Made by a program: the position numbers and the translations under genes
Part shown: positions 1 to 64,000 of the stretch, piece by piece
How positions within the stretch are numbered: the stretch's first letter is position 1
Layout: the number at the start of each line of letters is the position of its first letter
Assembly (NCBI RefSeq): GCF_000737865.1
Contig: NZ_CP007287.1
Location: forward strand, 1,434,972-1,498,971
DNA length: 64,000 nucleotides
Origin: Bifidobacterium coryneforme
GTDB lineage: Bacteria > Actinomycetota > Actinomycetes > Actinomycetales > Bifidobacteriaceae
Direction: 5' to 3'
Notes under the pieces: generated by a model
Told to the model about the DNA's origin: nothing
Database searches by the model: none
What the model saw: the letters and a program-made list of their open reading frames with translations, nothing else

Positions 1-360
1 GCCGGTCTCAATGACATCACCCTGCTTGACGCCCTGGGGGGCGATGATGTAGCGCTTCTCACCATCCGCGAAGTGCAGGAGGGCGATACGGGCCGAACGG
101 TTGGGGTCGTACTCGATCTCGGCAACCTTGGCGGGCACGCCGTCCTTGTCCCAGCGACGGAAATCGATGAGACGGTACTGGCGCTTGTGTCCACCACCAC
201 GGTGACGGCTGGTCACACGACCATAGGAGTTGCGTCCACCGGTCTTGCTGAGCTTGCGAACCAACGACTTCTCGGGCTTGGAGCGCGTGATTTCGGCAAA
301 GTCCGAAACCGAAGCGTTGCGACGGCCCGCGGTCGTCGGCTTATATGTACGGATAGCCAT
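1..360 (-). CDS. rplB: 50S ribosomal protein L2, N-terminal part (gene runs off the window)
   Basis: Reading the minus strand from an ATG at 360 gives the N-terminus of L2 ([18 protein letters not shown]...), a 23S rRNA-binding protein of the large subunit needed for subunit joining and peptidyl transfer. About 120 residues are in the window; the 3' end lies before position 1. It follows rplW by 35 bp and is the fifth gene of the S10 operon, in the standard order S10-L3-L4-L23-L2. Identity is certain from both sequence and order. Confidence 0.97.
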
Positions 361-395
361 AATGTAGTTCTTCCTTAACTTTTCTCGGCTAGCCT

Positions 396-698
396 TCAGT
401 TACCACTACCGAAGACATCGATCGACTGCCCCTCGGCCACCTTGACGATGGCGCGCTTCTCGCTGGCACGCTGGCCGTACCCTGCACGGGTACGAACACG
501 CTTGCCCTTGCGGTTCAGGGTGTTGACCGATGTGACCTTCACATTGAAGATCTGCTCAATGGCCTGCTTGATGGCCACCTTGTTGGCGGAGGGATCCACC
601 ACGAAGGTGTACTGGCCCCGATCCGAGTTGGCATAGCTCTTCTCGGAGACGACCGGGCGCAGGATGATATCGTGCGCGGGCTTATGGATTGCTGCCAT
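396..698 (-). CDS. rplW: 50S ribosomal protein L23
   Basis: This 100-residue protein has the L23 features: an [14 protein letters not shown] start and the [21 protein letters not shown] segment, followed by the basic loop. L23 binds domain III of 23S rRNA at the exit of the peptide tunnel and docks trigger factor and SRP. It lies 5 bp after rplD and 35 bp before rplB within the S10 operon, so it is co-transcribed. Length is normal for actinobacteria. Confidence 0.97.
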
Positions 699-703
699 GA
701 AAA

Positions 704-1378
704 TCAGGCCTCCTTGACGGTCTCGGACTTGGCGTCGCCCCTGGAAGCGAGGAAGGCTTCAAAGCCGTCCTTGCTGAAGACGACATCCTCTGCGGTGACC
801 ACGTCGTAGGTGTTGAGCTGATCGGCGAAGAGCACATGCACGGTGGGCAGATTCCTCACGGAGAGCCACTCGTTGATGTTCTCGCGGGAGAGCACGATGG
901 TGGTGAAGCGGTTCTCGACCAGGGGCAGGAGAGCTGCCTTGGCCGCCTTGGTGGACGGAGTCTCACCGATACCGAAATCAACCACGTGGATACGCCCTGC
1001 GTTGGCCCTGTCGGAGAGGATGTAGCGCAATGCTGCAGCCTTCATCTTCTTGGGGGTGCGCTGGGAGTAATCGCGGGGCTGGGGTCCGTGGACCACAGCG
1101 CCTCCGGCCCACTGAGGGGCGCGGATGGAACCCTGACGGGCACGACCGGTGCCCTTCTGCTTCCAAGGCTTACGACCGCCACCGGAGATGGTGGAGCGGG
1201 TCTTGACCGAGTGGGTGCCCTGGCGAGCCGCGGCCAGCTGGGCCACAACGACCTGGTGGATCAGCGGCACGTGGGCCTGGACGTCATCCTCGGCGATGCC
1301 GAAGATGTCCTCGGGGGCCTCAACCTTGCCGGCTGCCTTGCCCTTGGCGTCCGTGATGTTCAGAGTCAACTTAGCCAT
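704..1378 (-). CDS. rplD: 50S ribosomal protein L4
   Basis: The 224-residue product has the L4 core ([30 protein letters not shown]), the extended loop that reaches into the ribosomal tunnel. L4 is an assembly-initiating large-subunit protein; in E. coli it also represses its own operon by binding the S10 leader, which is not shown here. It starts 4 bp after the rplC stop and ends 5 bp before rplW. The C-terminal tail is acidic and slightly extended, as often in this group. Confidence 0.97.
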
Positions 1379-1382
1379 GATT

Positions 1383-2036
1383 TCAGGCTCCCTTCACTGC
1401 CGAACGGACCAGGACGATGGCGCCGCGGGGGCCGGGGACGGCACCCTTGATGGCGATGACGCCCTTCTCGGTATCCGCGGAGACGATGGTCAGGTTCTGG
1501 ACCGTCGAGGTGTCGTGACCCATGCGGCCTGCCATCCGCTTCCCCTTGAGGATGCGGCTGGGGGTGGCGCATGCGCCGACAGAACCGGGACGACGCTCGT
1601 TCTTGTGCGAGCCGTGGGTACGGCGATAGGACTTGAAGCCCCAACGCTTGATGGTGCCCGCGAAGCCCTTGCCCTTGGTGGTGCCGGTCACATCGACCTC
1701 GCTGCCCTCGGGCAGCAGCTCCAGACCGAGCTCCTGGCCGGGCTGGTAGCTATCGGCATCACCGGTTCGGACCTCGACCAGGTGACGACGAGGGGTCACA
1801 CCGGCCTTGGCGAAGTGGCCAGCCAGGGGCTTGGTCACCTTGGTGGGATCGATCTGGCCGTAGCCGATCTGGATGGCCTTGTAGCCGTCCGTCTCCTCGT
1901 TCTTGACCGCGGTCACCACGTTGGTGGAAACATCCACCAGGGTCACCGGGACGAAGAAGCCGTTCTCATCCCAGACCTGGGACATGCCCAGCTTGCGGCC
2001 CAGGAGGGCCTTTCGGTTCCTCTGATCTTCAGCCAT
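1383..2036 (-). CDS. rplC: 50S ribosomal protein L3
   Basis: The product (217 residues) reads as L3: the start RKALLGRKLGMSQVWDENG and the basic stretch KGKGFAGTIKRWGF...SHKNERRPGSVGACATPSR place it near the peptidyl transferase centre of the large subunit. It sits between rpsJ (16 bp upstream) and rplD (4 bp downstream). The length and the GGxxx(Q)-type finger region are ordinary. Confidence 0.97.
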   Translation of the reverse strand: MAEDQRNRKALLGRKLGMSQVWDENGFFVPVTLVDVSTNVVTAVKNEETDGYKAIQIGYGQIDPTKVTKPLAGHFAKAGVTPRRHLVEVRTGDADSYQPGQELGLELLPEGSEVDVTGTTKGKGFAGTIKRWGFKSYRRTHGSHKNERRPGSVGACATPSRILKGKRMAGRMGHDTSTVQNLTIVSADTEKGVIAIKGAVPGPRGAIVLVRSAVKGA

Positions 2037-2052
2037 ACGGTTTCCTCCTCCC

Positions 2053-2361
2053 TTACAGCTTGATTTCGATGTTGACGTCCGCCGGCAGATCGATGTGCAT
2101 CAGAGAATCCACAGCCTTGGGCGTGGGATCCACGATGTCGATGAGACGCTTATGAGTGCGCATCTCGAAATGCTCGCGGGAGTCCTTGTACTTATGAGGA
2201 GAACGGATGACGACATACACGTTCTTCTCAGTCGGCAGCGGAACGGGGCCAACCACAGTTGCGCCCGCGTTCGTCACCGTCTCGACGATCTTCTTCGCCG
2301 ATTGGTCGATGACCTCATGGTCATAGGACTTTAGCCTGATGCGGATTTTCTGTCCCGCCAT
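2053..2361 (-). CDS. rpsJ: 30S ribosomal protein S10
   Basis: This 102-residue protein matches S10 along its whole length ([25 protein letters not shown], then [36 protein letters not shown]). S10 is a small-subunit head protein and, with NusB, part of antitermination complexes. It is the first gene of the S10 operon. The ATG at 2361 is preceded on the minus strand by a purine-rich Shine-Dalgarno stretch. Confidence 0.97.
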
Positions 2362-2657
2362 TGCCGTCCGCCCTTTCTAGCGATCTATATGACTGGTTAT
2401 CCAGCCTGTTGCAGGGCACTGATCGGCGGGGCTCAGCGGGAATTCCACCCGACAAGCCAAAACCGCATCCATGCACAGCCGTCCGGAACCCAGTGGGGTC
2501 AGGTCCCGAGCTGTACCCGCTATTTTGAATTACAAAGTGCGAGCCCAAAACAGGCAACTTTCATATTTAACCACGAGGCCACCCCTAGCATAATCCGGGC
2601 GTGTCGCTTTGGTCTCGATCATAAAACCGCTCATACCAGCGCCTCGCGCATGAAAAT
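2362..2657 (-). promoter_or_regulatory. Non-coding leader/promoter region of the S10 operon
   Basis: About 300 bases separate rpsJ from the adhE terminator. No open frame here looks like a gene. The region must hold the S10 operon promoter and a long 5' leader, and a TATGCT-like -10 hexamer is present on the minus strand near 2589-2594. I could not assign a convincing -35 or a folded S10 leader by eye, so the promoter call is by position only. Confidence 0.4.
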
Positions 2658-2703
2658 GGTCGGCCTCTTCACCGTGAGTTAGATCCCGGTGAAGAGGCCG
2701 ACC
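2658..2703 (-). terminator. Strong hairpin terminator of adhE
   Basis: A perfect 16-bp inverted repeat (2658-2673 with 2688-2703, 14-nt loop) starts 23 bp after the adhE stop codon. On the minus strand it is followed by ATTTTC. It separates adhE from the S10 operon downstream. Confidence 0.85.
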
Positions 2704-2725
2704 AATCAACCTGTCTTTGACAGGG

Positions 2726-5476
2726 TCAGATGCGCTGCGAAGCTTCCTCCGTAGCTGCCTCGCCCTCCCTGCTGACGCGCAGACGATGGCCCTCTTCCTG
2801 AGGAACACCGTAGTAGGCGGCGATGGCGATGTCCTTCATGTCCTCGATCTGAGGAATGCGGGGGTTGGCCGGGGTGCACTGATCCTCATAGGCACGCATG
2901 CCTATCTGGTCAAGGACACTCCAGAAGTAGTCCTCATCCACACCTGCAGCCTGGAAGGAGCTGTCCATGCCCAGCTTCTGGTCGCGGTAGTCCTCAACGG
3001 CCCGCGCCAGGAGCTCCACACCCTCCTCGGGGGTGGAGGACTCGATGCCCAGCACATGTGCCATCTCCTGGTAACGCTCGGCCGCGATGTACTCGCTGTA
3101 CTTGGGCCAGGAAGTGGGCTCCTGCGGAATCTGCCCGTTGTAGCGAATCACGTAGGGCAGGAGGATGGAGTTGGTCCGTCCATGCGCGATGTGGCACAGT
3201 GCCCCAATGGTATGTGCCATGCCATGGCACATACCCAGGAAGGCCGAACCAAAGGCCATGCCTGCCATGGTGGCCGCGTTGTGCATTCTCTCCTGGGCCC
3301 GGATCTTGGTCCGGCCGCCCTCTGTACCGACCGAAACGGCCAGGTTGTCCCAGATGAGCTTGGCTGCCCGTAGGGCCATGGCATCGGTGTAGTCGTTGGC
3401 GTAGACCGATACGAAGGCCTCCATGCAGTGGGTCAGGGCATCGAAACCTGAGTCCGAGGCGAGCCGCTTGGGCTGGGTCCGGGCCAGGACCGGGTCGACG
3501 ATGGCCACGCTGGGGGTCAGGGCATAGTCGGTGATCGGGTACTTGTAGCCGGTCTTGTGGTCGGTGATGACCGCGAAGGGGGTAACCTCCGAGCCGGTGC
3601 CTGACGAGGTGGGGATGCAGACCAGCTTGGCCTTGGAACCCAGCGGCGGAATCTTGAAGGCCCTCTTGCGGATGTCGAAGAACTTCTCACGCACGTCGGC
3701 GAAGGATATCTCCGGACGCTCGTAGAGGAGCCACATGATCTTGGCCGCATCCATGGGGCTGCCGCCACCCACCGCGATGATCGTATCGGGGCCGAACTCG
3801 TCGCGCATCATCTCGGCACCGCGCTCCACGGTCTCCACGCTTGGCTCTGGCTCAACGTAGTCGATGATGCGGAAGGTAACGGGCTCGGGACGGGCACGCA
3901 GCTGATCGATGATCTTGTCGACGATGCCCAGCTGCTCCATGACCTTGTCGCAGACGATGACAGCGCGGTGGATGCCGAACATGTCGCGCAGATACCGTAC
4001 CGAGTTGGGTTCGAAGTAGGTCTTGGGCGGCACCTTGAACCACTGCATGTTGTTGTTCCTCCGCGCTATGCGCTTCACGTTGATCAGATTGACCGCCTGT
4101 ACGTTGCCCGACACGGAGTTGCCGCCGTAGGAGCCGCAACCAAGGGTCAGGGAGGGAGCGATGGAGTTGTAGATGTCGCCGATGCCACCCAGGGAGCTGG
4201 GCTGGTTCCAGATGATTCGGCAGGCGTGCATGCGCAGACCATACTCGCGGACCAGCTTCTCGTTGTCGGTGTGGATGGCGGCCGTATGTCCGGCACCGTG
4301 GCGGAGCATCTGCTCGCACTTGGCGAAGGCGTCCTCCTTGTTGCGGGCCTTGAGAACAGCCTGGACCGGAGCCAGCTTCTCCAGGGTCAGGGGCTCCATT
4401 CCACCGACCTCCTGGCATTCGGCAGCCAGGATGGTCGCATCCTCGGGAATCTCAAAGCCTGCCTGGTGGGCGATGAACTGGGGAGACTTCCCGGGCACCA
4501 CGGAATTCAGCTTGGGGGCGGGGGCATCCTTGCCGGCATAGGCAGTGACACCGAACATGTACTGCTCCAGCTTGGCCTTCTCCTCCCTGTTGACGAAGTA
4601 GGCACGGCGGCGCTTCATCTCGTCGATCACCCGGTCGTAGACGTCCTGGTGGGCGATGATGGCCTGCTCGGTGGCGCAGATCATGCCGTAATCAAAGTGC
4701 TTGGAGAGGATCAGATCATTGACGGCCCTGGGAACGCATACATCCTTATCGATATAGGCGGGGGCGTTCCCGGCCCCGACACCCAGAGCAGGCTTGCCCG
4801 AGGAATAGGCGGCCTTGACCATGCCCGGACCGCCGGTGGCCAGGATGGTGGCCACACCCGGGTGTTTCATCAAGGCACCGGTGGCGTCGACCGAGGGGTG
4901 TTCGATCCACTGAATGCAGTCCTCCGGAGCACCTGCCTCGATGGCTGCGTCACGAACGATCCTGGCGGCCTCGACCGAGCACTTCTGAGCGAAGGGATGG
5001 AAGCCGAAGACAATCGGGCACCTGGTCTTCAGGGCGATCAGAGACTTGAATATGGCGGTGGAGGTCGGATTGGTCACCGGGGTGACACCGGCCACGACAC
5101 CAACGGGCTCAGCCACTTCAACAATGCCGTCCACATCATTCTCGTTGATGATGCCCACCGTGCGCTGCTTGGCCAGGTGGTTGGTCACATGCTCGCAGGC
5201 GAAGATGTTCTTGGTGGCCTTGTCCTCGACCAGACCACGCCCCGTCTCCTCGACGGCCATCTTGGCCAGGACCAGGTGCTTGTTGAGGGCTGCTATCGAG
5301 GCCTTGGCGACGATGCGGTCGACTTGGGCCTGATCGAGCTCCTCGAATTTCTTCAGAGCCGCTTGAGCCCTGGTGACCAGAACATCAACCTCCTTGTCGG
5401 GGCTGACCACCACAGCTTCTCCCTGCTTTGCGGAAGCCCCCTTATTGATGTGCGCATTGTTCTTTTCCGAGACCAC
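2726..5476 (-). CDS. adhE: Bifunctional acetaldehyde-CoA/alcohol dehydrogenase
   Basis: The 916-residue protein fuses an N-terminal CoA-acylating aldehyde dehydrogenase (about residues 25-460) to a C-terminal iron-dependent alcohol dehydrogenase (about 470-890). It reduces acetyl-CoA to ethanol with two NADH and so regenerates NAD+ in fermentation. Visible marks are the ALDH cysteine in YGMICATEQA (about Cys267), the linker after IARRNNNMQWFKVPPKTYFE, the ADH glycine motif AVGGGSPMDAAK, and iron-binding histidines in GFDALTHCMEAF and MCHGMAHTIGALCHIAHGR. AdhE proteins polymerise into spirosomes. The GTG start at 5476 has a strong AAGGGAGG site. It is monocistronic: a terminator follows and a 330-bp region precedes it. 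In bifidobacteria this is the ethanol branch after the phosphoketolase shunt. Confidence 0.97.
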   Translation of the reverse strand: MVSEKNNAHINKGASAKQGEAVVVSPDKEVDVLVTRAQAALKKFEELDQAQVDRIVAKASIAALNKHLVLAKMAVEETGRGLVEDKATKNIFACEHVTNHLAKQRTVGIINENDVDGIVEVAEPVGVVAGVTPVTNPTSTAIFKSLIALKTRCPIVFGFHPFAQKCSVEAARIVRDAAIEAGAPEDCIQWIEHPSVDATGALMKHPGVATILATGGPGMVKAAYSSGKPALGVGAGNAPAYIDKDVCVPRAVNDLILSKHFDYGMICATEQAIIAHQDVYDRVIDEMKRRRAYFVNREEKAKLEQYMFGVTAYAGKDAPAPKLNSVVPGKSPQFIAHQAGFEIPEDATILAAECQEVGGMEPLTLEKLAPVQAVLKARNKEDAFAKCEQMLRHGAGHTAAIHTDNEKLVREYGLRMHACRIIWNQPSSLGGIGDIYNSIAPSLTLGCGSYGGNSVSGNVQAVNLINVKRIARRNNNMQWFKVPPKTYFEPNSVRYLRDMFGIHRAVIVCDKVMEQLGIVDKIIDQLRARPEPVTFRIIDYVEPEPSVETVERGAEMMRDEFGPDTIIAVGGGSPMDAAKIMWLLYERPEISFADVREKFFDIRKRAFKIPPLGSKAKLVCIPTSSGTGSEVTPFAVITDHKTGYKYPITDYALTPSVAIVDPVLARTQPKRLASDSGFDALTHCMEAFVSVYANDYTDAMALRAAKLIWDNLAVSVGTEGGRTKIRAQERMHNAATMAGMAFGSAFLGMCHGMAHTIGALCHIAHGRTNSILLPYVIRYNGQIPQEPTSWPKYSEYIAAERYQEMAHVLGIESSTPEEGVELLARAVEDYRDQKLGMDSSFQAAGVDEDYFWSVLDQIGMRAYEDQCTPANPRIPQIEDMKDIAIAAYYGVPQEEGHRLRVSREGEAATEEASQRI

Positions 5477-5559
5477 TTGCCCTCCCTTGATGAGCAGTTG
5501 TCAGACATACGAAAACCGGATGATCCGGTGCCTACCGGGTGAACACTCAAACCCGGCAT

Positions 5560-5575
5560 AGTGACCAAGGTCACA
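5560..5575. promoter_or_regulatory. Candidate CRP/FNR-family operator upstream of adhE
   Basis: AGTGACCAAGGTCACA contains GTGA-N6-TCAC, the half-sites of CRP/GlxR-type regulators (consensus TGTGA-N6-TCACA), centred about 91 bp before the adhE start. The rest of 5477-5756 shows no gene, and an imperfect CCGGGT/ACCCGG repeat lies at 5535-5555. The sequence match is good but single-site, and no regulator gene is in view. Confidence 0.4.
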
Positions 5576-5756
5576 ATATAGCGAAGAGGGGCTACCAAAC
5601 CCGATTGTGTGCGCGGCGACGTTCACTTGTCGCGTGTCGTGTGGATATTCGTTCTTTTTCTGGTCAATACAGAACAGGTTTCGTTAATTTTCACGTTCGC
5701 TTTTGCTGGCGACATGCAACAAGCCTCCCCGGCTCAGACTGGAGCGGACAGGATAT

Positions 5757-5790
5757 GAAAAATCCCCGGGTCCGAAGACCACGGGGATTG
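5757..5790 (-). terminator. Terminator of the rplM-rpsI operon
   Basis: An 8-bp stem (5761-5768 with 5782-5789) lies 17 bases after the rpsI stop on the minus strand and is followed by a run of five T. This is the usual intrinsic form. Confidence 0.75.
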
Positions 5791-5806
5791 CAGTGTTGAC
5801 CGAAGG

Positions 5807-6295
5807 TCAGCGCTTGGAGAACTGAGGTGCACGGCGAGCCTTGTGCAGACCGGCCTTCTTGCGCTCCACGACACGGGCATCGCGGGTCAGGAATCCGGCC
5901 TTCTTCAGGGCCGGGCGGTTGGCATCACGGTCGATGGCGTTCAGGGCACGGGCCACACCCAGTCGGATTGCGCCCGCCTGGCCGGTCACGCCGCCGCCGT
6001 CAACGCGGACGATGATGTCGAACTTGTTCTCAAGCTTGAGCAGAACGATCGGCGAGTTGACCTCGCGCTGGTGCAGACGGCTGGGGAAGTACTCCTCCAG
6101 GGTGTGCCCATTGATGGTCCACTTGCCGGAGCCGGGAACCAGACGTACACGGGCGACAGCCTCCTTGCGGCGGCCGGTGCCATATCCGGGCTCGATGGCG
6201 GAGGTACCGGTACCTGCACCGGCGTTGGTCTCCGAAGTGTAAGCTGCGGTCTCCTCAGACTCGAGAACCGCGGAGCTGTTGTTGTTTTCAGCCAT
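5807..6295 (-). CDS. rpsI: 30S ribosomal protein S9
   Basis: The C-terminal 125 residues are standard S9 ([25 protein letters not shown], ending in the basic tail [17 protein letters not shown] whose last residues touch P-site tRNA). The N-terminal 35 or so residues are acidic, Ser/Thr-rich and not part of the core; such extensions are common in actinobacterial S9. It is the second gene of the rplM-rpsI pair, 21 bp after rplM. Confidence 0.96.
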
Positions 6296-6316
6296 GGTGA
6301 TCTATCTCCTCTGGTT

Positions 6317-6766
6317 CTACTTGGCCTGCTGGGAGGTCTGGTGAATCTCGTAGGGAACGGGCTGTTGCGAGGTGTGGGGGTGCTCCTCACCTGCAAAGAC
6401 GCGCAGACGGGTCAGCTGGGCCCTGGACAGCTTGTTCTTGGGAAGCATGCCCTTGACGGCAGTGGTGATGATGCGCTCAGGGTTGTGCTGGAGCAGCTCG
6501 CCGTAGGAGTCGCGACGCAGACCGCCGGGACGACCGGAGTGGGTGTAGAGCACCTTGCCGCTCTTGTCGCCGGTCAGAGCGACCTTGGCCGCATTGATGA
6601 CGATGACGTTGTTGCCTGAATCGGCATGGGGTGCGAACGTGGGCTTGTTCTTGCCACGCAGAAGGTCGGCCACCTGCGCAGCCAGACGACCAAGCACCAC
6701 ATCGGTGGCGTCGACGATATACCAGTCATGAGTCAGATCGGCTGGTTTCGGGGTGAAAGTCTTCAC
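6317..6766 (-). CDS. rplM: 50S ribosomal protein L13
   Basis: This 149-residue protein has the L13 hallmarks: [45 protein letters not shown], then [27 protein letters not shown]13 is an early assembly protein of the 50S subunit. It heads the conserved rplM-rpsI operon and is preceded by a recognisable promoter at 6922-6949. Confidence 0.97.
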
Positions 6767-6921
6767 GATTCAACCTTTTCCTTGCATTGTGTTTCGGGCT
6801 TCCCACCCGGCATGATGCCATACCGATGAGAGGCCATATTATCCGTGGGCTCCCTGAAAGTCCTAGACGGCGAGTGGGAAAAGCGCTTTGAGGACCCCTT
6901 AGGGAAACACAACAATCCACA

Positions 6922-6949
6922 ATTGTAACGCCTGACGGCTGTTCGTCAA
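6922..6949 (-). promoter_or_regulatory. Sigma-70-type promoter of rplM-rpsI
   Basis: On the minus strand TTGACG (6944-6949) and TACAAT (6922-6927) are separated by 16 bp, about 155 bp before the rplM start. This is close to the housekeeping consensus and fits the expected strong expression. Confidence 0.65.
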
Positions 6950-6964
6950 AACGCGAGTCGAAGA

Positions 6965-7630
6965 TTACTGGTCCAGCCGCTTCTGCGCCGCATTGGCAAC
7001 CTCAACCCGATCATCCTGTGCCAGGGTCTTCACGGTCTCCATAGGGGTGTTGGGGTTCAGGGCCACCGCCCTGCGCACCATGGAGGCCAGAATCAAGGGG
7101 GCACCCTCTTCGGTGCTTGTTCCCAGGCCACCCAGGTAATCAAGGGTGTCCGCATCGGTCGTCGAAGCCTGGGCCCCCTCCAACCGCATCTTCCAGGAGG
7201 CCATCGGATTGGTAAGAGCGGCGGCCCTGACCTGGGGGTTCTCATCCTTGGTCAGGATGCCCACCAACCAGTTCTTGTCGTCCCTGTTGGACGCAACCGC
7301 CTGGCGCACTTTCGGGTCGGCATCCTTGGAGAGCTTGACCAGGATATTCGGGAAGGGCATGGTCTCAGCCAGGAAGACCCTGTCATCGACCGGCGTGTGG
7401 TCATTACCTGCGACAGCCTCCAGCAGGGCCGTGAATCGGGAGAATGCCGCCTGGTCCGAGCGGTCGGGCAGGGGACGGCGGGCAAATTCATGCAGCTCTT
7501 CGGAGTCCGTGGAGTGCCTCAACCGCTCATAGAAGACCGTCAGCGCCTCATGGGAATTGCGGTCCTCCCCCTGGTCGGTACCTGTCTGGGCCGGGGATTC
7601 CGATTCCGGCTGTTCCTGGGGATTGGTCAT
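6965..7630 (-). CDS. Leucine-rich-variant/HEAT-like repeat protein
   Basis: The 221-residue cytoplasmic protein carries helical repeats with units such as DADPKVRQAVASNRD, DENPQVRAAALTNP and LNPNTPMETVKTLAQDDRVEVANAAQKR. These resemble variant leucine-rich or HEAT repeats, which act as protein-binding scaffolds. The first 30 residues are polar and probably disordered. There is no signal peptide or membrane segment. It stands alone between the rplM promoter and a divergent YigZ-family gene. The family is recognisable; the partner and role are not. Confidence 0.75.
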   Translation of the reverse strand: MTNPQEQPESESPAQTGTDQGEDRNSHEALTVFYERLRHSTDSEELHEFARRPLPDRSDQAAFSRFTALLEAVAGNDHTPVDDRVFLAETMPFPNILVKLSKDADPKVRQAVASNRDDKNWLVGILTKDENPQVRAAALTNPMASWKMRLEGAQASTTDADTLDYLGGLGTSTEEGAPLILASMVRRAVALNPNTPMETVKTLAQDDRVEVANAAQKRLDQ

Positions 7631-7806
7631 GGTGCCAGCTTAAGTCCACTCCGTGATTTCCTGGACACACCTGCAAATTGCGGGAACGATCTACGATTCC
7701 GCGGCCCGGTCATAGGGTGTTCCCCCGAGGAGAGCGGTGGTCCCCCACCCCCGCCTACCATATAGCCAGAACTCTCAGAAGCGGACCGCCGGAGGAAGGG
7801 ACCACC

Positions 7807-8445
7807 ATGCAGACCATCCTGGACCCATCCGACAACCCCTCCATGGGGTCCCTGGTCGACAGAAAGTCCGAGTTCATCGGCAGCGCCTGCCACATCGGGA
7901 ACCAGGATGAGGCCCTGGACTTCGTGGAGCAGGTCCGCAGAGCCAATCCCAAGGCCAGGCATGTCTGCCACTGTGCCGTCTGGGGCCCGGAAGGCCACAC
8001 CAGCGAGCGCCTGAGTGACGACGGCGAACCGTCAGGCACGGCAGGCAAGCCCATCCTGGAGGTGATGCGCCGCCAGAACCTTACCGACTGCGTGGTGACC
8101 GTAACCAGGTACTTCGGCGGCATACTCCTGGGTTCGGGCGGATTGATACGCGCCTACTCCTCGGCCGCCTCCCTGGCTCTGAAGGCTGCCCATCCGGCCA
8201 GGATAGTGACCTCACGCAGGTACCGAATATCCGTCGCCTACCCCGACCACGGCCCCCTGCTCCGTCTTGTGGAGTCCGTTGGGGGATCCGTCGCAGAAGA
8301 GGCATTCACAGACAACGTGACCCTGACATACGACATTCCCCTCGACCAGACCGAGGAATTCGGCAGGAGCCTAAGCAATCTCCTCCAAGGAGGAGCTCCT
8401 CCAACTGAACTGGAGACGGTACAAAGCCCTGTTCCGCTGACCTGA
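7807..8445 (+). CDS. yigZ: YigZ/IMPACT family protein
   Basis: The 212-residue product has the IMPACT N-terminal fold signatures: KSEFIGSACHI at the start, the HVCHCAVWG segment, DDGEPSGTAGKPILEVM and VTRYFGGILLGSGGLIRAYSSAA. This fold resembles ribosomal S5 domain 2; the C-terminal half is the YigZ ferredoxin-like domain. Family members are linked to translation control, but the bacterial function is not settled. The ATG at 7807 was chosen over an upstream frame opening because AGGAAGGG lies at the right distance. Confidence 0.88.
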   Translation: MQTILDPSDNPSMGSLVDRKSEFIGSACHIGNQDEALDFVEQVRRANPKARHVCHCAVWGPEGHTSERLSDDGEPSGTAGKPILEVMRRQNLTDCVVTVTRYFGGILLGSGGLIRAYSSAASLALKAAHPARIVTSRRYRISVAYPDHGPLLRLVESVGGSVAEEAFTDNVTLTYDIPLDQTEEFGRSLSNLLQGGAPPTELETVQSPVPLT

Positions 8446-8487
8446 TTCCCGGGTTCGCATGCCCCATGGCGATAGGCCTGAATATGG

Positions 8488-8522
8488 AAAACCGGGAACC
8501 GTCATTCTCGGACGGTTCCCGG
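8488..8522 (-). terminator. Terminator downstream of tRNA-Ser
   Basis: A 12-bp perfect stem (8492-8503 with 8511-8522, 7-nt loop) is followed on the minus strand by TTTT. It ends tRNA-Ser transcription and lies between the convergent yigZ and tRNA genes. Confidence 0.75.
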
Positions 8523-8530
8523 CAATCATG

Positions 8531-8617
8531 CGGAGACGAGGAGATTCGAACTCCTGGACCGCTTGCGCAGTCAACACCTTAGCAGGGTGCCCCTTTCGGC
8601 CACTCAGGCACGTCTCC
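8531..8617 (-). tRNA. tRNA-Ser (GCT anticodon)
   Basis: The minus strand folds into a class II tRNA of 87 nt with a GGAGACG/CGTCTCC acceptor stem, a long variable arm and a T-loop GTTCGAATC. The anticodon GCT reads AGC/AGU serine codons. No CCA is encoded. Confidence 0.93.
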
Positions 8618-8792
8618 CTGCATCCAACCCTATCACCGGATCCGAAAAGAGATTCGGATAAGGCCAGAACAAATCACTAGAATACCATCTCTCCAAGATG
8701 GGACTCGCCGGATTCTTCCAGGGCTGGGCTTTCACCCCATACACGGGGTCTTTTATCGGGTGTTATCACTGAACTTTGCCTATCATGGAGCC

Positions 8793-10055
8793 ATGAGTAC
8801 TGCACCAAGGCTGGCGGCCGCCAAGAAGGACTGGGGACACGACGAGACCGTGTGCACGGTACTGCATATTGATATGGATGCCTTCTATGCCTCCTGCGAG
8901 GTGGCCCGGTATCCGGAACTCAAGGGAAAACCGGTCATCATCGGCACCGGCACACGATCCGTCGTATCAGCCGCCAGCTATGAGGCCCGCGTCTACGGGA
9001 TAAACTCGGCCATGGCCGTCAGCAGGGCACGCAAGCTCTGCCCACAGGGAATCTTCCTCCCCGTTGATATGGCCTATTACCATTACATCTCCCATGAGAT
9101 CTTCAAGACCGTATTCTCACGCATCACCGACCGGATCGAACAGGTTTCGGTGGATGAGTGCTTCATGGATGTTTCGGGCGCCCTGATGAGATGGGGCTCG
9201 CCGACGAACATCGCCCGATGGATCCGAAGCACCGTGGCCGAGAACTTCAACGTGACCTGTTCCGTAGGCATCGCATCCAACAAGCTGGTGGCCAAAATGG
9301 CCTCAACCAATGCCAAACCCGATGGGATGCTGCTCATCCCAAAGGACCGGCAGGCCGATTTCGTCCAGCTCATGCCCCTGCGGGGGATTCCCGGAATCGG
9401 ACCAGCCCTGGAGAAGCGACTCAATGCCTGGGGCGTCAAGGACGTGGCGGACCTGGCCAAAATGAGCGAGCACGACCTGACCAGGGCTACCGGGTCGAAA
9501 ATCTCGGGAAGAATGCTCTACCTTTCCTCCCACGGTCTCGATCAGAGCAAGGTGCGTCACCGTCCACCCGAGAAGTCCATCGGCGCCGAGCGGACCTTCA
9601 TGCATGACACGACCAGCATGGAGCAGGTCTGTGGTCTCCTGCGGACATGCAGCGACGAGGTGGCGACCAGTCTCAGAGCCCAGGACCTGGTCGCCCGGAC
9701 CATCACCGTCAAACTGCGCTTCGACGATCTGCGCTATATGACCAAGGCCAGGACCCTTCAGACCCCCGTCAGTACGGCCACTCGCATCTATCCCAGGGCG
9801 GTTGAGCTCCTCAAACGGATGCTGGGCATCCCCGACCTGGCGCCGATGACCACTCCCCTTCCTCGATTGATTCGGTTGGCGGGCGTAAGTGCTTCAGGAC
9901 TGAGCAAGGTCAAAGAGACCCCGATTCAGCCGTCCTTGGAGGATGTACTCGAGGAGGACGACCACAAGAGCGCCAAGAGAATGGACAACGCCGAAGCTGC
10001 CATCGACACGATCCGGAACCGGTATGGCAGGCGGTCGGTGCACCTGGGCGTGTAG
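8793..10055 (+). CDS. dinB: DNA polymerase IV (Y-family)
   Basis: This is a 420-residue Y-family translesion polymerase. Catalytic motifs are visible: HIDMDAFYASCE near residue 27 with the first metal-binding aspartates, VSVDECFMDVSG with the second Asp-Glu pair, and GIASNKLVAKMAS in the palm. A helix-hairpin-helix thumb (LRGIPGIGPALEKRLNAWGV) and the little-finger domain follow. It bypasses lesions with low fidelity. The start MSTAPRLAAAKK at 8793 is preferred to an ATG-type opening 33 bases earlier because it fits the family N-terminus. The C-terminus lacks an obvious beta-clamp QLxLF motif. The gene is alone between tRNA-Ser and a convergent aminotransferase. Confidence 0.93.
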   Translation: MSTAPRLAAAKKDWGHDETVCTVLHIDMDAFYASCEVARYPELKGKPVIIGTGTRSVVSAASYEARVYGINSAMAVSRARKLCPQGIFLPVDMAYYHYISHEIFKTVFSRITDRIEQVSVDECFMDVSGALMRWGSPTNIARWIRSTVAENFNVTCSVGIASNKLVAKMASTNAKPDGMLLIPKDRQADFVQLMPLRGIPGIGPALEKRLNAWGVKDVADLAKMSEHDLTRATGSKISGRMLYLSSHGLDQSKVRHRPPEKSIGAERTFMHDTTSMEQVCGLLRTCSDEVATSLRAQDLVARTITVKLRFDDLRYMTKARTLQTPVSTATRIYPRAVELLKRMLGIPDLAPMTTPLPRLIRLAGVSASGLSKVKETPIQPSLEDVLEEDDHKSAKRMDNAEAAIDTIRNRYGRRSVHLGV

Positions 10056-10149
10056 CGGTCCGGAGGAATACAACATTCAAGCAGACAGCCAGCCACATCA
10101 ACCATTGCCTGCAATCGTGGCCCTCGATGAACCAATGACCAGGCCCATG

Positions 10150-11283
10150 TCAGCTGCCGAGCCGGTCCGCCACCTGGTCCATGACGGCATCACTGACAGT
10201 CGTGGAGAGGCGCAGATGGGAGGAATCCCCATAGAACTCCCCCGGGCTGGGCAGGATACCCAGACTCGCCAGGGTCTCCATATCCTCCCAGCAATCCCCG
10301 CCACGGGACCTGACCCAAAGGTAGAGGCCACCCTGGGGCATGGTCGCCTGATACCCGAATGACCGCAGGGCATCGACCAGGATACTGAGGCGGCGGAAAT
10401 ACCTGTCACGCTGAATACGGACCTCCTGCCGGTCGGCCAAAGCCGCGACCATGGCCGCCTGAACAGGGCCGCTGATAATCATCCCGATCTGCTTGCGGTA
10501 GGTGGTCATCGGTCCGAGCAGATTCGGATCGCCCGCCATGAAGGCGGAGCGGTAGCCGGCCATGTTGGACTGCTTGGACAAGGAATAGAGGCATATCAGA
10601 CCATCAGCAGACCCCTGGCAGACCTCAGGATCGAGGATGCAGGGGGCAGGTTCCCCTGCCGGACCCCCAGGAGTCCAGGTCAGGAGGGCATAGCACTCGT
10701 CACTCAGCACGACGGCACCGATGGAGCGGGCCGCGCGGACAATGGCGGCAAGATCCTCGGCATCGAGCACAGCACCGGTCGGATTGGACGGGGAGTTGAC
10801 CCAGATGGCCCTGACCCCGGGGATGGACACCCAGGATTCCACATCGGCCGGGTCGTCCACCGTGACCACGCGAGCACCGGATAATTGGGTACCTATGGCG
10901 TAGGTCGGGTAGGAGACTGCGGGTTGGACCACCACGTCCCCCTCCCCCAGGTGGAGGAGCGAGGCCATGAGGGAGACGGCCTCCTTGGACCCGACCGTAG
11001 GCAAAAGGGATGCCCCGCAGGAGTCCAGATCGACGCCGCGCTCACTCCTGAACCAGTCCTTCAAGGCCTGGCGAAGTACAGGACTGCCGATGGTTGCGGG
11101 GTATCCGTGGGCATCTTTTCCGTCTGCGGAACGGGCCAGGGCGTCCTGGACGGAGTCCGGAACAGGATCCACAGGAGACCCGACCGAGAGATCGGCCACG
11201 CCTCCGGGCACAGCCGATGCAATCCGGCGGTAGCGATCTATGCGCGACCAGTCGTAGGGAGATGAAAAGGTCTGAAAACCCAC
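10150..11283 (-). CDS. dapC: Succinyldiaminopimelate transaminase (class I/II aminotransferase)
   Basis: The 377-residue protein has a fold type I PLP aminotransferase sequence, with substrate segment WVNSPSNPTGAVL, DECYALL, and the PLP lysine in SLSKQSNMAGYRS. Its location just after a 7Fe ferredoxin gene is the conserved actinobacterial fdxC-dapC pair, which supports succinyl-DAP aminotransferase in lysine and peptidoglycan precursor synthesis. The GTG at 11283 has AGGGGG a few bases before it. A different amino donor specificity cannot be excluded from sequence. Confidence 0.85.
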   Translation of the reverse strand: MGFQTFSSPYDWSRIDRYRRIASAVPGGVADLSVGSPVDPVPDSVQDALARSADGKDAHGYPATIGSPVLRQALKDWFRSERGVDLDSCGASLLPTVGSKEAVSLMASLLHLGEGDVVVQPAVSYPTYAIGTQLSGARVVTVDDPADVESWVSIPGVRAIWVNSPSNPTGAVLDAEDLAAIVRAARSIGAVVLSDECYALLTWTPGGPAGEPAPCILDPEVCQGSADGLICLYSLSKQSNMAGYRSAFMAGDPNLLGPMTTYRKQIGMIISGPVQAAMVAALADRQEVRIQRDRYFRRLSILVDALRSFGYQATMPQGGLYLWVRSRGGDCWEDMETLASLGILPSPGEFYGDSSHLRLSTTVSDAVMDQVADRLGS

Positions 11284-11334
11284 GGAACCCCCTGGAATGT
11301 AGATTACGGAACGGGCCTTGCGACCCGGTTGGCC

Positions 11335-11652
11335 TCACTTCTGAGGAGGCAGAGCCGCCACCTTTTCGGGATCGTGATCGTAGGCCCCGGCCGCAGCAGC
11401 CCCGCCGGCGTCTCCGACCTCGGCGAAGAAGTCATTGGCGGCATCCTTGTACCAGGCCCACTCGTCAGGAAGATCATCCTCGTAGAAAATAGCCTCAACC
11501 GGGCAGACGGGTTCACAGGCACCACAGTCAACACACTCATTCGGGTTGATGTAGAGCGAGCGCACTCCCTCGTAGATGCAGTCGACCGGGCATTCGTCCA
11601 CGCATGCCTTGTCCCTGACATCAACACAGGGCTGGGCGATGACGTACGTCAT
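11335..11652 (-). CDS. fdxC: 7Fe ferredoxin (one 3Fe-4S and one 4Fe-4S cluster)
   Basis: This acidic 105-residue protein has cysteines in CVDVRDKACVDECPVDCIY and CVDCGACEPVCPVEAI, the arrangement of actinobacterial FdxA/FdxC ferredoxins carrying a 3Fe-4S and a 4Fe-4S cluster. It is a soluble low-potential electron carrier. AGGAGG precedes the ATG at 11652 and dapC follows by 51 bp, so the two are probably co-transcribed. The partner reductase is not in the window. The C-terminal 30 residues are Gly/Ala-rich. Confidence 0.93.
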   Translation of the reverse strand: MTYVIAQPCVDVRDKACVDECPVDCIYEGVRSLYINPNECVDCGACEPVCPVEAIFYEDDLPDEWAWYKDAANDFFAEVGDAGGAAAAGAYDHDPEKVAALPPQK

Positions 11653-11701
11653 AGGTAAACCTCCTGAATAACTGGGTTCAGTCTACCTCCGGTCTGGGAC
11701 C

Positions 11702-13228
11702 CTAATCCTCGATGCCCGCCAAGGTGGACTCGGGGACTTCGCCGGACAAGCGGTGCTGACCCAGGCGGGAGTGCCTATAGGAGTAGCAGAAGTAGATGGC
11801 AAAGCCGCAGGCCAGCCAGACCACGAAACGAATCCAGGTCAGAACCGTCAGATTGAGCATGAGCCACAGGCAGGCCAGGGCAATCAGGATGGGGACCCAG
11901 GGATTCCCAGGCATCTTGAATGACCGTGGCAGGTCGGGGCGGCGCTTGCGCATGATCGGCAGGGAGATGGCCACCAGGAGGAAGGCGGAAAGGGTGCCGA
12001 TGTTGACCATGTCGGAGAGGACATCGATCTGGAAGCAGGAGGCCACAATGGCAACCAGGATGCCCCCGGCAATCTGGATGCGGGCGGGGGTGCCGTGCTT
12101 GCCTGTCTTGGAGAAGGACCTGGGCAGGAGACCATCACGGCTCATGGCGAAGACGATACGGGTCAATCCCAGCAGGAGGACCATGACCACGGTAGTCAGT
12201 CCGATGACGATGCCGAAGGAGATGATCTTGGCTGCCCAGGAGGCTCCCACCATCTCGAAGCCGGTGGCCAGTGAGGGGCTCTTGGATTGGGCCAGGTCCT
12301 TATAGGAGACCATGCCCGTGGTGACGATGGCGACCAGGATGTAGAGGACGATGACAATCAGCATGCCCAGACCGATGCCCCTGGGGATGGTCTTGTGCGG
12401 TTCCTTGGCCTCCTCGGACGTGGTGGCCACGATATCGAAGCCCACGAAGGCGAAGAAGACCAGGGCAGCCCCGGAGAGGATGCCGGATATGCCGTAGATG
12501 GTCGGTTGCATGCCCGATGCCCACTGCCAGAGGGGCTGGCCCATGATGCCCGAGACCGTGGCTCCAGGCACGTCGGCTGCGGGTTCGGCAGGCGGGATGA
12601 AGGGATGGTAATTCTCGGCCTTGATGTAGAAGAAGCCGACGACGATGACGAAGACCACGATGCCGATCTTCAGGACGGTCAGGGCCCCGTCGAACCGTGC
12701 CGACAACTTGGTGCCCAAAACGAGGAGAACCGTGAAGAGGGTCACGACCACCAGAGGAGCCAGATCAATCTCGAAGGAACCAAGATGGAAACTGGTGGAG
12801 AAGGATTCCCCACCCATCAGGTGGATGAAATCGTTCAGGTAGACACCCCAGTACTTGGAGATGACCGAGGCGGCCATCAGCATTTCCAGGATCAGATCCC
12901 AGCCGATGATCCAGGCCACCAGCTCGCCGATTGTGGTGTAGGTGAAGGTATAGGCGGACCCCGATACGGGAATCATCGAGGCGAACTCCGCATAGCACAT
13001 GACGGCAGAGGCACAGACGACACCCGCGATGACAAAGGAGATGATGACGGCTGGACCGGCATGGAAGGCCGCCGCCTGGGCACCCACCGAGAAGATACCC
13101 GCACCGACCGCCACGGCCACCGCCATGATGGCCAGGTCCCAGGTGGACAGGGTTCGTTTCAGGGAGCGTCCCTCCTCCCCGGTTTCGGCAAGGGTCTGCT
13201 CAACCGACTTTTTCCTGAAAAGTTCCAT
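11702..13228 (-). CDS. APC-superfamily amino acid permease
   Basis: The 508-residue protein is an integral membrane transporter with about 12 to 14 hydrophobic segments. It resembles the cationic amino acid transporter (CAT/YfnA) branch: a short cytoplasmic N-terminus (RKKSVEQTLAETGEEGRSLKRTLSTWDL), the first-helix motif VGAGIFSVGAQAA, and GFDIVATTSEEAKEPHKTIPRGI in the middle. Such proteins import amino acids by proton symport or exchange. The substrate is not decidable from sequence. It stands alone, with 292 bp upstream that hold its promoter but no gene. Confidence 0.85.
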   Translation of the reverse strand: MELFRKKSVEQTLAETGEEGRSLKRTLSTWDLAIMAVAVAVGAGIFSVGAQAAAFHAGPAVIISFVIAGVVCASAVMCYAEFASMIPVSGSAYTFTYTTIGELVAWIIGWDLILEMLMAASVISKYWGVYLNDFIHLMGGESFSTSFHLGSFEIDLAPLVVVTLFTVLLVLGTKLSARFDGALTVLKIGIVVFVIVVGFFYIKAENYHPFIPPAEPAADVPGATVSGIMGQPLWQWASGMQPTIYGISGILSGAALVFFAFVGFDIVATTSEEAKEPHKTIPRGIGLGMLIVIVLYILVAIVTTGMVSYKDLAQSKSPSLATGFEMVGASWAAKIISFGIVIGLTTVVMVLLLGLTRIVFAMSRDGLLPRSFSKTGKHGTPARIQIAGGILVAIVASCFQIDVLSDMVNIGTLSAFLLVAISLPIMRKRRPDLPRSFKMPGNPWVPILIALACLWLMLNLTVLTWIRFVVWLACGFAIYFCYSYRHSRLGQHRLSGEVPESTLAGIED

Positions 13229-13520
13229 CGTTCTTCCAATCGTGACTCACGGTGCACGCCAGTGGCCCCGGCCCGTCACCATAGGAGATGGGGACCCGCA
13301 ACCAGGGACCTTGTTCACTACCGGATAGTACCCCCAGGGGGCAGGGCGCAAGCAAAAGTCCATTCGAGGCATAAGACCGGTCCTGAACGACAGGCCATTC
13401 CGGGAGAGGAATCGTTCACCACGAAACCGTAAATCCCCTGTAACCGGCCTATCGCCATCCCTGCCCGGGGTGGTTTTCCGGCTCTCGGGCCTCAAGGACG
13501 AGCAACCGTTGCGGTCCCGG

Positions 13521-14927
13521 TCAGTCGTCGAAGAGCGCCAGGGCATTCTCGTAGGAGACCGCACGAACCAGAGGGGCCAGATACCCCTTGTCGTCGGGTA
13601 CGATGCCCTGGGCGGCCCAGTCACCCAGAAGACCGCAGAGCACCCTGCGGAAGAGCTCGTGCCTGGGGAAGGAGAGGAAACTACGGGAGTCCGTGGTCAT
13701 CCCTACGGAATTGCCCAGGAGGGAGGTCTCGGCCACGACCTCCAGTTGACGGCGCATCCCGGTGATTGTGTCGTTGAACCACCAGGCGTTGCCCAGCTGA
13801 AGCTGACCACGGTCTTCGCCGCCGAAGCAACCAAGGTCGGTGGCTATGGCCATGTAGTCATTGGGATTGAGGGAATAGATGATGGTCTTGGGCAGTACTC
13901 CCGAACTCTGCGCCTGGTCAAGAAGGCCCACCAAGGGTGCAGCCACCGCACCATCGGCCATGGCATCGTACCCCGTATCGGCGCCCAGCCTCCGAAAGGC
14001 CTCGGAGTTGTTGTTGCGGCTTGCGTGAAGGTGGATCTGCATGGTCCAGCCCTTGTTCTTGTAGACTCGCATCAGCTCAAGAAGGAGGGCGGCACGGTAC
14101 TGGGCCCGTTCACGCCCGTCGAGCTCCCGGCCCGCCTTGACCTTGTTGAAGATGACGTCCAGCTCCTCGCCCGTGGCCGGGGCGAACTCCACCGCATCCA
14201 CACCGTGGTCAGCCAGCCGGGAACCGTGCTCATGGAAGTAGTCCACCCTTTCCCGCAGGGCATCGACCAGGTCACCGAAGCTGTTCATGGACCTTCCGCA
14301 GACCGACTCCATGGTGCCGACCCATCTCCCATACCTGCTGCTGACCGGATTCAGGGCCTCATCCGGGCGGAAGGCCGGTACCATCCTGAAGGACTCCCCC
14401 TCATCGCCGAACCGCTCATGGTATTCCAGACTGTCCTCGGGGGAGTCGGTGGTGCAGATGACCTTGGCCTTCATCCTGCGCAGGAGGGCCCTACGCGAGA
14501 AGCCCGGATCGGCCAGTTGTTCGTTGGTCCGTTCGAAGATGGACCGGGCGGTCCCGACGGTCAAGGGCTCTGAAATGCCGAAGTACCGGCGCAGTTCCAT
14601 GTGGGTCCAGATATAGACGGGACTGCCCACAGCCTGCTCCATGGTGCGGGCGTAGGCCAGGAACTTATCCCAGGGATCGCCGTCTCCGGTAATCAGACGT
14701 TCCGGCACCCCGTTTGCCCGCTCCAACCGCCACTTGTAGTGATCGCCGTAATTGTGTCCATCGGTCAGCCAGGCATCGACGATATTGTCGAAATGGGGGT
14801 CCTCATAGATCTCCTTGGCACGCAGATGGCAGTGATAGTCCACCAGGGGCAGGTCCTCGGCCACGTCATGGAACAGCTCCCGGGACAACTGCGTCCCGAG
14901 CAGGTAGTCATCATCCAGGAAAGCCAC
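13521..14927 (-). CDS. uxaC: Glucuronate isomerase (uronate isomerase)
   Basis: The 468-residue protein belongs to the UxaC branch of the amidohydrolase superfamily. It isomerises D-glucuronate to D-fructuronate (and galacturonate to tagaturonate). The metal site motif DYHCHLRAKEIYED is near residue 30, and VYIWTHMELRRYFGI and SRSFLSFPRHELFRR are typical. I chose the GTG at 14927 because AAGGAG lies 6 bases upstream and the length then equals that of known UxaC proteins; an upstream ATG would add 35 unrelated residues. It lies 221 bp after the LacI regulator and is the entry enzyme of the uronate island. Confidence 0.93.
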   Translation of the reverse strand: MAFLDDDYLLGTQLSRELFHDVAEDLPLVDYHCHLRAKEIYEDPHFDNIVDAWLTDGHNYGDHYKWRLERANGVPERLITGDGDPWDKFLAYARTMEQAVGSPVYIWTHMELRRYFGISEPLTVGTARSIFERTNEQLADPGFSRRALLRRMKAKVICTTDSPEDSLEYHERFGDEGESFRMVPAFRPDEALNPVSSRYGRWVGTMESVCGRSMNSFGDLVDALRERVDYFHEHGSRLADHGVDAVEFAPATGEELDVIFNKVKAGRELDGRERAQYRAALLLELMRVYKNKGWTMQIHLHASRNNNSEAFRRLGADTGYDAMADGAVAAPLVGLLDQAQSSGVLPKTIIYSLNPNDYMAIATDLGCFGGEDRGQLQLGNAWWFNDTITGMRRQLEVVAETSLLGNSVGMTTDSRSFLSFPRHELFRRVLCGLLGDWAAQGIVPDDKGYLAPLVRAVSYENALALFDD

Positions 14928-15148
14928 TACAAACTCCTTAGTCGAAAATGGCAGGTCCGGCGTTCCAGTTCCCCGGCTGCCTGAAAACCGGCCGTACAGA
15001 CCATATGGGCGATTGGAGCCGTCAAGGAACAAAACTCTCGTATACCACCTGTCAGCCTATCGGTGCCCGGACGACCTTGGGTGTGGAGTTGCCATGATTT
15101 GCCAGGGCCGCTCCCAGCCGTATTCCGGCCCTGGTTCCTGCCCCGCCC

Positions 15149-16177
15149 CTAGGACTTATCCGACTTGGCGCCGGTACTCTGCCGGATAATCAGGTGGGCA
15201 GGGACTGTAGGAGTGGGCGTGGGCGTGGATGAGGCGGCCCCTGCCAGACGGCTCATGAGAAGATCGGCCGCCCCCCGCCCCAGGGCGGACAGGGACATGT
15301 GGATGGTGGTCAGGGGCGGTGTGCTCACCATGGACATGGTGTCATTGTCGAACCCGATGACCGAAACATCCCGGGGGCACTCGCAGCCAAGCCTCCTCAG
15401 GGCCACGATCAGCCCGATCGCCATCAGGTCGTTGTGGGCGATGACCGCGCCCGTCGGGTCATCCAGATATTTTTCGGCGAAGGAATAGCCACCGTAGAAG
15501 GTCGGGGCACAGGGCATCGAGCGCTTGACGGTTATCCCCTTGGCATCGCACTCGCTGAATATCTGCCGCCAGCGGATGCCTCCCGACCATGAGGCCGCCG
15601 GCCCGTCCAAGTAGGTCAGACTTCGATAACCCAAGGTGTGCAGGTGGTCCACCGCCTGGCACGCCCCCTTGGAAACGTCGATGCTGATGCTGCAGACACC
15701 CCGGACGTCACGGTTGACACTGACCAGGGGGCGCAACTGTGCGCACTTGCGTATCATGGCGTCCGGCATCCTCGGGGAAACCAGGATGATTCCGGAGACC
15801 ACAGGTGCCACGGTATCGACGATACGGCGCTCCTTGGTGATGGATTCCCTGGTTTCCAGGATCATGGTCTCGAAGCGGAAGCGCTCGCACTCGTCCTGGA
15901 TGTTGCGGATGACTCCGGTAAAGAACTGGTTGCCCAGGTCGGGCACGATGACCGCCACCAGCCCCCTACCCTGGGAGCCCGAACGGCTGTCAACCATATC
16001 GCTGTGGTAGCCCAGGGCATCAGCGACTTGCTGAACCCTCTGTGCCGTTGAGATGCTGACCCGATCCGGGCGGGAAAAGGTGCGTGAAACGGTCGAGGGT
16101 GATACACCGGCCTGACGGGCCACATCATATATGGTGACCTTGGAGGAGCCCTTCTCCGAACCCGCTTCGGTCTTCAT
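15149..16177 (-). CDS. LacI-family transcriptional regulator, probable hexuronate repressor
   Basis: The 342-residue protein has an N-terminal LacI helix-turn-helix (VTIYDVARQAGVSPSTVSRTFSRPDRVS, about residues 14-40, with hinge residues after it). A periplasmic-binding-type effector domain follows (VAVIVPDLGNQFFTGVIRNIQ..., SVIGFDNDTMSMVSTPPLTTI). Its position between uxaC and the divergent uxuBA operon argues that it controls uronate genes, with a uronate or KDG-type effector. I saw no clear LacI palindrome in the 248-bp divergent region. The ATG at 16177 is preferred to a TTG three codons earlier. Confidence 0.88.
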   Translation of the reverse strand: MKTEAGSEKGSSKVTIYDVARQAGVSPSTVSRTFSRPDRVSISTAQRVQQVADALGYHSDMVDSRSGSQGRGLVAVIVPDLGNQFFTGVIRNIQDECERFRFETMILETRESITKERRIVDTVAPVVSGIILVSPRMPDAMIRKCAQLRPLVSVNRDVRGVCSISIDVSKGACQAVDHLHTLGYRSLTYLDGPAASWSGGIRWRQIFSECDAKGITVKRSMPCAPTFYGGYSFAEKYLDDPTGAVIAHNDLMAIGLIVALRRLGCECPRDVSVIGFDNDTMSMVSTPPLTTIHMSLSALGRGAADLLMSRLAGAASSTPTPTPTVPAHLIIRQSTGAKSDKS

Positions 16178-16425
16178 CTGTCCCAATCAGCCTTCCCGCG
16201 CCTGCCCCTGGTGCCCGAAATGCACGCCAGCGTCTTCGAGTCTTCCTGCATCCAAGTATAAATGCCGCAGCCCTATCCATGGCAACCGAAACGACCATCA
16301 TGGGAAACAAACGGCAACTCCGTGAACATGCGCGGATCGACTTGATAGGTTTCTTCGGTAGGACAGGGGTCAAGACGGCGACGTCCGGCTCCAACGGAAG
16401 GTTCTTTGAGCAAAGGAAGGCGCCG

Positions 16426-18069
16426 ATGCTTCACCTGGACGACGACATGAACAGCGAGACCGCGGCCTGGCAGGAAGCCGGAGTAACCCTGCCTGCATTC
16501 GATACCACCTCAATGCGCCAGGCCACCAACCAGTCACCCGTCTGGGTCCATTTCGGGGCCGGCAACCTCTTCAGGGCCGTTCACGCCCCAATCGCCCAGA
16601 GGCTCCTGGACCTGGGCGCCACCGATCGGGGAATCCTGGTGGCCGAGTCCTTCGACCCGTCCATCATCGACCAGGCCTACACCCCCTTCGACAACCGTTT
16701 TCTCCAGGTCATCCTGAGGGCGGACGGGTCCATGGATGCCGCCCTAATCGCTTCCGTGGCGGGCACCTACCCTCTGGGAGAGAACCCCGAATCCTTCCAG
16801 GACCTCAGGCAGGTCTTCCGCGATCCCGGCCTGCAGATGGTCACCACGACCATCACCGAGAAGGGCTATGCACTGGTGGATTCCAAGGGGCATGCACTGC
16901 CCTGGATCGCCCCCGAATTCGAGGGGGGTCCGACCAAGGCCAAGAGCGCCATCGGAGTCATCACGGCCCTCCTCCTTGAGCGTTACCAGGCCGGAGCCTT
17001 CCCCCTGGCCCTGGTCAGCACCGACAACTTCTCTCGGAATGGGGAGAGGTTCGGACAGGCGGTCAGGCGAATGGCCGACGAGTGGATCAGTAGAGGACTG
17101 GCCGGGCGGGACTTCGGGGGCTACCTCGATGACGACATGAGGATAACCTTCCCCCTGACCATGATTGACAGGATCACCCCCAACCCCGACCAGGAGGTGG
17201 GACGAAGGCTTGAGGCCATGGGCATGGCCGACATGTCACCCTTCCGAACCAGAGGAGGGACCGCCATGGCCCCCTATGCCAACACCGAGGAGACCTGGTA
17301 CTGGGTGGTTGAAGACGACTTCCCCGCAGGCCGACCGCCCCTGGAGAAGGCCGGGGTCTACATGACCAACAAGGATACGGTCAACGCCGCCGACCAGATG
17401 AAGGTCACCACCTGCCTGAACCCGCTCCACACGGCACTGGCCGTCTTCGGGATGCTCCTGGGGTATCCGACCATGTCGGAGACCATCGCCGACCCGGACC
17501 TCAAGGCCCTGGTCACCCGGCTGGGGTATGTGGAAGGACTCCCGGTGGTCGAAGACCCGGGCATCTTCTCCCCCAAGGAATTCCTCCGCCAGGTAATCGA
17601 GGTCAGGATACCCAATCCCGGTCTGCCCGATACGCCCGCCCGTATATGCACCGACACCTCCCAGAAGATGCCGGTCAGGTACGGAAACACCATCAGCAAG
17701 TACCTATGCACCGATGGTTTGGATGCAAGCGCCCTGGAAGCCATCCCCCTGATCATCGCCGCCTGGCTGCGGCTCCTGGTCGGTTCGGATGGACAGGGAA
17801 CCGACGATGCCGGGAGGCCGGTCAAACTCAGTCCCGACCCCCGCCTCAAGGAACTCCAAGGCATCCTCTCCGGCATCCCCCTGAACGGCTCTGCAGGGAG
17901 AGAGACCCTGTCCACAATCATCCGGCCCATCCTGGCCGACATATCCGTCTTCGGCACCGATCTGAACACCACTCCGCTGGCAGGCAAAATCACCAACGCC
18001 CTGGCCGCCATGTGCCAGGGGTCGGATGCGGTGGCGGGCACCCTCCACCAGGTCGCACGCACCTGGTGA
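16426..18069 (+). CDS. uxuB: Fructuronate reductase (mannitol dehydrogenase family)
   Basis: The 547-residue protein is a polyol-specific long-chain dehydrogenase. An N-terminal Rossmann domain begins at WVHFGAGNLFRAVHAPIAQ, and the catalytic motif MKVTTCLNPLHTALA (Lys, Asn, His) is near residue 330. In this setting it reduces D-fructuronate to D-mannonate with NADH. The ATG at 16426 follows AAGGAAGG; the frame opens earlier at 16279, but that part does not look like protein. uxuA follows 90 bp downstream on the same strand and uxaC is nearby, which supports fructuronate rather than mannitol as substrate. Confidence 0.9.
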   Translation: MLHLDDDMNSETAAWQEAGVTLPAFDTTSMRQATNQSPVWVHFGAGNLFRAVHAPIAQRLLDLGATDRGILVAESFDPSIIDQAYTPFDNRFLQVILRADGSMDAALIASVAGTYPLGENPESFQDLRQVFRDPGLQMVTTTITEKGYALVDSKGHALPWIAPEFEGGPTKAKSAIGVITALLLERYQAGAFPLALVSTDNFSRNGERFGQAVRRMADEWISRGLAGRDFGGYLDDDMRITFPLTMIDRITPNPDQEVGRRLEAMGMADMSPFRTRGGTAMAPYANTEETWYWVVEDDFPAGRPPLEKAGVYMTNKDTVNAADQMKVTTCLNPLHTALAVFGMLLGYPTMSETIADPDLKALVTRLGYVEGLPVVEDPGIFSPKEFLRQVIEVRIPNPGLPDTPARICTDTSQKMPVRYGNTISKYLCTDGLDASALEAIPLIIAAWLRLLVGSDGQGTDDAGRPVKLSPDPRLKELQGILSGIPLNGSAGRETLSTIIRPILADISVFGTDLNTTPLAGKITNALAAMCQGSDAVAGTLHQVARTW

Positions 18070-18159
18070 ATTCCGAAACCCTTCCGGCCCCGGCCCACTG
18101 GTCGCACGGACAGGAAACAAGGGTCAGAACCGCCTGACCCACCATAAGGAGAGAGCAAC

Positions 18160-19287
18160 ATGCATATGGGATTCCGCTGGTACGGCGAAGGCAACGACAC
18201 CATCAGCCTGGATGACATCCGCCAGATTCCGGGAGTGGAAACCATCGTCTGGTCCCTCCACCACAAGCAGGCCGGGGAGGTCTGGCAGCCGGGCGAAATC
18301 GAAGAGGCCATGGCCACGATAACCGGGCTTTCCGCCAGGGACCGCGCAGCCGGCATAGCCAAGACCTTCAACGCCGATGTGGTCGAATCGGTCAATGTCC
18401 ATGAATCCATCAAGACCGGGTCGACGGTCCTGGGAATGAGCCGTGACCAGGCCATCGATGCCTACATCGAAACCGTGGCCAACCTGGGCAAGGCCGGGGT
18501 CAGGGTCGTTACCTACAACTTCATGCCGGTCTTCGACTGGCTGCGCACGGAGATGTTCCATCCCTGCCCCGACGGATCGACGGCCCTGTACTACAACCAG
18601 CACCAGGTGGACCAGCTCAGCCCCCAGGGCATCATCGACGAGACCCTCAAAGGAGCCGGGGCCCTGACCGTACCTGGCTGGGAGCCCGAGCGTTTGGCCC
18701 ATCTCCCCGAGCTGATGGAGGCATACCAGGGGATGGATCATGAGCTTATGTACGCCAACTACAAGTACTTCCTGGATGCCGTGATTCCCACCTGCGAGCG
18801 CTACGACGTCAGGCTGGCCGTTCACCCGGACGACCCGGCCTTCGACCTGTTCGGATGGCCGCGCGTGGTCTCCAGCAAGGAGGGGATCCAGCGGGTACTT
18901 GATCTGAATCCCAGTCCTTACAACGGTCTCTGCCTCTGCCTGGGTTCCTTCTCCTCCAGGAGGGGGAATGACGCAGTCGACGCGGTCAGGACCTTCATGG
19001 ACAGGATTCACTTCAGCCACGTCCGCAACATCCGTTTCACCGACGAGGAGGGGTCTTTCTTCGAGGTGGGCCACCGGGCCAGTGAGGGCGACGTGGACAC
19101 CGTCGGCATTATGCAGGCTTACGCCGAGGCTGATTACCAGGGATACATCCGCCCCGACCATGGGCGGCACTTGTGGAGCGAGAACACCGAGGCCGGCAGA
19201 CCCCGCCCAGGGTACGGCCTCTATGATCGTGCCATGGGCATCCAGTATCTGCTTGGCGTTTGGGATGCCTACCGGAACAACCGTTGA
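18160..19287 (+). CDS. uxuA: D-mannonate dehydratase
   Basis: The 375-residue protein is of the UxuA type: it begins MGFRWYGEGNDTISLDDIRQIPGVETIVWSLHH, a variant of the family N-terminus, and has the TIM-barrel metal-site segments RLAVHPDDPAF, NGLCLCLGSF and YIRPDHGRHLW. It dehydrates D-mannonate to 2-keto-3-deoxygluconate (KDG), using Mn2+ or Fe2+ in known members. An AAGGAG site precedes the start; an ATG two codons later is also possible. It forms an operon with uxuB and supplies KDG to the kinase encoded at 20104. Confidence 0.94.
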   Translation: MHMGFRWYGEGNDTISLDDIRQIPGVETIVWSLHHKQAGEVWQPGEIEEAMATITGLSARDRAAGIAKTFNADVVESVNVHESIKTGSTVLGMSRDQAIDAYIETVANLGKAGVRVVTYNFMPVFDWLRTEMFHPCPDGSTALYYNQHQVDQLSPQGIIDETLKGAGALTVPGWEPERLAHLPELMEAYQGMDHELMYANYKYFLDAVIPTCERYDVRLAVHPDDPAFDLFGWPRVVSSKEGIQRVLDLNPSPYNGLCLCLGSFSSRRGNDAVDAVRTFMDRIHFSHVRNIRFTDEEGSFFEVGHRASEGDVDTVGIMQAYAEADYQGYIRPDHGRHLWSENTEAGRPRPGYGLYDRAMGIQYLLGVWDAYRNNR

Positions 19288-19334
19288 GGAAGTATCCGCT
19301 TGCGCCTGATGTTGCCGACTGGTCTTGTGTGTGT

Positions 19335-19344
19335 GGGGGGGGGG
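19335..19344. repeat. G10 homopolymer tract after a short (TG)n run
   Basis: Ten consecutive G on the plus strand follow TGTGTGTG in the 96-bp gap between the convergent uxuA and eda genes. The tract is non-coding. It could vary in length by slippage or be an assembly uncertainty. No clear terminator hairpin was seen in this gap. Confidence 0.8.
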
Positions 19345-19383
19345 ACGACTCAGGTCCGGTCAACCCCAGGAGGATGGTTCCCG

Positions 19384-20049
19384 TCAGTCCTGCACCAATT
19401 GCCGGGCCTGGACGCAGGCTTCGGTAACGGCCTTCCAATCGCCCCGGCGTTGAGCCGGGGACGGCACGGGGAAGCTCCCGCCTACGGCGAAGACATTGGG
19501 TAGGGCCATGTACTCGCGAACGTTCTTCAACCCCACTCCCCCCGTGGGCAGGAAGCTCATCTCAGCGAAAGGACCGGAGAGCGCCTTGAGGGTTCCGACG
19601 CCGCCGTAGGCCTCGGCCGGGAAGAACTTGGTGAAGCGCAGACCGCGGTCATAGGCCTTTTCTATGTCGCTCGGGGTCGCGGTTCCGGGCAGCACCGGAA
19701 TCAGGGACCCCAGGCACCAGTCGACCACGGCGTCGCTGAAAGCCGGCGAGACGATTCCACGGCAACCGACCCGGACCGCCTGGCGGGCCTGGTCGACGGT
19801 GTGCACGGTTCCGGCCACCAGGGTCACCTCAGGCACCTGGTCGTGGATGGCCCTCATCCCTTCAAGGGCCGCCGGGGAGCGGAAGGTGATCTCGGCGATG
19901 GGCACCCCACCGGCCGCCAGAGCCTTGGCCAGAGGGACCGCCTCCTCGACCGAATGCAGGGTGACCAGGGGGACCACCCTGATCCGGCGAATCAGATCGA
20001 TCAGTCCTGTTCCGTCTTCCGCAACGGCCGCCTTTTCGACATCGTTCAT
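19384..20049 (-). CDS. eda: KDPG/KHG aldolase
   Basis: The 221-residue class I aldolase cleaves 2-keto-3-deoxy-6-phosphogluconate to pyruvate and glyceraldehyde 3-phosphate. Family marks are AEITFRSPAALEGMRAI near residue 55, VAGTVHTVDQA, and the Schiff-base lysine in RFTKFFPAEAYGG (about residue 139), then MSFLPTGGV. GAAGGAA lies before the ATG at 20049. It is 54 bp downstream of kdgK on the same strand, so the pair probably forms an operon that finishes the glucuronate route. Confidence 0.93.
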   Translation of the reverse strand: MNDVEKAAVAEDGTGLIDLIRRIRVVPLVTLHSVEEAVPLAKALAAGGVPIAEITFRSPAALEGMRAIHDQVPEVTLVAGTVHTVDQARQAVRVGCRGIVSPAFSDAVVDWCLGSLIPVLPGTATPSDIEKAYDRGLRFTKFFPAEAYGGVGTLKALSGPFAEMSFLPTGGVGLKNVREYMALPNVFAVGGSFPVPSPAQRRGDWKAVTEACVQARQLVQD

Positions 20050-20103
20050 GCTTGTTTCCTTCTTCAGTGGAATCGGATTCGTCTCTTATTCCTCTGCGGG
20101 GTC

Positions 20104-21135
20104 TCAATCCGGGGCGACCAAGACCGGCTCCATCGTCCCGTCCGCGACATCCGCCCGTTCGTGGCGAGCCATGAAGTCGTCCAGTTCGGCCCTTGTGGGC
20201 AGACCCTCGTTATCGGAGACCACCTGGGTCTGCATGGCGCCGATGGCACACCCGCGCTCCAGAGCCTCCGACAGGGGCCCGCCCTCCAGGAGTGCAGAGA
20301 GGACACCTGCCGCAAAACCATCACCGGCACCGACCGTGTCCACCACCGCATCCACCTTGAAACCCGGAACGTAGACCCCTTCGTGGCCGTCCGTCGCGTA
20401 GGCCCCGTCCGGCCCGTCCTTGACGACCGCGTAGCGGGCACCGTTGTCGATGAAGGCCTGGCCGATATCGCGGACCTTGTCCAGGCCGAACAGGTGCCTG
20501 CCTTCGGAGATGCCAGGCAGGACCAGGTCTGCTTTGGCACAGAGGGACAGGAGGGTCCGTCTCATATGCCCGTCGCTCTTCCATAGGGCCGGGCGTTCGT
20601 TCGGATCGAAGGAGATGAAGATCCGGTTTGCCCGGGACATATCCATCAGGGCCTCGCTCGCCTCCATGGTGCTGGCGGAAAGGGCCGGTAGGATGCCGGT
20701 CATATGCATCAGGGAGATACCCGCGCAATCGATGGATCCGATATCGGAGGGGCTGATGGCCGAGGCCGCCGACCCCTTGCGGAAGTAGTAGGTCTTGGGG
20801 TCGCCCCGCTCTACCTTGGACTTCATCATGAAGCCGGTGGAACGGGAGGCATCCGTACCCACCAATGAGGTATCCAGATCGTTCTGGCGCATGAAGCATC
20901 GAATCCGATCTCCGATCGGATCGGAACCGAGGCGTGTCATATAGACCGGGTGCTGACCCAGCCGTTCCAGGCCGACCGCAACGTTGAGTTCCGCACCGGC
21001 CACCGATGCCCTGAAGGACCCCACTTCACTGCATGGGCCTTCCTCACCTGCCGAGAAAAGCCCCATGCTCTCGCCAACCAGAAGGACCTTTCCGGGACGG
21101 ACACCGCTGACAACCATGTCGTGGGAAGCCGCCAT
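20104..21135 (-). CDS. kdgK: 2-keto-3-deoxygluconate kinase (PfkB family)
   Basis: The 343-residue sugar kinase has PfkB signatures: an N-terminal GESMGLF, the GAELNVAVGLERLG segment, and the ATP/anion-hole motif DTVGAGDGFAAGVL with the catalytic aspartate near residue 282. In this cluster it would phosphorylate KDG to KDPG. I chose the ATG at 21135 because GGAGGAATGGT lies directly before it; another ATG is six codons upstream. It is first in the kdgK-eda operon. PfkB substrate calls rest on context, which is strong here. Confidence 0.88.
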   Translation of the reverse strand: MAASHDMVVSGVRPGKVLLVGESMGLFSAGEEGPCSEVGSFRASVAGAELNVAVGLERLGQHPVYMTRLGSDPIGDRIRCFMRQNDLDTSLVGTDASRSTGFMMKSKVERGDPKTYYFRKGSAASAISPSDIGSIDCAGISLMHMTGILPALSASTMEASEALMDMSRANRIFISFDPNERPALWKSDGHMRRTLLSLCAKADLVLPGISEGRHLFGLDKVRDIGQAFIDNGARYAVVKDGPDGAYATDGHEGVYVPGFKVDAVVDTVGAGDGFAAGVLSALLEGGPLSEALERGCAIGAMQTQVVSDNEGLPTRAELDDFMARHERADVADGTMEPVLVAPD

Positions 21136-21429
21136 ACCATTCCTCCATGCCAAGGACCGATGGACCCAACAGGTCCGTCACATCCCGCGCCGACACGGGG
21201 ACGACCTGACACGTCCGCTGCTGTTTTCAAGCTATGCGGCCGAAGGATGGCGGAGGAATAAGTTGCCAGCTGTTGCTTGCCCCGACAGCTATGGCAGGAG
21301 AGGAAATCAGACCCGCAGGCACATGAGGCTCAGGGGCGGGAAACACGAGAAAACCAAGGAGAGACGAGGGCCGCGCGAAATCGGCATCCACACGGCTCTC
21401 GCCCGTACGCGCAGTATTCGCCGGGGCTG

Positions 21430-22683
21430 TCAGGCCAGGTTGATGCCAGGAGTGACGGGCTCGGGAACCAGGTGGATGCCGAAGGTGCGATCCACCCCCT
21501 CCTGGATGGTCCGGGCAAGGGCTACCAGGTCATCGGACCCGGCCCCTCCCCGGTTGGTCAGGGCCAGGGTGTGCATGTCGGACAGGGCGGCAGCAGACCC
21601 CTCCCCGAGAGAGAATCCCCTATGGAAACCGGAATGGTCGATCAGCCAGGCCGCCGAGGTTTTGACCAAGGATGGACCGGCAGCCGGGTCGCCGTGTACG
21701 GTGTCGACGAAATAGCGTGGGGCATCCGTCGGCAGGGCATCCGCAACCTCACGGGTGACGATCGGATTGGTGAAGAAGCTGCCGCAACTGTGGCGGTCAA
21801 GGAGCACCCGCTCACCCCGTGGACCTTGGAGGTCACCCTGGACAGCGGCCAAGGCCTCTTCCAGATCGGACGCCCTTCGGCAACCTCCCATCCAGTCGGT
21901 CAGATAGCGATAGGGGTCCTCCAGCATCCCCTTGCCTGCCCTGACGGTCAGCACCGCCTGGCGAATCCGCTCCAAAGGAAGGGAGGACCCGGGTTCCACA
22001 CCCAGGGCCTTGGCCAGCTGGGCTGAGCCCACCCGAGCGGACGAACCGTGCCGCAGGACCAGGGTGACCGAAAGGACCACATACCGTGGTGTCGGGAAGA
22101 AGTGGTCATCGGGAACGGCCGGGGCCTGATACATGGTCTGTTTGAGAAGGGAGGTCCTGTAGCCGAAGTTCAGATCCGCAGCCTTGAGATAGGCGGTTAC
22201 CTTGTCCCGACGGTCCCAGACCTCGACAGAGTCGACAAGGCCGCCGACCTCCTGTCCGTAGGCACCGATGTTCTGAACAACCGAGGCGCCGACCGTTCCG
22301 GGTATCCCCGACAGTCCCTCGATACCGATCAGATGCATCCGGACACAGTAGGAGACCAGGTCATCCCAGTTGGTCCCGGCCGGAGCATTGATATGGACTG
22401 TGGGGTCCCCGCCCTCCGGGGGCGCCACCTCGTCAGGAACCGAGATGCCTTGTCGGGTATCGCGCACCACCACCCCCGGGAAGTCCTTGTCCGAAACCAG
22501 GAGGTTGGACCCGCCGCCGATCATACAGAGCGGCAGACCATTGGAATCGGCGTTCTCCACCGCTTCGATCAGCCCGACCCTGTCGTGGGGTTGGACGAAG
22601 GACGCAATCCGCCCTCCCACACCCATGGTGGTGATATCGGCAAAGGTTGGAGTGGAGGCCTTGGTGGAAGATGCTTCTGGCAT
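21430..22683 (-). CDS. murB: UDP-N-acetylenolpyruvoylglucosamine reductase
   Basis: The 417-residue flavoenzyme makes UDP-MurNAc in peptidoglycan synthesis. The FAD-binding domain shows TTMGVGGRIASFVQP and MIGGGSNLLVSDKDFPGVVV; the substrate domain has GLSGIPGTVGASVVQNIGAYGQEV and the catalytic serine motif HSCGSFFTNPIV. The frame opens 52 codons further upstream, but the ATG at 22683 starts the recognisable protein (a short MPEASSTKAS leader before the FAD domain). It is longer than E. coli MurB, as in other actinobacteria. It is divergent from metY. Confidence 0.94.
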   Translation of the reverse strand: MPEASSTKASTPTFADITTMGVGGRIASFVQPHDRVGLIEAVENADSNGLPLCMIGGGSNLLVSDKDFPGVVVRDTRQGISVPDEVAPPEGGDPTVHINAPAGTNWDDLVSYCVRMHLIGIEGLSGIPGTVGASVVQNIGAYGQEVGGLVDSVEVWDRRDKVTAYLKAADLNFGYRTSLLKQTMYQAPAVPDDHFFPTPRYVVLSVTLVLRHGSSARVGSAQLAKALGVEPGSSLPLERIRQAVLTVRAGKGMLEDPYRYLTDWMGGCRRASDLEEALAAVQGDLQGPRGERVLLDRHSCGSFFTNPIVTREVADALPTDAPRYFVDTVHGDPAAGPSLVKTSAAWLIDHSGFHRGFSLGEGSAAALSDMHTLALTNRGGAGSDDLVALARTIQEGVDRTFGIHLVPEPVTPGINLA

Positions 22684-22841
22684 GTCTTTCACTGTATCAT
22701 CGCGCACCGGAGAGTGGCTCCAGACACGTAGACGGCCGCCGATTGCAACATCAATCGGTCTACAAATCCGCGGCCACTCCCCCGCCGGATGGTCCGACTG
22801 ACGAAATATACGCCCTCGATAACGCCCTATAAGGAACATCT

Positions 22842-22892
22842 ATGGTGGTGCCGTTGCCGCAGCCATCTGAAGAGGGTTTGATAAATGAGTGA
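22842..22892 (+). CDS. Possible 16-codon leader peptide upstream of metY
   Basis: An ATG with AAGGA six bases upstream opens the peptide MVVPLPQPSEEGLINE, ending at TGA 38 bp before the metY start. The frame leading into metY reads LPSHEEGL just before its ATG, so the leader's LPQPSEEGL looks like a duplicated segment; at DNA level TGAAGAGGGTTTGA (22868-22881) and TGAAGAGGGGTTGA (22912-22925) differ at one base. Translation of the peptide is not shown. It could be an attenuation leader or a duplicated ribosome-binding region. Confidence 0.35.
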   Translation: MVVPLPQPSEEGLINE

Positions 22893-22930
22893 AATGGGTG
22901 CTTCCATCACATGAAGAGGGGTTGACCGCC

Positions 22931-24262
22931 ATGAGCCAAGGATTTGCGACCAGGGCCGTCCATGGCGGCTACGACTGTCGAAGCCAGGGAGGAGGCTCGG
23001 CCAGCGTTCCCATCTACCAGTCGGCCGCCTTTGACATGGTCACCGCCAACCGGGGCGATGCCCTGGCTGCCGGCGAAATCGAAGGGTTCTCCTACTCACG
23101 CCTGTCCAATCCGACGGTCAAGGTCCTGGAGGACCGTATGTCCAGTCTGGAGGGAGGCAAGGGGGCCGTGGCCATGGCCTCGGGCATGGCCGCCGTATCA
23201 TCGGCACTCCTCTGTGCGGCCGAAGGTGGCGGGAGGCTGATTTCACCGGTCGACCTCTACGGAACCTCGGTGGATGCCATGAAGACCTTCTTCCCCAACT
23301 TCGGCATCGAGACCGACTTCGTCGAAGACATCAACGATCTCGATGCGGTGGAATCCCTCATCAGGGATGACACCAGGGCCATCTTCGCCGAGTCCGTATC
23401 CAACCCGTCCACGGCGATAGCCGACATACCGGGACTGGCGGACCTGGCTCACCGGCACGGGGTCGCTCTGATCATCGACAATACGGTCCCCACCCCATAC
23501 CTGCTCAATCCCATTGACTTCGGGGCTGATATAGTCGTCCACTCCACCACCAAGGGGGTCGCCGGGCACGGCAACGCACTGGGAGGCGTGGTCATCGATG
23601 CCGGACGGTTCGACTGGGGCAACGGACGGTACCCTCAAATGACCCAGCCTGAGCTGATCATCAGCGACGAGCGCCGCGGATCCATGGTCAGTTTCCTCGA
23701 TGCCTTCGGCAACCTGGCCTTCCTCAACAGGGTCCACACCAAGTATCTCCACACCTTCGGGGCGGTCATGAGCCCCTTCACGGCCTACCTGCAGCTGACT
23801 GGGCTGGAGACCCTGGCCCAACGGGTCACCACCCAGGTGAGGACGGCGGAAACCCTGGCCCGTCACCTCTTGAGCATCCCCCAGGTGGAGTATGTCAACT
23901 ACTCGGGCATTCCCGAGGGCCGGCACAGGGGCGATGCGGACCTGCAGGACCGTCTGGCCTCGACCATGCTGCCCAAGGGAGTAGGCACGATCCTCTCCTT
24001 CAAGGTCCGGGGTGGATATGAGCAGGTGAAGCGAATCGTGGACTCGGTCCATCTCCTGTCCTACATGCCCAACATCGGTGACTGCAGGACCCTGATTGTG
24101 GACCCGGCGCGCATCACCCACCGCGAGGTCCCCGGGCCATGCCGCCTCAGCGCCGGAGTGAGTGACGATCTGATTCGAATATCCGTGGGTCTGGAGAGTC
24201 CCGACGATCTGATCGCCGACCTGGATCAGGCCTTCGCCGTGGCCTATCAGGACTGGGACTGA
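22931..24262 (+). CDS. metY: O-acetylhomoserine sulfhydrylase (Cys/Met PLP enzyme)
   Basis: The 443-residue protein belongs to the Cys/Met metabolism PLP family. FATRAVHGG at the N-terminus, EGFSYSRLSNPTVKVLEDRMSSLEGG and the PLP-lysine motif HSTTKGVAGHGNALGGVV point to the O-acetylhomoserine sulfhydrylase branch, which makes homocysteine directly from O-acetylhomoserine and sulfide. The length, above 430 residues and longer than cystathionine synthases (about 390), supports MetY. The ATG at 22931 is preceded by GAGGGG. The gene is monocistronic and ends at a shared terminator with rpmG. Confidence 0.9.
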   Translation: MSQGFATRAVHGGYDCRSQGGGSASVPIYQSAAFDMVTANRGDALAAGEIEGFSYSRLSNPTVKVLEDRMSSLEGGKGAVAMASGMAAVSSALLCAAEGGGRLISPVDLYGTSVDAMKTFFPNFGIETDFVEDINDLDAVESLIRDDTRAIFAESVSNPSTAIADIPGLADLAHRHGVALIIDNTVPTPYLLNPIDFGADIVVHSTTKGVAGHGNALGGVVIDAGRFDWGNGRYPQMTQPELIISDERRGSMVSFLDAFGNLAFLNRVHTKYLHTFGAVMSPFTAYLQLTGLETLAQRVTTQVRTAETLARHLLSIPQVEYVNYSGIPEGRHRGDADLQDRLASTMLPKGVGTILSFKVRGGYEQVKRIVDSVHLLSYMPNIGDCRTLIVDPARITHREVPGPCRLSAGVSDDLIRISVGLESPDDLIADLDQAFAVAYQDWD

Positions 24263-24306
24263 GCCAGGCGACCAGGATCGCCAAATCCCATTCCAGGGAG
24301 AATATG

Positions 24307-24337
24307 AAAGGACCCGGCCAGATGACCGGGTCCTTTT
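24307..24337. terminator. Bidirectional terminator between metY and rpmG
   Basis: A stem AAAGGACCCGG/CCGGGTCCTTT with an 8-nt loop lies between the convergent genes. It has T runs on both sides, so it can end both metY (plus) and the tRNA-rpmG transcript (minus). Confidence 0.8.
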
Positions 24338-24354
24338 CCGTAAGCGCTATGCAA

Positions 24355-24522
24355 TCAACGGGTCTCGCGATGCAGCGTGTGCTTGCCGCAACGCGGGCAG
24401 AACTTCTTGAGCTCCAGACGGTCAGGAGTGTTACGACGGTTCTTGGTCGTAATGTAATTACGCTCCTTGCACTCGGTGCACGCCAGCGTAATGCCAGGAC
24501 GGATATCTGCGGCTTTTGCCAT
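24355..24522 (-). CDS. rpmG: 50S ribosomal protein L33 (zinc-ribbon form)
   Basis: This 55-residue ORF reads [20 protein letters not shown] and continues through the L33 segment [34 protein letters not shown]. Four cysteines (CTEC and CPRC) make it the zinc-binding version of L33. It lies 47 bp after tRNA-Met on the minus strand; the tRNA-Thr, tRNA-Met, rpmG order is common in actinobacteria and suggests one transcript. Confidence 0.96.
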
Positions 24523-24568
24523 GGTTCACCTCTATAGTCGTTGCACGACCGACGTATGTCGGCCACAG

Positions 24569-24642
24569 TAGCGAGGAAGAGACTCGAACTCTTGACCTTA
24601 CGATTATGAGTCGTACGCTCTAGCCAGCTGAGCTACCCCGCC
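24569..24642 (-). tRNA. tRNA-Met (CAT anticodon)
   Basis: A 74-nt cloverleaf on the minus strand starts GGCGGGGTAGCTCAG, carries anticodon CAT in GACTCATAATC and has a GTTCGAGTC T-loop. An elongator Met tRNA is the best reading, although a CAT anticodon could also be a lysidine-modified Ile tRNA. Confidence 0.9.
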
Positions 24643-24646
24643 AGAG

Positions 24647-24718
24647 AGCCTCGGGTGAGAATCGGACTCACGACCTCTTCCTTACCAAGGAAGTGCTCTG
24701 CCACTGAGCTACCGAGGC
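24647..24718 (-). tRNA. tRNA-Thr (GGT anticodon)
   Basis: A 72-nt cloverleaf on the minus strand has acceptor GCCTCGG/CCGAGGC and anticodon GGT in TTCCTTGGTAAGGAA, reading ACC/ACU. It lies 4 bp upstream of tRNA-Met and 1 bp after tRNA-Tyr. Confidence 0.92.
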
Positions 24719-24719
24719 G

Positions 24720-24801
24720 TGGCGGATAGTGGATTCGAACCACTGAAGCATTACGCGGCTGATTTACAGTCAGCTCCCTTTGACCGCTTGGGAAATCCGC
24801 C
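24720..24801 (-). tRNA. tRNA-Tyr (GTA anticodon)
   Basis: An 82-nt class II tRNA on the minus strand has GGCGGAT/ATCCGCC acceptor pairing, a long variable arm and anticodon GTA in GACTGTAAATC. It is the first of the Tyr-Thr-Met tRNA series ahead of rpmG. Confidence 0.92.
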
Positions 24802-24919
24802 ATGCCGCACTAAAACCAAGGTTCCGTACGACAACTTGCCTATAATGACACGTTTTGTTTTTTTTCGCAAGTCCAACAGACCCCGTGTCGCAGGTTGCTT
24901 GGAGCAATATCCTCAGAAC

Positions 24920-25975
<1,056 letters not shown>

Positions 25976-26144
25976 TCAACGTTTGATTCCGACGACCAGG
26001 GACGCGGCCTGGCGGGCATCGGGTGGAATGACCAGTCTATCGGACGAACCGACATGCAGGGCCATGACAGAGGGCGACCGGCCCGTCCCAAAAGGGGCGG
26101 AGCCGGTCACGGTAGCGGTCCGAGGTGTGTCGGACCCGCAGGGG

Positions 26145-28235
26145 TCAGAGCATGCAGCTGACGCAGCCTTCGACCTCGGTACCCTCCAGGGCCTGCTGGC
26201 GGATGCGGATGTAGTAGAGGGTCTTGATCCCCTTGCGCCAGGCGTAGATCTGGGCCTTGTTCAGGTCACGGGTGGTGGCCGTATCAGGGAAGAAGAGGGT
26301 CAGCGAGAGCCCCTGGTCCACATGCTGGGTGGCCTCGGCATAGGTATCCACTATCTTCTGCCAACCAATCTCATAGGCATCCTCGAAGTACTCAAGGTTC
26401 TCATTGGTCATATAGGGAGCCGGATAGTAGACGCGCCCGATCTTACCCTCCTTGCGAATCTCGATCTTGGAGGCAATCGGGTGGATGGAGCTGGTTGAGT
26501 GGTTGATGTATGAAATCGAACCGGTGGGGGGAACGGCCTGGAGGTTCTGGTTGTAGATGCCGTCCTTGAGGATGTCCGCCTGGAGCTGCTTCCAGTCCTC
26601 GACCGTGGGAATCTCCACCCCGTACTGGTTGAAGAGATCCTTGACCCGCTGGGTTCTGGGTTCCAGGGACCTGCGGCCATCCGTGTACTTATCGAAGTAG
26701 TTCCCCTGCCCGGCCGGCTTGGCATAGTCGGACCTGGGGAAGGAATCGAAGGCCTTCCCCCGCTCGACGGCAATCCTATGCGAGGCCTTGTAGGAGTGGT
26801 AGGCAACGGTCATGAAGTACATGTCCGTAAAGTCCAACCCCTCCTCGGACCCGTAGTGAATTCCCTCACGGGCCAGGAATCCATGGAGGTTCATCTGCCC
26901 CAGACCGATGGCGTGACCCTCATCGTTGCCCCGCTTGATGGAGGGGACGGCCTCGATGTTGGTATGGTCCGCCACCGAGGTCAGGGCCCGCACCGAGGTC
27001 TCCACCGTGTCGGCCAGACCACCATCCATGGCCTTGGCGATGTTGAGTGACCCCAGGTTGCAGGAAATGTCGCGACCGACATGGTCGTAGTCAAGGTTCT
27101 CGGTATAGGTGCTGGGCTCCTGGACCTGAAGAATCTCCGAGCAGAGGTTCGACATGGTGATGCGCCCGTCAATCGGGTTGGCCTTGTTGACCGTGTCCTC
27201 AAAGAGGATGTAGGGGTAGCCGGACTCGAACTGGATCTCGGCCAGGGTCATGAAGAAGTCACGGGCGTCGATGTACTTCTTGTGGATTCGCTTGTCCTTG
27301 ACCATCTCATCGTAGTGCTCGCTGATGGAGATGTCCGCGAAGGGCTTCCCGTAGATCCTCTCCACATCGTAGGGGGAGAAGAGGGCCATGGGGGCCCTCT
27401 GCTTGGCCAGCTCGAAGGTGATGTCGGGAATGACCACGCCCAGGGCGAGGGACTTGATGCGAATCTTCTCGTCCGCGTTCTCACGCTTGGTATCCAGGAA
27501 GCGCATGATATCGGGATGGTGGGCCGAAAGATAAACGGCACCTGCACCCTGACGGGCACCAAGCTGGTTGGCGTAGGAGAAGGAGTCCTCCAGGAGCTTC
27601 ATGACCGGCACCACGCCGCTGGACTGGTTCTCGATGTGCTTGATGGGTGCGCCCATCTCGCGCAGATTGCTGAGGAGAAGGGCGACGCCACCGCCGCGCT
27701 TGGAGAGCTGGAGGGCGGCATTGACGCCACGGGAGATGGACTCCATGTTGTCTTCGATACGCACCAGGAAGCAGGAGACCGGCTCCCCCCTCTGAGCCTT
27801 GCCCAGGTTCAGGAAGGTGGGCGTGGCGGGCTGGAAGCGGCCGGAGATGATCTCATCCGCATACTTGATTGCCGCATCCTCGTCACCATCCGCCAGCTCC
27901 AAGGCCACGGCCACTGAACGCTGGGGAAAGTCCTCAAGGTACTGCTTGCCGTCAAAGCTCTTCAGCGCATAGGAGGTATAGAACTTGAAGGCACCCAGGA
28001 AGGTATCGAACTCGAATCCGCTTTTGGCTGCGTGGTCGTAGATCCTGTCCAGGAACTCGGGGGTGTAACGCTCGAAGACCTTCCGATCGTAGTACTCGTT
28101 ATCCAGCAGATACCTGAGCCGCTCGGCGGTGGAAGGGAAGGCCATGGTGTTGGCAGCCACATGGTGGGTGACATACTGGCGCTCGGCCTCCTTGTCCTTG
28201 TTGAATTGGATCCTGCCATCCGCGTCACGCGTCAT
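26145..28235 (-). CDS. nrdE: Class Ib/Ie ribonucleotide reductase catalytic subunit NrdE, main part of a frameshifted gene
   Basis: This 696-residue frame holds nearly all of NrdE, the subunit that reduces ribonucleoside diphosphates to deoxy forms. Present are the redox cysteines Cys155 ([11 protein letters not shown]) and Cys392 ([11 protein letters not shown]), the thiyl-radical site NMSNLCSE (Cys365), and the C-terminal thioredoxin/NrdH-contacting pair CVSC. No ATP-cone is seen, as usual for class Ib. The normal N-terminus ([13 protein letters not shown]...) is in another frame directly upstream, at 28225-28347, because a perfect 7-bp tandem duplication breaks the frame. Removing one copy gives a normal protein of about 731 residues. 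As it stands, translation must restart at the ATG at 28235, which overlaps the upstream stop by 11 bases, giving an enzyme about 40 residues short. Confidence 0.92.
28221..28234. repeat. Perfect 7-bp tandem duplication inside the nrdE 5' coding region
   Basis: On the coding (minus) strand TGACGCG occurs twice in tandem. The first copy creates the in-frame TGA that ends the upstream frame. Deleting one copy restores L-Y-D-A-D-G-R-I-Q, which matches NrdE across the joint. Confidence 0.95.
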
Positions 28236-28347
28236 AGAGGTTGAGCATGGCGTTCAGCGCATGATAGTCATGCGCTGGATCATGGTCCTGCTCCTCACGG
28301 GTCCCCGTCTTGTCCAAACTGAGCGAAGTATCGTCGTAGGCGCCCAT
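28225..28347 (-). pseudogene. nrdE: 5' fragment of nrdE (40 codons, out of frame with the main part)
   Basis: An ATG at 28347 with a strong AGGAAAGGA site opens a 40-residue peptide ending [15 protein letters not shown] and a TGA. The last 13 residues are the conserved NrdE N-terminal motif, which in other class Ib enzymes continues directly into x-G-x-IQF-x-KD; here that continuation is in the next frame ([14 protein letters not shown]). So this is the true nrdE start, cut off by the 7-bp duplication. The stop and the downstream ATG overlap (ATGACGCGTGA), so termination-reinitiation could still produce the main part. It begins 43 bp after the nrdI stop. Confidence 0.9.
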
Positions 28348-28390
28348 CTGCGTCCTTTCCTGGCTTGTCTGTATCGGTGTCTTGTTGTTT

Positions 28391-28900
28391 TTATTCAGGA
28401 TGATTGTGGAAGAAGTCGAGCACACCCTTACGGACCTTGTCTTCGTCTTCCTTGGTGCCCATGAGTTCGAAATAGTAGAGGAAGGGCACCTGGCACTTGC
28501 GTGAGATGATGTCACCGGCCATGCAGAAGGCGTCGCCGAAGTTGGTGTTGCCCGAAGCGATGACCCCACGGATGCAGGCCCGGTTCTGCGGATCGTTGAG
28601 GAAGCGCTTTATCTGGGGCATGACCGCCTTCTTGGCCGAACCGCCACCATAGGTCGGCACCACCAGAATGTAAGGTTGGTTCACCTTGAGCTCAGGATCC
28701 TTGGGACGGAGGGGGATTCGGAACACATCAATCCCCTCATCCTCCAGATGGCAATTGGCGATGAATCTGGCCGTGTTCTGCGAGGCCGAGGAGAAATAGA
28801 CCACCGACCCTACACGGTCCCCCTTTGCAGCCAGCTCCGGAGGGCTGACCTCCCCCTGGTCCCCCGGCCCGACTGGACCCGGTTTCGCCATATCCGACAT
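28391..28900 (-). CDS. nrdI: Flavodoxin-like maturation protein NrdI
   Basis: This 169-residue protein has the NrdI fold: a core start [15 protein letters not shown] that binds the FMN phosphate, VPTYGGG, and the flavin-loop region [19 protein letters not shown]. NrdI supplies superoxide to activate Mn2-NrdF in class Ib, and in class Ie it is needed for the hydroxylation of tyrosine to DOPA. The first 28 residues are a polar extension. AGGAGG lies 6 bases before the ATG at 28900. It follows a pair of NrdR-like boxes and comes directly before nrdE; no nrdH lies upstream as it would in a nrdHIEF operon. Confidence 0.95.
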
Positions 28901-28980
28901 ACGATGACCTCCTGAAGCCTCCGGATCTCCCCGGATAAAACCTGCGTGCTCCCTGCCTTCAAATCAGGAAGCCTCAACTA

Positions 28981-29021
28981 CTATATATGGGGACTCGCCG
29001 CAAAACGAGCACCACATATTG
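28981..29021. promoter_or_regulatory. Pair of NrdR-like boxes upstream of nrdI
   Basis: CTATATATGG (28981-28990) and CCACATATTG (29012-29021) match the NrdR-box core CTAKATATWG at 9 and 8 of 10 positions and are centred 31 bp apart, three helical turns. NrdR, a dNTP/ATP-sensing repressor, binds such pairs before nrd operons. This implies that nrdI-nrdE-nrdF2 has a promoter of its own inside the 168-bp nrdF1-nrdI gap. Confidence 0.7.
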
Positions 29022-29068
29022 TGCCAACTGTTCTTCATCTCACATAGATGCCCATCCCGGGCAATATT

Positions 29069-30118
29069 TCAGAAATCCCAGTCGCCGTCATCCGTGGACT
29101 CCGAATGTCCCATGACATAGGATGACCCGGACCCGGAGAAGAAATCGTGATTCTCATTGGCCGACGGAGACAGTGCGGCCAGAATCTCCGAACTGACAGC
29201 GGTCTGGTCCGATCCGAACCGTGCCGGATAGCCCAGGTTCATCAGCGCCTTGTTGGCGTTGTACCGAACAAAGGCGAAGACATCGTCCACAAAGGGGAAC
29301 CCCTCATAGATCTGGCCCGAGTAGACCATCTCCATGTCATAGAGCCTGTCGAGAAGGTCATTGGTGAACTTCTCCAGCATGACGCGGTCACCCTCGGTCC
29401 TATCCTCCAGGCCCCGCTGGAACTTATAACCGGAGTAGTAGCCATGAATGGCCTTGTCGCGCAGAATCAGGCGAATCATATCAGCCGTGTTCATCAGCTT
29501 GGCGTGACTGGAGAAATACAGCGGCAGATAGAACCCGGCATAGAGCATGAGGGAGGAGAGCATGGTGGAAGCCACCTTGCGCTTCAACGGATCATCGCTG
29601 ACATACTCCTGCAGGACCGCATGGACCCGCTCCTGGAGGACGTCATTGGCCACGGCCCAGCGATAGGCCCTGTCGATCTCGTCGCTGGAGCAGAGGGTGG
29701 AGAAGACCGACGAGTAGGACCGGGCATGGACCGACTGCATGAAGGCGATATTGGTATAGATGGCCTGCTCCTGCTCGGTGCGGGCATGATCTATCTGAAC
29801 CAGCTCTCCGATGGTGGCCTGGGTGGTATCCAGCATGGTCAGACCGGTGAAGACCCGGACCGTGGTCTGCCGCTCATGCTCGGTCAGACCATTCCAGGAG
29901 GGAATGTCATTGGACAGAGGAACCTTTTCGGGGAGCCAGAAGTTGGAGACCAGGCGATTCCAGACCTCCAGGTCCTTCTCATCGGTGATGTGGTTCCAAT
30001 TGACCGGTCGGACCCTGCCCTCGGGATTGACCCGGTACTCGGGCGGGGTAATGGAGGCCTTCATCATCGCATCATCCGCATAGGCCCCGGCTGCCTCGGT
30101 CTCGATTTTCGCACTCAT
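29069..30118 (-). CDS. nrdF: Metal-free class Ie (QSK type) ribonucleotide reductase radical subunit, NrdF1
   Basis: The 349-residue protein aligns without gaps to NrdF2 through the active-site region but has lost three of the four carboxylate ligands that are glutamates: Gln128 (FMQSVH) for Glu98 of E. coli NrdF, Ser188 (TMLSSL) for Glu158, and Lys222 (RDKAIH) for Glu192. Asp97, His131, His225 and the radical-site Tyr135 are kept. Gln/Ser/Lys is exactly the QSK signature of class Ie, in which the tyrosine is hydroxylated to DOPA and works with no metal. The tail [29 protein letters not shown] keeps the NrdE-binding form. The start at 30118 has AGGTAGGA; an ATG six codons upstream is weaker. 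NrdR-like boxes precede it. Confidence 0.95.
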   Translation of the reverse strand: MSAKIETEAAGAYADDAMMKASITPPEYRVNPEGRVRPVNWNHITDEKDLEVWNRLVSNFWLPEKVPLSNDIPSWNGLTEHERQTTVRVFTGLTMLDTTQATIGELVQIDHARTEQEQAIYTNIAFMQSVHARSYSSVFSTLCSSDEIDRAYRWAVANDVLQERVHAVLQEYVSDDPLKRKVASTMLSSLMLYAGFYLPLYFSSHAKLMNTADMIRLILRDKAIHGYYSGYKFQRGLEDRTEGDRVMLEKFTNDLLDRLYDMEMVYSGQIYEGFPFVDDVFAFVRYNANKALMNLGYPARFGSDQTAVSSEILAALSPSANENHDFFSGSGSSYVMGHSESTDDGDWDF

Positions 30119-30234
30119 GTCCGTCCTACCTTTCATAACGTCTTCTACCCCCGCTCATATGGTTCTCGTCCGCAGCAGTCCTTGGACGTACCCTGCAACA
30201 GACGGATATGGATAGGGCTACTGCCGTACAGGCA

Positions 30235-30276
30235 CTAGATATTGTTATCTCCAGTGCAGGCAACCACAATATATAG
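30235..30276. promoter_or_regulatory. Pair of NrdR-like boxes upstream of nrdF1
   Basis: CTAGATATTG (30235-30244) and CAATATATAG (30267-30276) both match the NrdR-box core fully, in opposite orientation, and are centred 32 bp apart. They lie about 120-160 bp before the nrdF1 start. The rest of the 377-bp gap 30119-30495 holds no gene; a 9-bp hairpin at 30456-30479 after the aminotransferase may be its terminator, but it lacks a T run. Confidence 0.8.
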
Positions 30277-30495
30277 GCTCCCAAGAGCGGACACAAGCCT
30301 AAAAGCGGGTGTTTATGGCAGCTTGTGAGAAACCTAACAAAAACTTCGACCCCTCAAAGATTGGCTGTTCGGGACCTGGCACCCCTGTTCCACAAGCCAT
30401 AAACAGAGGGGGAAAAGCGAAGGACAGAAAAGGGCCATGCCAGCGCATACAGAGCCGGGCGGTCTCCCTTGACCGCCCGCGGCTCCCACAAATCC

Positions 30496-31578
30496 TCAGA
30501 TCAGCCCCTGCTCCTTAAGATCGGCACAGACCCGGATGACCCGGTCGTTGGCCTCGGCCTCCCCGATGGTTATGCGTATGCCTTCGTTCGGGAAGGCCCT
30601 GACCGCGAGACCGTTGGCAAGGAAGCTCTCATAGGCCTGGTCCGTGGCCCCACCCAGGGGCAACCAGAAGTAGTTGGCCCGGGAGCGGGGAATCCACCAT
30701 CCCTGCCCCTCCAGGGCGGCAACCACCTTGGCTCGTTCCTTCATGATGCCTTCCACGCGATCCCGGAGCTGGTCGGACACATCGAGACTGACCATGGCGG
30801 CCTCCTGGGCCATGTCGCTGACACCGAAGGGCAGGGCCACCTTGCTCAGTCCCTGGACCACCTCGGCCGGTGCCACAGCGTAGCCGATGCGCAGGCCGGC
30901 CAAGCCATAGGCCTTGGAAAAGGTTCTTGCCACAACCACATTGGGATGATTCCGCATGAGTTCCAGCCCCTTGGCCTGGGCGGGATCGTCATTGAACTGG
31001 AAATACGCCTCGTCGAAGAGAACCAGGACATCATCGGGCACCGCCTCAAGCAGACGCAGCGCCTCCTCCTGCGAAACCGAAGTACCCGTAGGATTGTTGG
31101 GATTATTGACGATGACCAGACGCGTTCTGTCGGTCAGAGAGGCAATCATGGCCTCGATGTCGTGCCCGCCCCTGCCGTTCAACGGCACCGGCACGCAGGT
31201 GGCTCCGGCACCGGTCACGATGATGGGATAGGCCTCGAAACTCCGCCAGGGATACATCACCTCATCCCCCTCGCCGGCCACAAGATTGACCAGCTGGGTG
31301 ATGACCTCCGTGGACCCGCACCCCAGCTGGATGTTCTCCGGGGCAACCTGGTGCAGGCGGGCCAGGCGCTCGACGAGCACCGTCCCACGCATATCCGGAT
31401 AGCGGTTCAGGTGAACCAGGGCCCGGCCCGACACGGCCTCCCTGACAGCGGCCAGAGGAGGATAGGGGTTCTCATTGCTGGAGATCTTATAGGGGGTCAG
31501 TCCCGGGGTGACCGGAGCCGCCTTGCCCTGCCTGTAGCCGGGCAGGGCATCAATGGAAGAGCGATGTCTGTATGCCAT
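30496..31578 (-). CDS. HisC-like aminotransferase (histidinol-phosphate or aromatic)
   Basis: The 360-residue fold type I PLP enzyme resembles HisC: KISSNENPYPP near the N-terminus, VNNPNNPTGT, DEAYFQF and the PLP lysine in ARTFSKAYGLAGLRIGYA. HisC makes histidinol phosphate from imidazole acetol phosphate; actinobacterial paralogues of the same shape act on aromatic 2-oxo acids. The gene is not in a histidine operon, so the paralogue reading is quite possible. The ATG at 31578 begins MAYRHRSSID; an ATG three codons earlier is an alternative. Confidence 0.8.
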   Translation of the reverse strand: MAYRHRSSIDALPGYRQGKAAPVTPGLTPYKISSNENPYPPLAAVREAVSGRALVHLNRYPDMRGTVLVERLARLHQVAPENIQLGCGSTEVITQLVNLVAGEGDEVMYPWRSFEAYPIIVTGAGATCVPVPLNGRGGHDIEAMIASLTDRTRLVIVNNPNNPTGTSVSQEEALRLLEAVPDDVLVLFDEAYFQFNDDPAQAKGLELMRNHPNVVVARTFSKAYGLAGLRIGYAVAPAEVVQGLSKVALPFGVSDMAQEAAMVSLDVSDQLRDRVEGIMKERAKVVAALEGQGWWIPRSRANYFWLPLGGATDQAYESFLANGLAVRAFPNEGIRITIGEAEANDRVIRVCADLKEQGLI

Positions 31579-31729
31579 GGCCACCATGGTAGCGGGCCAT
31601 GCGCCGGGCACAAGCTTCAGGACCACTTACGACACCACAGGGCTCGCATAGCGGACCCGGACGGCGCCCGGATACGAAAAAGCCGGGGCCCCTCAGGACA
31701 CCCGGCCAGAAAAATCGATAAGGTCCAGC

Positions 31730-32023
31730 CTACTTGAGGATGGCCAGCACGTCGCGCGCGGACACGATCAGGTAGTCCTCACCACCATAGGTGACCTCGG
31801 TGCCGCCGTACTTGGAATACAGAACCTTGTCGCCAACCTTGACATCCATGGGGATACGCTCCCCCTTGTCATCACGGCGTCCGGGACCGGCAGCCAGGAC
31901 TTCGCCCTGCTGGGGCTTCTCCTTGGCGGTATCAGGAATCACCAGACCCGAAGCGGTCTTGGTCTCCGCCTCAGCCTGCTTGATGACGATCTTATCTTCC
32001 AACGGTGTGAGTGCAATCGACAC
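31730..32023 (-). CDS. groES: Co-chaperonin GroES (10 kDa)
   Basis: The 97-residue protein is a full-length GroES ([40 protein letters not shown], then [31 protein letters not shown]). The mobile loop ([12 protein letters not shown]) that binds GroEL is intact. The GTG at 32023 with GGGAGGT is the natural start; the frame extends 28 codons upstream without similarity. groEL is not adjacent, as in bifidobacteria where it is elsewhere. A perfect CIRCE element lies 117 bp before the start, so HrcA should repress it. Confidence 0.96.
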
Positions 32024-32139
32024 TGTGGACCTCCCTACATCTGTGAGAACAGCCAATAAACCCACGCCGGAACGTCGATGAGAGGCTGACGAACACTCAC
32101 CACGCATTCCTTTGCGCTACCTGTCATCGTAGCGCGAAA

Positions 32140-32166
32140 TTAGCACTCTGCCAACTTGAGTGCTAA
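32140..32166. promoter_or_regulatory. CIRCE element (HrcA operator) of groES
   Basis: TTAGCACTC-N9-GAGTGCTAA is a perfect match to the CIRCE inverted repeat. It sits upstream of groES and indicates heat-shock control by HrcA. Confidence 0.97.
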
Positions 32167-32201
32167 TGCCGACAGTGAACAGTCACCGCAGGGTCGGGCA
32201 C

Positions 32202-33599
32202 TCAGTCCTGCCTGGACGGCTGCCGACGGGCCAGGATGGCCTCGACTCCGATGGAGAGCGAGTCCGAGCTCTGCTTGGGAACCTCCACGTCGGCCTCCAT
32301 CTCACGCTGATGGAAGTCCTTGGGCATATCCACCCGGCCCTTTTCGGAAGAGCCGGTTCCGGTCTTGCCTGCACGGTCGGCGTTCTTTCGCTTCCCTGCC
32401 TTCTTCCCTCGGGTTTCCGCCTTGGCCGGCTCGGCCTTGGAGACCTGCCTTGTGGACTTGATCTCCAGACTCTGCGGCCCTTCGGACTCCGGCATCGATC
32501 CATTCCGGGGTGAACCCAGGGAGAAGGAAATCAAATCCTGGGATGCGGCCATCTCAAAGGCGTCCAGGGCAGGAGAGGGCTTGATCCGCTCCAGTTCGTG
32601 GGTGGCATCCTGACCCGCGTCGCCCGATACCTGAGCAGGAGCAGCAGCAGTGAAGGACTCCAGGTTGACCTGCTGTCCTCGAAGAGAGACCGTACCTTTT
32701 CCTGCCTTCCGTGCAGCCTTCCCCGTTTTCCCGGCCCCGGCAGGCTGCCCTGCTTTCTCGGCACTTGAAGTGGAGTTCCTCTCAGCAGCATTCCGTACAC
32801 CGCCACGGCGCTCGGAGCGATCGGCAATCTTGGCATCCGCCGACGGGGTCTTCCCGCCCTTGGTTCCACCCTTCTCGCCGGTCCTGGTATTCGCCGCCGC
32901 ATTTTCGGTCTTGCGCTTACGGGCACTCAGGGCAGCGCGCTTGTCCTCGCGGGCCTTGGCAATGGTCCGGTTGATTTCCTGCTGGTCAAGGACATCCGTT
33001 GCAATCTCCGAGGGCGACCCCACGGGCTCCCCGCCATCAGCCGGAGACACGGCGGCCCTGCCGGAAGGACGGCCGCCACCTTTCGTCAGGCTGGCGGCTC
33101 GCTGGCGACGCTGGAGGGCCTTGCGCCGGGCCAGGTTGGCCTCCCAGGCACGGGCCTGAGCCGATGCATGGGCCCCGGCAATCAGAACCATGACCGTCAG
33201 AGCCAGGGGAATGAGCATGAACCAGAAGCTGTACTCCATAGGGAAGGAGAACCCGGCAACCAGGGCCGTCACCATCAGCAGGGAGACGACCAGAATGCGC
33301 CGCCTGCGAATCGCCTCCCGGCGCATCTGCCGAACGCGCCGGATTCGCTGGGCTTCACCCAGCGAGGCTTTGTCCTGCTGCTTCTGCTGCATGACCAACC
33401 CTTTCGCTGTTTGCGGCCCGGCATCACCGAACCGCATGCCGTCCTGCTCCCCAACCATGTGAAGGGAGGTGGACAGCTTGTCCTGACGGTGCTCCGAGGC
33501 CCGTTTCATACCTCTTACGGTCCGCCCCGGCAACCAAGCCAGTACCAGAATCGCCGCAATCACCACCATAACGATGCTGCTGAGCGATTCGTAAACCAT
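32202..33599 (-). CDS. Membrane-anchored protein of unknown function with a long disordered tail
   Basis: I do not recognise a named family. The 465-residue protein has one N-terminal hydrophobic segment (about residues 6-24), a basic region (RIRRVRQMRREAIRRRR), two close membrane segments (about 102-146), then a basic stretch (ARRKALQRRQRAA). About 290 residues of low-complexity Lys/Ala/Gly/Ser-rich sequence follow. The gene is alone between the CIRCE/groES unit and an acetyltransferase. The layout suggests a bacterial envelope protein of actinobacterial type, but no function can be read from it. Confidence 0.75.
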   Translation of the reverse strand: MVYESLSSIVMVVIAAILVLAWLPGRTVRGMKRASEHRQDKLSTSLHMVGEQDGMRFGDAGPQTAKGLVMQQKQQDKASLGEAQRIRRVRQMRREAIRRRRILVVSLLMVTALVAGFSFPMEYSFWFMLIPLALTVMVLIAGAHASAQARAWEANLARRKALQRRQRAASLTKGGGRPSGRAAVSPADGGEPVGSPSEIATDVLDQQEINRTIAKAREDKRAALSARKRKTENAAANTRTGEKGGTKGGKTPSADAKIADRSERRGGVRNAAERNSTSSAEKAGQPAGAGKTGKAARKAGKGTVSLRGQQVNLESFTAAAPAQVSGDAGQDATHELERIKPSPALDAFEMAASQDLISFSLGSPRNGSMPESEGPQSLEIKSTRQVSKAEPAKAETRGKKAGKRKNADRAGKTGTGSSEKGRVDMPKDFHQREMEADVEVPKQSSDSLSIGVEAILARRQPSRQD

Positions 33600-33703
33600 A
33601 AGGCCCTACGTTAGTTGACGGCATACCCCAAATAGACCGGGAAGGCGAGGCGTGTCGGCCTTCTGGACCTTTCCTGGACGAATGGGACGGATCATGAACG
33701 GCC

Positions 33704-34360
33704 CTAAAGCCGGTCCAGAATCCGCGGATCGTAATCCTCCGACAAAAGACTGAAGGTCAGATGATCCCTCCATGCCCCATTCACATACATGTATCCCCTT
33801 CTCAGCCCCTCAGGCTTCAGACCCACCTTACGTGCCACGGCAAGGGATCTTTGATTCTCCGGCAGAATGGCCACCTCTATGCGGTGCAGATGAGGGCCCG
33901 TATCGGCCCGGAAGGCCCAGTCAGCCAGCAGGGCCAGGGAAAGCGGTGCGAAACCATGACCGATCCACTTCTCGGCGACCCAATAGCCCACCACAGCCGT
34001 TCGCATGGCCCCGTAGCAGATTGCCCCAAGTGATACCTGCCCGACCAGCCTGGTCTGAAACTCCATCAGGAAGAGGGCCGAACTTCCCTCACGCCTGGAC
34101 CGCTCCAGGGAGCTCATCCATTGGGCGTAACTCATGCCTGGACCGTGCGTGGGGTCGCCGGATTCCCAAGGCGCAAGCCAGTCCCGGTTATCCCACCGCA
34201 CCCGGTTCCACTCCTCCTGGTCACTCTCCCGGATGGGTCTCAGGCAAAAATCACCGTGCCCCGGTGGCGCAGTGAGCCGATCGGGGAGAATCAGGGCACG
34301 GGTCTGATCACGGGACTGACTGCCATGCCAGGCATCACGCAAGGACTGGAGGACGGACAT
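33704..34360 (-). CDS. rimJ: GNAT acetyltransferase, RimJ/RimL type
   Basis: The 218-residue protein has the GNAT fold of the RimJ branch: LRPIRESDQEEWNRVRWDNRDWLAPWE near residue 40, QVSLGAICYGAMRTAVVGYWV as the central strand, and a late strand with NQRSLAVARKVGLKPEGLRRGYMYVNGAWRDHLTFSLL. Members acetylate N-termini of ribosomal proteins or other amines with acetyl-CoA; the substrate here is unknown. It is divergent from the 5-formyl-THF cyclo-ligase. Confidence 0.85.
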   Translation of the reverse strand: MSVLQSLRDAWHGSQSRDQTRALILPDRLTAPPGHGDFCLRPIRESDQEEWNRVRWDNRDWLAPWESGDPTHGPGMSYAQWMSSLERSRREGSSALFLMEFQTRLVGQVSLGAICYGAMRTAVVGYWVAEKWIGHGFAPLSLALLADWAFRADTGPHLHRIEVAILPENQRSLAVARKVGLKPEGLRRGYMYVNGAWRDHLTFSLLSEDYDPRILDRL

Positions 34361-34554
34361 ATCTCCATGGTCTCACCAAACGATCGCCAAATCGCCCCGA
34401 ACTCACCGGTATCCTCGTCCGGCCACCGCTGTGGACTACCAATCGTGGGAATCTCCTGATAAAACGGTCCTTATGACCCTGACGGTCCGGCACACTGTCA
34501 TGTTGCCGCTCACGTCTCCGGTCGCGTTTCGTCAACCACCGGATAGGAGAAGCC

Positions 34555-35319
34555 ATGCCAGTGGAGAACGACCCGAGCACGGGGAGGATGGGCGCGAGCG
34601 CCCAAACCCCACACGGTGGGGTCATGGACCAGAATGGGAGTTGCAAGAACGCCCTGCGCAAGAGGCGCTTGTCGGAGCGGCACCACATCAGCGACGACCG
34701 ACTCTCTAAGGCTGGTCGGAATCTGGCCGTGCAGTTGCTCGAATCGGTTCTCCCGATGGTTGCATCGAAAGAAGACGACCGGATGGATGCGTCAGATCAC
34801 GGCAGGGAGGGAGCCGTCCTTGGCGACATCCCGAGGGCCGCCGCTTTCTCTTCCATACGGGGTGAGGTTCCTACGGACGACCTCCTCAAGACCCTCCTGG
34901 ATTGCGGCTATCAGGTCCTCATACCCAAACTGGGCACCGGCTTGGAGGTCGGATGGGGCCTCATGAGCGGACCGACCGACCTGAGCCGGATGGAGACCAT
35001 CGGCGGCTGGCGGCCCGATGAACCCGAGGGCGTCAGCCTACCTGCCGAAAGCCTGGCCGGAGCCCGCCTGATTCTGGTACCCGCCCTCTCCATAGACACC
35101 TTGGGGACCAGGCTGGGTCGGGGCGGCGGTTGGTACGACCGGGCCCTGGTGAATCGGACGGACGGAGCCCTGGTTGTGGGCATCTGCTGGGAGGAGGAGC
35201 TGGTCACGGATCCTCTCCCCCACCTGCCCCATGACCTGCCGGTCGATGCCGTCCTGACCCCGACGGGATTCACGCTTACAGCGGCAGGCCGGTCACGTCG
35301 AGCGGCTTTCGGGTCATAA
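34555..35319 (+). CDS. 5-formyltetrahydrofolate cyclo-ligase
   Basis: The 254-residue enzyme converts 5-formyl-THF and ATP to 5,10-methenyl-THF. The basic NALRKRRLSERHH start of the fold, LIPKLGTGLEVGW, LVPALSIDTLGTRLGRGGGWYDRAL (the ATP/substrate loop) and the C-terminal LPVDAVLTPTG are family features. The first 25 residues are extra. I kept the ATG at 34555 because AGGAGAAGCC lies before it; a later ATG at 34624 would give a more standard 231 residues. A small FmdB-type gene follows about 110 bp downstream. Confidence 0.92.
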   Translation: MPVENDPSTGRMGASAQTPHGGVMDQNGSCKNALRKRRLSERHHISDDRLSKAGRNLAVQLLESVLPMVASKEDDRMDASDHGREGAVLGDIPRAAAFSSIRGEVPTDDLLKTLLDCGYQVLIPKLGTGLEVGWGLMSGPTDLSRMETIGGWRPDEPEGVSLPAESLAGARLILVPALSIDTLGTRLGRGGGWYDRALVNRTDGALVVGICWEEELVTDPLPHLPHDLPVDAVLTPTGFTLTAAGRSRRAAFGS

Positions 35320-35427
35320 TAAGGGTCGGAAGAGTCAGAACCCACCGCCTATGGTCGCCAGTACCGCTAGGATGTGGGTGTTGACCAGACTCGTGTAGAG
35401 AACGATTACCAGCGGAGGGAACGAACG

Positions 35428-35631
35428 GTGCCTACCTATCATTACCGTTGCAAGAACTGCGGTTACGACTTCACGGAGGAGCAGTCCTTCGACGACGACC
35501 CCATCACCATCTGCCCCAAGTGCAATGAGGAACAGGTCCGCAAGGTCTTCTCCGCTGTTCCCATCGAGTTCAAGGGGCACGGCTTCTATCGCACCGATGG
35601 GGCCTCGGGGTCCTCCGACTCCGGCAAGTAG
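35428..35631 (+). CDS. FmdB-type zinc-ribbon protein
   Basis: This 67-residue protein begins with the FmdB regulatory-domain signature TYHYRCKNCGYDFTEEQSF and has the second knuckle CPKCNEEQVRKVF, so four cysteines form a zinc ribbon. It is a small cytoplasmic protein conserved in actinobacteria next to folate cyclo-ligase and MscL genes; the function is unknown. GGAGGG lies 8 bases before the GTG at 35428. The frame opens earlier at 35374, but that part is not conserved-looking. Confidence 0.88.
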   Translation: MPTYHYRCKNCGYDFTEEQSFDDDPITICPKCNEEQVRKVFSAVPIEFKGHGFYRTDGASGSSDSGK

Positions 35632-35657
35632 CACTCCCCGTCATACTTGACCACATC

Positions 35658-35710
35658 AGCCATGGAACCCGGCAAATCAGGTAATCACCTGACAGCCTGG
35701 GTCCATGGCT
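35658..35710 (+). promoter_or_regulatory. Nested hairpin spanning the SAF gene start codon
   Basis: Outer arms 35658-35670 and 35699-35710 (GCCATGG...CCC with GGGTCCATGGC, one bulged base) enclose an inner stem TCAGGT/ACCTGA at 35677-35692. The ATG of the SAF-domain gene lies in the right outer arm. It has no T run, so it may control translation rather than terminate transcription. Confidence 0.45.
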
Positions 35711-37057
35711 GATTTTCATCTCTCCAGGGCACACGGCCCTTCCGATCGGACAGACAACCAACTGGCCGTTCGACGGCGCCTCCATACGGTACGCCGATTG
35801 GGCGCCTCATTTTGCCTGGGTCTGGCGGTCTTTTCCCTCCTGCAGATATTGATGGGCCTGATGGGACACCGGGAGATTCTTGTTGCGGCCTCTGACATAG
35901 CCCGCGGCGATATAATCACCACATCCATGGTCTCGACCAGAACCATGACCGGCTCCTACGATCTGCCCGGCTCTTTTTCCTCACCCGACCAGGTCCTGGG
36001 CCAAATCACCCGGGTATCCGTCACCCGAGACCGCCCACTTCTGGATGTTATGGTCGCCGGCCGTCATCCGGAACCACCCGGGACGACCTCCGTAAGCCTC
36101 CACCTGTCCAGCAGCACCGACTCCCTGGACCCGGGCGACCAGGTCAAGCTGCTGGCTCCCCACGGTTGTCGGCCACAGGAAGCAGTCCCTTCGAATCTTG
36201 TCGTCCACCCCACTTCGGCAACCGACGACTCCGGCTCTGACGGGCCATGCGTCCTATCACAGCAGGCACTGATTCTCGACCTCCCCCCGAAGCCCAAGAC
36301 CTCATCAACCACCGGCCCGGACACCTCCACGCCCAAGCAGGAGGCTCGCCTTGTCACCATGGCGATGGAACCCGATGATGCTGTGAGGGTCCTCTCCATG
36401 GACCCGGACACTCCCCTGGTGGCCGTCCGCCTGAAGAGCGGGGCCGGTATCGAGGGTCCCGGTCCGACACCCTCCGAAGACAATAAGCACCATCCCGAGG
36501 CCATGACACCGATAATGAAAACAGGAATCCAGACATGTGCCTTGAGCACAGTGAAGGATAGGGAGGAAAGTCATGGACTCAATCAATCATTTCGCAGTCA
36601 AGGAGACCACACAGGCGGCCAGGAAAATCTCCGAGGTCAGCAACAAGGGCGTGGTGGGAGAGTTCAAGCAGTTCATCTCCCGGGGGTCGATGATCGACAT
36701 GGCGGTCGGTGTGGTCATGGGCTCCGCCGTTACCACCATCGTCAACTCCATCGTCAACAACCTGATCAGCCCCTTGATCGCCATGATCTTCGGCAAGCCG
36801 GACCTGTCGGGACTACTGACCATCACCTACCGGAACGCCACCATATCCTTCGGTGCGGTGCTCACGGCCCTGCTGAACTTCTTCCTCATCGCCCTTGCCG
36901 TCTATTTCTGCATCATCCTGCCGATCAACAAGCTGCGGCAGATCAGCAGGGCGGCCTCAGGGGTCAAGGACAAGCCCGGAACCCCCTCCACCGAGGACCA
37001 GACCCTCCAGCTCCTGCAGCAGATTGCCGCCGACATCCGCGCAACCCGGACGGATGA
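35705..37057 (+). CDS. SAF-domain membrane protein whose frame runs on into mscL
   Basis: The first about 285 residues look like a real protein: a basic N-terminus, one membrane segment (ASFCLGLAVFSLLQILMGLMG, about 36-56), then a SAF/CpaB-like domain (VLVAASDIARGDIITTSMVSTRTM...) and a Ser/Pro-rich stretch closing with a second conserved piece (MAMEPDDAVRVLSMDPDTPLVAVRLKSGAG). SAF proteins of this shape resemble pilus-assembly CpaB/RcpC. After about residue 289 the frame overlaps mscL out of frame and becomes Arg/His/Gln-rich, unlike protein; a stop was probably lost by an indel near 36450-36560, since both other frames have stops at 36543-36545 and 36559-36561. The start has no clear Shine-Dalgarno and lies in a hairpin. 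Confidence 0.7.
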   Translation: MADFHLSRAHGPSDRTDNQLAVRRRLHTVRRLGASFCLGLAVFSLLQILMGLMGHREILVAASDIARGDIITTSMVSTRTMTGSYDLPGSFSSPDQVLGQITRVSVTRDRPLLDVMVAGRHPEPPGTTSVSLHLSSSTDSLDPGDQVKLLAPHGCRPQEAVPSNLVVHPTSATDDSGSDGPCVLSQQALILDLPPKPKTSSTTGPDTSTPKQEARLVTMAMEPDDAVRVLSMDPDTPLVAVRLKSGAGIEGPGPTPSEDNKHHPEAMTPIMKTGIQTCALSTVKDREESHGLNQSFRSQGDHTGGQENLRGQQQGRGGRVQAVHLPGVDDRHGGRCGHGLRRYHHRQLHRQQPDQPLDRHDLRQAGPVGTTDHHLPERHHILRCGAHGPAELLPHRPCRLFLHHPADQQAAADQQGGLRGQGQARNPLHRGPDPPAPAADCRRHPRNPDG

Positions 37058-37103
37058 AAACCAGGGTGAGCATGCCGCAGAGCGTCCCGAATCCAGCCGG
37101 TGA
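36573..37103 (+). CDS. mscL: Large-conductance mechanosensitive channel MscL
   Basis: The 176-residue protein has the MscL core: GEFKQFISRGSMIDMAVGVVMGSAVTTIVNSIVNNLISPLI (amphipathic N-helix and pore-lining TM1), then FGAVLTALLNFFLIALAVYFCIILPINKL (TM2), and a C-terminal helix TLQLLQQIAADIRA. It forms a homopentamer that opens under membrane tension and releases solutes on osmotic downshock. The N-terminal 25 residues and C-terminal tail are longer than in E. coli. GGGAGGAAAG precedes the ATG. Nearly the whole gene is overlapped, in another frame, by the open frame of the SAF gene. Confidence 0.95.
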   Translation: MDSINHFAVKETTQAARKISEVSNKGVVGEFKQFISRGSMIDMAVGVVMGSAVTTIVNSIVNNLISPLIAMIFGKPDLSGLLTITYRNATISFGAVLTALLNFFLIALAVYFCIILPINKLRQISRAASGVKDKPGTPSTEDQTLQLLQQIAADIRATRTDENQGEHAAERPESSR

Positions 37104-37178
37104 ATTTCAAACAGGCTGGAATCATGGCAAGGTGAGCCCCGAGGGGAACGCTCCCGACGGGGGCCGGATTTCAAAAAG

Positions 37179-37221
37179 AGTCCCTGCCTGCAACCAGAAC
37201 AACCGGTTGCGGGCAGGGACT
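37179..37221. terminator. Bidirectional terminator between mscL and the FHA operon
   Basis: A 17-bp perfect inverted repeat (37179-37195 with 37205-37221, 9-nt loop) lies between convergent genes. The minus-strand side is followed by CTTTTTG, so it ends the FHA/helicase-like operon well; the plus side has only TTT. Confidence 0.85.
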
Positions 37222-37286
37222 TTCAGTACTCAAACGGACTCCCGGTCCGGAGAGCGCCCGCAGACAAAGATTCGGCCATCCGATGC

Positions 37287-37490
37287 TCAGTCCTTGCCCT
37301 CAGCCGGGAAGAGACCCCAATGGGGAGGAAGCTCGTCCAGGATGCGACGGTCATCCTCGCTCCGTCGATCCTCTTCGGTCTGCCTATCCGTGGAATCCAT
37401 GAAGGTGCTGTCGGCATCGAACCGTTCCGTCCCCGTGCGCACCACACGACGGTGTCGGCGGGGACGACCAGGACTTTCCGCTTCCACCAT
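37287..37490 (-). CDS. Small hypothetical protein coupled to the helicase-like gene
   Basis: The 67-residue, highly charged product ends DRRILDELPPHWGLFPAEGKD; a PPHWG-type tail is seen in small actinobacterial proteins of unknown role. Its ATG shares one base with the stop of the upstream gene (TGATG), which indicates translational coupling, and a strong terminator follows. No motif gives a function. Acceptance as a gene rests on this coupling and on the tail. Confidence 0.6.
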   Translation of the reverse strand: MVEAESPGRPRRHRRVVRTGTERFDADSTFMDSTDRQTEEDRRSEDDRRILDELPPHWGLFPAEGKD

Positions 37491-40400
37491 CAGTGGGCCT
37501 GCTGGTAGATATCCGCCAGGCGGGCAACGATACGGTCGGCTTCCTTATCCGGATTGACGAAGGTCGAGACGCTCCAGACGGTCATGACGGACCAACCCAG
37601 CCTTTGCAGGTCCTCCGTGTTGAAGCGATGGCGCTCACGGGTGGACTGGGTATGCATGAATTCGACATTATCGGTCAGGACGGCCAGGGCGTAGGGCTTG
37701 TCCTTGAGACCAACCACCAGCGGAATCCTGGGGGAATCCTCATATCCGTAGTCGACCGCAACATCCAATCCACGCGAGCGCAGACGCTGGGCCAGGTCGC
37801 GGAAGAGGACGTTGGTCGATTCGGATGCCGAACCCGGCTGGGGTTCTTCATCACCCAGGCCCTCAACCCAGGCCAGGAGCTCCTTCAGGAGCTTGGGGCC
37901 AGGCTGGTGGAGACGATCGTCCTCCAGGTCCTGGGATTCGAACGCAGTGATGATATCCAGGTCACGGTCGGCCAAGGCCAGAGCATCCAGGAGCATTCCG
38001 CTGCCGCCGTCACCCTCCAGCTCGCCGAATTGCTGCAGGAGACGACCATGGGAGGTCTTGGCAAAGCCCAGGGTCAGCACCACATCCGTGGCCTTGGCCC
38101 CGCATACCTCATCGATACCGATGATGCGTACATGTCGGAGGAACTTGCCGAAAGCCTGATCTTTGGCGGCCGCGGCCTTCAACTCGGCCCCCAACCTGGA
38201 ACGGTGGTTGGAGGAGAGGGTCACGACAGTCAGGATGTATGAGGCAGGCACGATGGAGAAGGAGGCCGCCCGCTGCCGGAGGAGGTCCACAACGGCCATC
38301 ACCTCCTGCTGGTTGGACTCGACCAGGCCGGTCGCCATGACAGGCACACCGGTACCTTCGACCCTGGTCAGCCTGACCCTTCCGCAGGATCGTTCACAAG
38401 GCAGCGAAGCGGGAAGGGTCCCATACCCATGCTCCTGGAGGAAGCCGGACAGGATCGGGCTGCGCCTGGACGGGCGGGCGGGGGCCTGGACCGGAACCAG
38501 CTGGTCGACCAGCTGGAGGAGACCCTCCGAGGTAATGGTCGGACGATGGGCGATGACCGCCACCTGTCCGGCCCTGGCCAGGACGGTCAGGACCTGGATG
38601 GATGGCATATGGGCCCCGGCATCGATGATGACCGTATCGGCCAGCTGAGTCGGATTGGTCCGGGTGGCCAGGGTTGCAGGGGTGGCGATGATGATGGGCT
38701 TTGTAGCTGCCAGAATGCCGGGATGCGCCTGCTGGAAAGCCGAGAGGGATGCACCGGGGTTCCCGGCCAGCATGGTATGGAACTGGTTGGCCTCCTGGGT
38801 GCGGGAGAAGAGCAGCTCCGAAAGACGCTTCTCGCTCTCCTGGGCCACCATGGGTCCAACACTGGCCACGTGCTGTGCATCAACCTGGTTGAAACGCTCG
38901 GCGGCATTGGACAGGGCCGAGCCATCCTGGTTGGAGATGATCTGGGAGGAGTGCATGATGTCATCGAAGACCGTGGTCCACCAGGCCAGCCCCAGCTCTC
39001 CTCGGACGGCCTCGCGCTCCACCTGCCGGGTGCGGAGGTCCTGAACAAGGTCCTCCAGCCCAACAGCCTTGAACTCCCCTTCCAGGGAGCAACGCTCCGG
39101 CAGGGTATCCAGGGACAGGTGGTCATCAAAGAGGGCCTTGAGCCTCTCCTCCACCTTGTTGAATTCCATGATTTCCAGGTCGCCGCCGCTGGGCGTGGTG
39201 GTCAGGACCGTATCCAGGGCCGTCATGTCTTGGATCAGGGCATCCTGGGTGTCGATTATCGTATCCAGCTTGGGCGGAAGAACGGGCCAGCCGCCATGGG
39301 GGACAAAGGTGCGCCATTGGTCGGCCTGCTTGGCCACCACCTGAAGTGCCGCATGCAGGTCTTCGGCCTGGGCACCCGGCCTGAGCAGGCTCTTGGCCTC
39401 CTTGACCAGTCGACGGCGTTCCCAGAAGCCAAGATTGGTTCCGTTGGCCTTTCGGTCGGCCTTGGACTTGGTGGCCTCGATCATGGCCGGAATATCACGC
39501 TCGAAAATGGCCGGCTGGAACACGTCGAGGACCCGACGCAGGTTCTTCAGGACAACCACCTGCTTCCCCCAGTCACGAACAGTGGCAGGCACCGGGAAAC
39601 CGCAGGTCTCCACGGTGGACTTGACCTGCTCCCGGGTGGCGGGCAGAAGCCGTTGAAGGAGGCGGACGACCCTGGCATAGGCGTCCACGGCCTCATTCTC
39701 GCTGGTCAGGGTGGCCCCGAACCAGGGGGTGTCGTCGGGTCCGATGGTGAATTCACCCAGCTGAGCCGCGCGCTCCAACTTCTCGGCCCAGACATCCATC
39801 TGCGCCTGGAGGGAGTGGGCCGTAGCCGCACTCAGGCGGACCCTGGTCACGGGGTGGGAGGGAAGGTTGGCAATCTGGGCAAGGTTCTGGATGGTCTGGT
39901 AGGCCGAGACTCCCCAACCCGTGTCCACACCGTGCAGGTCGCCCAGGTACCGGGTGAGCCGGGTACGCACGCCCACCAACTCGTCGGCCACCTGGTCGAA
40001 GTGCTCGGTCGCCTTACCGGGCTTGAAGCCCACAGCATCAATCAGACGTCGATCCAGGGCTTGACTGAACTGACCGTCGGTCATATCAAGGACCATATCA
40101 GCCATGCCGTTGGCCTCAAGCCGGTGCTGGAACCGACGCTTCTGCTCAACCACACAGGGCACGTAGAGAACCGTCCGCCCCGCCGCGACACAGCGGGCTG
40201 CGATGGCCAGAGCATCTTCCGCGCTCTCCCGACCGGTCTGTTCATCCAGGAGGACGCTGTGGCCCGAGCCAACCAGTTGGGCGGCATACCTGACCTGGTT
40301 ATCAACGTCTCCGGCCTCGAATTCACTGTGCGGGTCGGCATCGAAAGGACTGTACTCAGGTACGGACTCGCCCCTGAGCCTGGCAGAGGCCTCCTGGTCT

Positions 40401-41197
40401 CCCGCCATGGCATCCAGCAGATCATTGCCGGTCGGCCCGGCCTCCATCCTGTCCAGGATGGTCAGGCTCTCCCCCAGCAGCTGGGCGGAGGGCTCGATGT
40501 AGCATCCAAGAACGATTTTCCGTTCAATCGTAAAGTCGTTGATCTTGGGGGCAATCAGCTCGGTCATGTCCTTGAAGAGGGACGAGGTCTCTGGGGTGCC
40601 ACCTTCGTAGTGCGAGGCGGAGAAGAGCCTGGAGGTGTCCAGATTGACCCCCCTCTCCCGCATGGCGGAGATAAAGACCGGATTCAGGTCGACCTTTCCC
40701 GTGAAGCGGATGGAGGCCCGGGATGCCCCTTCCCGCCCTTCCTCGATGCAGACCGGGTAAAGGAGGACGGGCATGGCCTTGCCCTGCCAGGCTGCCACAC
40801 CCACCACCAGGGAGAGCTGGGCGCAACCGCTTATACGCTCTTTTGCCGCCTGGTCGTCGAGTACCCGCTCCAGACGTCGATGGGCGGCGCGAAGCATCCC
40901 CCTGTCCCTGAAGAGGGCATTCAGGTGCACCTGCCCGCTGGCGAACAGCTGGGCGATTCCCGAGGGATGGGCATGGGTCAGATCCATTTGTGCAGCCAGT
41001 TGCCCAATGTTCTCCAGGGGGGTGACACCGGCCTGGTTCTGGTAGTCCTGCCTCCACGACCGGATGCGGTCCAAGGCAGACATGCCGGCCTCTTCCCGCT
41101 CGGGTTCATGGTCGGACCCATTTCGATCTTCCTGGCTCATTCCCACGCTTCCCTGCTCTTCGGCCATCTCGTCACTGTTCACTATCTGTTCGCTCAT
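37490..41197 (-). CDS. Large UPF1-like helicase homologue with degenerate motifs and a Vsr-like C-terminal domain
   Basis: The 1235-residue soluble protein resembles DUF4011/SF1-type helicases of actinobacteria in outline. An N-terminal domain (about 50-300) is followed by a region where Walker A should be (HSVLLDEQTGRESAEDALA), which has no GxxGxGK[ST]. The Walker B position reads VIIDAGAHMPS instead of DEAS, and late motifs (GGSGMLLDALALADRDLDII) lack the arginine finger pattern. The C-terminus (about 1140-1230) looks like a Vsr/DUF3320 nuclease (ERHRFNTEDLQRLGWSVMTVWSV) but seems to miss acidic residues. It may be a non-catalytic scaffold. It starts 8 bp after the FHA gene stop; a 41221 start is an alternative. 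Confidence 0.65.
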   Translation of the reverse strand: MSEQIVNSDEMAEEQGSVGMSQEDRNGSDHEPEREEAGMSALDRIRSWRQDYQNQAGVTPLENIGQLAAQMDLTHAHPSGIAQLFASGQVHLNALFRDRGMLRAAHRRLERVLDDQAAKERISGCAQLSLVVGVAAWQGKAMPVLLYPVCIEEGREGASRASIRFTGKVDLNPVFISAMRERGVNLDTSRLFSASHYEGGTPETSSLFKDMTELIAPKINDFTIERKIVLGCYIEPSAQLLGESLTILDRMEAGPTGNDLLDAMAGDQEASARLRGESVPEYSPFDADPHSEFEAGDVDNQVRYAAQLVGSGHSVLLDEQTGRESAEDALAIAARCVAAGRTVLYVPCVVEQKRRFQHRLEANGMADMVLDMTDGQFSQALDRRLIDAVGFKPGKATEHFDQVADELVGVRTRLTRYLGDLHGVDTGWGVSAYQTIQNLAQIANLPSHPVTRVRLSAATAHSLQAQMDVWAEKLERAAQLGEFTIGPDDTPWFGATLTSENEAVDAYARVVRLLQRLLPATREQVKSTVETCGFPVPATVRDWGKQVVVLKNLRRVLDVFQPAIFERDIPAMIEATKSKADRKANGTNLGFWERRRLVKEAKSLLRPGAQAEDLHAALQVVAKQADQWRTFVPHGGWPVLPPKLDTIIDTQDALIQDMTALDTVLTTTPSGGDLEIMEFNKVEERLKALFDDHLSLDTLPERCSLEGEFKAVGLEDLVQDLRTRQVEREAVRGELGLAWWTTVFDDIMHSSQIISNQDGSALSNAAERFNQVDAQHVASVGPMVAQESEKRLSELLFSRTQEANQFHTMLAGNPGASLSAFQQAHPGILAATKPIIIATPATLATRTNPTQLADTVIIDAGAHMPSIQVLTVLARAGQVAVIAHRPTITSEGLLQLVDQLVPVQAPARPSRRSPILSGFLQEHGYGTLPASLPCERSCGRVRLTRVEGTGVPVMATGLVESNQQEVMAVVDLLRQRAASFSIVPASYILTVVTLSSNHRSRLGAELKAAAAKDQAFGKFLRHVRIIGIDEVCGAKATDVVLTLGFAKTSHGRLLQQFGELEGDGGSGMLLDALALADRDLDIITAFESQDLEDDRLHQPGPKLLKELLAWVEGLGDEEPQPGSASESTNVLFRDLAQRLRSRGLDVAVDYGYEDSPRIPLVVGLKDKPYALAVLTDNVEFMHTQSTRERHRFNTEDLQRLGWSVMTVWSVSTFVNPDKEADRIVARLADIYQQAH

Positions 41198-41204
41198 TCC
41201 TGAC

Positions 41205-42764
41205 TCACTTCCCGATGGCATTCAGATACTCGCGATAGCCCTCATTGGCCTGAAGGGCCTCATCGATATCCTCGTTGCCCTGGGCGGACAACCAGGCGTA
41301 AAGGTCATCATAAAGGGCAGGATTCATGGCCAGGAAGGGCAGCAGCTGGGTGTGTTTGGCCATCTCGAACTGGAGGGCGAAATCCGAGGTGCGCTTGGCG
41401 TCGTCCGAACTCATCCCATCCACTTCGATGACTTCCTCCTGATTGCCATACTCCCCCTTGGCAACCCGATCAAAGACGGAACCCGGCTCGAATGCAGGCC
41501 GGTAGGTCTGCTCAGCATCTGCCGAACTGACCTCAATCTCCTGGCGTTCCCCGGCCATTTCCTGTTCCTGCTGGGCCATACGGGCCAGTTCGACTGCGCC
41601 GAGTGGCTGGAAGGCCCCCTCCTGTGTGGGCTGCTGGACTGGGGCTTCAGGCTGTACCTGGGTGGGGTGCTGCTGAGGCTGGGTAGCCGGCTGCATCCCG
41701 GCTTGGGTCTGGGCTTGCAACGGCTGCTGGGACTGAGGTTGAGCATGAGGCTGGGCTTGGACCTGAGCCTGAGGCTGGACCTGAGGCTGAGACTGGCCTT
41801 CTGCCTGCGACTGGGGCATGGCACCTGCATACGGCCGAACCTGCGGCTGACCCTGCTCAGCCGGAGCAGGAGTACCTGCCTCGCCTGCCTGGGCGTTTCT
41901 GGCATCGTCGAACAGATTGCGCTGGACCGGGGGCTTTCCTTCCTGTCCTCCGGGTTGGGCCAGGACCGGCAGACCGTCCACCTGCTGATTGCCTTGTGCG
42001 GATCGGGCGGGCACCTGCTGCCGTTCAGACGGTTCGGGCAGGCTTTGGGCCGGTGGCTGCTGTCGGGCCTGGGGCTGGGGTTCAACACCGGGCTGAGGCT
42101 GTGATGGAACTCCTGCAGACTGTCCACCTTGTGCTGGCGCCTGGTTGCCCTGAGGAGGAATCTGCGACTGGGTGGCTGCGGCATCACCTGCACCCAAGGC
42201 CATGTCATGCAGGGCACTGACCCGGTTCCGGACCCCGTCGGCACGGAAAATACCCGTCGGTTCGCCCGCCCTCATGTCAAGGATGTCGTCCACCGACATA
42301 CCGGAGGCATCCGGTTCCACTGGTTCCCTCCGCTCATTCGCGTAGGAGAAGAGATCAGGCACCTGGCGGGCCTGGCTGTCCTCCGCCCGGACCTGTGCCT
42401 CGACCTGAACGAAGTCCACCGGCACATCCCCGAACTGGAAACGCACGGAAGATCCCGGCAGAAGGAAGTCGGCCTGGCTGGGCAGCCGGACCAGGGAACC
42501 ATCGCCCTGAACCAGATAGGAGCCATTGGTGGATCCCATGTCACGCAGGACAGCGGAACCATCCTTGCCATAGGTGAAGACGGCATGGCGTTTGGACATG
42601 GACTTGGTCCCATCGGGAACCTCAAGGCGTCGTCTGCCATCATCGCCGAGAGGCCTCAGGGGCTTACGCCCAATCTCCAAGCTCTGACCGGGTTCCAGTC
42701 TGGTCTCTTCGACCCCATTGACCTTAATCATCCACTCCAGCTTTGGTCTCTGACCGTCACTCAC
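41205..42764 (-). CDS. FHA-domain protein with a Gln/Pro-rich linker
   Basis: The 519-residue protein has an N-terminal forkhead-associated domain (about 10-110): LEIGRKPLRPLG, SMSKRHAVFTY, DMGSTNGSYLV, which binds phosphothreonine peptides. The central about 200 residues are Gln/Pro/Ala-rich (repeated P-Q-x-Q units) and disordered. The C-terminal 60 residues form a compact acidic helical domain (FEMAKHTQLLPFLAMNPALYDDLYAWLSAQGNEDIDEAL). I chose the GTG at 42764 with GGGAGGT upstream. It heads a three-gene operon with the helicase-like gene and a small protein, and likely brings that partner under Ser/Thr-kinase control. Confidence 0.85.
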   Translation of the reverse strand: MSDGQRPKLEWMIKVNGVEETRLEPGQSLEIGRKPLRPLGDDGRRRLEVPDGTKSMSKRHAVFTYGKDGSAVLRDMGSTNGSYLVQGDGSLVRLPSQADFLLPGSSVRFQFGDVPVDFVQVEAQVRAEDSQARQVPDLFSYANERREPVEPDASGMSVDDILDMRAGEPTGIFRADGVRNRVSALHDMALGAGDAAATQSQIPPQGNQAPAQGGQSAGVPSQPQPGVEPQPQARQQPPAQSLPEPSERQQVPARSAQGNQQVDGLPVLAQPGGQEGKPPVQRNLFDDARNAQAGEAGTPAPAEQGQPQVRPYAGAMPQSQAEGQSQPQVQPQAQVQAQPHAQPQSQQPLQAQTQAGMQPATQPQQHPTQVQPEAPVQQPTQEGAFQPLGAVELARMAQQEQEMAGERQEIEVSSADAEQTYRPAFEPGSVFDRVAKGEYGNQEEVIEVDGMSSDDAKRTSDFALQFEMAKHTQLLPFLAMNPALYDDLYAWLSAQGNEDIDEALQANEGYREYLNAIGK

Positions 42765-42983
42765 GCTATGGACCTCCCAATCTGCAGCCGCCTTCACACA
42801 GTAATAAGGCTATTGTGTCATGAAATCCTGAAATAGGTCCGCCCGCCATATGAATCGACCGATAACCGGCACATCATCCACATCATCGACAGGCCGGGCA
42901 CCCATCCCAGAGCCCCATTACACGAAATCAGGACTTATCCGCAAACGCCGGGGACGCCCTGCGGCAAGGACGATAGAAGTACA

Positions 42984-43027
42984 ATCGGTTCCGGCCGACA
43001 CCCCGAAAGGCGTCGGCCGGAACCGAT
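42984..43027 (-). terminator. Long hairpin downstream of the first GH30 gene
   Basis: A 16-bp perfect inverted repeat (42984-42999 with 43012-43027, 12-nt loop) lies 46 bp after the GH30 stop on the minus strand. The T run is weak (TTGT), but position and stem strength favour a terminator. Confidence 0.65.
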
Positions 43028-43072
43028 ACGACCGTGCAGCAGATCACTGCCGGTCAAGAGTGCCGAGTGCCG

Positions 43073-44599
43073 TCAGACATCGGTCTCATCCCTGTCATCC
43101 TCGGGGTGGGGGGTCATGTAGACCTCGAACTCCTCATCATCAGGAACAGTGGAGTCATTGATCCGTTCGCCGGGAACCCGATGGTAGGAAACCGTCCCGT
43201 ATGCCGGGACCTCAACCAGTCGCCATCCGGCCCCCTCCCCATTGATGCCTACCGCCGCCTGAACGGGGGTTCCGGTCGGGTTATAGAGGATGAGACTGAT
43301 TTCTCCACACCCTCGGACGAAGGCCACCGAACCAAGACCACCCCTACGGCCATCAGGGGTATAGGAGGTGGAGGCAACCCTGCGCGCCCCCACCGGCACA
43401 TCCTGGCCATAGTTGCGCAGCATGAAGTACTCCATGTTCCGCTTCACCTTGCCGGTCCCTGAGTCAATCGTGATGACGCCACGGCGGCCTACGGTCTTGG
43501 CCCAACTGGGTAGACCACGCTCGTCCAGGGCCAGGTTCCACAGATCGATCATGCCCACGCCCTGGCGGACCAGGCCCGTGCCGATTTCGCCGAACATGAC
43601 ATGGCTGGCCTCTTCAACGGTCTCATCCAGCATGCAACGACGCTCGCTCATGACGCCCCTCCACTGGGGGAACTGACGGCTTGCGTTGAAGACCCACTTC
43701 GGGAGGCCGGAATAGGTATGAAGGGCGAAGCCGGCAAAACTGAGGGATTCGGTCGGGGTCATGTACTCACTGACAGGCCGGGTGAAGAACCGAAGTCCGT
43801 CATCTCCGAAGAATATCTCGACCTCGGGGAAACTGTGGTCCAGGGCCGGGCGCAGATAGTCAACGCCCCAACGCGTCAGCTCCTCCGGGGTCCAGACGGT
43901 CATGGGCCAGGAGGGATTGTTGGAGGGTTCGTTCTGCATGGTCACGGCTGCAATCGGGATGCCCAAGTCGCGGTAGGCCTGGATGAACCTGACGAAGTAC
44001 TGGGCGTAGACGTAATCGATTTTGTCCTTGTTCCGGTACCCGTTGCCACAGTACTCACCCAGCCGCAACCGGCCCGACCCTTCAAGTCGGTTGCTGGTCT
44101 TCATCCACGCCGGAGCCGTCCAGGGAGAGGCCAGGATACGGATGCCGGGGTTGATGGCCATGATCTCCTGAAGGACCGGTACCACATACTTCATGTCCCT
44201 GGTGGCATCGGGAGAGCCGGGCTCCCCCTCGCCGATGGAGAAGTGATCCAGGGCCGCATCCGTCACCACGCCATCGGGCAGGTCGTCATACGAGTAGTAA
44301 CGCTGGCTCGAAAAGTCACAGGACCCGATGCAGATGCGGAGGGTAGAGAATCCGCCCTGGGCCGGATCGAACATCTCGGTCAGTATCCTGCTGCGCTGAC
44401 CCGCGTCCATACTGGTCATGAACAGGTAGGCACTGGAATCGGTCAGGGCCGCTCCGGCACCCTCCCAAAGCTGATACTGCCGGGTCGGATCAACCTGAAT
44501 CGGGACGGCCTGACCCGGATCTGACACCGTGGCCGGAGAGTCCATTGGCCGACGCCTTTGGGAGAGGTCACCCGATGTGATTGTCCACAGTTCTTTCAT
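43073..44599 (-). CDS. Glycoside hydrolase family 30 enzyme (copy A)
   Basis: The 508-residue protein is a GH30 (beta/alpha)8 barrel with a beta-sandwich side domain. The WEGAGAALTDSSAYL start, SPWTAPAWMK, the acid/base glutamate in MQNEPSNN (Glu224) and the probable nucleophile in GVMSERRCMLDE (Glu319) are visible. GH30 enzymes cut beta-glucosidic, beta-xylosidic or beta-1,6-galactosidic links. There is no signal peptide, so it would act on imported oligosaccharides or glycosides. It follows a closely related copy by 76 bp on the same strand. Substrate is not decidable by eye. Confidence 0.9.
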   Translation of the reverse strand: MKELWTITSGDLSQRRRPMDSPATVSDPGQAVPIQVDPTRQYQLWEGAGAALTDSSAYLFMTSMDAGQRSRILTEMFDPAQGGFSTLRICIGSCDFSSQRYYSYDDLPDGVVTDAALDHFSIGEGEPGSPDATRDMKYVVPVLQEIMAINPGIRILASPWTAPAWMKTSNRLEGSGRLRLGEYCGNGYRNKDKIDYVYAQYFVRFIQAYRDLGIPIAAVTMQNEPSNNPSWPMTVWTPEELTRWGVDYLRPALDHSFPEVEIFFGDDGLRFFTRPVSEYMTPTESLSFAGFALHTYSGLPKWVFNASRQFPQWRGVMSERRCMLDETVEEASHVMFGEIGTGLVRQGVGMIDLWNLALDERGLPSWAKTVGRRGVITIDSGTGKVKRNMEYFMLRNYGQDVPVGARRVASTSYTPDGRRGGLGSVAFVRGCGEISLILYNPTGTPVQAAVGINGEGAGWRLVEVPAYGTVSYHRVPGERINDSTVPDDEEFEVYMTPHPEDDRDETDV

Positions 44600-44675
44600 G
44601 CTTGCCTCGTTTCACGAATTTCCACGACTACCGCCATTGGGGTTTGCCCGGGCCCACCCTGCCGCTCTGTCACGT

Positions 44676-46220
44676 TCAGGACTTGCCCGGGGCCTTGTCA
44701 TCCATAAGACCCGAAGCGGGAATATCCAGGACGAACTCCCCATCATCCGGAACCGACGACCTGTTGATCCTTGAATCATCCGACTGGTGCATGGTCACCG
44801 TTCCCCAGGCGGGCACCGACACCAGCTGCCAGCGATTCCCCCACCCGTTCACAGTGACGGCCGCCCTTATCGGGGTACCTGTCGGGTTGTAGATGTGGGC
44901 GCTGATGGACCCGTCCGGGGCCATGAAAGCCACCGACCCCAGGCCTCCGCTCCATCCGTTGGGGGTGTAGTTACTGGACTCGATGACCCTGGACCCCGGT
45001 TCCACATCCTGACCGAAGGCCCTGAGCATGAAGTACTCGAGGTTGCGGCGAACCCGCCCGGTGGCATGGTCGATGGTGACGACGCCACGGCGGCCATCCG
45101 CTCCGATCTGGTTGGGCAGGCCCCGTTCGTCCAGTGCCATGTTCCAGAGGGTGATGAAGGATTCCCCGTTCCGGACAAGCCAGTTTCCAATCACGCCCGA
45201 CATGATGTGGGCCGCGTCCTCGACCGTCTCGTTGAGCATGCACCTGCGCTCGGTCATCCCGTAGATCCACTGGGGGTAGACCCTGGTGGCGTTGGGCAGC
45301 TTGGTGTAGTCGTCGTCATACACATGGAGCGTCAGGCCGTCAATCGATCCAGCCTGGGCCGGGCTGACGTCCCGGTCGACCGGACCGGTCAGGCTGTGCG
45401 CGGAATCATCGTTGATGAAGATTTTGACCTGAGGGTGGCTCCTATCGAGAGCCGGGCGCAGGAATCTGTGGGCGAAGTCCGCCTGCTGGGCCAGGGTCCA
45501 TGTCATGGCGGGCCAGGGAGCCGCGTTGGAAGGTTCGTTCTGGACCGTGACCGCCCAGATGGGGATGCCCAGGGCCTCCATCTCGTCCACGTACCTGGCG
45601 AAGTAGCGTGCATAGACCCCCTCAAACGAATCCTCCAGTGGGTCATACCCATTGCCTGTCCACTCATTGAACCGGAGGTGACCACCCTGGCAGAGATGCC
45701 CCGTGTTCTTCATCCAGGCCGGGGCGCTCCAGGGGGAGGCGATGATTCGCACGGCCGGATTGATGGAGAGGATTTCCCTGACGACCGGGATGATGTACTT
45801 GAAGTCCTTGGTGGCATCGGGCGCGCCCGGTTCCCCTTCACCCAGGGAGAAGTGTTTCAGGTCCTTGTCATGGTCCCCGTAGGGAATGTCGTCATAGGTG
45901 TAATACGGCTGGGAGGACGGTTCGCAGGACCCCAGGGGAATGCGGATGCAGGAGAACCCGGCCTTGTCGGGATTGAACATGTCGTCCAACATGGCATGGC
46001 GTTGTTCCTTGGACTGGCATCCCCAGATCAGCGAGGCTGCGGCATCGGTGATGGCGGCTCCGGCACCCAACCAGGGCTGATGCTGTTGACTCGGGTCGAT
46101 GACTATCGGCGTGGCACCATCAGGGGTATCGGCGAACCCCGGCGAATCCAGGGGGCGCCGCCGGTCCGACAGGTCTCCCGATGTCACGGTCCAATACTGG
46201 TTGCTGAACATGTGCGTCAT
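44676..46220 (-). CDS. Glycoside hydrolase family 30 enzyme (copy B)
   Basis: The 514-residue paralogue of the downstream gene has the same order of motifs: WLGAGAAITDAAASL, SPWSAPAWMK, acid/base VQNEPSNA (Glu229) and probable nucleophile YGMTERRCMLNE (Glu324). The two copies are similar along their whole length but diverged in loops, so they probably handle different substrates. No signal peptide is seen. AAGAGGAA precedes the ATG at 46220. The 289-bp gap upstream (46221-46509) is AT-richer and holds its promoter and the rplL terminator, but no gene. Confidence 0.9.
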   Translation of the reverse strand: MTHMFSNQYWTVTSGDLSDRRRPLDSPGFADTPDGATPIVIDPSQQHQPWLGAGAAITDAAASLIWGCQSKEQRHAMLDDMFNPDKAGFSCIRIPLGSCEPSSQPYYTYDDIPYGDHDKDLKHFSLGEGEPGAPDATKDFKYIIPVVREILSINPAVRIIASPWSAPAWMKNTGHLCQGGHLRFNEWTGNGYDPLEDSFEGVYARYFARYVDEMEALGIPIWAVTVQNEPSNAAPWPAMTWTLAQQADFAHRFLRPALDRSHPQVKIFINDDSAHSLTGPVDRDVSPAQAGSIDGLTLHVYDDDYTKLPNATRVYPQWIYGMTERRCMLNETVEDAAHIMSGVIGNWLVRNGESFITLWNMALDERGLPNQIGADGRRGVVTIDHATGRVRRNLEYFMLRAFGQDVEPGSRVIESSNYTPNGWSGGLGSVAFMAPDGSISAHIYNPTGTPIRAAVTVNGWGNRWQLVSVPAWGTVTMHQSDDSRINRSSVPDDGEFVLDIPASGLMDDKAPGKS

Positions 46221-46438
46221 TGCATTCCTCTTAACGTCGACCTCGAACGGGAAGAATCAGGGCAGTAAACCAAGATACAGAGGCATAGTAACATATTTAA
46301 TCACTATTGCTCAACTTGAGTCAGAAACAATCAACTGCTGATATAGATCATCACGACGGTCGCGAACGCCCCATCTACATCGATGAAGGTTCCCCCTCGT
46401 CGGCTCCGCTCCGACCCGGCCAAACCTCATTGCGATAT

Positions 46439-46474
46439 GAAAAACCCCGCTCCATGGAGAACCATGGTGCGGGG
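46439..46474 (-). terminator. Terminator of rplJ-rplL
   Basis: A 13-bp arm pair (46445-46457 with 46462-46474, one T/T mismatch) with a 4-nt loop is followed on the minus strand by TTTTTC. It lies 36 bp after the rplL stop. Confidence 0.85.
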
Positions 46475-46509
46475 CTTGCAGTTCAAGCAGCTCCTTCAGG
46501 AGCCTGCAA

Positions 46510-46890
46510 TCACTTGAGCTCGACGGTGGCGCCGGCTTCTTCCAGCTGGGACTTCGCCTTGTCGGCGTCTTCCTTCTTGGCACCTTCCAGAACGGGCTTG
46601 GGGGTGTCGTCGACCAGAGCCTTGGCGTCGGCCAGGCCCAGGTTGGTGATGGCGCGAACGGCCTTGATGACCTGGATCTTCTTGTCGCCAACGCTGGAGA
46701 GGATGACGTCGAACTCGGACTTCTCCTCCTCGGCCGGTGCGGCTGCACCGGGGGCGGCGGCAACGGCTGCCACGGGAGCGGCGGCCTCAACGTCGAACTC
46801 ATCCTCGAACTTCTTGACGAAGTCGGACAGCTCGACCAGGGTCATTTCCTTGAACGCGTCGATGAGCTCATCAGCAGAGAGCTTAGCCAT
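46510..46890 (-). CDS. rplL: 50S ribosomal protein L7/L12
   Basis: The 126-residue acidic protein has the L12 dimerisation N-domain ([33 protein letters not shown]), an Ala/Gly hinge ([18 protein letters not shown]) and the C-domain that contacts translation factors ([35 protein letters not shown]). It forms the ribosomal stalk with L10. It follows rplJ by 101 bp in the standard rplJL operon. Confidence 0.97.
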
Positions 46891-46991
46891 GATGGCTTCC
46901 TTTCATTTGTGGCAACCGGTGTATTTGGTTGACCGGCCACCGAACATTCTTTTGTTTACAGCAGCTTGAATCAGGGCCGAGGGCCTTGAAC

Positions 46992-47513
46992 TCAAGCGGC
47001 CTTTTCCTGCTTCTCGCGCAGCGCATCGAAGGTGCGCACGGCCTTGGTAGGCACAGCGACGAAGAGGTTGGCGGCCTTGGACATGGTGCCCTTGAGCGCG
47101 CCCGCCATCTTGGAAAGCAGGACCTCGCGAGACTCCAGATCCGCGATCTTCTTCACGGCATCGGCATCGACGACGGTTCCATCAATGAAACCACCCTTGA
47201 CGACCAGTGCCTTGTTCTCCTTGGCGAAATCACGCAGCGTCTTGGCAGCCTCGACGTAATCACCCTTGACGAAGGTGATGGCGCAGGGACCGGCGAGCAT
47301 CTCATCGAGACCCTCAATGCCAGCCTCCCCGGCTGCAATACGGGCGAGCGTGTTCTTCGCCACTGAGTAGGAAGTATCGCGGCCTAGCTTGCTTCGCAGG
47401 TCGGCGACCTGCGGAACACTGAGCCCGCGGTACTCGGTGAGGATCACCGCGTCGGCGTCACGGAACTTGTCCGTCAGCCTGGCGACGACCTCTTCCTTTT
47501 CGGGCCTTTTCAT
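46992..47513 (-). CDS. rplJ: 50S ribosomal protein L10
   Basis: The 173-residue protein begins MKRPEKEEVVARLTDKFRDADAVILTEYRGLSVPQVADLRSKL, standard for L10, and ends in the helix that anchors L7/L12 dimers. The ATG at 47513 is the family start; the open frame extends 24 codons upstream into the leader. The 220 bp between this gene and the GH78 stop must carry the promoter and may carry an L10-type autoregulatory leader (TCTACTCAGGAAGGAACGCC just before the ATG), which I cannot fold reliably by eye. Confidence 0.96.
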   Translation of the reverse strand: MKRPEKEEVVARLTDKFRDADAVILTEYRGLSVPQVADLRSKLGRDTSYSVAKNTLARIAAGEAGIEGLDEMLAGPCAITFVKGDYVEAAKTLRDFAKENKALVVKGGFIDGTVVDADAVKKIADLESREVLLSKMAGALKGTMSKAANLFVAVPTKAVRTFDALREKQEKAA

Positions 47514-47733
47514 GGCGTTCCTTCCTGAGTAGACCATGGCATAGCCCAGCACAAGGAACCAGCAGAAGAAAGGGGAATACCCCACTCACAGGCGGAGCAT
47601 AAACGAATCGGATAGAACAACCCGATAAACTCAACCTGTGCTGGCTCGGCGCACCGAACTTCGGGGACCTTACGGCCCCGACCAACAGTCTTTGGTGTAC
47701 GGAGTGAAACTGTACACACCCGGGTGGACCAGG

Positions 47734-50529
47734 TCAAGTCAAGGGCGAGCAGGCACTGACCGTATGGGCTCCCGCCCCCAGCGGCTCCAGGGGAAGGGAA
47801 CCCCTCGGGCATACGGTGCGGCCAAGCACCATTCCATCCCCCTCGGCCTTGACCACCGTATCGACCCCATCAACGGTGACGGCGACCTCCTGCCCCGCGC
47901 CGACCCCAATCATCGGGGGAAGAACCAGATGGGCACGGCACCCCTGCGGCAGATCGAGTTCCATTCGGATGCCGGAGAGGCTGGTCCGACCACCAGCGGT
48001 CCGTACCGGTCCTGAAGTCCGGTAACCCACCGACAGGTCACCCCTGGGCAGGGGCAGGACCACAGCCGCCTGTTCAAGATCACCGGGTTGCGGGATGCAG
48101 GCGAGGGAGCGGCACCCAGGCTCCAAGGGACGAATTCCCATCAGGCCAGAGGGCAGGAGGTAGACAGGCGATGCGGCCCAGGGGTGGGAGTAGGTGGTAT
48201 TGGGCTTAAGACAGGGATCCCAGGCCTCCATGGTTCCACCACTGCCCTGATCGAGCATGTGATTCCATGTCCGTAAGCCTGTGGTTGCACTGATCAGAGC
48301 AGTGGCATCCGCCCCCAGGCCCGACCGGTAAAGGCCATCCAGATAGACGGCCGCCACGTAAACGCTGCACGCCATACCCCGACCGCGCAGGAAGTCCCCC
48401 ACCCGTTCGATTCTCCCCCTGGGTGGTTCCGCAAAGGCCAGGGCGAAGGCCGAGGCGTGGAGGGAGTGGTGGGCCAGGGGACGTCCGGAGGGTCCGTGAT
48501 CCAGTCCATCCCAGTAGGCACCGGCAGAGGGGTCATAGAGACGATCGTTGATGGCGGCACGCATCCTGGAGGCCACGCGGGCAAAGAGGACGGCATCACC
48601 ATGGCGGCCCAGGGCCTTGGCCATATCGGCCATATCGGCGAAGGCACGGGAGGATAGGGCATTGACCACCGTATTGACCCTGCCGAAGAGATACCCGTCA
48701 CGCTCGCTCTCAGGCCAGTCGACCAGATCCCCGTCCATTTGGCTTGACCGGCCCGGTTCCTTGACCACCAGGCCGCTCTCCCGGTCGAGGTACCTGAAGG
48801 GCAGGAGACTACAGAGCCGCCGGTATCGACTGCGCATCTGACCGAGGTCGCCGGTCGACATCCAGGCATCGTGCACGGCCAGGATGGAATACAGGGGCCA
48901 CTCGGTGGGCCAGGTTCGATTTCCCACCAGATAATCCACCGTGTAGCGGCCGATGGACGGGGCGTCATCCAGGGCCTGATGAGCCCGCTGCTGAATCCAA
49001 GCATCTGCCTCATAGGGAGCCCGCTCCCTGGTCCAAGAGTCCACATATATGTTGGCATTGAGTCTCGTGACGGTGTCCCGCCCCAATTTCCAGACCCTGT
49101 CAAGGACAGGCCGGGAGGATCGGAAGTCGGCATGGGTGTCAATCGCCGGTGTCAGAAGAGCGGCGGCCTCCACCTGCCCGGCGGCGACGGCCGAGACCAG
49201 CTCTTCCCAAGCCTGCCCCGACTCCTCACAGACCAGCTCCGCATACCGGAAGACGCGAATCCCCCAGGTCTCGGCCGCATTCTCCCCCGCCTCCATCCGC
49301 CAGCGATCCTCATACACATTGCCTGCGGAGAGCTGGTATCTGACCCGGTCATCGTCCTGAACAACCTCCCCATACCGGATCAGAAGATCCATACCACCCG
49401 AAAGGGTCGCCCGCAACCGTATACCCCCCATCACCACGGAGCCGAAATCCAGAAGCACGCTTTTCGGCGTGGTGCGGCGGATATTCTTCGGATGCAGGTA
49501 GGAGGTCTGCAAAGAATCAACAGGTGAAGCCAGGCAGTGGTCGAATGGCTCCTTCACCCTGGCGGGCGGCCAGTCCCTGTCGTCGAAGCCGGCCGCCGAA
49601 AGACCCCCGGGATAGAACGACAGGTCGATATCCTCGGCAGGAGCCCGGTAGTACCTGGTACCGATGGAGGCGCTGTCCGGGAAGGCGGCACCACCCGGCA
49701 GGGCCTTCCAGGAGGCGTCCGTGCCGTAGTGCTCCACCTGTCCGTCTTCGAAACAGACATCGAGCTGGGCGGCGAACCTCTGATCCGACGTTGCATAGGC
49801 GATGACGCCGATGAAGTTGTCTCCGCCCGGCTGCAGGATCCCGCCTACGTCATACCCGTCGTAGCGGGCCTCGTCGCCCAGGGGGAAGACCGGTCCACAC
49901 CCCTGGAAGGCACCGTTCATCCAGAGTCGGTAGACGAATTGCCTGGCCGGCCTGGTCGACGAGGCCGTGGCGTTCAGGGTCGCCCACCGTACCGGTTTGG
50001 CAGGCAATGCGACCACGCCACGCAGAAAGGCCCAACCCCAAGCGTTTCCACCTTCGTTCTGGGTCCGGTTCTGGGCCTGGGGGGATTCGTCTCTCTCGGT
50101 CCAGATGGCCTGGGCCGACCATCTGGAACCGGGGCCGGTTCCGAGGGTGGCGGCCCTGGACCGAAACACCACCTGCTCCTGGGCATCCAGCAGTTCCACC
50201 CTCAGCCAGTACCGCTCCGAGGGTCCCATGGGAACCTCAGGCAGTGCAGCCCCGTTGAGTTCGTCAATCGGACGGATGCCGCTCTCCCAGGTAAAAACGG
50301 AATCTCGGGAAAAGCCGTTCCCCATGTCGGGATTCGGCCTGTCGGCCACGATGACCCGTGCCGAGCAAGCGGAATCATCCGCAGCCAACATGGGGTCAAG
50401 GCGCCATCTGACCCGGGGAACCTCATAGGGTTCCAAGGCAACCGGGCTCACCCGGTCATTGACAAGAATCCGAATTCGACCGTCAGGTACCGGGGCGGCC
50501 CCGCCTCCATGATTCGAATCTGACAGCAT
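47734..50529 (-). CDS. Alpha-L-rhamnosidase, GH78 family
   Basis: The 931-residue protein has the GH78 layout: N-terminal beta-sandwich domains (about 1-430, including the FVYRLWMNGAFQGCGPVFPL region typical of the carbohydrate-binding part), then an (alpha/alpha)6 barrel (about 450-820). The acidic catalytic region VDSWTRERAPYEADAWIQQR is present, and a C-terminal beta-domain closes the protein. GH78 enzymes release terminal alpha-L-rhamnose from flavonoid glycosides, saponins or pectin fragments. No signal peptide is present, so substrates must be imported. It is last in an operon with a sugar ABC transporter and starts 9 bp after the DUF624 gene. Rhamnose breakdown genes are not in the window. 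Confidence 0.88.
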   Translation of the reverse strand: MLSDSNHGGGAAPVPDGRIRILVNDRVSPVALEPYEVPRVRWRLDPMLAADDSACSARVIVADRPNPDMGNGFSRDSVFTWESGIRPIDELNGAALPEVPMGPSERYWLRVELLDAQEQVVFRSRAATLGTGPGSRWSAQAIWTERDESPQAQNRTQNEGGNAWGWAFLRGVVALPAKPVRWATLNATASSTRPARQFVYRLWMNGAFQGCGPVFPLGDEARYDGYDVGGILQPGGDNFIGVIAYATSDQRFAAQLDVCFEDGQVEHYGTDASWKALPGGAAFPDSASIGTRYYRAPAEDIDLSFYPGGLSAAGFDDRDWPPARVKEPFDHCLASPVDSLQTSYLHPKNIRRTTPKSVLLDFGSVVMGGIRLRATLSGGMDLLIRYGEVVQDDDRVRYQLSAGNVYEDRWRMEAGENAAETWGIRVFRYAELVCEESGQAWEELVSAVAAGQVEAAALLTPAIDTHADFRSSRPVLDRVWKLGRDTVTRLNANIYVDSWTRERAPYEADAWIQQRAHQALDDAPSIGRYTVDYLVGNRTWPTEWPLYSILAVHDAWMSTGDLGQMRSRYRRLCSLLPFRYLDRESGLVVKEPGRSSQMDGDLVDWPESERDGYLFGRVNTVVNALSSRAFADMADMAKALGRHGDAVLFARVASRMRAAINDRLYDPSAGAYWDGLDHGPSGRPLAHHSLHASAFALAFAEPPRGRIERVGDFLRGRGMACSVYVAAVYLDGLYRSGLGADATALISATTGLRTWNHMLDQGSGGTMEAWDPCLKPNTTYSHPWAASPVYLLPSGLMGIRPLEPGCRSLACIPQPGDLEQAAVVLPLPRGDLSVGYRTSGPVRTAGGRTSLSGIRMELDLPQGCRAHLVLPPMIGVGAGQEVAVTVDGVDTVVKAEGDGMVLGRTVCPRGSLPLEPLGAGAHTVSACSPLT

Positions 50530-50538
50530 GATGCCCCT

Positions 50539-51375
50539 CTACTGCCGGTAGTCGGACAAGGGAGAGAAGGACGGGGACCCGGAACCCTGCCGGTACATGG
50601 ACTCGATTACGGGGTCTCGGCTTTCCTTGGCCATCTGCAGGAAGAAGGGCTGCGCCTGCCAACGGGCGGCCGCCCAAATCAGATACCAGATCAGCCCGGT
50701 ACCCAGGAGGGCAACCAGAATCGGCGACCTGAGCAATCCCCAGACATATCCGGCGAGAGCCAGGATGGAGACCAGCAACATGTAGAAACGCCTGACCGAA
50801 AGGAGTAGGGCGTTGACCAGGAGGCGCCGAATTACGGCCTTGGGATACTCCACGACCAGAACCAGGGAGACGAAGGCCGTCTGCACCAGAAGGACCAGGC
50901 AGACCACAATCAAAGGCCAGAGCAGCCCTCCCCATGAGACCACCGCGGCAATCTGCAGATCATATACCAGGGCGAAGGCGATGATGCCAAGAGGAAGCCA
51001 CGCCATCCAGGAACGGACGGCCAGTCGGGCGTACGCCTTGAAGTAATAGGTGAAGAACCCTGATGTAACCGACTGGTCCACGTATGGCCGGGCAATCCAA
51101 TCGGGCAACTTCCGCCCCTCCTCTTCCATGGTCTCCAGAACATGAAACCGGATGGCCGTGGAGGACGAGGCCAGACCGGGATGATCCCGGAAAACCGCAA
51201 AGAGTGCCGCCAGCCCAGGCGCACTCAGGACACAGGCCAGAATGCAGGCAGGGTAATACTCCGGACTCTGCATGAACACCAGGACCAGAACCAGGGGGAG
51301 CATGCCGATGAGGGTGCAGAACCCCGAACCCAGTACAACCGCAACGGAATTGGTCACCCCCAGGAGGGCACGCAT
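50539..51375 (-). CDS. DUF624 (YesL-like) membrane protein
   Basis: The 278-residue protein has about six membrane segments (VAVVLGSGFCTLIGMLPLVLVLVFM, then pairs around 100-190 and 205-245). YesL/DUF624 proteins are found with ABC sugar transporters and rhamnosidase or galacturonate genes in Firmicutes and actinobacteria; the role is unknown. I prefer the ATG at 51375, with AAGGGG 6 bases upstream, to an ATG at 51441 that adds 22 polar residues. It sits between the permease and the GH78 gene, so it belongs to the same import system. Confidence 0.8.
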   Translation of the reverse strand: MRALLGVTNSVAVVLGSGFCTLIGMLPLVLVLVFMQSPEYYPACILACVLSAPGLAALFAVFRDHPGLASSSTAIRFHVLETMEEEGRKLPDWIARPYVDQSVTSGFFTYYFKAYARLAVRSWMAWLPLGIIAFALVYDLQIAAVVSWGGLLWPLIVVCLVLLVQTAFVSLVLVVEYPKAVIRRLLVNALLLSVRRFYMLLVSILALAGYVWGLLRSPILVALLGTGLIWYLIWAAARWQAQPFFLQMAKESRDPVIESMYRQGSGSPSFSPLSDYRQ

Positions 51376-51486
51376 GGCATGCCCCTTCGAACCTGCGGTC
51401 TCACTGTCACGGTTATCACGAACGCTCACGCCATGCCCCAATCTCTGGTCCGCCCTTGCTTGATTCGCTGTCTCCGCGTATGAAGC

Positions 51487-52386
51487 TCAGCCCTTCATGC
51501 CGGAAGTGGCGATACCGGCTATGAACTGTTTCTGCCCAAGGAGGAAGACAATCAGGATGGGCAGGACCGAAATGACCGAACCCGTCATGATCATTGCGAA
51601 ATCAGCGTTGTACTGGGAAATGAAGAGCTTCAGACCCAGCTGGATCGTATAGAGCTTCTGGGAGCGCAGGTAGATCAGCGGACCCATGTAGTCGTTCCAG
51701 GTGTTGGTGAAGGTGATGATGGCCAGGGCCGCCAGGGATGGGCCGGACAGGGGCAGGACGACCCTCCAGTAGATGCCGAACTCACTCAGACCATCCAGTC
51801 TGGCCGCTTCGGACAAGTCCTCGGGTATGGTGTCGTAGAACTGTTTCATCATGAAGACACCGAAGGCTCCGAAGGCCTGCAGAAGGATGATGGACCACCT
51901 GGTATCGGAGAGGCCGACGGCTGAGACCAGCTTGAACTGCGGAATCATGTAGGCCTGCCAGGGCACCGCCATGGTGGCGATGTAAATCAAGAAAAGAGTG
52001 GTGCGCCCTCTGAAGGGAATCTTCGAAAAACCATAGGCCGCGAAGGACCCGGTAAAGACCTGCAGGAGGGTCACAATCACAGCGAAGAAAACGGTGTTGA
52101 GCAACCAGGTCGTCATATCCGACTTGGTCCAGATGGTTGCGTAGTTCTCCCAATGCCAGACCGATGGGAACCATTTGATGGGAATGGCATACACCTCGTT
52201 GTTGGGCTTCAGTGAGGAAAGCACCATCCAGAAGAAGGGCAGAAGGACGAAGGCCGAGACGACGACCATGGACAGATACCCGATGATGGTCCCGGCGATC
52301 TTGGCCGGAGAGGCCTTCTTCCTGTTCCAGGGAATCTCCTCGACGGCAGGCGAGGCAAGGGCCGAAGACACTGTGTTGGTGGACAT
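51487..52386 (-). CDS. Sugar ABC transporter permease (MalG type)
   Basis: The 299-residue membrane protein has six hydrophobic segments and the CUT1 EAA loop (YDTIPEDLSEAARLDGLSEFGIYWRVVLPLSGPSLAA) that docks the ATPase. It resembles MalG-type permeases. It begins 4 bp after the other permease, so translation is coupled. No ATPase gene is in the operon; a shared MsiK-type ATPase is usual in actinobacteria. The substrate is probably a rhamnosylated oligosaccharide or glycoside, judged from the adjacent GH78 gene. Confidence 0.92.
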   Translation of the reverse strand: MSTNTVSSALASPAVEEIPWNRKKASPAKIAGTIIGYLSMVVVSAFVLLPFFWMVLSSLKPNNEVYAIPIKWFPSVWHWENYATIWTKSDMTTWLLNTVFFAVIVTLLQVFTGSFAAYGFSKIPFRGRTTLFLIYIATMAVPWQAYMIPQFKLVSAVGLSDTRWSIILLQAFGAFGVFMMKQFYDTIPEDLSEAARLDGLSEFGIYWRVVLPLSGPSLAALAIITFTNTWNDYMGPLIYLRSQKLYTIQLGLKLFISQYNADFAMIMTGSVISVLPILIVFLLGQKQFIAGIATSGMKG

Positions 52387-52390
52387 GGTC

Positions 52391-53380
52391 TCAGTCCTCC
52401 TTCAGGTTGTTGTACCAGAACTGAATCAGTGTGACCACCATGCAGATGGCCAAAAGAACCAGGGAGACGGCCGAGGCGTAACCGAAGTCGCCACGCTCGA
52501 AGGCCACACGGTAGATGTACTGGGCCAGCACCAGGGTGCTGGTGCCGGGACCGCCATCGGTCATGACCAGTGTCAGATCGAGAATCTTGAAGGATCCGAT
52601 GGTCAGGGTGATCATGACGAAGAAGAGCGTGGGGCGCATCATGGGGACGGTCACGTGCCAGAAGCGTTGCCATCCGCTGGTACCGTCAAGCTCGGCCGCC
52701 TCATAAAGCTCGGAGGGAATGGTCTGCAACCCAGCCAGAAGCAGGATCATATAATAGCCGACCTCACGCCAGGTGCCCACAATGATGACGGCGGGCATGG
52801 CCCAGGCCGTCGAACCCAACCACCCGGGAGGGTTGCTGATGAACAGCCTGAGGAAGGAATTTATGGGGCCGGACTTGGGGTCGAAGAGCATGCCCCATAC
52901 CTGCGCAGCAGCCACCAGGGAGGTGATGTAAGGGAAGAATGCCACCGTCCTGAAGAAGGCTCGACCACGCAGCTTGGAATTGAGCAGGACAGCCAGGGCG
53001 AAGGCCAGAATCAGGGTCAGGGGGATGTGGACTATCGAGTAGTAGAAGGTGTTCCATACCGAGGTCATGAAAATCTTGTCATGGGAGAGCCTGACCCAAT
53101 TCTTTACCCCGTTGAAGACGGGTTTGCCGAAGGCCGACCACTTGGTGAAGGCTATATAGAAAAGGGTCAATGTGGGCAGGAGGGTCAGGCAGATGAAGCC
53201 GATGAAGTTCGGTGAAATGAAAATCAGTCCATTGCGCAGATTCCTTCGTGAAATCGCCTTGGCGTTGAACCTGCCCTGTCTGGATTTTGGGGCTCGCCGC
53301 CCATCGCCGGGTCCCTGGGACCCGGTTTTGCGATCCGCAACCGCCTGTCGGCTGCCGATTACTCCGGTTTCTTCCGTCAT
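52391..53380 (-). CDS. Sugar ABC transporter permease (MalF type)
   Basis: The 329-residue protein has a cytoplasmic basic N-terminus (about 45 residues), six membrane segments beginning NGLIFISPNFIGFICLTLLPTLTLFYIAF, and an EAA loop (LQTIPSELYEAAELDGTSGWQRFWHVTVPMMRPT). It pairs with the MalG-type permease downstream to form the channel. It lies 157 bp after the solute-binding protein gene, a gap that may hold a processing hairpin but shows none by eye. Confidence 0.92.
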   Translation of the reverse strand: MTEETGVIGSRQAVADRKTGSQGPGDGRRAPKSRQGRFNAKAISRRNLRNGLIFISPNFIGFICLTLLPTLTLFYIAFTKWSAFGKPVFNGVKNWVRLSHDKIFMTSVWNTFYYSIVHIPLTLILAFALAVLLNSKLRGRAFFRTVAFFPYITSLVAAAQVWGMLFDPKSGPINSFLRLFISNPPGWLGSTAWAMPAVIIVGTWREVGYYMILLLAGLQTIPSELYEAAELDGTSGWQRFWHVTVPMMRPTLFFVMITLTIGSFKILDLTLVMTDGGPGTSTLVLAQYIYRVAFERGDFGYASAVSLVLLAICMVVTLIQFWYNNLKED

Positions 53381-53537
53381 CTGTCCCTGCTCCTTACTGC
53401 CGTCACCGTGTCATGGGTTTGAAAATCACCTGCCACGCTCATTCCATCCGTGCCCTCACCAGGCCAAACCACAAGGCCGATGGCGGGGAGACTCCAGGGC
53501 CTGTTGCTTCCCCGGAGCCTCCCCACCACCGCGGGCG

Positions 53538-54890
53538 CTACTCGTCCAATACGCCCTGATCCTTGACGTTCTGCCTTGCTTCCTTAAGCCCATCGGACGG
53601 GGATTTTGCCCCGGTCATAATCGATGAGTGGGTGTCCTTGAGGATGGAGTTGATGGTGTCGGATGCGGCACTTACCGGGACTTCCATCTTCCTGTCGTGC
53701 TTGCTCCAGGCATCCTTGGAGGCCTGGTCAGAGGCCATGCCCTCAGGAGAGAAGAAGGTCTCGGTCACCTTGTCGTCGATGTAGGCCGGAGTGGTGGAGA
53801 TCTTGGCCAACTCGACGGCTCCGCCCTGGCCGACGGCCCACTTGACGAACTCCTTGGCTGCGGCCAGTTTCTGCCCGGAAATCTTGGAGGAGATTGCCAG
53901 ACTGGTGGGGCTGCCATAGGTAATCGGGGTCGAAGGCAGCTTCTTGTCAGGGTTCTGCGGAGCAGGGGCCATGCCCCAGCTGAACTTATCGGCCTCGCCT
54001 GTCTGCTGCTGATTCACCAGGACGGCGGCATACCAGGTGCCCATAGGCATCATGGCAGCCTTCTGAGTACCGAACTGCGGCTGATACTGGACCTTGTTGG
54101 TAAAGGAGGTGTTCCAGTCGATCGTGTACTTCTCGTCCTGCCACTCCAAGGCCCTCTTGTAGTAGGGCTCCATGTAGGAGAAATCGCCTTTGAGGAAGGT
54201 GTCGTCCGCCGACTTGCCGGACTGGGCCAGAGCGAAGGACTGCACGACGGACTGCCAGTTGTGCATGTACATGGGGTAGACGCTGTTGCCGTCATAGCCC
54301 GCCTCCGGGAGCTTCTCCTTGAGTTCCTTGGCGGCCTTGGTGTAATCGTCCCAGGTCCACTTGGCGCTGGGCTCCTCCACCCCGGCCTTGTGGAACATGT
54401 CCTTGTTGTAGAAGAGCACCCAGGTATCGCTGCGATACGGCAGGGCAAAGTACTTGCCATCGTGGTCGTACCCGTTCAGGTCGATGTGCTTGTCGCCCTG
54501 GAAACCCTTGGCGATGTCGGAGATGTCCGCCAGACCCTGGGAGTCCGCATAGGTGACATACTTGACCATGGTCTTGACGGGGAATACATCGGGCTGGGCG
54601 CCCGACGAAATGTCAGCGGTCAGCTGCTTGTCGTAATCGTCTGCGGAATACTGCTTGATGTTGATTGTCACATTGGGATGGGCCTTGTGGAACCCATCGG
54701 CCAGTGTCTTGAATTCGGGGGTCATGTCGAGTGACCAACCCGCAAGGGAGATGGTGGTTTTGGCGTTCTCGTCGAAGCCAGCGCCGCTCTTGTCGGAGGC
54801 ATCCGTGCCGGATCCCCCACCACAACCGGCCAAGAGCATGGCGGCCGCTGATGCTACAGCCAAGGCCTTGCATGCTGAATTGAACTTCAT
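53538..54890 (-). CDS. Sugar ABC transporter solute-binding lipoprotein
   Basis: The 450-residue protein has a type II signal peptide (KFNSACKALAVASAAAMLLAGCGG; lipobox LAGC, lipidated Cys about residue 22) and a family 1 extracellular solute-binding domain (ISLAGWSLDMTPEFKTLADGFHKAHPNVTINIKQYSADDYD). It captures an oligosaccharide or glycoside outside the membrane. AAGGAAAGG precedes the ATG at 54890; the frame opens 43 codons earlier in non-coding sequence. It is first in the GH78 operon and divergent from the regulator at 55170. Confidence 0.94.
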   Translation of the reverse strand: MKFNSACKALAVASAAAMLLAGCGGGSGTDASDKSGAGFDENAKTTISLAGWSLDMTPEFKTLADGFHKAHPNVTINIKQYSADDYDKQLTADISSGAQPDVFPVKTMVKYVTYADSQGLADISDIAKGFQGDKHIDLNGYDHDGKYFALPYRSDTWVLFYNKDMFHKAGVEEPSAKWTWDDYTKAAKELKEKLPEAGYDGNSVYPMYMHNWQSVVQSFALAQSGKSADDTFLKGDFSYMEPYYKRALEWQDEKYTIDWNTSFTNKVQYQPQFGTQKAAMMPMGTWYAAVLVNQQQTGEADKFSWGMAPAPQNPDKKLPSTPITYGSPTSLAISSKISGQKLAAAKEFVKWAVGQGGAVELAKISTTPAYIDDKVTETFFSPEGMASDQASKDAWSKHDRKMEVPVSAASDTINSILKDTHSSIMTGAKSPSDGLKEARQNVKDQGVLDE

Positions 54891-55061
54891 TGTTTTTCCT
54901 TTCCTTCGGCTACACCGCCGAGGAATCAGGCGAGCACTGCCCACCGGTTCCTTACTGCTATCAAATGACCGTAAATATAACGGAAAGAACACTCCCCATT
55001 GATTTAGCATCACTTCCAACAGTTGTTTTTAAGTATATGGGCGACAAAAGTGCCTCTATTG

Positions 55062-55091
55062 GTTTGTTGCAGTTTGTTTCAGTTAGTTACC
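55062..55091. repeat. Three tandem 10-bp repeats, candidate operator
   Basis: GTTTGTTGCA, GTTTGTTTCA and GTTAGTTACC follow one another without a gap in the divergent region between the solute-binding gene and the DeoR/LacI-hybrid regulator. A 10-bp period puts each copy on the same face of the helix, as direct-repeat operators of DeoR-type regulators often are. Binding is inferred. The rest of 54891-55169 holds the two promoters and no gene. Confidence 0.5.
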
Positions 55092-55169
55092 GGGTGTACT
55101 CTCACATGTAGGAGAACTCTCCCAGAAGAGGACGGCGTATTGCCGATTCCATAGGGTGGGTATACAGAC

Positions 55170-56450
55170 ATGACCAAACACAGCGACGTGCAACAAGACA
55201 ACCCGGGGAATCAACCAGGCCTGCCTACGCCGCCACCCCAGGGTTGGCTGCCGGCCCAGCGCCGGGACATGATTCTGAACCTCCTCCTCCGCGATGACGT
55301 GGTCAGGGTGCCCGACCTTGCCCGGATGATGTCGACTACGGAAATCACCATCCGGCGGGACCTGGATGCACTCAGCAAGGCCGGTCTCATCAGGCGGGTC
55401 CGCGGAGGTGCGCTCTCACTCAATTCCACGGAAGCCGCACCAGAGGCAGAGGAAAAACCGATACGGGAAGGACCCGGCGCCTCGGTGGGAGGAGCATCGA
55501 CCCACTCCATGCTGGAGAGCAATCCTGATAACGATCTGTATAGCGTTGGATCGCTCATGTCGGTCTCTTCCGGAGCCCCCGCCATCGGCTCCGGCCAGAC
55601 CAGCCGGGGAACCATCGGTGTGGTGCTCCCCGAGCCCAGCTTCTTCTGGCCTGCGGTGACCGAGCACATCAGGCAGATTGCGCGGGACCTGTACAACATG
55701 GATATTGTGGCCAGGGAGACCTCCTACGAGGACTACCCGGAAACCGGCATCCTGGACGAACTGTCCAAGACGGATCATCTGCGCGGCATCATCGTGGCGC
55801 CCAGCATCAACCCGGCAATCGCCGAGGCCACCTGGCGGTGGCTGGCCGACTCCCCCCTCCCCGTCACCGTACTGGAGCGCGAACCCCCACTCTGGAGCGA
55901 CCACTTCATCGATTCCGTCCATACCAACCATCCCGTAGGTGTGCGCAAGGCGCTGCTCCACTTCAGGGACCACGGTCATACCCGTATAGGGCTGGCTCTG
56001 GGGTACACCCCCACCTCCGGTGATATAGAACTGGGCTGGCGTCTCATGATGCAGGACCGGGAAGACACGATGGAAGAGGCCTTCCTCCTGACCGGACGAG
56101 AGGCCTATGAAGCCGATGACGTCAATGACATTGCCGACGCCATCATCCGCACAGGGGCCACAGCGGTCCTGGTCCATCCCGACTACCTATCGATTGCCGT
56201 GGCCCAGGCACTGCAACAGCGCGGCAAACATGTGCCCCAGGATGTCTCCCTGATCTCCATCGACGGGTATACCACACCCAGCACCAGGCCCCTGACCGTA
56301 TTGAGATCATCCGAGTTCGATCTGGCCCAGTCCGCCCTGCGCCTCCTGACCAAGCGGATGGGCGACAGGACGCGGCAGACCGAGCACGTATACATCGACC
56401 CCCGGCTGATAGACCGGGGGTCGGTGACCCGTCCGCATCGCAAATCCTGA
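55170..56450 (+). CDS. Hybrid regulator: DeoR-type HTH with a LacI-type effector domain
   Basis: The 426-residue protein joins a DeoR helix-turn-helix (QRRDMILNLLLRDDVVRVPDLARMMSTTEITIRRDLDALSKAGLIRRVRGGA, about 30-80) to a LacI/periplasmic-binding domain (about 145-415: GTIGVVLPEPSFFWPAVTEHIRQIA, RKALLHFRDHGHTRIGLALG, VSLISIDGYTTPSTRPLTVL). A 60-residue Ser/Gly linker separates them. It should bind a sugar rather than the sugar phosphate usual for DeoR. It is divergent from the GH78 transporter operon and most likely controls it. Confidence 0.88.
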   Translation: MTKHSDVQQDNPGNQPGLPTPPPQGWLPAQRRDMILNLLLRDDVVRVPDLARMMSTTEITIRRDLDALSKAGLIRRVRGGALSLNSTEAAPEAEEKPIREGPGASVGGASTHSMLESNPDNDLYSVGSLMSVSSGAPAIGSGQTSRGTIGVVLPEPSFFWPAVTEHIRQIARDLYNMDIVARETSYEDYPETGILDELSKTDHLRGIIVAPSINPAIAEATWRWLADSPLPVTVLEREPPLWSDHFIDSVHTNHPVGVRKALLHFRDHGHTRIGLALGYTPTSGDIELGWRLMMQDREDTMEEAFLLTGREAYEADDVNDIADAIIRTGATAVLVHPDYLSIAVAQALQQRGKHVPQDVSLISIDGYTTPSTRPLTVLRSSEFDLAQSALRLLTKRMGDRTRQTEHVYIDPRLIDRGSVTRPHRKS

Positions 56451-56451
56451 C

Positions 56452-57180
56452 TCAGAGGCCCTTGGCTATGTTCAGGACCAGCCTGGCAGCCGTGTCCGCA
56501 TACTCCGAGATGTCGAAATCCCTGAAGACCTCATAGTCGGTATCGGCATTATCGCTCAGTGCACGAATCACCAGTGCCGGCACATGGTTACGGGCAGCCA
56601 CATGGCAGACAGCGGCCCCCTCCATCTCCACGGCATCGGCTCCGGTCGCCTCCTTGACCTGGGCGATCTTTTCAGCCGAATCAACGAAGTAGTTCCCGGT
56701 GGCGATGGTGCCGACCAGGTGTTTGATTCCCATCGTATCGAGTGTCCGCTGGGCCAGATCCAGGAGGTGGGGATCGGAATGGAACTCATCCATCCCGGGA
56801 GCGAACTGGGCCACCATCCGCATATCGGTGTCCAGGTACCGCAGGGTTCCCCCCAGGACCACGTCATTGATGTGCAGGTCCTTGTTGAGGTTGCCGGCAA
56901 TGCCGGAGAAGATGACGGCATCCGGACGATAGGTGTCCATCAGGTACTGGGTAGTAGCCGCGATGTTGACCGTGCCCATTCCGCCGACGGTCGCCACGAC
57001 CTGGATGGGGCCCGAGGCACCCTGCAGACTCCCCCTGACCACGTCCAGGCTGGCCTGGCCCGACCGTTCATCATGGATCGGATCCTCCAACCCCTTGGCA
57101 ATCAGGGCCACCTCTTCATCCATGGCACCAATGATTGCGACCACCTGGTCGCGACCCTGCCGCTGGTTCTCTTCGCTCAT
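56452..57180 (-). CDS. mtnN: 5'-methylthioadenosine/S-adenosylhomocysteine nucleosidase
   Basis: The 242-residue enzyme has the MTAN pattern: VVAIIGAMDEEVALI at the start, VATVGGMGTVNIAATTQYLMD, VIFSGIAGNLNKDLHINDVVLG, and the substrate segment GADAVEMEGAAVCHVAARNHVPALVIRALSDNAD with the catalytic Asp. It hydrolyses MTA and SAH to adenine and thioribose sugars in methyl recycling and is part of the LuxS route. The ATG at 57180 gives the normal length; the frame extends 62 codons upstream. Confidence 0.93.
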   Translation of the reverse strand: MSEENQRQGRDQVVAIIGAMDEEVALIAKGLEDPIHDERSGQASLDVVRGSLQGASGPIQVVATVGGMGTVNIAATTQYLMDTYRPDAVIFSGIAGNLNKDLHINDVVLGGTLRYLDTDMRMVAQFAPGMDEFHSDPHLLDLAQRTLDTMGIKHLVGTIATGNYFVDSAEKIAQVKEATGADAVEMEGAAVCHVAARNHVPALVIRALSDNADTDYEVFRDFDISEYADTAARLVLNIAKGL

Positions 57181-57265
57181 CCTGGGTCTCCTCACCGCTA
57201 CACGACTGTCTCTGCCCGTCCAGCCTACAGCAAGACGGTCCGCAGGGGCCGCCTTGTATGACTTC

Positions 57266-58522
57266 TCAGCCCTGTCGGCTGCGTCGTTCATCCACCGCCC
57301 GGGCCAGGCGCCTGAGCAGGGTCTCGGTGTCAGGCCAGGAGATGCACCGGTCCGTAACGGACTGCCCATACACCAGCTGGTCCAGTGGGGCCGCAGGCTG
57401 GTTGCCCCCCTTGATGAAACTCTCGGCCATCAGCCCGGTGATGCCCTCTTCCCCGGCGGCAATGCGGTCGGTCAGCTCTTCAATCACACCAATCTGACGA
57501 TGTTCGTCCTTGCCTGAGTTGCCATGCGATGCATCGATAATCAGACCGTGGGTGGCCGCACTGTCGGCAGGCATCTTCCGACGGCTCGCTCCCAGGGCCA
57601 GCCGGACCGATTCCTTGTCATAGTTCGGTCCGTGCTTGGACCCTCGCAGGACCAGGTGGCAGTCGGGGTTGCCCAGGGTCTCCACGGCCGCGGCCTGCCC
57701 CTCGTGGTCGATGCCGAAGAAGGTGTGCCGCTGGGCCGCTGCATAGCAGGAATCAACGGCAACATCCACGCTGCCGTCGGTGGCGTTCTTGAAACCGATG
57801 GGCATGGACATGCCTGAAGCCAGTTGACGGTGCACCTGGCTCTCGGTGTTCCTGGCCCCTATGGCTCCCCAACTCACCGCATCTGCGATGTACTGGGGCG
57901 ACGTGGGTTCCAGGAACTCCGTAGCTGCGGGCAGACCGGCCCCGAGGACACCCAAGAGCGTCTTCCTGGCCAGGAGTAGTCCCTTCTGAATGTGATGGGA
58001 CCCGTCCAGATCGGGGTCGTTGATCAGCCCCTTCCAGCCGATGGTGGTCCTGGGCTTCTCGAAGTAGACCCGCATGACGATCAGAAGACGGTCGGAGAGC
58101 TCGTTCTTCATGGCTGCCAAGCGCCTGGCATAGTCCAGGGCGGCCTTGGGGTCGTGAATGGAGCAGGGACCGATGATGACCAGGAAACGGTCGTCCTCGC
58201 CCTGAAGGCAGGCTCTGATCTCCTGTCTGGAACGGATGACCAGGTTCCTGGCGTCCCGATCCAGGGGGTACCTGGTCAGGACCTCGGCAGGTGAGGGCAA
58301 TCTGTCCAGCTCAAAGACGCGACGATTGACGATGCGCCCGATGCCGACCTCATCCTCCCACCGGGGCACGGCCCCGGACTTGAGGGGATCCACCCCCTCA
58401 GCAATGGCCTTGTGGAGGAGCTCCACCTCGTATGCCTTGCGCGGTTTACGCAGAGGTGGATCCTGCAACCCGTTGAGTGAATCCGCGGGAGTTTCCCTTG
58501 TTTCCCTGTCCTTACCGCTCAC
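57266..58522 (-). CDS. 3-deoxy-7-phosphoheptulonate (DAHP) synthase, second copy
   Basis: The 418-residue type I (AroFGH) DAHP synthase has GPCSIHDPKAALDYARRLA, MRVYFEKPRTTIGWKGLINDPDLDGS, EFLEPTSPQY, GSKHGPNYD, and DASHGNSGKDEHRQ, which carries metal-binding histidine and aspartate residues. It condenses PEP and erythrose 4-phosphate, the first step of the shikimate pathway. It starts with GTG at 58522, overlapping the upstream DAHP synthase gene by 11 bp, with GGAAGG in front; this argues for a coupled pair. About 60 N-terminal residues are extra to the family core. Confidence 0.92.
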   Translation of the reverse strand: MSGKDRETRETPADSLNGLQDPPLRKPRKAYEVELLHKAIAEGVDPLKSGAVPRWEDEVGIGRIVNRRVFELDRLPSPAEVLTRYPLDRDARNLVIRSRQEIRACLQGEDDRFLVIIGPCSIHDPKAALDYARRLAAMKNELSDRLLIVMRVYFEKPRTTIGWKGLINDPDLDGSHHIQKGLLLARKTLLGVLGAGLPAATEFLEPTSPQYIADAVSWGAIGARNTESQVHRQLASGMSMPIGFKNATDGSVDVAVDSCYAAAQRHTFFGIDHEGQAAAVETLGNPDCHLVLRGSKHGPNYDKESVRLALGASRRKMPADSAATHGLIIDASHGNSGKDEHRQIGVIEELTDRIAAGEEGITGLMAESFIKGGNQPAAPLDQLVYGQSVTDRCISWPDTETLLRRLARAVDERRSRQG

Positions 58523-59675
58523 GATGCACGCCACCTTCCCGGGACGAACGGCGGCGGTCGATGGCATCAGCCAGGGTATGCAGAAGCTCCTCGGTCCTGT
58601 CCCAGGCGATGCAGGCATCGGTCACGGACTTGCCGAAGACCAGCTGGTTCAATGGGGCGGGATCCTGCCGACCGCCTTCGATGAAACTCTCCATCATGAT
58701 GCCCAGGATGCCGCGTTCTCCCCCGCCGATGCGGGCAGCCAGATCCTCGACCACTCCGACCTCCCGATCCGGGTCCTTGCCGCAGTTGCCGTGGGCGGCG
58801 TCAACCATAAGTCCGGGGCAGGCATCGGGACCTGCCTTGGACTTGGCCAGCTCTTCCAGGGCCTGGCGAATCGAATCCCGATCATAGTTGGGGCCCTTGG
58901 AGGACCCCCGCATAATCAGATGGCAGTCCGGGTTCCCCTTGGTCTCAGCCGAAATGACATGCCCGTCCAGGTTGATGGAGAGGAAATGGTGGTCAAAAGC
59001 GGCGGCATAGCAAGAGTCCGCGGCCACATCCACATTCCCGTCCGTGGAATTCTTGAAGCCGATTGGCATGGACATGCCCGAGGCGAGCTCGCGATGGACC
59101 TGGCTTTCCGTGTTCCTGGCCCCTATGGCCCCCCAGCTCACCGCATCACAGAGATACTGCGGGGTGATGGGGTCCAGCCACTCGGTGGCCGCGGGAACAC
59201 CGGCGGACAGTACGTCGGTCAAGACCTTCCGCGCCTGCCAGATGCCTTTTCGTATATCGAAGGAGCCATCCAGGTCGGGGTCGTTGATGAGACCCTTCCA
59301 TCCCACTGTGGTACGCGGCTTCTCGAAGTAGACCCGCATGACGATGACCAGACGGTCATTGAGCTCCCGATTCACTGCCGCCAGACGTCGGGCATACTCC
59401 TGGGCCGCCTTGGGGTCATGAATGGAGCAGGGCCCCACAATCACCAGGAGCCGGTCGTCACGGCCATGGAGAACATCCTTGATGGCCTGGCGCGACTCAA
59501 GTACCAACCTCGTCTGTTCGGCATTCAGGGGCAGGGATTTGATGAAGTGACGCGGAGCCGGGATGGGATCAAGCTGGCTGATGTTGACATCGACGGTCTC
59601 TGGATAGACGGCCTCATCCCCCAGCCTGTGCCTCTCCTTGTCCTGACCGCTACCAGGCCCCTTGATCACTGCCAT
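58512..59675 (-). CDS. 3-deoxy-7-phosphoheptulonate (DAHP) synthase, first copy
   Basis: The 387-residue type I DAHP synthase has the same motif set as the downstream copy: GPCSIHDPKAAQEYARRLA, MRVYFEKPRTTVGWKGLINDPDLDGS, EWLDPITPQY, SSKGPNYD, and DAAHGNCGKDPDRE. Two full-length copies in one operon suggest isozymes with different feedback inhibitors (Phe, Tyr or Trp), as in E. coli AroF/G/H. The inhibitor cannot be told by eye. GGAGGAGA lies 5 bases before the ATG at 59675. The overlap with the next gene suggests equal expression. Confidence 0.92.
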   Translation of the reverse strand: MAVIKGPGSGQDKERHRLGDEAVYPETVDVNISQLDPIPAPRHFIKSLPLNAEQTRLVLESRQAIKDVLHGRDDRLLVIVGPCSIHDPKAAQEYARRLAAVNRELNDRLVIVMRVYFEKPRTTVGWKGLINDPDLDGSFDIRKGIWQARKVLTDVLSAGVPAATEWLDPITPQYLCDAVSWGAIGARNTESQVHRELASGMSMPIGFKNSTDGNVDVAADSCYAAAFDHHFLSINLDGHVISAETKGNPDCHLIMRGSSKGPNYDRDSIRQALEELAKSKAGPDACPGLMVDAAHGNCGKDPDREVGVVEDLAARIGGGERGILGIMMESFIEGGRQDPAPLNQLVFGKSVTDACIAWDRTEELLHTLADAIDRRRSSREGGVHRER

Positions 59676-59803
59676 CGCGTTCTCCTCCCCGACCACATAT
59701 CGGGCTTCTCTCTATTGGTCACACTGTACCCGGGCAGGTACGAATCCGCCGCCCCCATGTCCCTATGTGGGCAGGAAGGCGGCGGATGCCGTTCTCTATC
59801 GGC

Positions 59804-61168
59804 TCAGGCCAGGGCGCCCATCGGATCCCAGGCCGGCAGCATGAGGGCCGGCTGGTCGAAGGCCTTGCGGTACTCCTCAGGCAGCATGGACTTGGGTACG
59901 GCCACCTCGTACACGTACTCGGTGAACCAGTCATCACTCATCGTGAAGTAGCCCTTGTTGGCGATATCGCCACCCCAGGAGTTCTCGACCCTCCACCGGT
60001 TGGTGGTGGTGCCGTCGTCGGCCACATCGACACCCACGAAGGCCATGGCGTGGTTCTGGGCGGAATCGCCGAAGCGCACGCGCTCCTCCTTGTCCATGTC
60101 GAAGTCCACATCGTAGACCCGGCCGTACTCGAAGAGGTCGGTGGCCCACTGTCCGGCCTTGCGGTCCATCATCGGATGGCAGTCGGCACCGAACCAGACC
60201 GGCAGACCCTGCTCGGCCATGAGCCTGCGAGCGCAGTCCTTCATGAAGTCCATGGGCACGTTCAGGTACTCGGTGGGGTCGCCACCGGCCACGTTGCCCA
60301 GATGCTCGATACCGATCTTGGTCCCCTTGGGGTGTTCGCGGCGGGGATCGTCGACCAGGCAGACGTAGTCCTCGAGCCCGGCATCGACGTACTTCTTCCA
60401 GAACTCCTGGGGGGTGATCCGTCCATCGCGGTGGAAGACACCGTCCTTGTCGGTCCACTCCCAGTCGAAGCTGGTGGGCGGGGTGCCCAGGTGGATGGTC
60501 AGGATGCGGTGCCCGGCCTGGGTGGTCTCGGCGATGATCTGATCAATCTTGGAGGGGTCAGCCACCATATGGGCCACGGCCTGATGGAGGAGACGACGCA
60601 GCTGGTGATCCATCTCTCCCGTGTTCTGGGAGGAGGCGGTCTCCGGGTAGAACTGCTTGGGGACGGCACCGTACTTCTTGTAGATGTTCATGGCCATGAT
60701 CCACTGGCCGCCATCTCCCATGACATCACCCAGGAGGAACTGCATGAGCTGGGAATCGGTCGGCTCCCCGGCACGGACCAGGGCGGCCATGTCGCGGAGG
60801 AAGTAGTTGACCCGCTCAAGCTTGTCGTAGTACATGGCGTAGTTCTGCGAGAACTCGAAGTCGCCCATGGGGTTGGCCGGGCTGGAGGCATCGATGTTCA
60901 GGGCCTTGCGTGCCACGAACCGGGCCACATTCAGGGAGCTGAAGAGCCAGCAGCGACCGGAGTGGGCCTGGGAGGTCACCTTGCCGTTGTCGACACTGAC
61001 GGAGAAGCGGTGCTGGACCAGACGGGACCGGTCATAGTTGTGGGCCACCTGGTCGATGCCGGCCTGGGTGACGGCGTTCATGGCGATACGGTTGGCCTCG
61101 CGCTGGTCGAAGGCGGTGCCCAGGTCGTTCAACTGCGACTGATCAAGGGGTGTCAATGCTGATGTCAT
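59804..61168 (-). CDS. pepC: Aminopeptidase C (bleomycin hydrolase family)
   Basis: The 454-residue protein is a papain-like C1B peptidase. The catalytic cysteine is in HSGRCWLFSSLNVARFVA (near residue 70), the histidine in SAQNHAMAFVGVDV and the asparagine in RVENSWGGD, all in order. It acts as an intracellular hexameric aminopeptidase that trims peptides. The C-terminal arm typical of bleomycin hydrolase is present (...AWDPMGALA). It is transcribed alone; an imperfect inverted repeat at 59744-59787 may end it. The 147 bp upstream show no gene. Confidence 0.95.
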   Translation of the reverse strand: MTSALTPLDQSQLNDLGTAFDQREANRIAMNAVTQAGIDQVAHNYDRSRLVQHRFSVSVDNGKVTSQAHSGRCWLFSSLNVARFVARKALNIDASSPANPMGDFEFSQNYAMYYDKLERVNYFLRDMAALVRAGEPTDSQLMQFLLGDVMGDGGQWIMAMNIYKKYGAVPKQFYPETASSQNTGEMDHQLRRLLHQAVAHMVADPSKIDQIIAETTQAGHRILTIHLGTPPTSFDWEWTDKDGVFHRDGRITPQEFWKKYVDAGLEDYVCLVDDPRREHPKGTKIGIEHLGNVAGGDPTEYLNVPMDFMKDCARRLMAEQGLPVWFGADCHPMMDRKAGQWATDLFEYGRVYDVDFDMDKEERVRFGDSAQNHAMAFVGVDVADDGTTTNRWRVENSWGGDIANKGYFTMSDDWFTEYVYEVAVPKSMLPEEYRKAFDQPALMLPAWDPMGALA

Positions 61169-61315
61169 ACGGGGTATCCCTGATTCCTTTCATCGATATG
61201 TGCGTTCACCACTTTCCAGCATAGTGGGAAGCCTGCATGACAGGACCGGTCAGCCCAGGCCGAAATCCGGTCCACCTCCTGATTCGGCCCGGACTCAGGC
61301 AGGAACGACCGGGGA

Positions 61316-62410
61316 TCATGCCATGGAGAAGCGTTGTGCCGCACTGACCAGGGCCAGGAGAACGAGGAGAATCAGTCCAAGGGCCAACCAGCCCTTATAG
61401 GTTCCCTTCGCTGCGCGGTGGGTCCTGACATATTCGACCAGGGGGCGCCTCCAGATGAGGAGGACGACCAGACCGGCGACCAGACCGAATATTGCGATAA
61501 TCCGGTTGACCATACCCACCGTTGGTGTCGGGAGAGCCTGGGTCAGCCACATCACTCCGTCCGCCAGAATCAGGTTATTGGCAACGTGGAGAATGATGGA
61601 CCAGGTCAGGGAGTACTCCATGGCCACATAGCCCAGGAGGAGTCCCAGGAGGAAGGTGAAGACACCCTGGGTCAGGTCGCCATGCATACAGGCGAAGATG
61701 AAAGCCGAGGTGACGATGGCAAAGGTTCGCCCATAGGACTTAAGCCTGGCCATGACCACGCCGCGAAGGAGGAGCTCTTCGACGATCGGGACCAGTATGG
61801 CCGTGTCGAGCGGGGCCCAGATGCCGAACTGGGTGGCCTCTATCTGGGCTGTGGTGGACCTGTAGACCAACCCCAGTGCATGCGAACCCCGGTCGACCAG
61901 ACCGGTCAGTCCGGTCTCCAGGCTCCCGAAGAAGATCATCAGGATGAAGGCACCCACCAGGAAGAGGACCCCCGGCGCCTTGGATGAATGGTAGCCAACG
62001 CCACCCTCCCGCCTGCCGGTCACCTCGTCGAACCTGGTGGCAAGGAGGAAGAGGAACAGGAGCACTTCACTGATTGCATCATTGAGCCCGGGAACACCGG
62101 CAGTCCCCAGGAATCGCGAAACCTGCGGAAGGTTCAGAACGAAGATGATCAGGTTGGCCAGAATCAGATAGACCAGGGCATAGAACCCCTGCTCGTTGAC
62201 GGCTCTCCTGACCCGGGTGATCCAGGAACCGGAACCGACCTGACCTGCTGACCGGGCCGACGTTTCCGGCCGGAACTCCGCTCCCGACCGATACCGTCTC
62301 CCCGAATGCCGATACGCACCCGATTGAGACCCGCCACCCGACTCGGACCATCCATCAGAATGGACCGACTCCTTCCCGGATGAATCGTCCTGCACTGGCC
62401 CCCTGCTCAT
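61316..62410 (-). CDS. CPBP-family intramembrane metalloprotease
   Basis: The 364-residue protein has a polar N-terminus of about 70 residues and eight or so membrane segments. The CPBP/CAAX-like motifs are intact: EELLLRGVV (Glu-Glu...Arg), FIFACMHGD (His) and ILHVANN (His...Asn). Family members cleave membrane proteins or peptides or act in bacteriocin immunity; the substrate is unknown. The gene is single, between pepC and the DivIVA-like gene. Confidence 0.85.
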   Translation of the reverse strand: MSRGPVQDDSSGKESVHSDGWSESGGGSQSGAYRHSGRRYRSGAEFRPETSARSAGQVGSGSWITRVRRAVNEQGFYALVYLILANLIIFVLNLPQVSRFLGTAGVPGLNDAISEVLLFLFLLATRFDEVTGRREGGVGYHSSKAPGVLFLVGAFILMIFFGSLETGLTGLVDRGSHALGLVYRSTTAQIEATQFGIWAPLDTAILVPIVEELLLRGVVMARLKSYGRTFAIVTSAFIFACMHGDLTQGVFTFLLGLLLGYVAMEYSLTWSIILHVANNLILADGVMWLTQALPTPTVGMVNRIIAIFGLVAGLVVLLIWRRPLVEYVRTHRAAKGTYKGWLALGLILLVLLALVSAAQRFSMA

Positions 62411-62493
62411 TTCGCCCCACCTCTCTTGCCTGTAGTACCACTGACTCTATGCCTGGAACAGGGTGTGGGACCGCAGCGAAACCCGGACCCGGT

Positions 62494-62536
62494 AAAAGAA
62501 AACCGGCCCGGCAGGAATCCCTCCTGCCGGGCCGGT
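62494..62536 (-). terminator. Strong terminator of the DivIVA-like gene
   Basis: A 15-bp perfect stem (62502-62516 with 62522-62536, 5-nt loop) lies 24 bp after the stop. On the minus strand it is followed by TTTTCTTTT. Confidence 0.88.
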
Positions 62537-62559
62537 CGAAAAGCCGTCTCCCCAGTTCC

Positions 62560-64000
62560 TTACCGGTCAACCCCGGAAGATGGACCTGCTTGCGAAATCG
62601 GAGGAATCACGGTTGTTTCCTGGTCATCGATACTCGGGGATGAGGCCGTTACAGACGGCAAGCCGTCAGTCACCCCGTCGCCTTCAAGGACAGCGTCGGA
62701 GTCGCCCTCGTGTCCGTTTTCTACAGTCGTTGCCCCATCCGTCACCTGGGACGGAATCGGCACTTCGGCGGAATCGTCGACGGACTGGACCTCCGGCCTC
62801 GTCTCGGGAGTGACGGTAGCCGACTCATTGCCTCCCATCGGTTCCGTTACAGACTGGGCGACAGGGGTGACCGGATCCATCACCGGCGGTTCAACCGTCT
62901 CCACCGGCACCGCATTGACCACGGGCACACTTGGAGCCGGGGTGTCATCCCGGTCCCGGATGGCATCTTCATCGTGGAATCCGTCGAACTGGCCGAAGGA
63001 CTTGGCAAAGATGGACCGGAGCTCATCCACACGGGCCGTAATGGCGGCTTCACGATGCTGGAGCTTGGTTATCTGCTCCTTAAGGCCGTCCAGCTCGGAC
63101 TGCGCCGCCTCACGGCGCTTCTCCACCTCGGCCCGGGCCCGCTCCTTGCCTTCTTCCAAAATCTCGGCGGCCTTCCGCTCGGACTCCTCCCGCTTGAAGG
63201 AGGCGAAGGAGTCGGCATCCTTCCGGGCGGCCTTGGCCTGTTCTATCAGTTCCTGGGATTCCCTCTCGGTCTGCTCGCGCCGGTCTTCCAGGCTCTTCAA
63301 CAGGGCACTCACCTTGGCTGTGGCCTCATCCTGCTGGTTGGAGATATCGGCACGAATCTGCTCGGCCTCGGACTGGACCTTCGCCATGGTCTGGGCGCTG
63401 GTCACGTTGGCCTCATCAACGATTCGTTGGGCTTCCGCCTTGGCCTTGTCGGTAATCTCCCCGGCCTGGCGACGGGCACCATTCAGGGTCTGGGAGACCT
63501 GCTCACGCACATCGGCCAGCTTCTTGTTAGCCTCGGCCAGGGCCTGTTGAATCTGGTCGTTGGCCTCGGCCTTGAGCTTGGACATCTCCTGGTCGTTCTT
63601 CCGGCGCTTGTCGGCAATCTCCTCGGTTGCCGCAGCCTTCGCATCGGCCAGCTCACGCTCATGGGCGGCCTTCTCCGTCGCAAGGCGCTTCTCATGCTCC
63701 TCGCGAGAGTTCTGCAGCTCCAGGTCCAGAGCCTGCCTGCGCTCCGCGATCACCCTGGCAGATGAGGACTTGTCCTGCTCCGTCTGCTGCTTGGCCGTGG
63801 TGGCCACGGTCCGTGCCTCGTCATTGGCGGCTTCGATGATGGCCTTGGCCTTGGCTTCGGCATCATCCACAATGTGCTGGGCGTCGATTTTGGCCTCATT
63901 GACCAGTGTCGTGGCCTTCTCCTGGGCAGAGGTCCTGGTGGAAGCAGCATCCTGCTTGGCCCGGTTCAGCAGCTCGGTGCTGGTCTGTTCGGCCGAGGCC
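62560..64000 (-). CDS. DivIVA/Wag31-like long coiled-coil protein, C-terminal part
   Basis: The frame is open from the window edge to 62560, about 479 residues. The first about 320 are a continuous alanine/glutamate/lysine-rich coiled coil with many A-x-x-E-A units (EAQRIVDEANVTSAQTMAKVQSEAEQIRADI), and the last about 140 are a Pro/Val/Thr-rich acidic tail. This matches actinobacterial DivIVA-domain proteins that organise polar growth and division. The N-terminal membrane-binding domain that would prove it lies outside. No start codon is visible in the window. It ends at a strong terminator. Confidence 0.75.
   Translation of the reverse strand, partial: ASAEQTSTELLNRAKQDAASTRTSAQEKATTLVNEAKIDAQHIVDDAEAKAKAIIEAANDEARTVATTAKQQTEQDKSSSARVIAERRQALDLELQNSREEHEKRLATEKAAHERELADAKAAATEEIADKRRKNDQEMSKLKAEANDQIQQALAEANKKLADVREQVSQTLNGARRQAGEITDKAKAEAQRIVDEANVTSAQTMAKVQSEAEQIRADISNQQDEATAKVSALLKSLEDRREQTERESQELIEQAKAARKDADSFASFKREESERKAAEILEEGKERARAEVEKRREAAQSELDGLKEQITKLQHREAAITARVDELRSIFAKSFGQFDGFHDEDAIRDRDDTPAPSVPVVNAVPVETVEPPVMDPVTPVAQSVTEPMGGNESATVTPETRPEVQSVDDSAEVPIPSQVTDGATTVENGHEGDSDAVLEGDGVTDGLPSVTASSPSIDDQETTVIPPISQAGPSSGVDR

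Follow-up and report, generated by a model that had tools for sequence, protein, structure and literature searches.

A class Ie (QSK) ribonucleotide reductase subunit encoded beside a class Ib subunit, one NrdI and one NrdE in Bifidobacterium coryneforme

What can a radical subunit of ribonucleotide reductase (RNR) do if three of its metal ligands are gone, and which partners would mature it and use its radical when a second subunit with the full set is encoded nearby? The question is raised by nrdF1, a gene of Bifidobacterium coryneforme in the 64,000-nucleotide stretch of contig NZ_CP007287.1 analyzed here (positions 1,434,972 to 1,498,971; the window). A first-pass annotation, made from the letters alone, had read its product, NrdF1, as a class Ie subunit of the metal-free QSK type. 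We compared the gene, its neighbors, and its genome with relatives, solved structures, and the literature.

Results and Discussion

The cluster and the gene content of the genome

The features on which the analysis draws are as follows:

29069..30118, minus strand: nrdF1, class Ie (QSK) RNR radical subunit, 349 aa (Pfam PF00268; QSK clade; alignment to 8RAG)
28391..28900, minus strand: nrdI, flavodoxin-like activase (PF07972 and TIGR00333, above cut-off)
28225..28347, minus strand: 40-aa leader, encoding the N terminus of NrdE out of frame with the rest (reading frames; comparison with L114)
26145..28235, minus strand: nrdE (R1), a 696-aa frame without the first residues (TIGR04170, PF02867)
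24920..25915, minus strand: nrdF2, class Ib radical subunit that retains the six metal ligands (D/E/H/Y/E/E/H; class Ib clade)
30232..30279, no strand assigned: tandem NrdR-like boxes upstream of nrdF1, at 30232 and 30264, 32 bases apart (consensus match and alignment to relatives)
28978..29024, no strand assigned: tandem NrdR-like boxes upstream of nrdI, at 28978 and 29009, 31 bases apart (consensus match)

Read along the minus strand, the cluster runs nrdF1(QSK), nrdI, nrdE, nrdF2(Ib), and successive genes are 168, 155, and 229 bases apart; the second gap, from nrdI to nrdE, is 43 bases if measured to the leader start at 28347. The genome is one contig of 1,755,151 bases and contains two NrdF proteins and one each of NrdI, NrdE-type R1, NrdH, NrdR, and the anaerobic NrdD. 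The search that gave this single NrdI match gave two matches when run identically on genome G020. For nrdF1 itself, an in-frame ATG at 30136 would yield 355 aa; the start at 30118 is preceded by a purine-rich stretch and agrees with the relative L115.

The sole nrdE of the genome carries a 7-base direct duplication near 28221-28235, by which its first 40 residues lie out of frame with the rest. Because nrdE of the same-species genome (L114) has a single open frame, we set aside a programmed frameshift and consider a strain mutation or an assembly fault likelier. The ATG of the 696-residue frame overlaps the end of the leader, and translation might restart there. Elsewhere, nrdE lies in two frames beside nrdF(QSK) at L176 727-3700 and L182 5182-8072, both in genomes with the order nrdI-nrdE-nrdF(QSK), and the C-terminal tail of nrdF(QSK) is in another frame at L173 4631-5899 and L013 7896-9164 (Bifidobacterium sp. 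ESL0682).

NrdF1 groups with the class Ie QSK subunits

The seven site residues of NrdF1 are D97, Q128, H131, Y135, S188, K222, and H225. Reading them directly bore out the earlier observation that Gln128, Ser188, and Lys222 accompany the kept Asp97, His131, Tyr135, and His225. The gap-free offset of 30 residues to E. coli NrdF held as well: the aligned ranges to PDB 3n37 (entry label “reductase 2 subunit beta”), which we take to be that protein, are of equal length. Three of the six metal ligands of a class Ib subunit are thus absent from NrdF1, and all six are present in NrdF2.

We read the same sites in 129 NrdF rows, made up of the best 80 of 589 matches in named genomes plus the loci of the window's genus, with three genomes entering twice (L003/L119, L004/L118, and L011/L126). 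The pattern was QSK in 61 rows, EEE in 67, and a remote third kind in one (L143), with no intermediates, which argues that the QSK pattern of NrdF1 is not chance, although rarer intermediates may exist among more distant matches. Named relatives among those best 80 of 589 matches, with 90% identity in NrdF1, include B. choladohabitans, B. mellis, and B. apousia, from which we judge that the host belongs to the B. asteroides group. The third kind is a remote small-subunit-like reading frame near a contig end (L143 2766-6009, genome G007) with the site residues EEHYEIS. L143 also holds a C-terminal NrdE fragment (87% identity) beside a frame that we named DnaJ-like by eye, and the contig that carries it has matches listed at both ends.

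The closest solved structure pointed the same way. A phmmer search of PDB with NrdF1 returned 8RAG first (E = 7e-180, 601 bits), followed by 8RAH; after these two came chains named as class Ib, which scored at most 429 bits, and the VPK class Ie chains, counted as such following PMC11846895 and PMC8463856, at most 398 bits. NrdF1 and 8RAG are identical at 262 of 337 positions (78%) with zero gaps and an offset of 15, so that all seven site residues correspond to D112, Q143, H146, Y150, S203, K237, and H240 of 8RAG. These are the seven residues named for 8RAG in its structure paper (PMC11846895).

In a quick tree of 118 of the 129 rows, a single branch (SH-aLRT 100) split the QSK proteins (58 of 58) from class Ib (60 rows). 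NrdF1 stood among QSK rows of bee-gut and other Bifidobacteriaceae. The tree retained the three defining columns (3 of 336), contained no VPK rows, and was built without L003, L004, and L011 (second copies, two rows each), the remote L143, and L055, L056, L069, and L081; the last four, omitted by choice for the nearness of their genera to listed germs, were kept in the residue count and in the diagnostic-site count. At 17 diagnostic sites, where QSK (59 rows) and Ib (65 rows) differ at a level of at least 95%, NrdF1 agreed with the QSK rows, and NrdF2 with the Ib rows, at all 17; these include the three defining sites, and the window genome and the same-species genome were excluded from the references.

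The class assignment made in the first-pass annotation is therefore backed by the tree, the diagnostic sites, and a close solved homolog, and the placement outside class Ie that it had named as refutation did not occur: NrdF1 fell inside the QSK clade and apart from class Ib. On its residues, clade, and 17 of 17 sites, we set aside a plain, drifted class Ib subunit. Such proteins had also been expected to be annotated as plain NrdF, and the NCBIfam label of NrdF1 is indeed class 1b subunit beta, so automatic annotation would hide its class. We regard NrdF1, on these comparisons, as a genuine class Ie QSK subunit, one more member of a type characterized in 2025 (PMC11846895).

Partner proteins in the window and in relatives

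All 27 genomes of the genus gave an NrdF match. The QSK gene is intact in 18 of them and decayed in one (G017); the other eight have class Ib only. In 13 of the 18 (L115-L127) the order is nrdIa-nrdF(QSK)-nrdIb-nrdE-nrdF(Ib), with nrdIa directly before nrdF(QSK) and its stop overlapping the nrdF(QSK) start at the one junction examined (L115). The window genome and the same-species genome G014 are missing nrdIa. In the remaining three (G015, G023, and G024), a stand-alone nrdF(QSK) lies apart from nrdI-nrdE-nrdF(Ib), with one NrdI each.

Across the family, 142 of 189 genomes gave a match, with at least 66% identity in 55, and the residues were QSK in all 49 that were read among those 55. The 49 divide into 13 of the two-NrdI type, two of the window type, 12 with nrdI-nrdE-nrdF(QSK), and 22 stand-alone. 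Stand-alone here means that no nrdI or nrdE adjoins nrdF in the fetched stretch; L161 has both about 11 kb off on the other strand. When we sought a remnant of nrdIa in 29901-30500 of the window, the best protein match was 24 residues long (E = 0.16), and the best DNA match, 21 bases long and on the other strand, fell on the promoter boxes themselves.

The NrdI proteins appear to form two lineages. The window NrdI groups (100/99) with the NrdI proteins of Bifidobacteriaceae, most of which come from class Ib clusters, and this lineage also includes the Gardnerella NrdI. A first NrdI tree, from which the same loci were dropped as from the NrdF tree, had long branches that met nrdIa. In a second, with long-branch and near-copy rows also dropped (66 rows, four of the 13 nrdIa kept), nrdIa still grouped with NrdI linked to QSK genes of other Actinobacteria (97/89), although an AU test did not reject nrdIa inside the Bifidobacteriaceae lineage (P = 0.157). 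Given that grouping, the likelier origin would be an incoming nrdIF(QSK) module.

The QSK type needs NrdI for its maturation, and the genome has a gene for it, but one of the Bifidobacteriaceae lineage that is mostly linked to class Ib. With one NrdI in the genome and nrdIa gone, this class Ib-lineage protein would have to serve both subunits. By analogy, such service to NrdF1 is plausible because the Gardnerella NrdI acts on its QSK subunit (PMC11846895). The large subunit may be common property too. Over their C-terminal 40 residues, NrdF1 and NrdF2 are identical at 29 positions, including a common 12-residue stretch, which fits the sharing of one NrdE, and the authors of PMC11846895 infer that an R1 that serves class Ib can be used by QSK subunits as well.

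Promoter sites and metal supply

Both nrdF1 and nrdI are preceded by tandem NrdR-like boxes, putative sites of regulation by NrdR. The scan finds about one pair per 64 kb in block-shuffled sequence, so it is position and conservation that carry weight, conservation more than the scan. Box pairs also precede nrdI in L114, L115, L119, L121, L127, and L135. The boxes upstream of nrdF1 align with those before nrdIa in 13 relatives, suggesting that nrdIa disappeared and left its promoter in place.

The first-pass annotation had further proposed that NrdF1 serves under metal limitation. The sole promoter sites found for nrdF1 are these NrdR-like boxes, which the class Ib genes have too; the genome also has a gene for a DtxR-type regulator, with nothing seen that would link it to the nrd cluster. 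Since higher iron and manganese lead to repression of class Ie genes in S. pyogenes (PMC8463856), use of nrdF1 under metal limitation stays, by analogy, a fair hypothesis.

Proposed mechanism and alternatives

We put the probability at roughly 85% that NrdF1 is a class Ie radical subunit that shares NrdE and NrdI with NrdF2, nrdIa having been lost and its promoter now driving nrdF1. Going by the homologous Gardnerella protein, Lys222 would occupy the first metal site and a water the second. NrdI would reduce oxygen and hand the oxidant to NrdF1, where Tyr135 would be hydroxylated to DOPA and a DOPA radical formed. By way of the C-terminal tail, this radical would then reach the active-site cysteine of NrdE. 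The model is the Gardnerella QSK subunit, for which trace-only metal, NrdI-dependent DOPA, and activity have been reported (PMC11846895). NrdF1 and NrdF2, encoded in one cluster, would both work on the same NrdE and NrdI; nrdIa would have been lost in the lineage of the species, as opposed to never having been present, leaving the class Ib-lineage NrdI to do both jobs.

A more specific version of this scheme is tentative, and we would wager somewhat against it. It holds that the one NrdI supplies superoxide to the dimanganese site of NrdF2 and also forms DOPA in metal-free NrdF1, and that the two subunits compete for one NrdE. In that case, the choice of the radical that starts the synthesis of DNA precursors would depend on nothing but manganese supply, and a dedicated metal regulator would be dispensed with.

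NrdF1 could instead be class Ie by descent and on its way out, no longer matured for want of its own NrdI and persisting because the loss is recent. The absence of nrdIa from both genomes of the species fits this, as do the nrdE broken in this assembly and a pseudogene in a sister genome: G017 also has no nrdIa, and next to its intact nrdI-nrdE-nrdF(Ib) lies a remnant nrdF(QSK) (L135 7801-9300) that has lost residues 80-257 and gained stops and frame changes, a course that the window species could be following too. According to PMC3447821, genes for catalase and superoxide dismutase seem to be missing from B. coryneforme and B. indicum, which keep the other respiratory genes, and oxygen uptake was not detected in either; this bears on how far these species need an aerobic reductase. 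Against the decay reading, nrdF1 is under purifying selection. Its dN/dS against 13 relatives is 0.07-0.09 (nrdF2, 0.06-0.07; nrdE, 0.08-0.09), on which we set aside a pseudogene; the frame has no stops, and the protein is identical in both genomes of the species. Moreover, a stand-alone nrdF(QSK) is common in the family (22 of the 49 genomes read, with one NrdI each in the three of these 22 that were counted), and we consider ongoing loss unlikely.

There are two further alternatives. NrdF1 might be the metal-free partner in a heterodimer with NrdF2 and no independent radical source, much as yeast Rnr4 pairs with Rnr2. Three ligands are absent from NrdF1, and both types are encoded together with one NrdE common to them; yet NrdF1 retains the N-terminal stretch that aligns with the extension forming the 8RAG homodimer contact, and two N-terminal motifs occur in 52 and 20 of 89 QSK rows and in none of 65 Ib rows (some genomes are represented twice). 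In Gardnerella the QSK protein is the only class I subunit, and it works (PMC11846895). The odds on a heterodimer are accordingly long. Longer still are those on ordinary drift of a class Ib subunit that goes on binding metal through other residues. The class Ib fold and the NCBIfam class 1b label would agree with it, but all three changes occur together, NrdF1 sits in the QSK clade with 17 of 17 diagnostic sites, and the close homolog holds trace metal only (PMC11846895). We therefore retain the class Ie reading with shared NrdE and NrdI.

Relation to known systems

What this analysis adds is the genomic setting, a QSK and an Ib subunit with a single NrdI and a single NrdE. In a 2017 paper on the reductases of bifidobacteria, the class I enzyme is treated as class Ib (PMC5535262). 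Among the papers listed, judged by title and the opening of the abstract and with most subscription papers outside the search, none dealt with class Ie in bifidobacteria of the bee gut or with an NrdI common to Ib and Ie. We claim no priority for the gene order: PMC11846895 states that nrdFIE occurs in no QSK genome, the cluster of the window species reads F(QSK)-I-E and then F(Ib), and the method of that paper, with gaps of at most 300 bases, would probably list this as nrdFIEF.

The setting bears on how class Ie subunits mature and on why a cell keeps a metal-free subunit beside a manganese one. Within bacteria of the insect gut, the clade provides a ready comparison of a dedicated NrdI, no such NrdI, a stand-alone QSK gene, and a sister with a decayed one. 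Comparing them would reveal if a given NrdI is tied to one type of subunit and if the subunits swap with metal supply. The bee-gut Bifidobacterium cluster is thus a natural test case, not a new kind of enzyme.

The nearest known system is the QSK R2 of Gardnerella vaginalis / Bifidobacterium vaginale (8RAG, 8RAH; PMC11846895), which is like NrdF1 in its seven site residues, 78% gap-free identity, N-terminal extension, and Bifidobacteriaceae-lineage NrdI. It differs in arrangement: Gardnerella has nrdHIEF with QSK as the sole class I subunit (PMC11846895), whereas in the window the QSK gene comes first, the class Ib nrdF last, and nrdH lies elsewhere. The VPK R2 proteins of Mesoplasma, Streptococcus, and Aerococcus (6GP2/8BT3, 6EBO; PMC11846895) are also class Ie, and their order nrdF-nrdI-nrdE matches the first three genes of the window, but their signature is VPK and their similarity to NrdF1 lower (at most 398 bits, against 601 for 8RAG). 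Class Ib NrdF (3n37 and NrdF2) shares the fold, the tail, and the NrdI and NrdE partners with NrdF1, yet keeps the three glutamates and forms a separate clade. Closest in logic are the nrdIF(QSK) stretches with nrdE elsewhere, of which PMC11846895 has 104, where the QSK subunit likewise borrows an R1 also used by class Ib; in the window, NrdI would be borrowed too, and all of the genes stand in one cluster.
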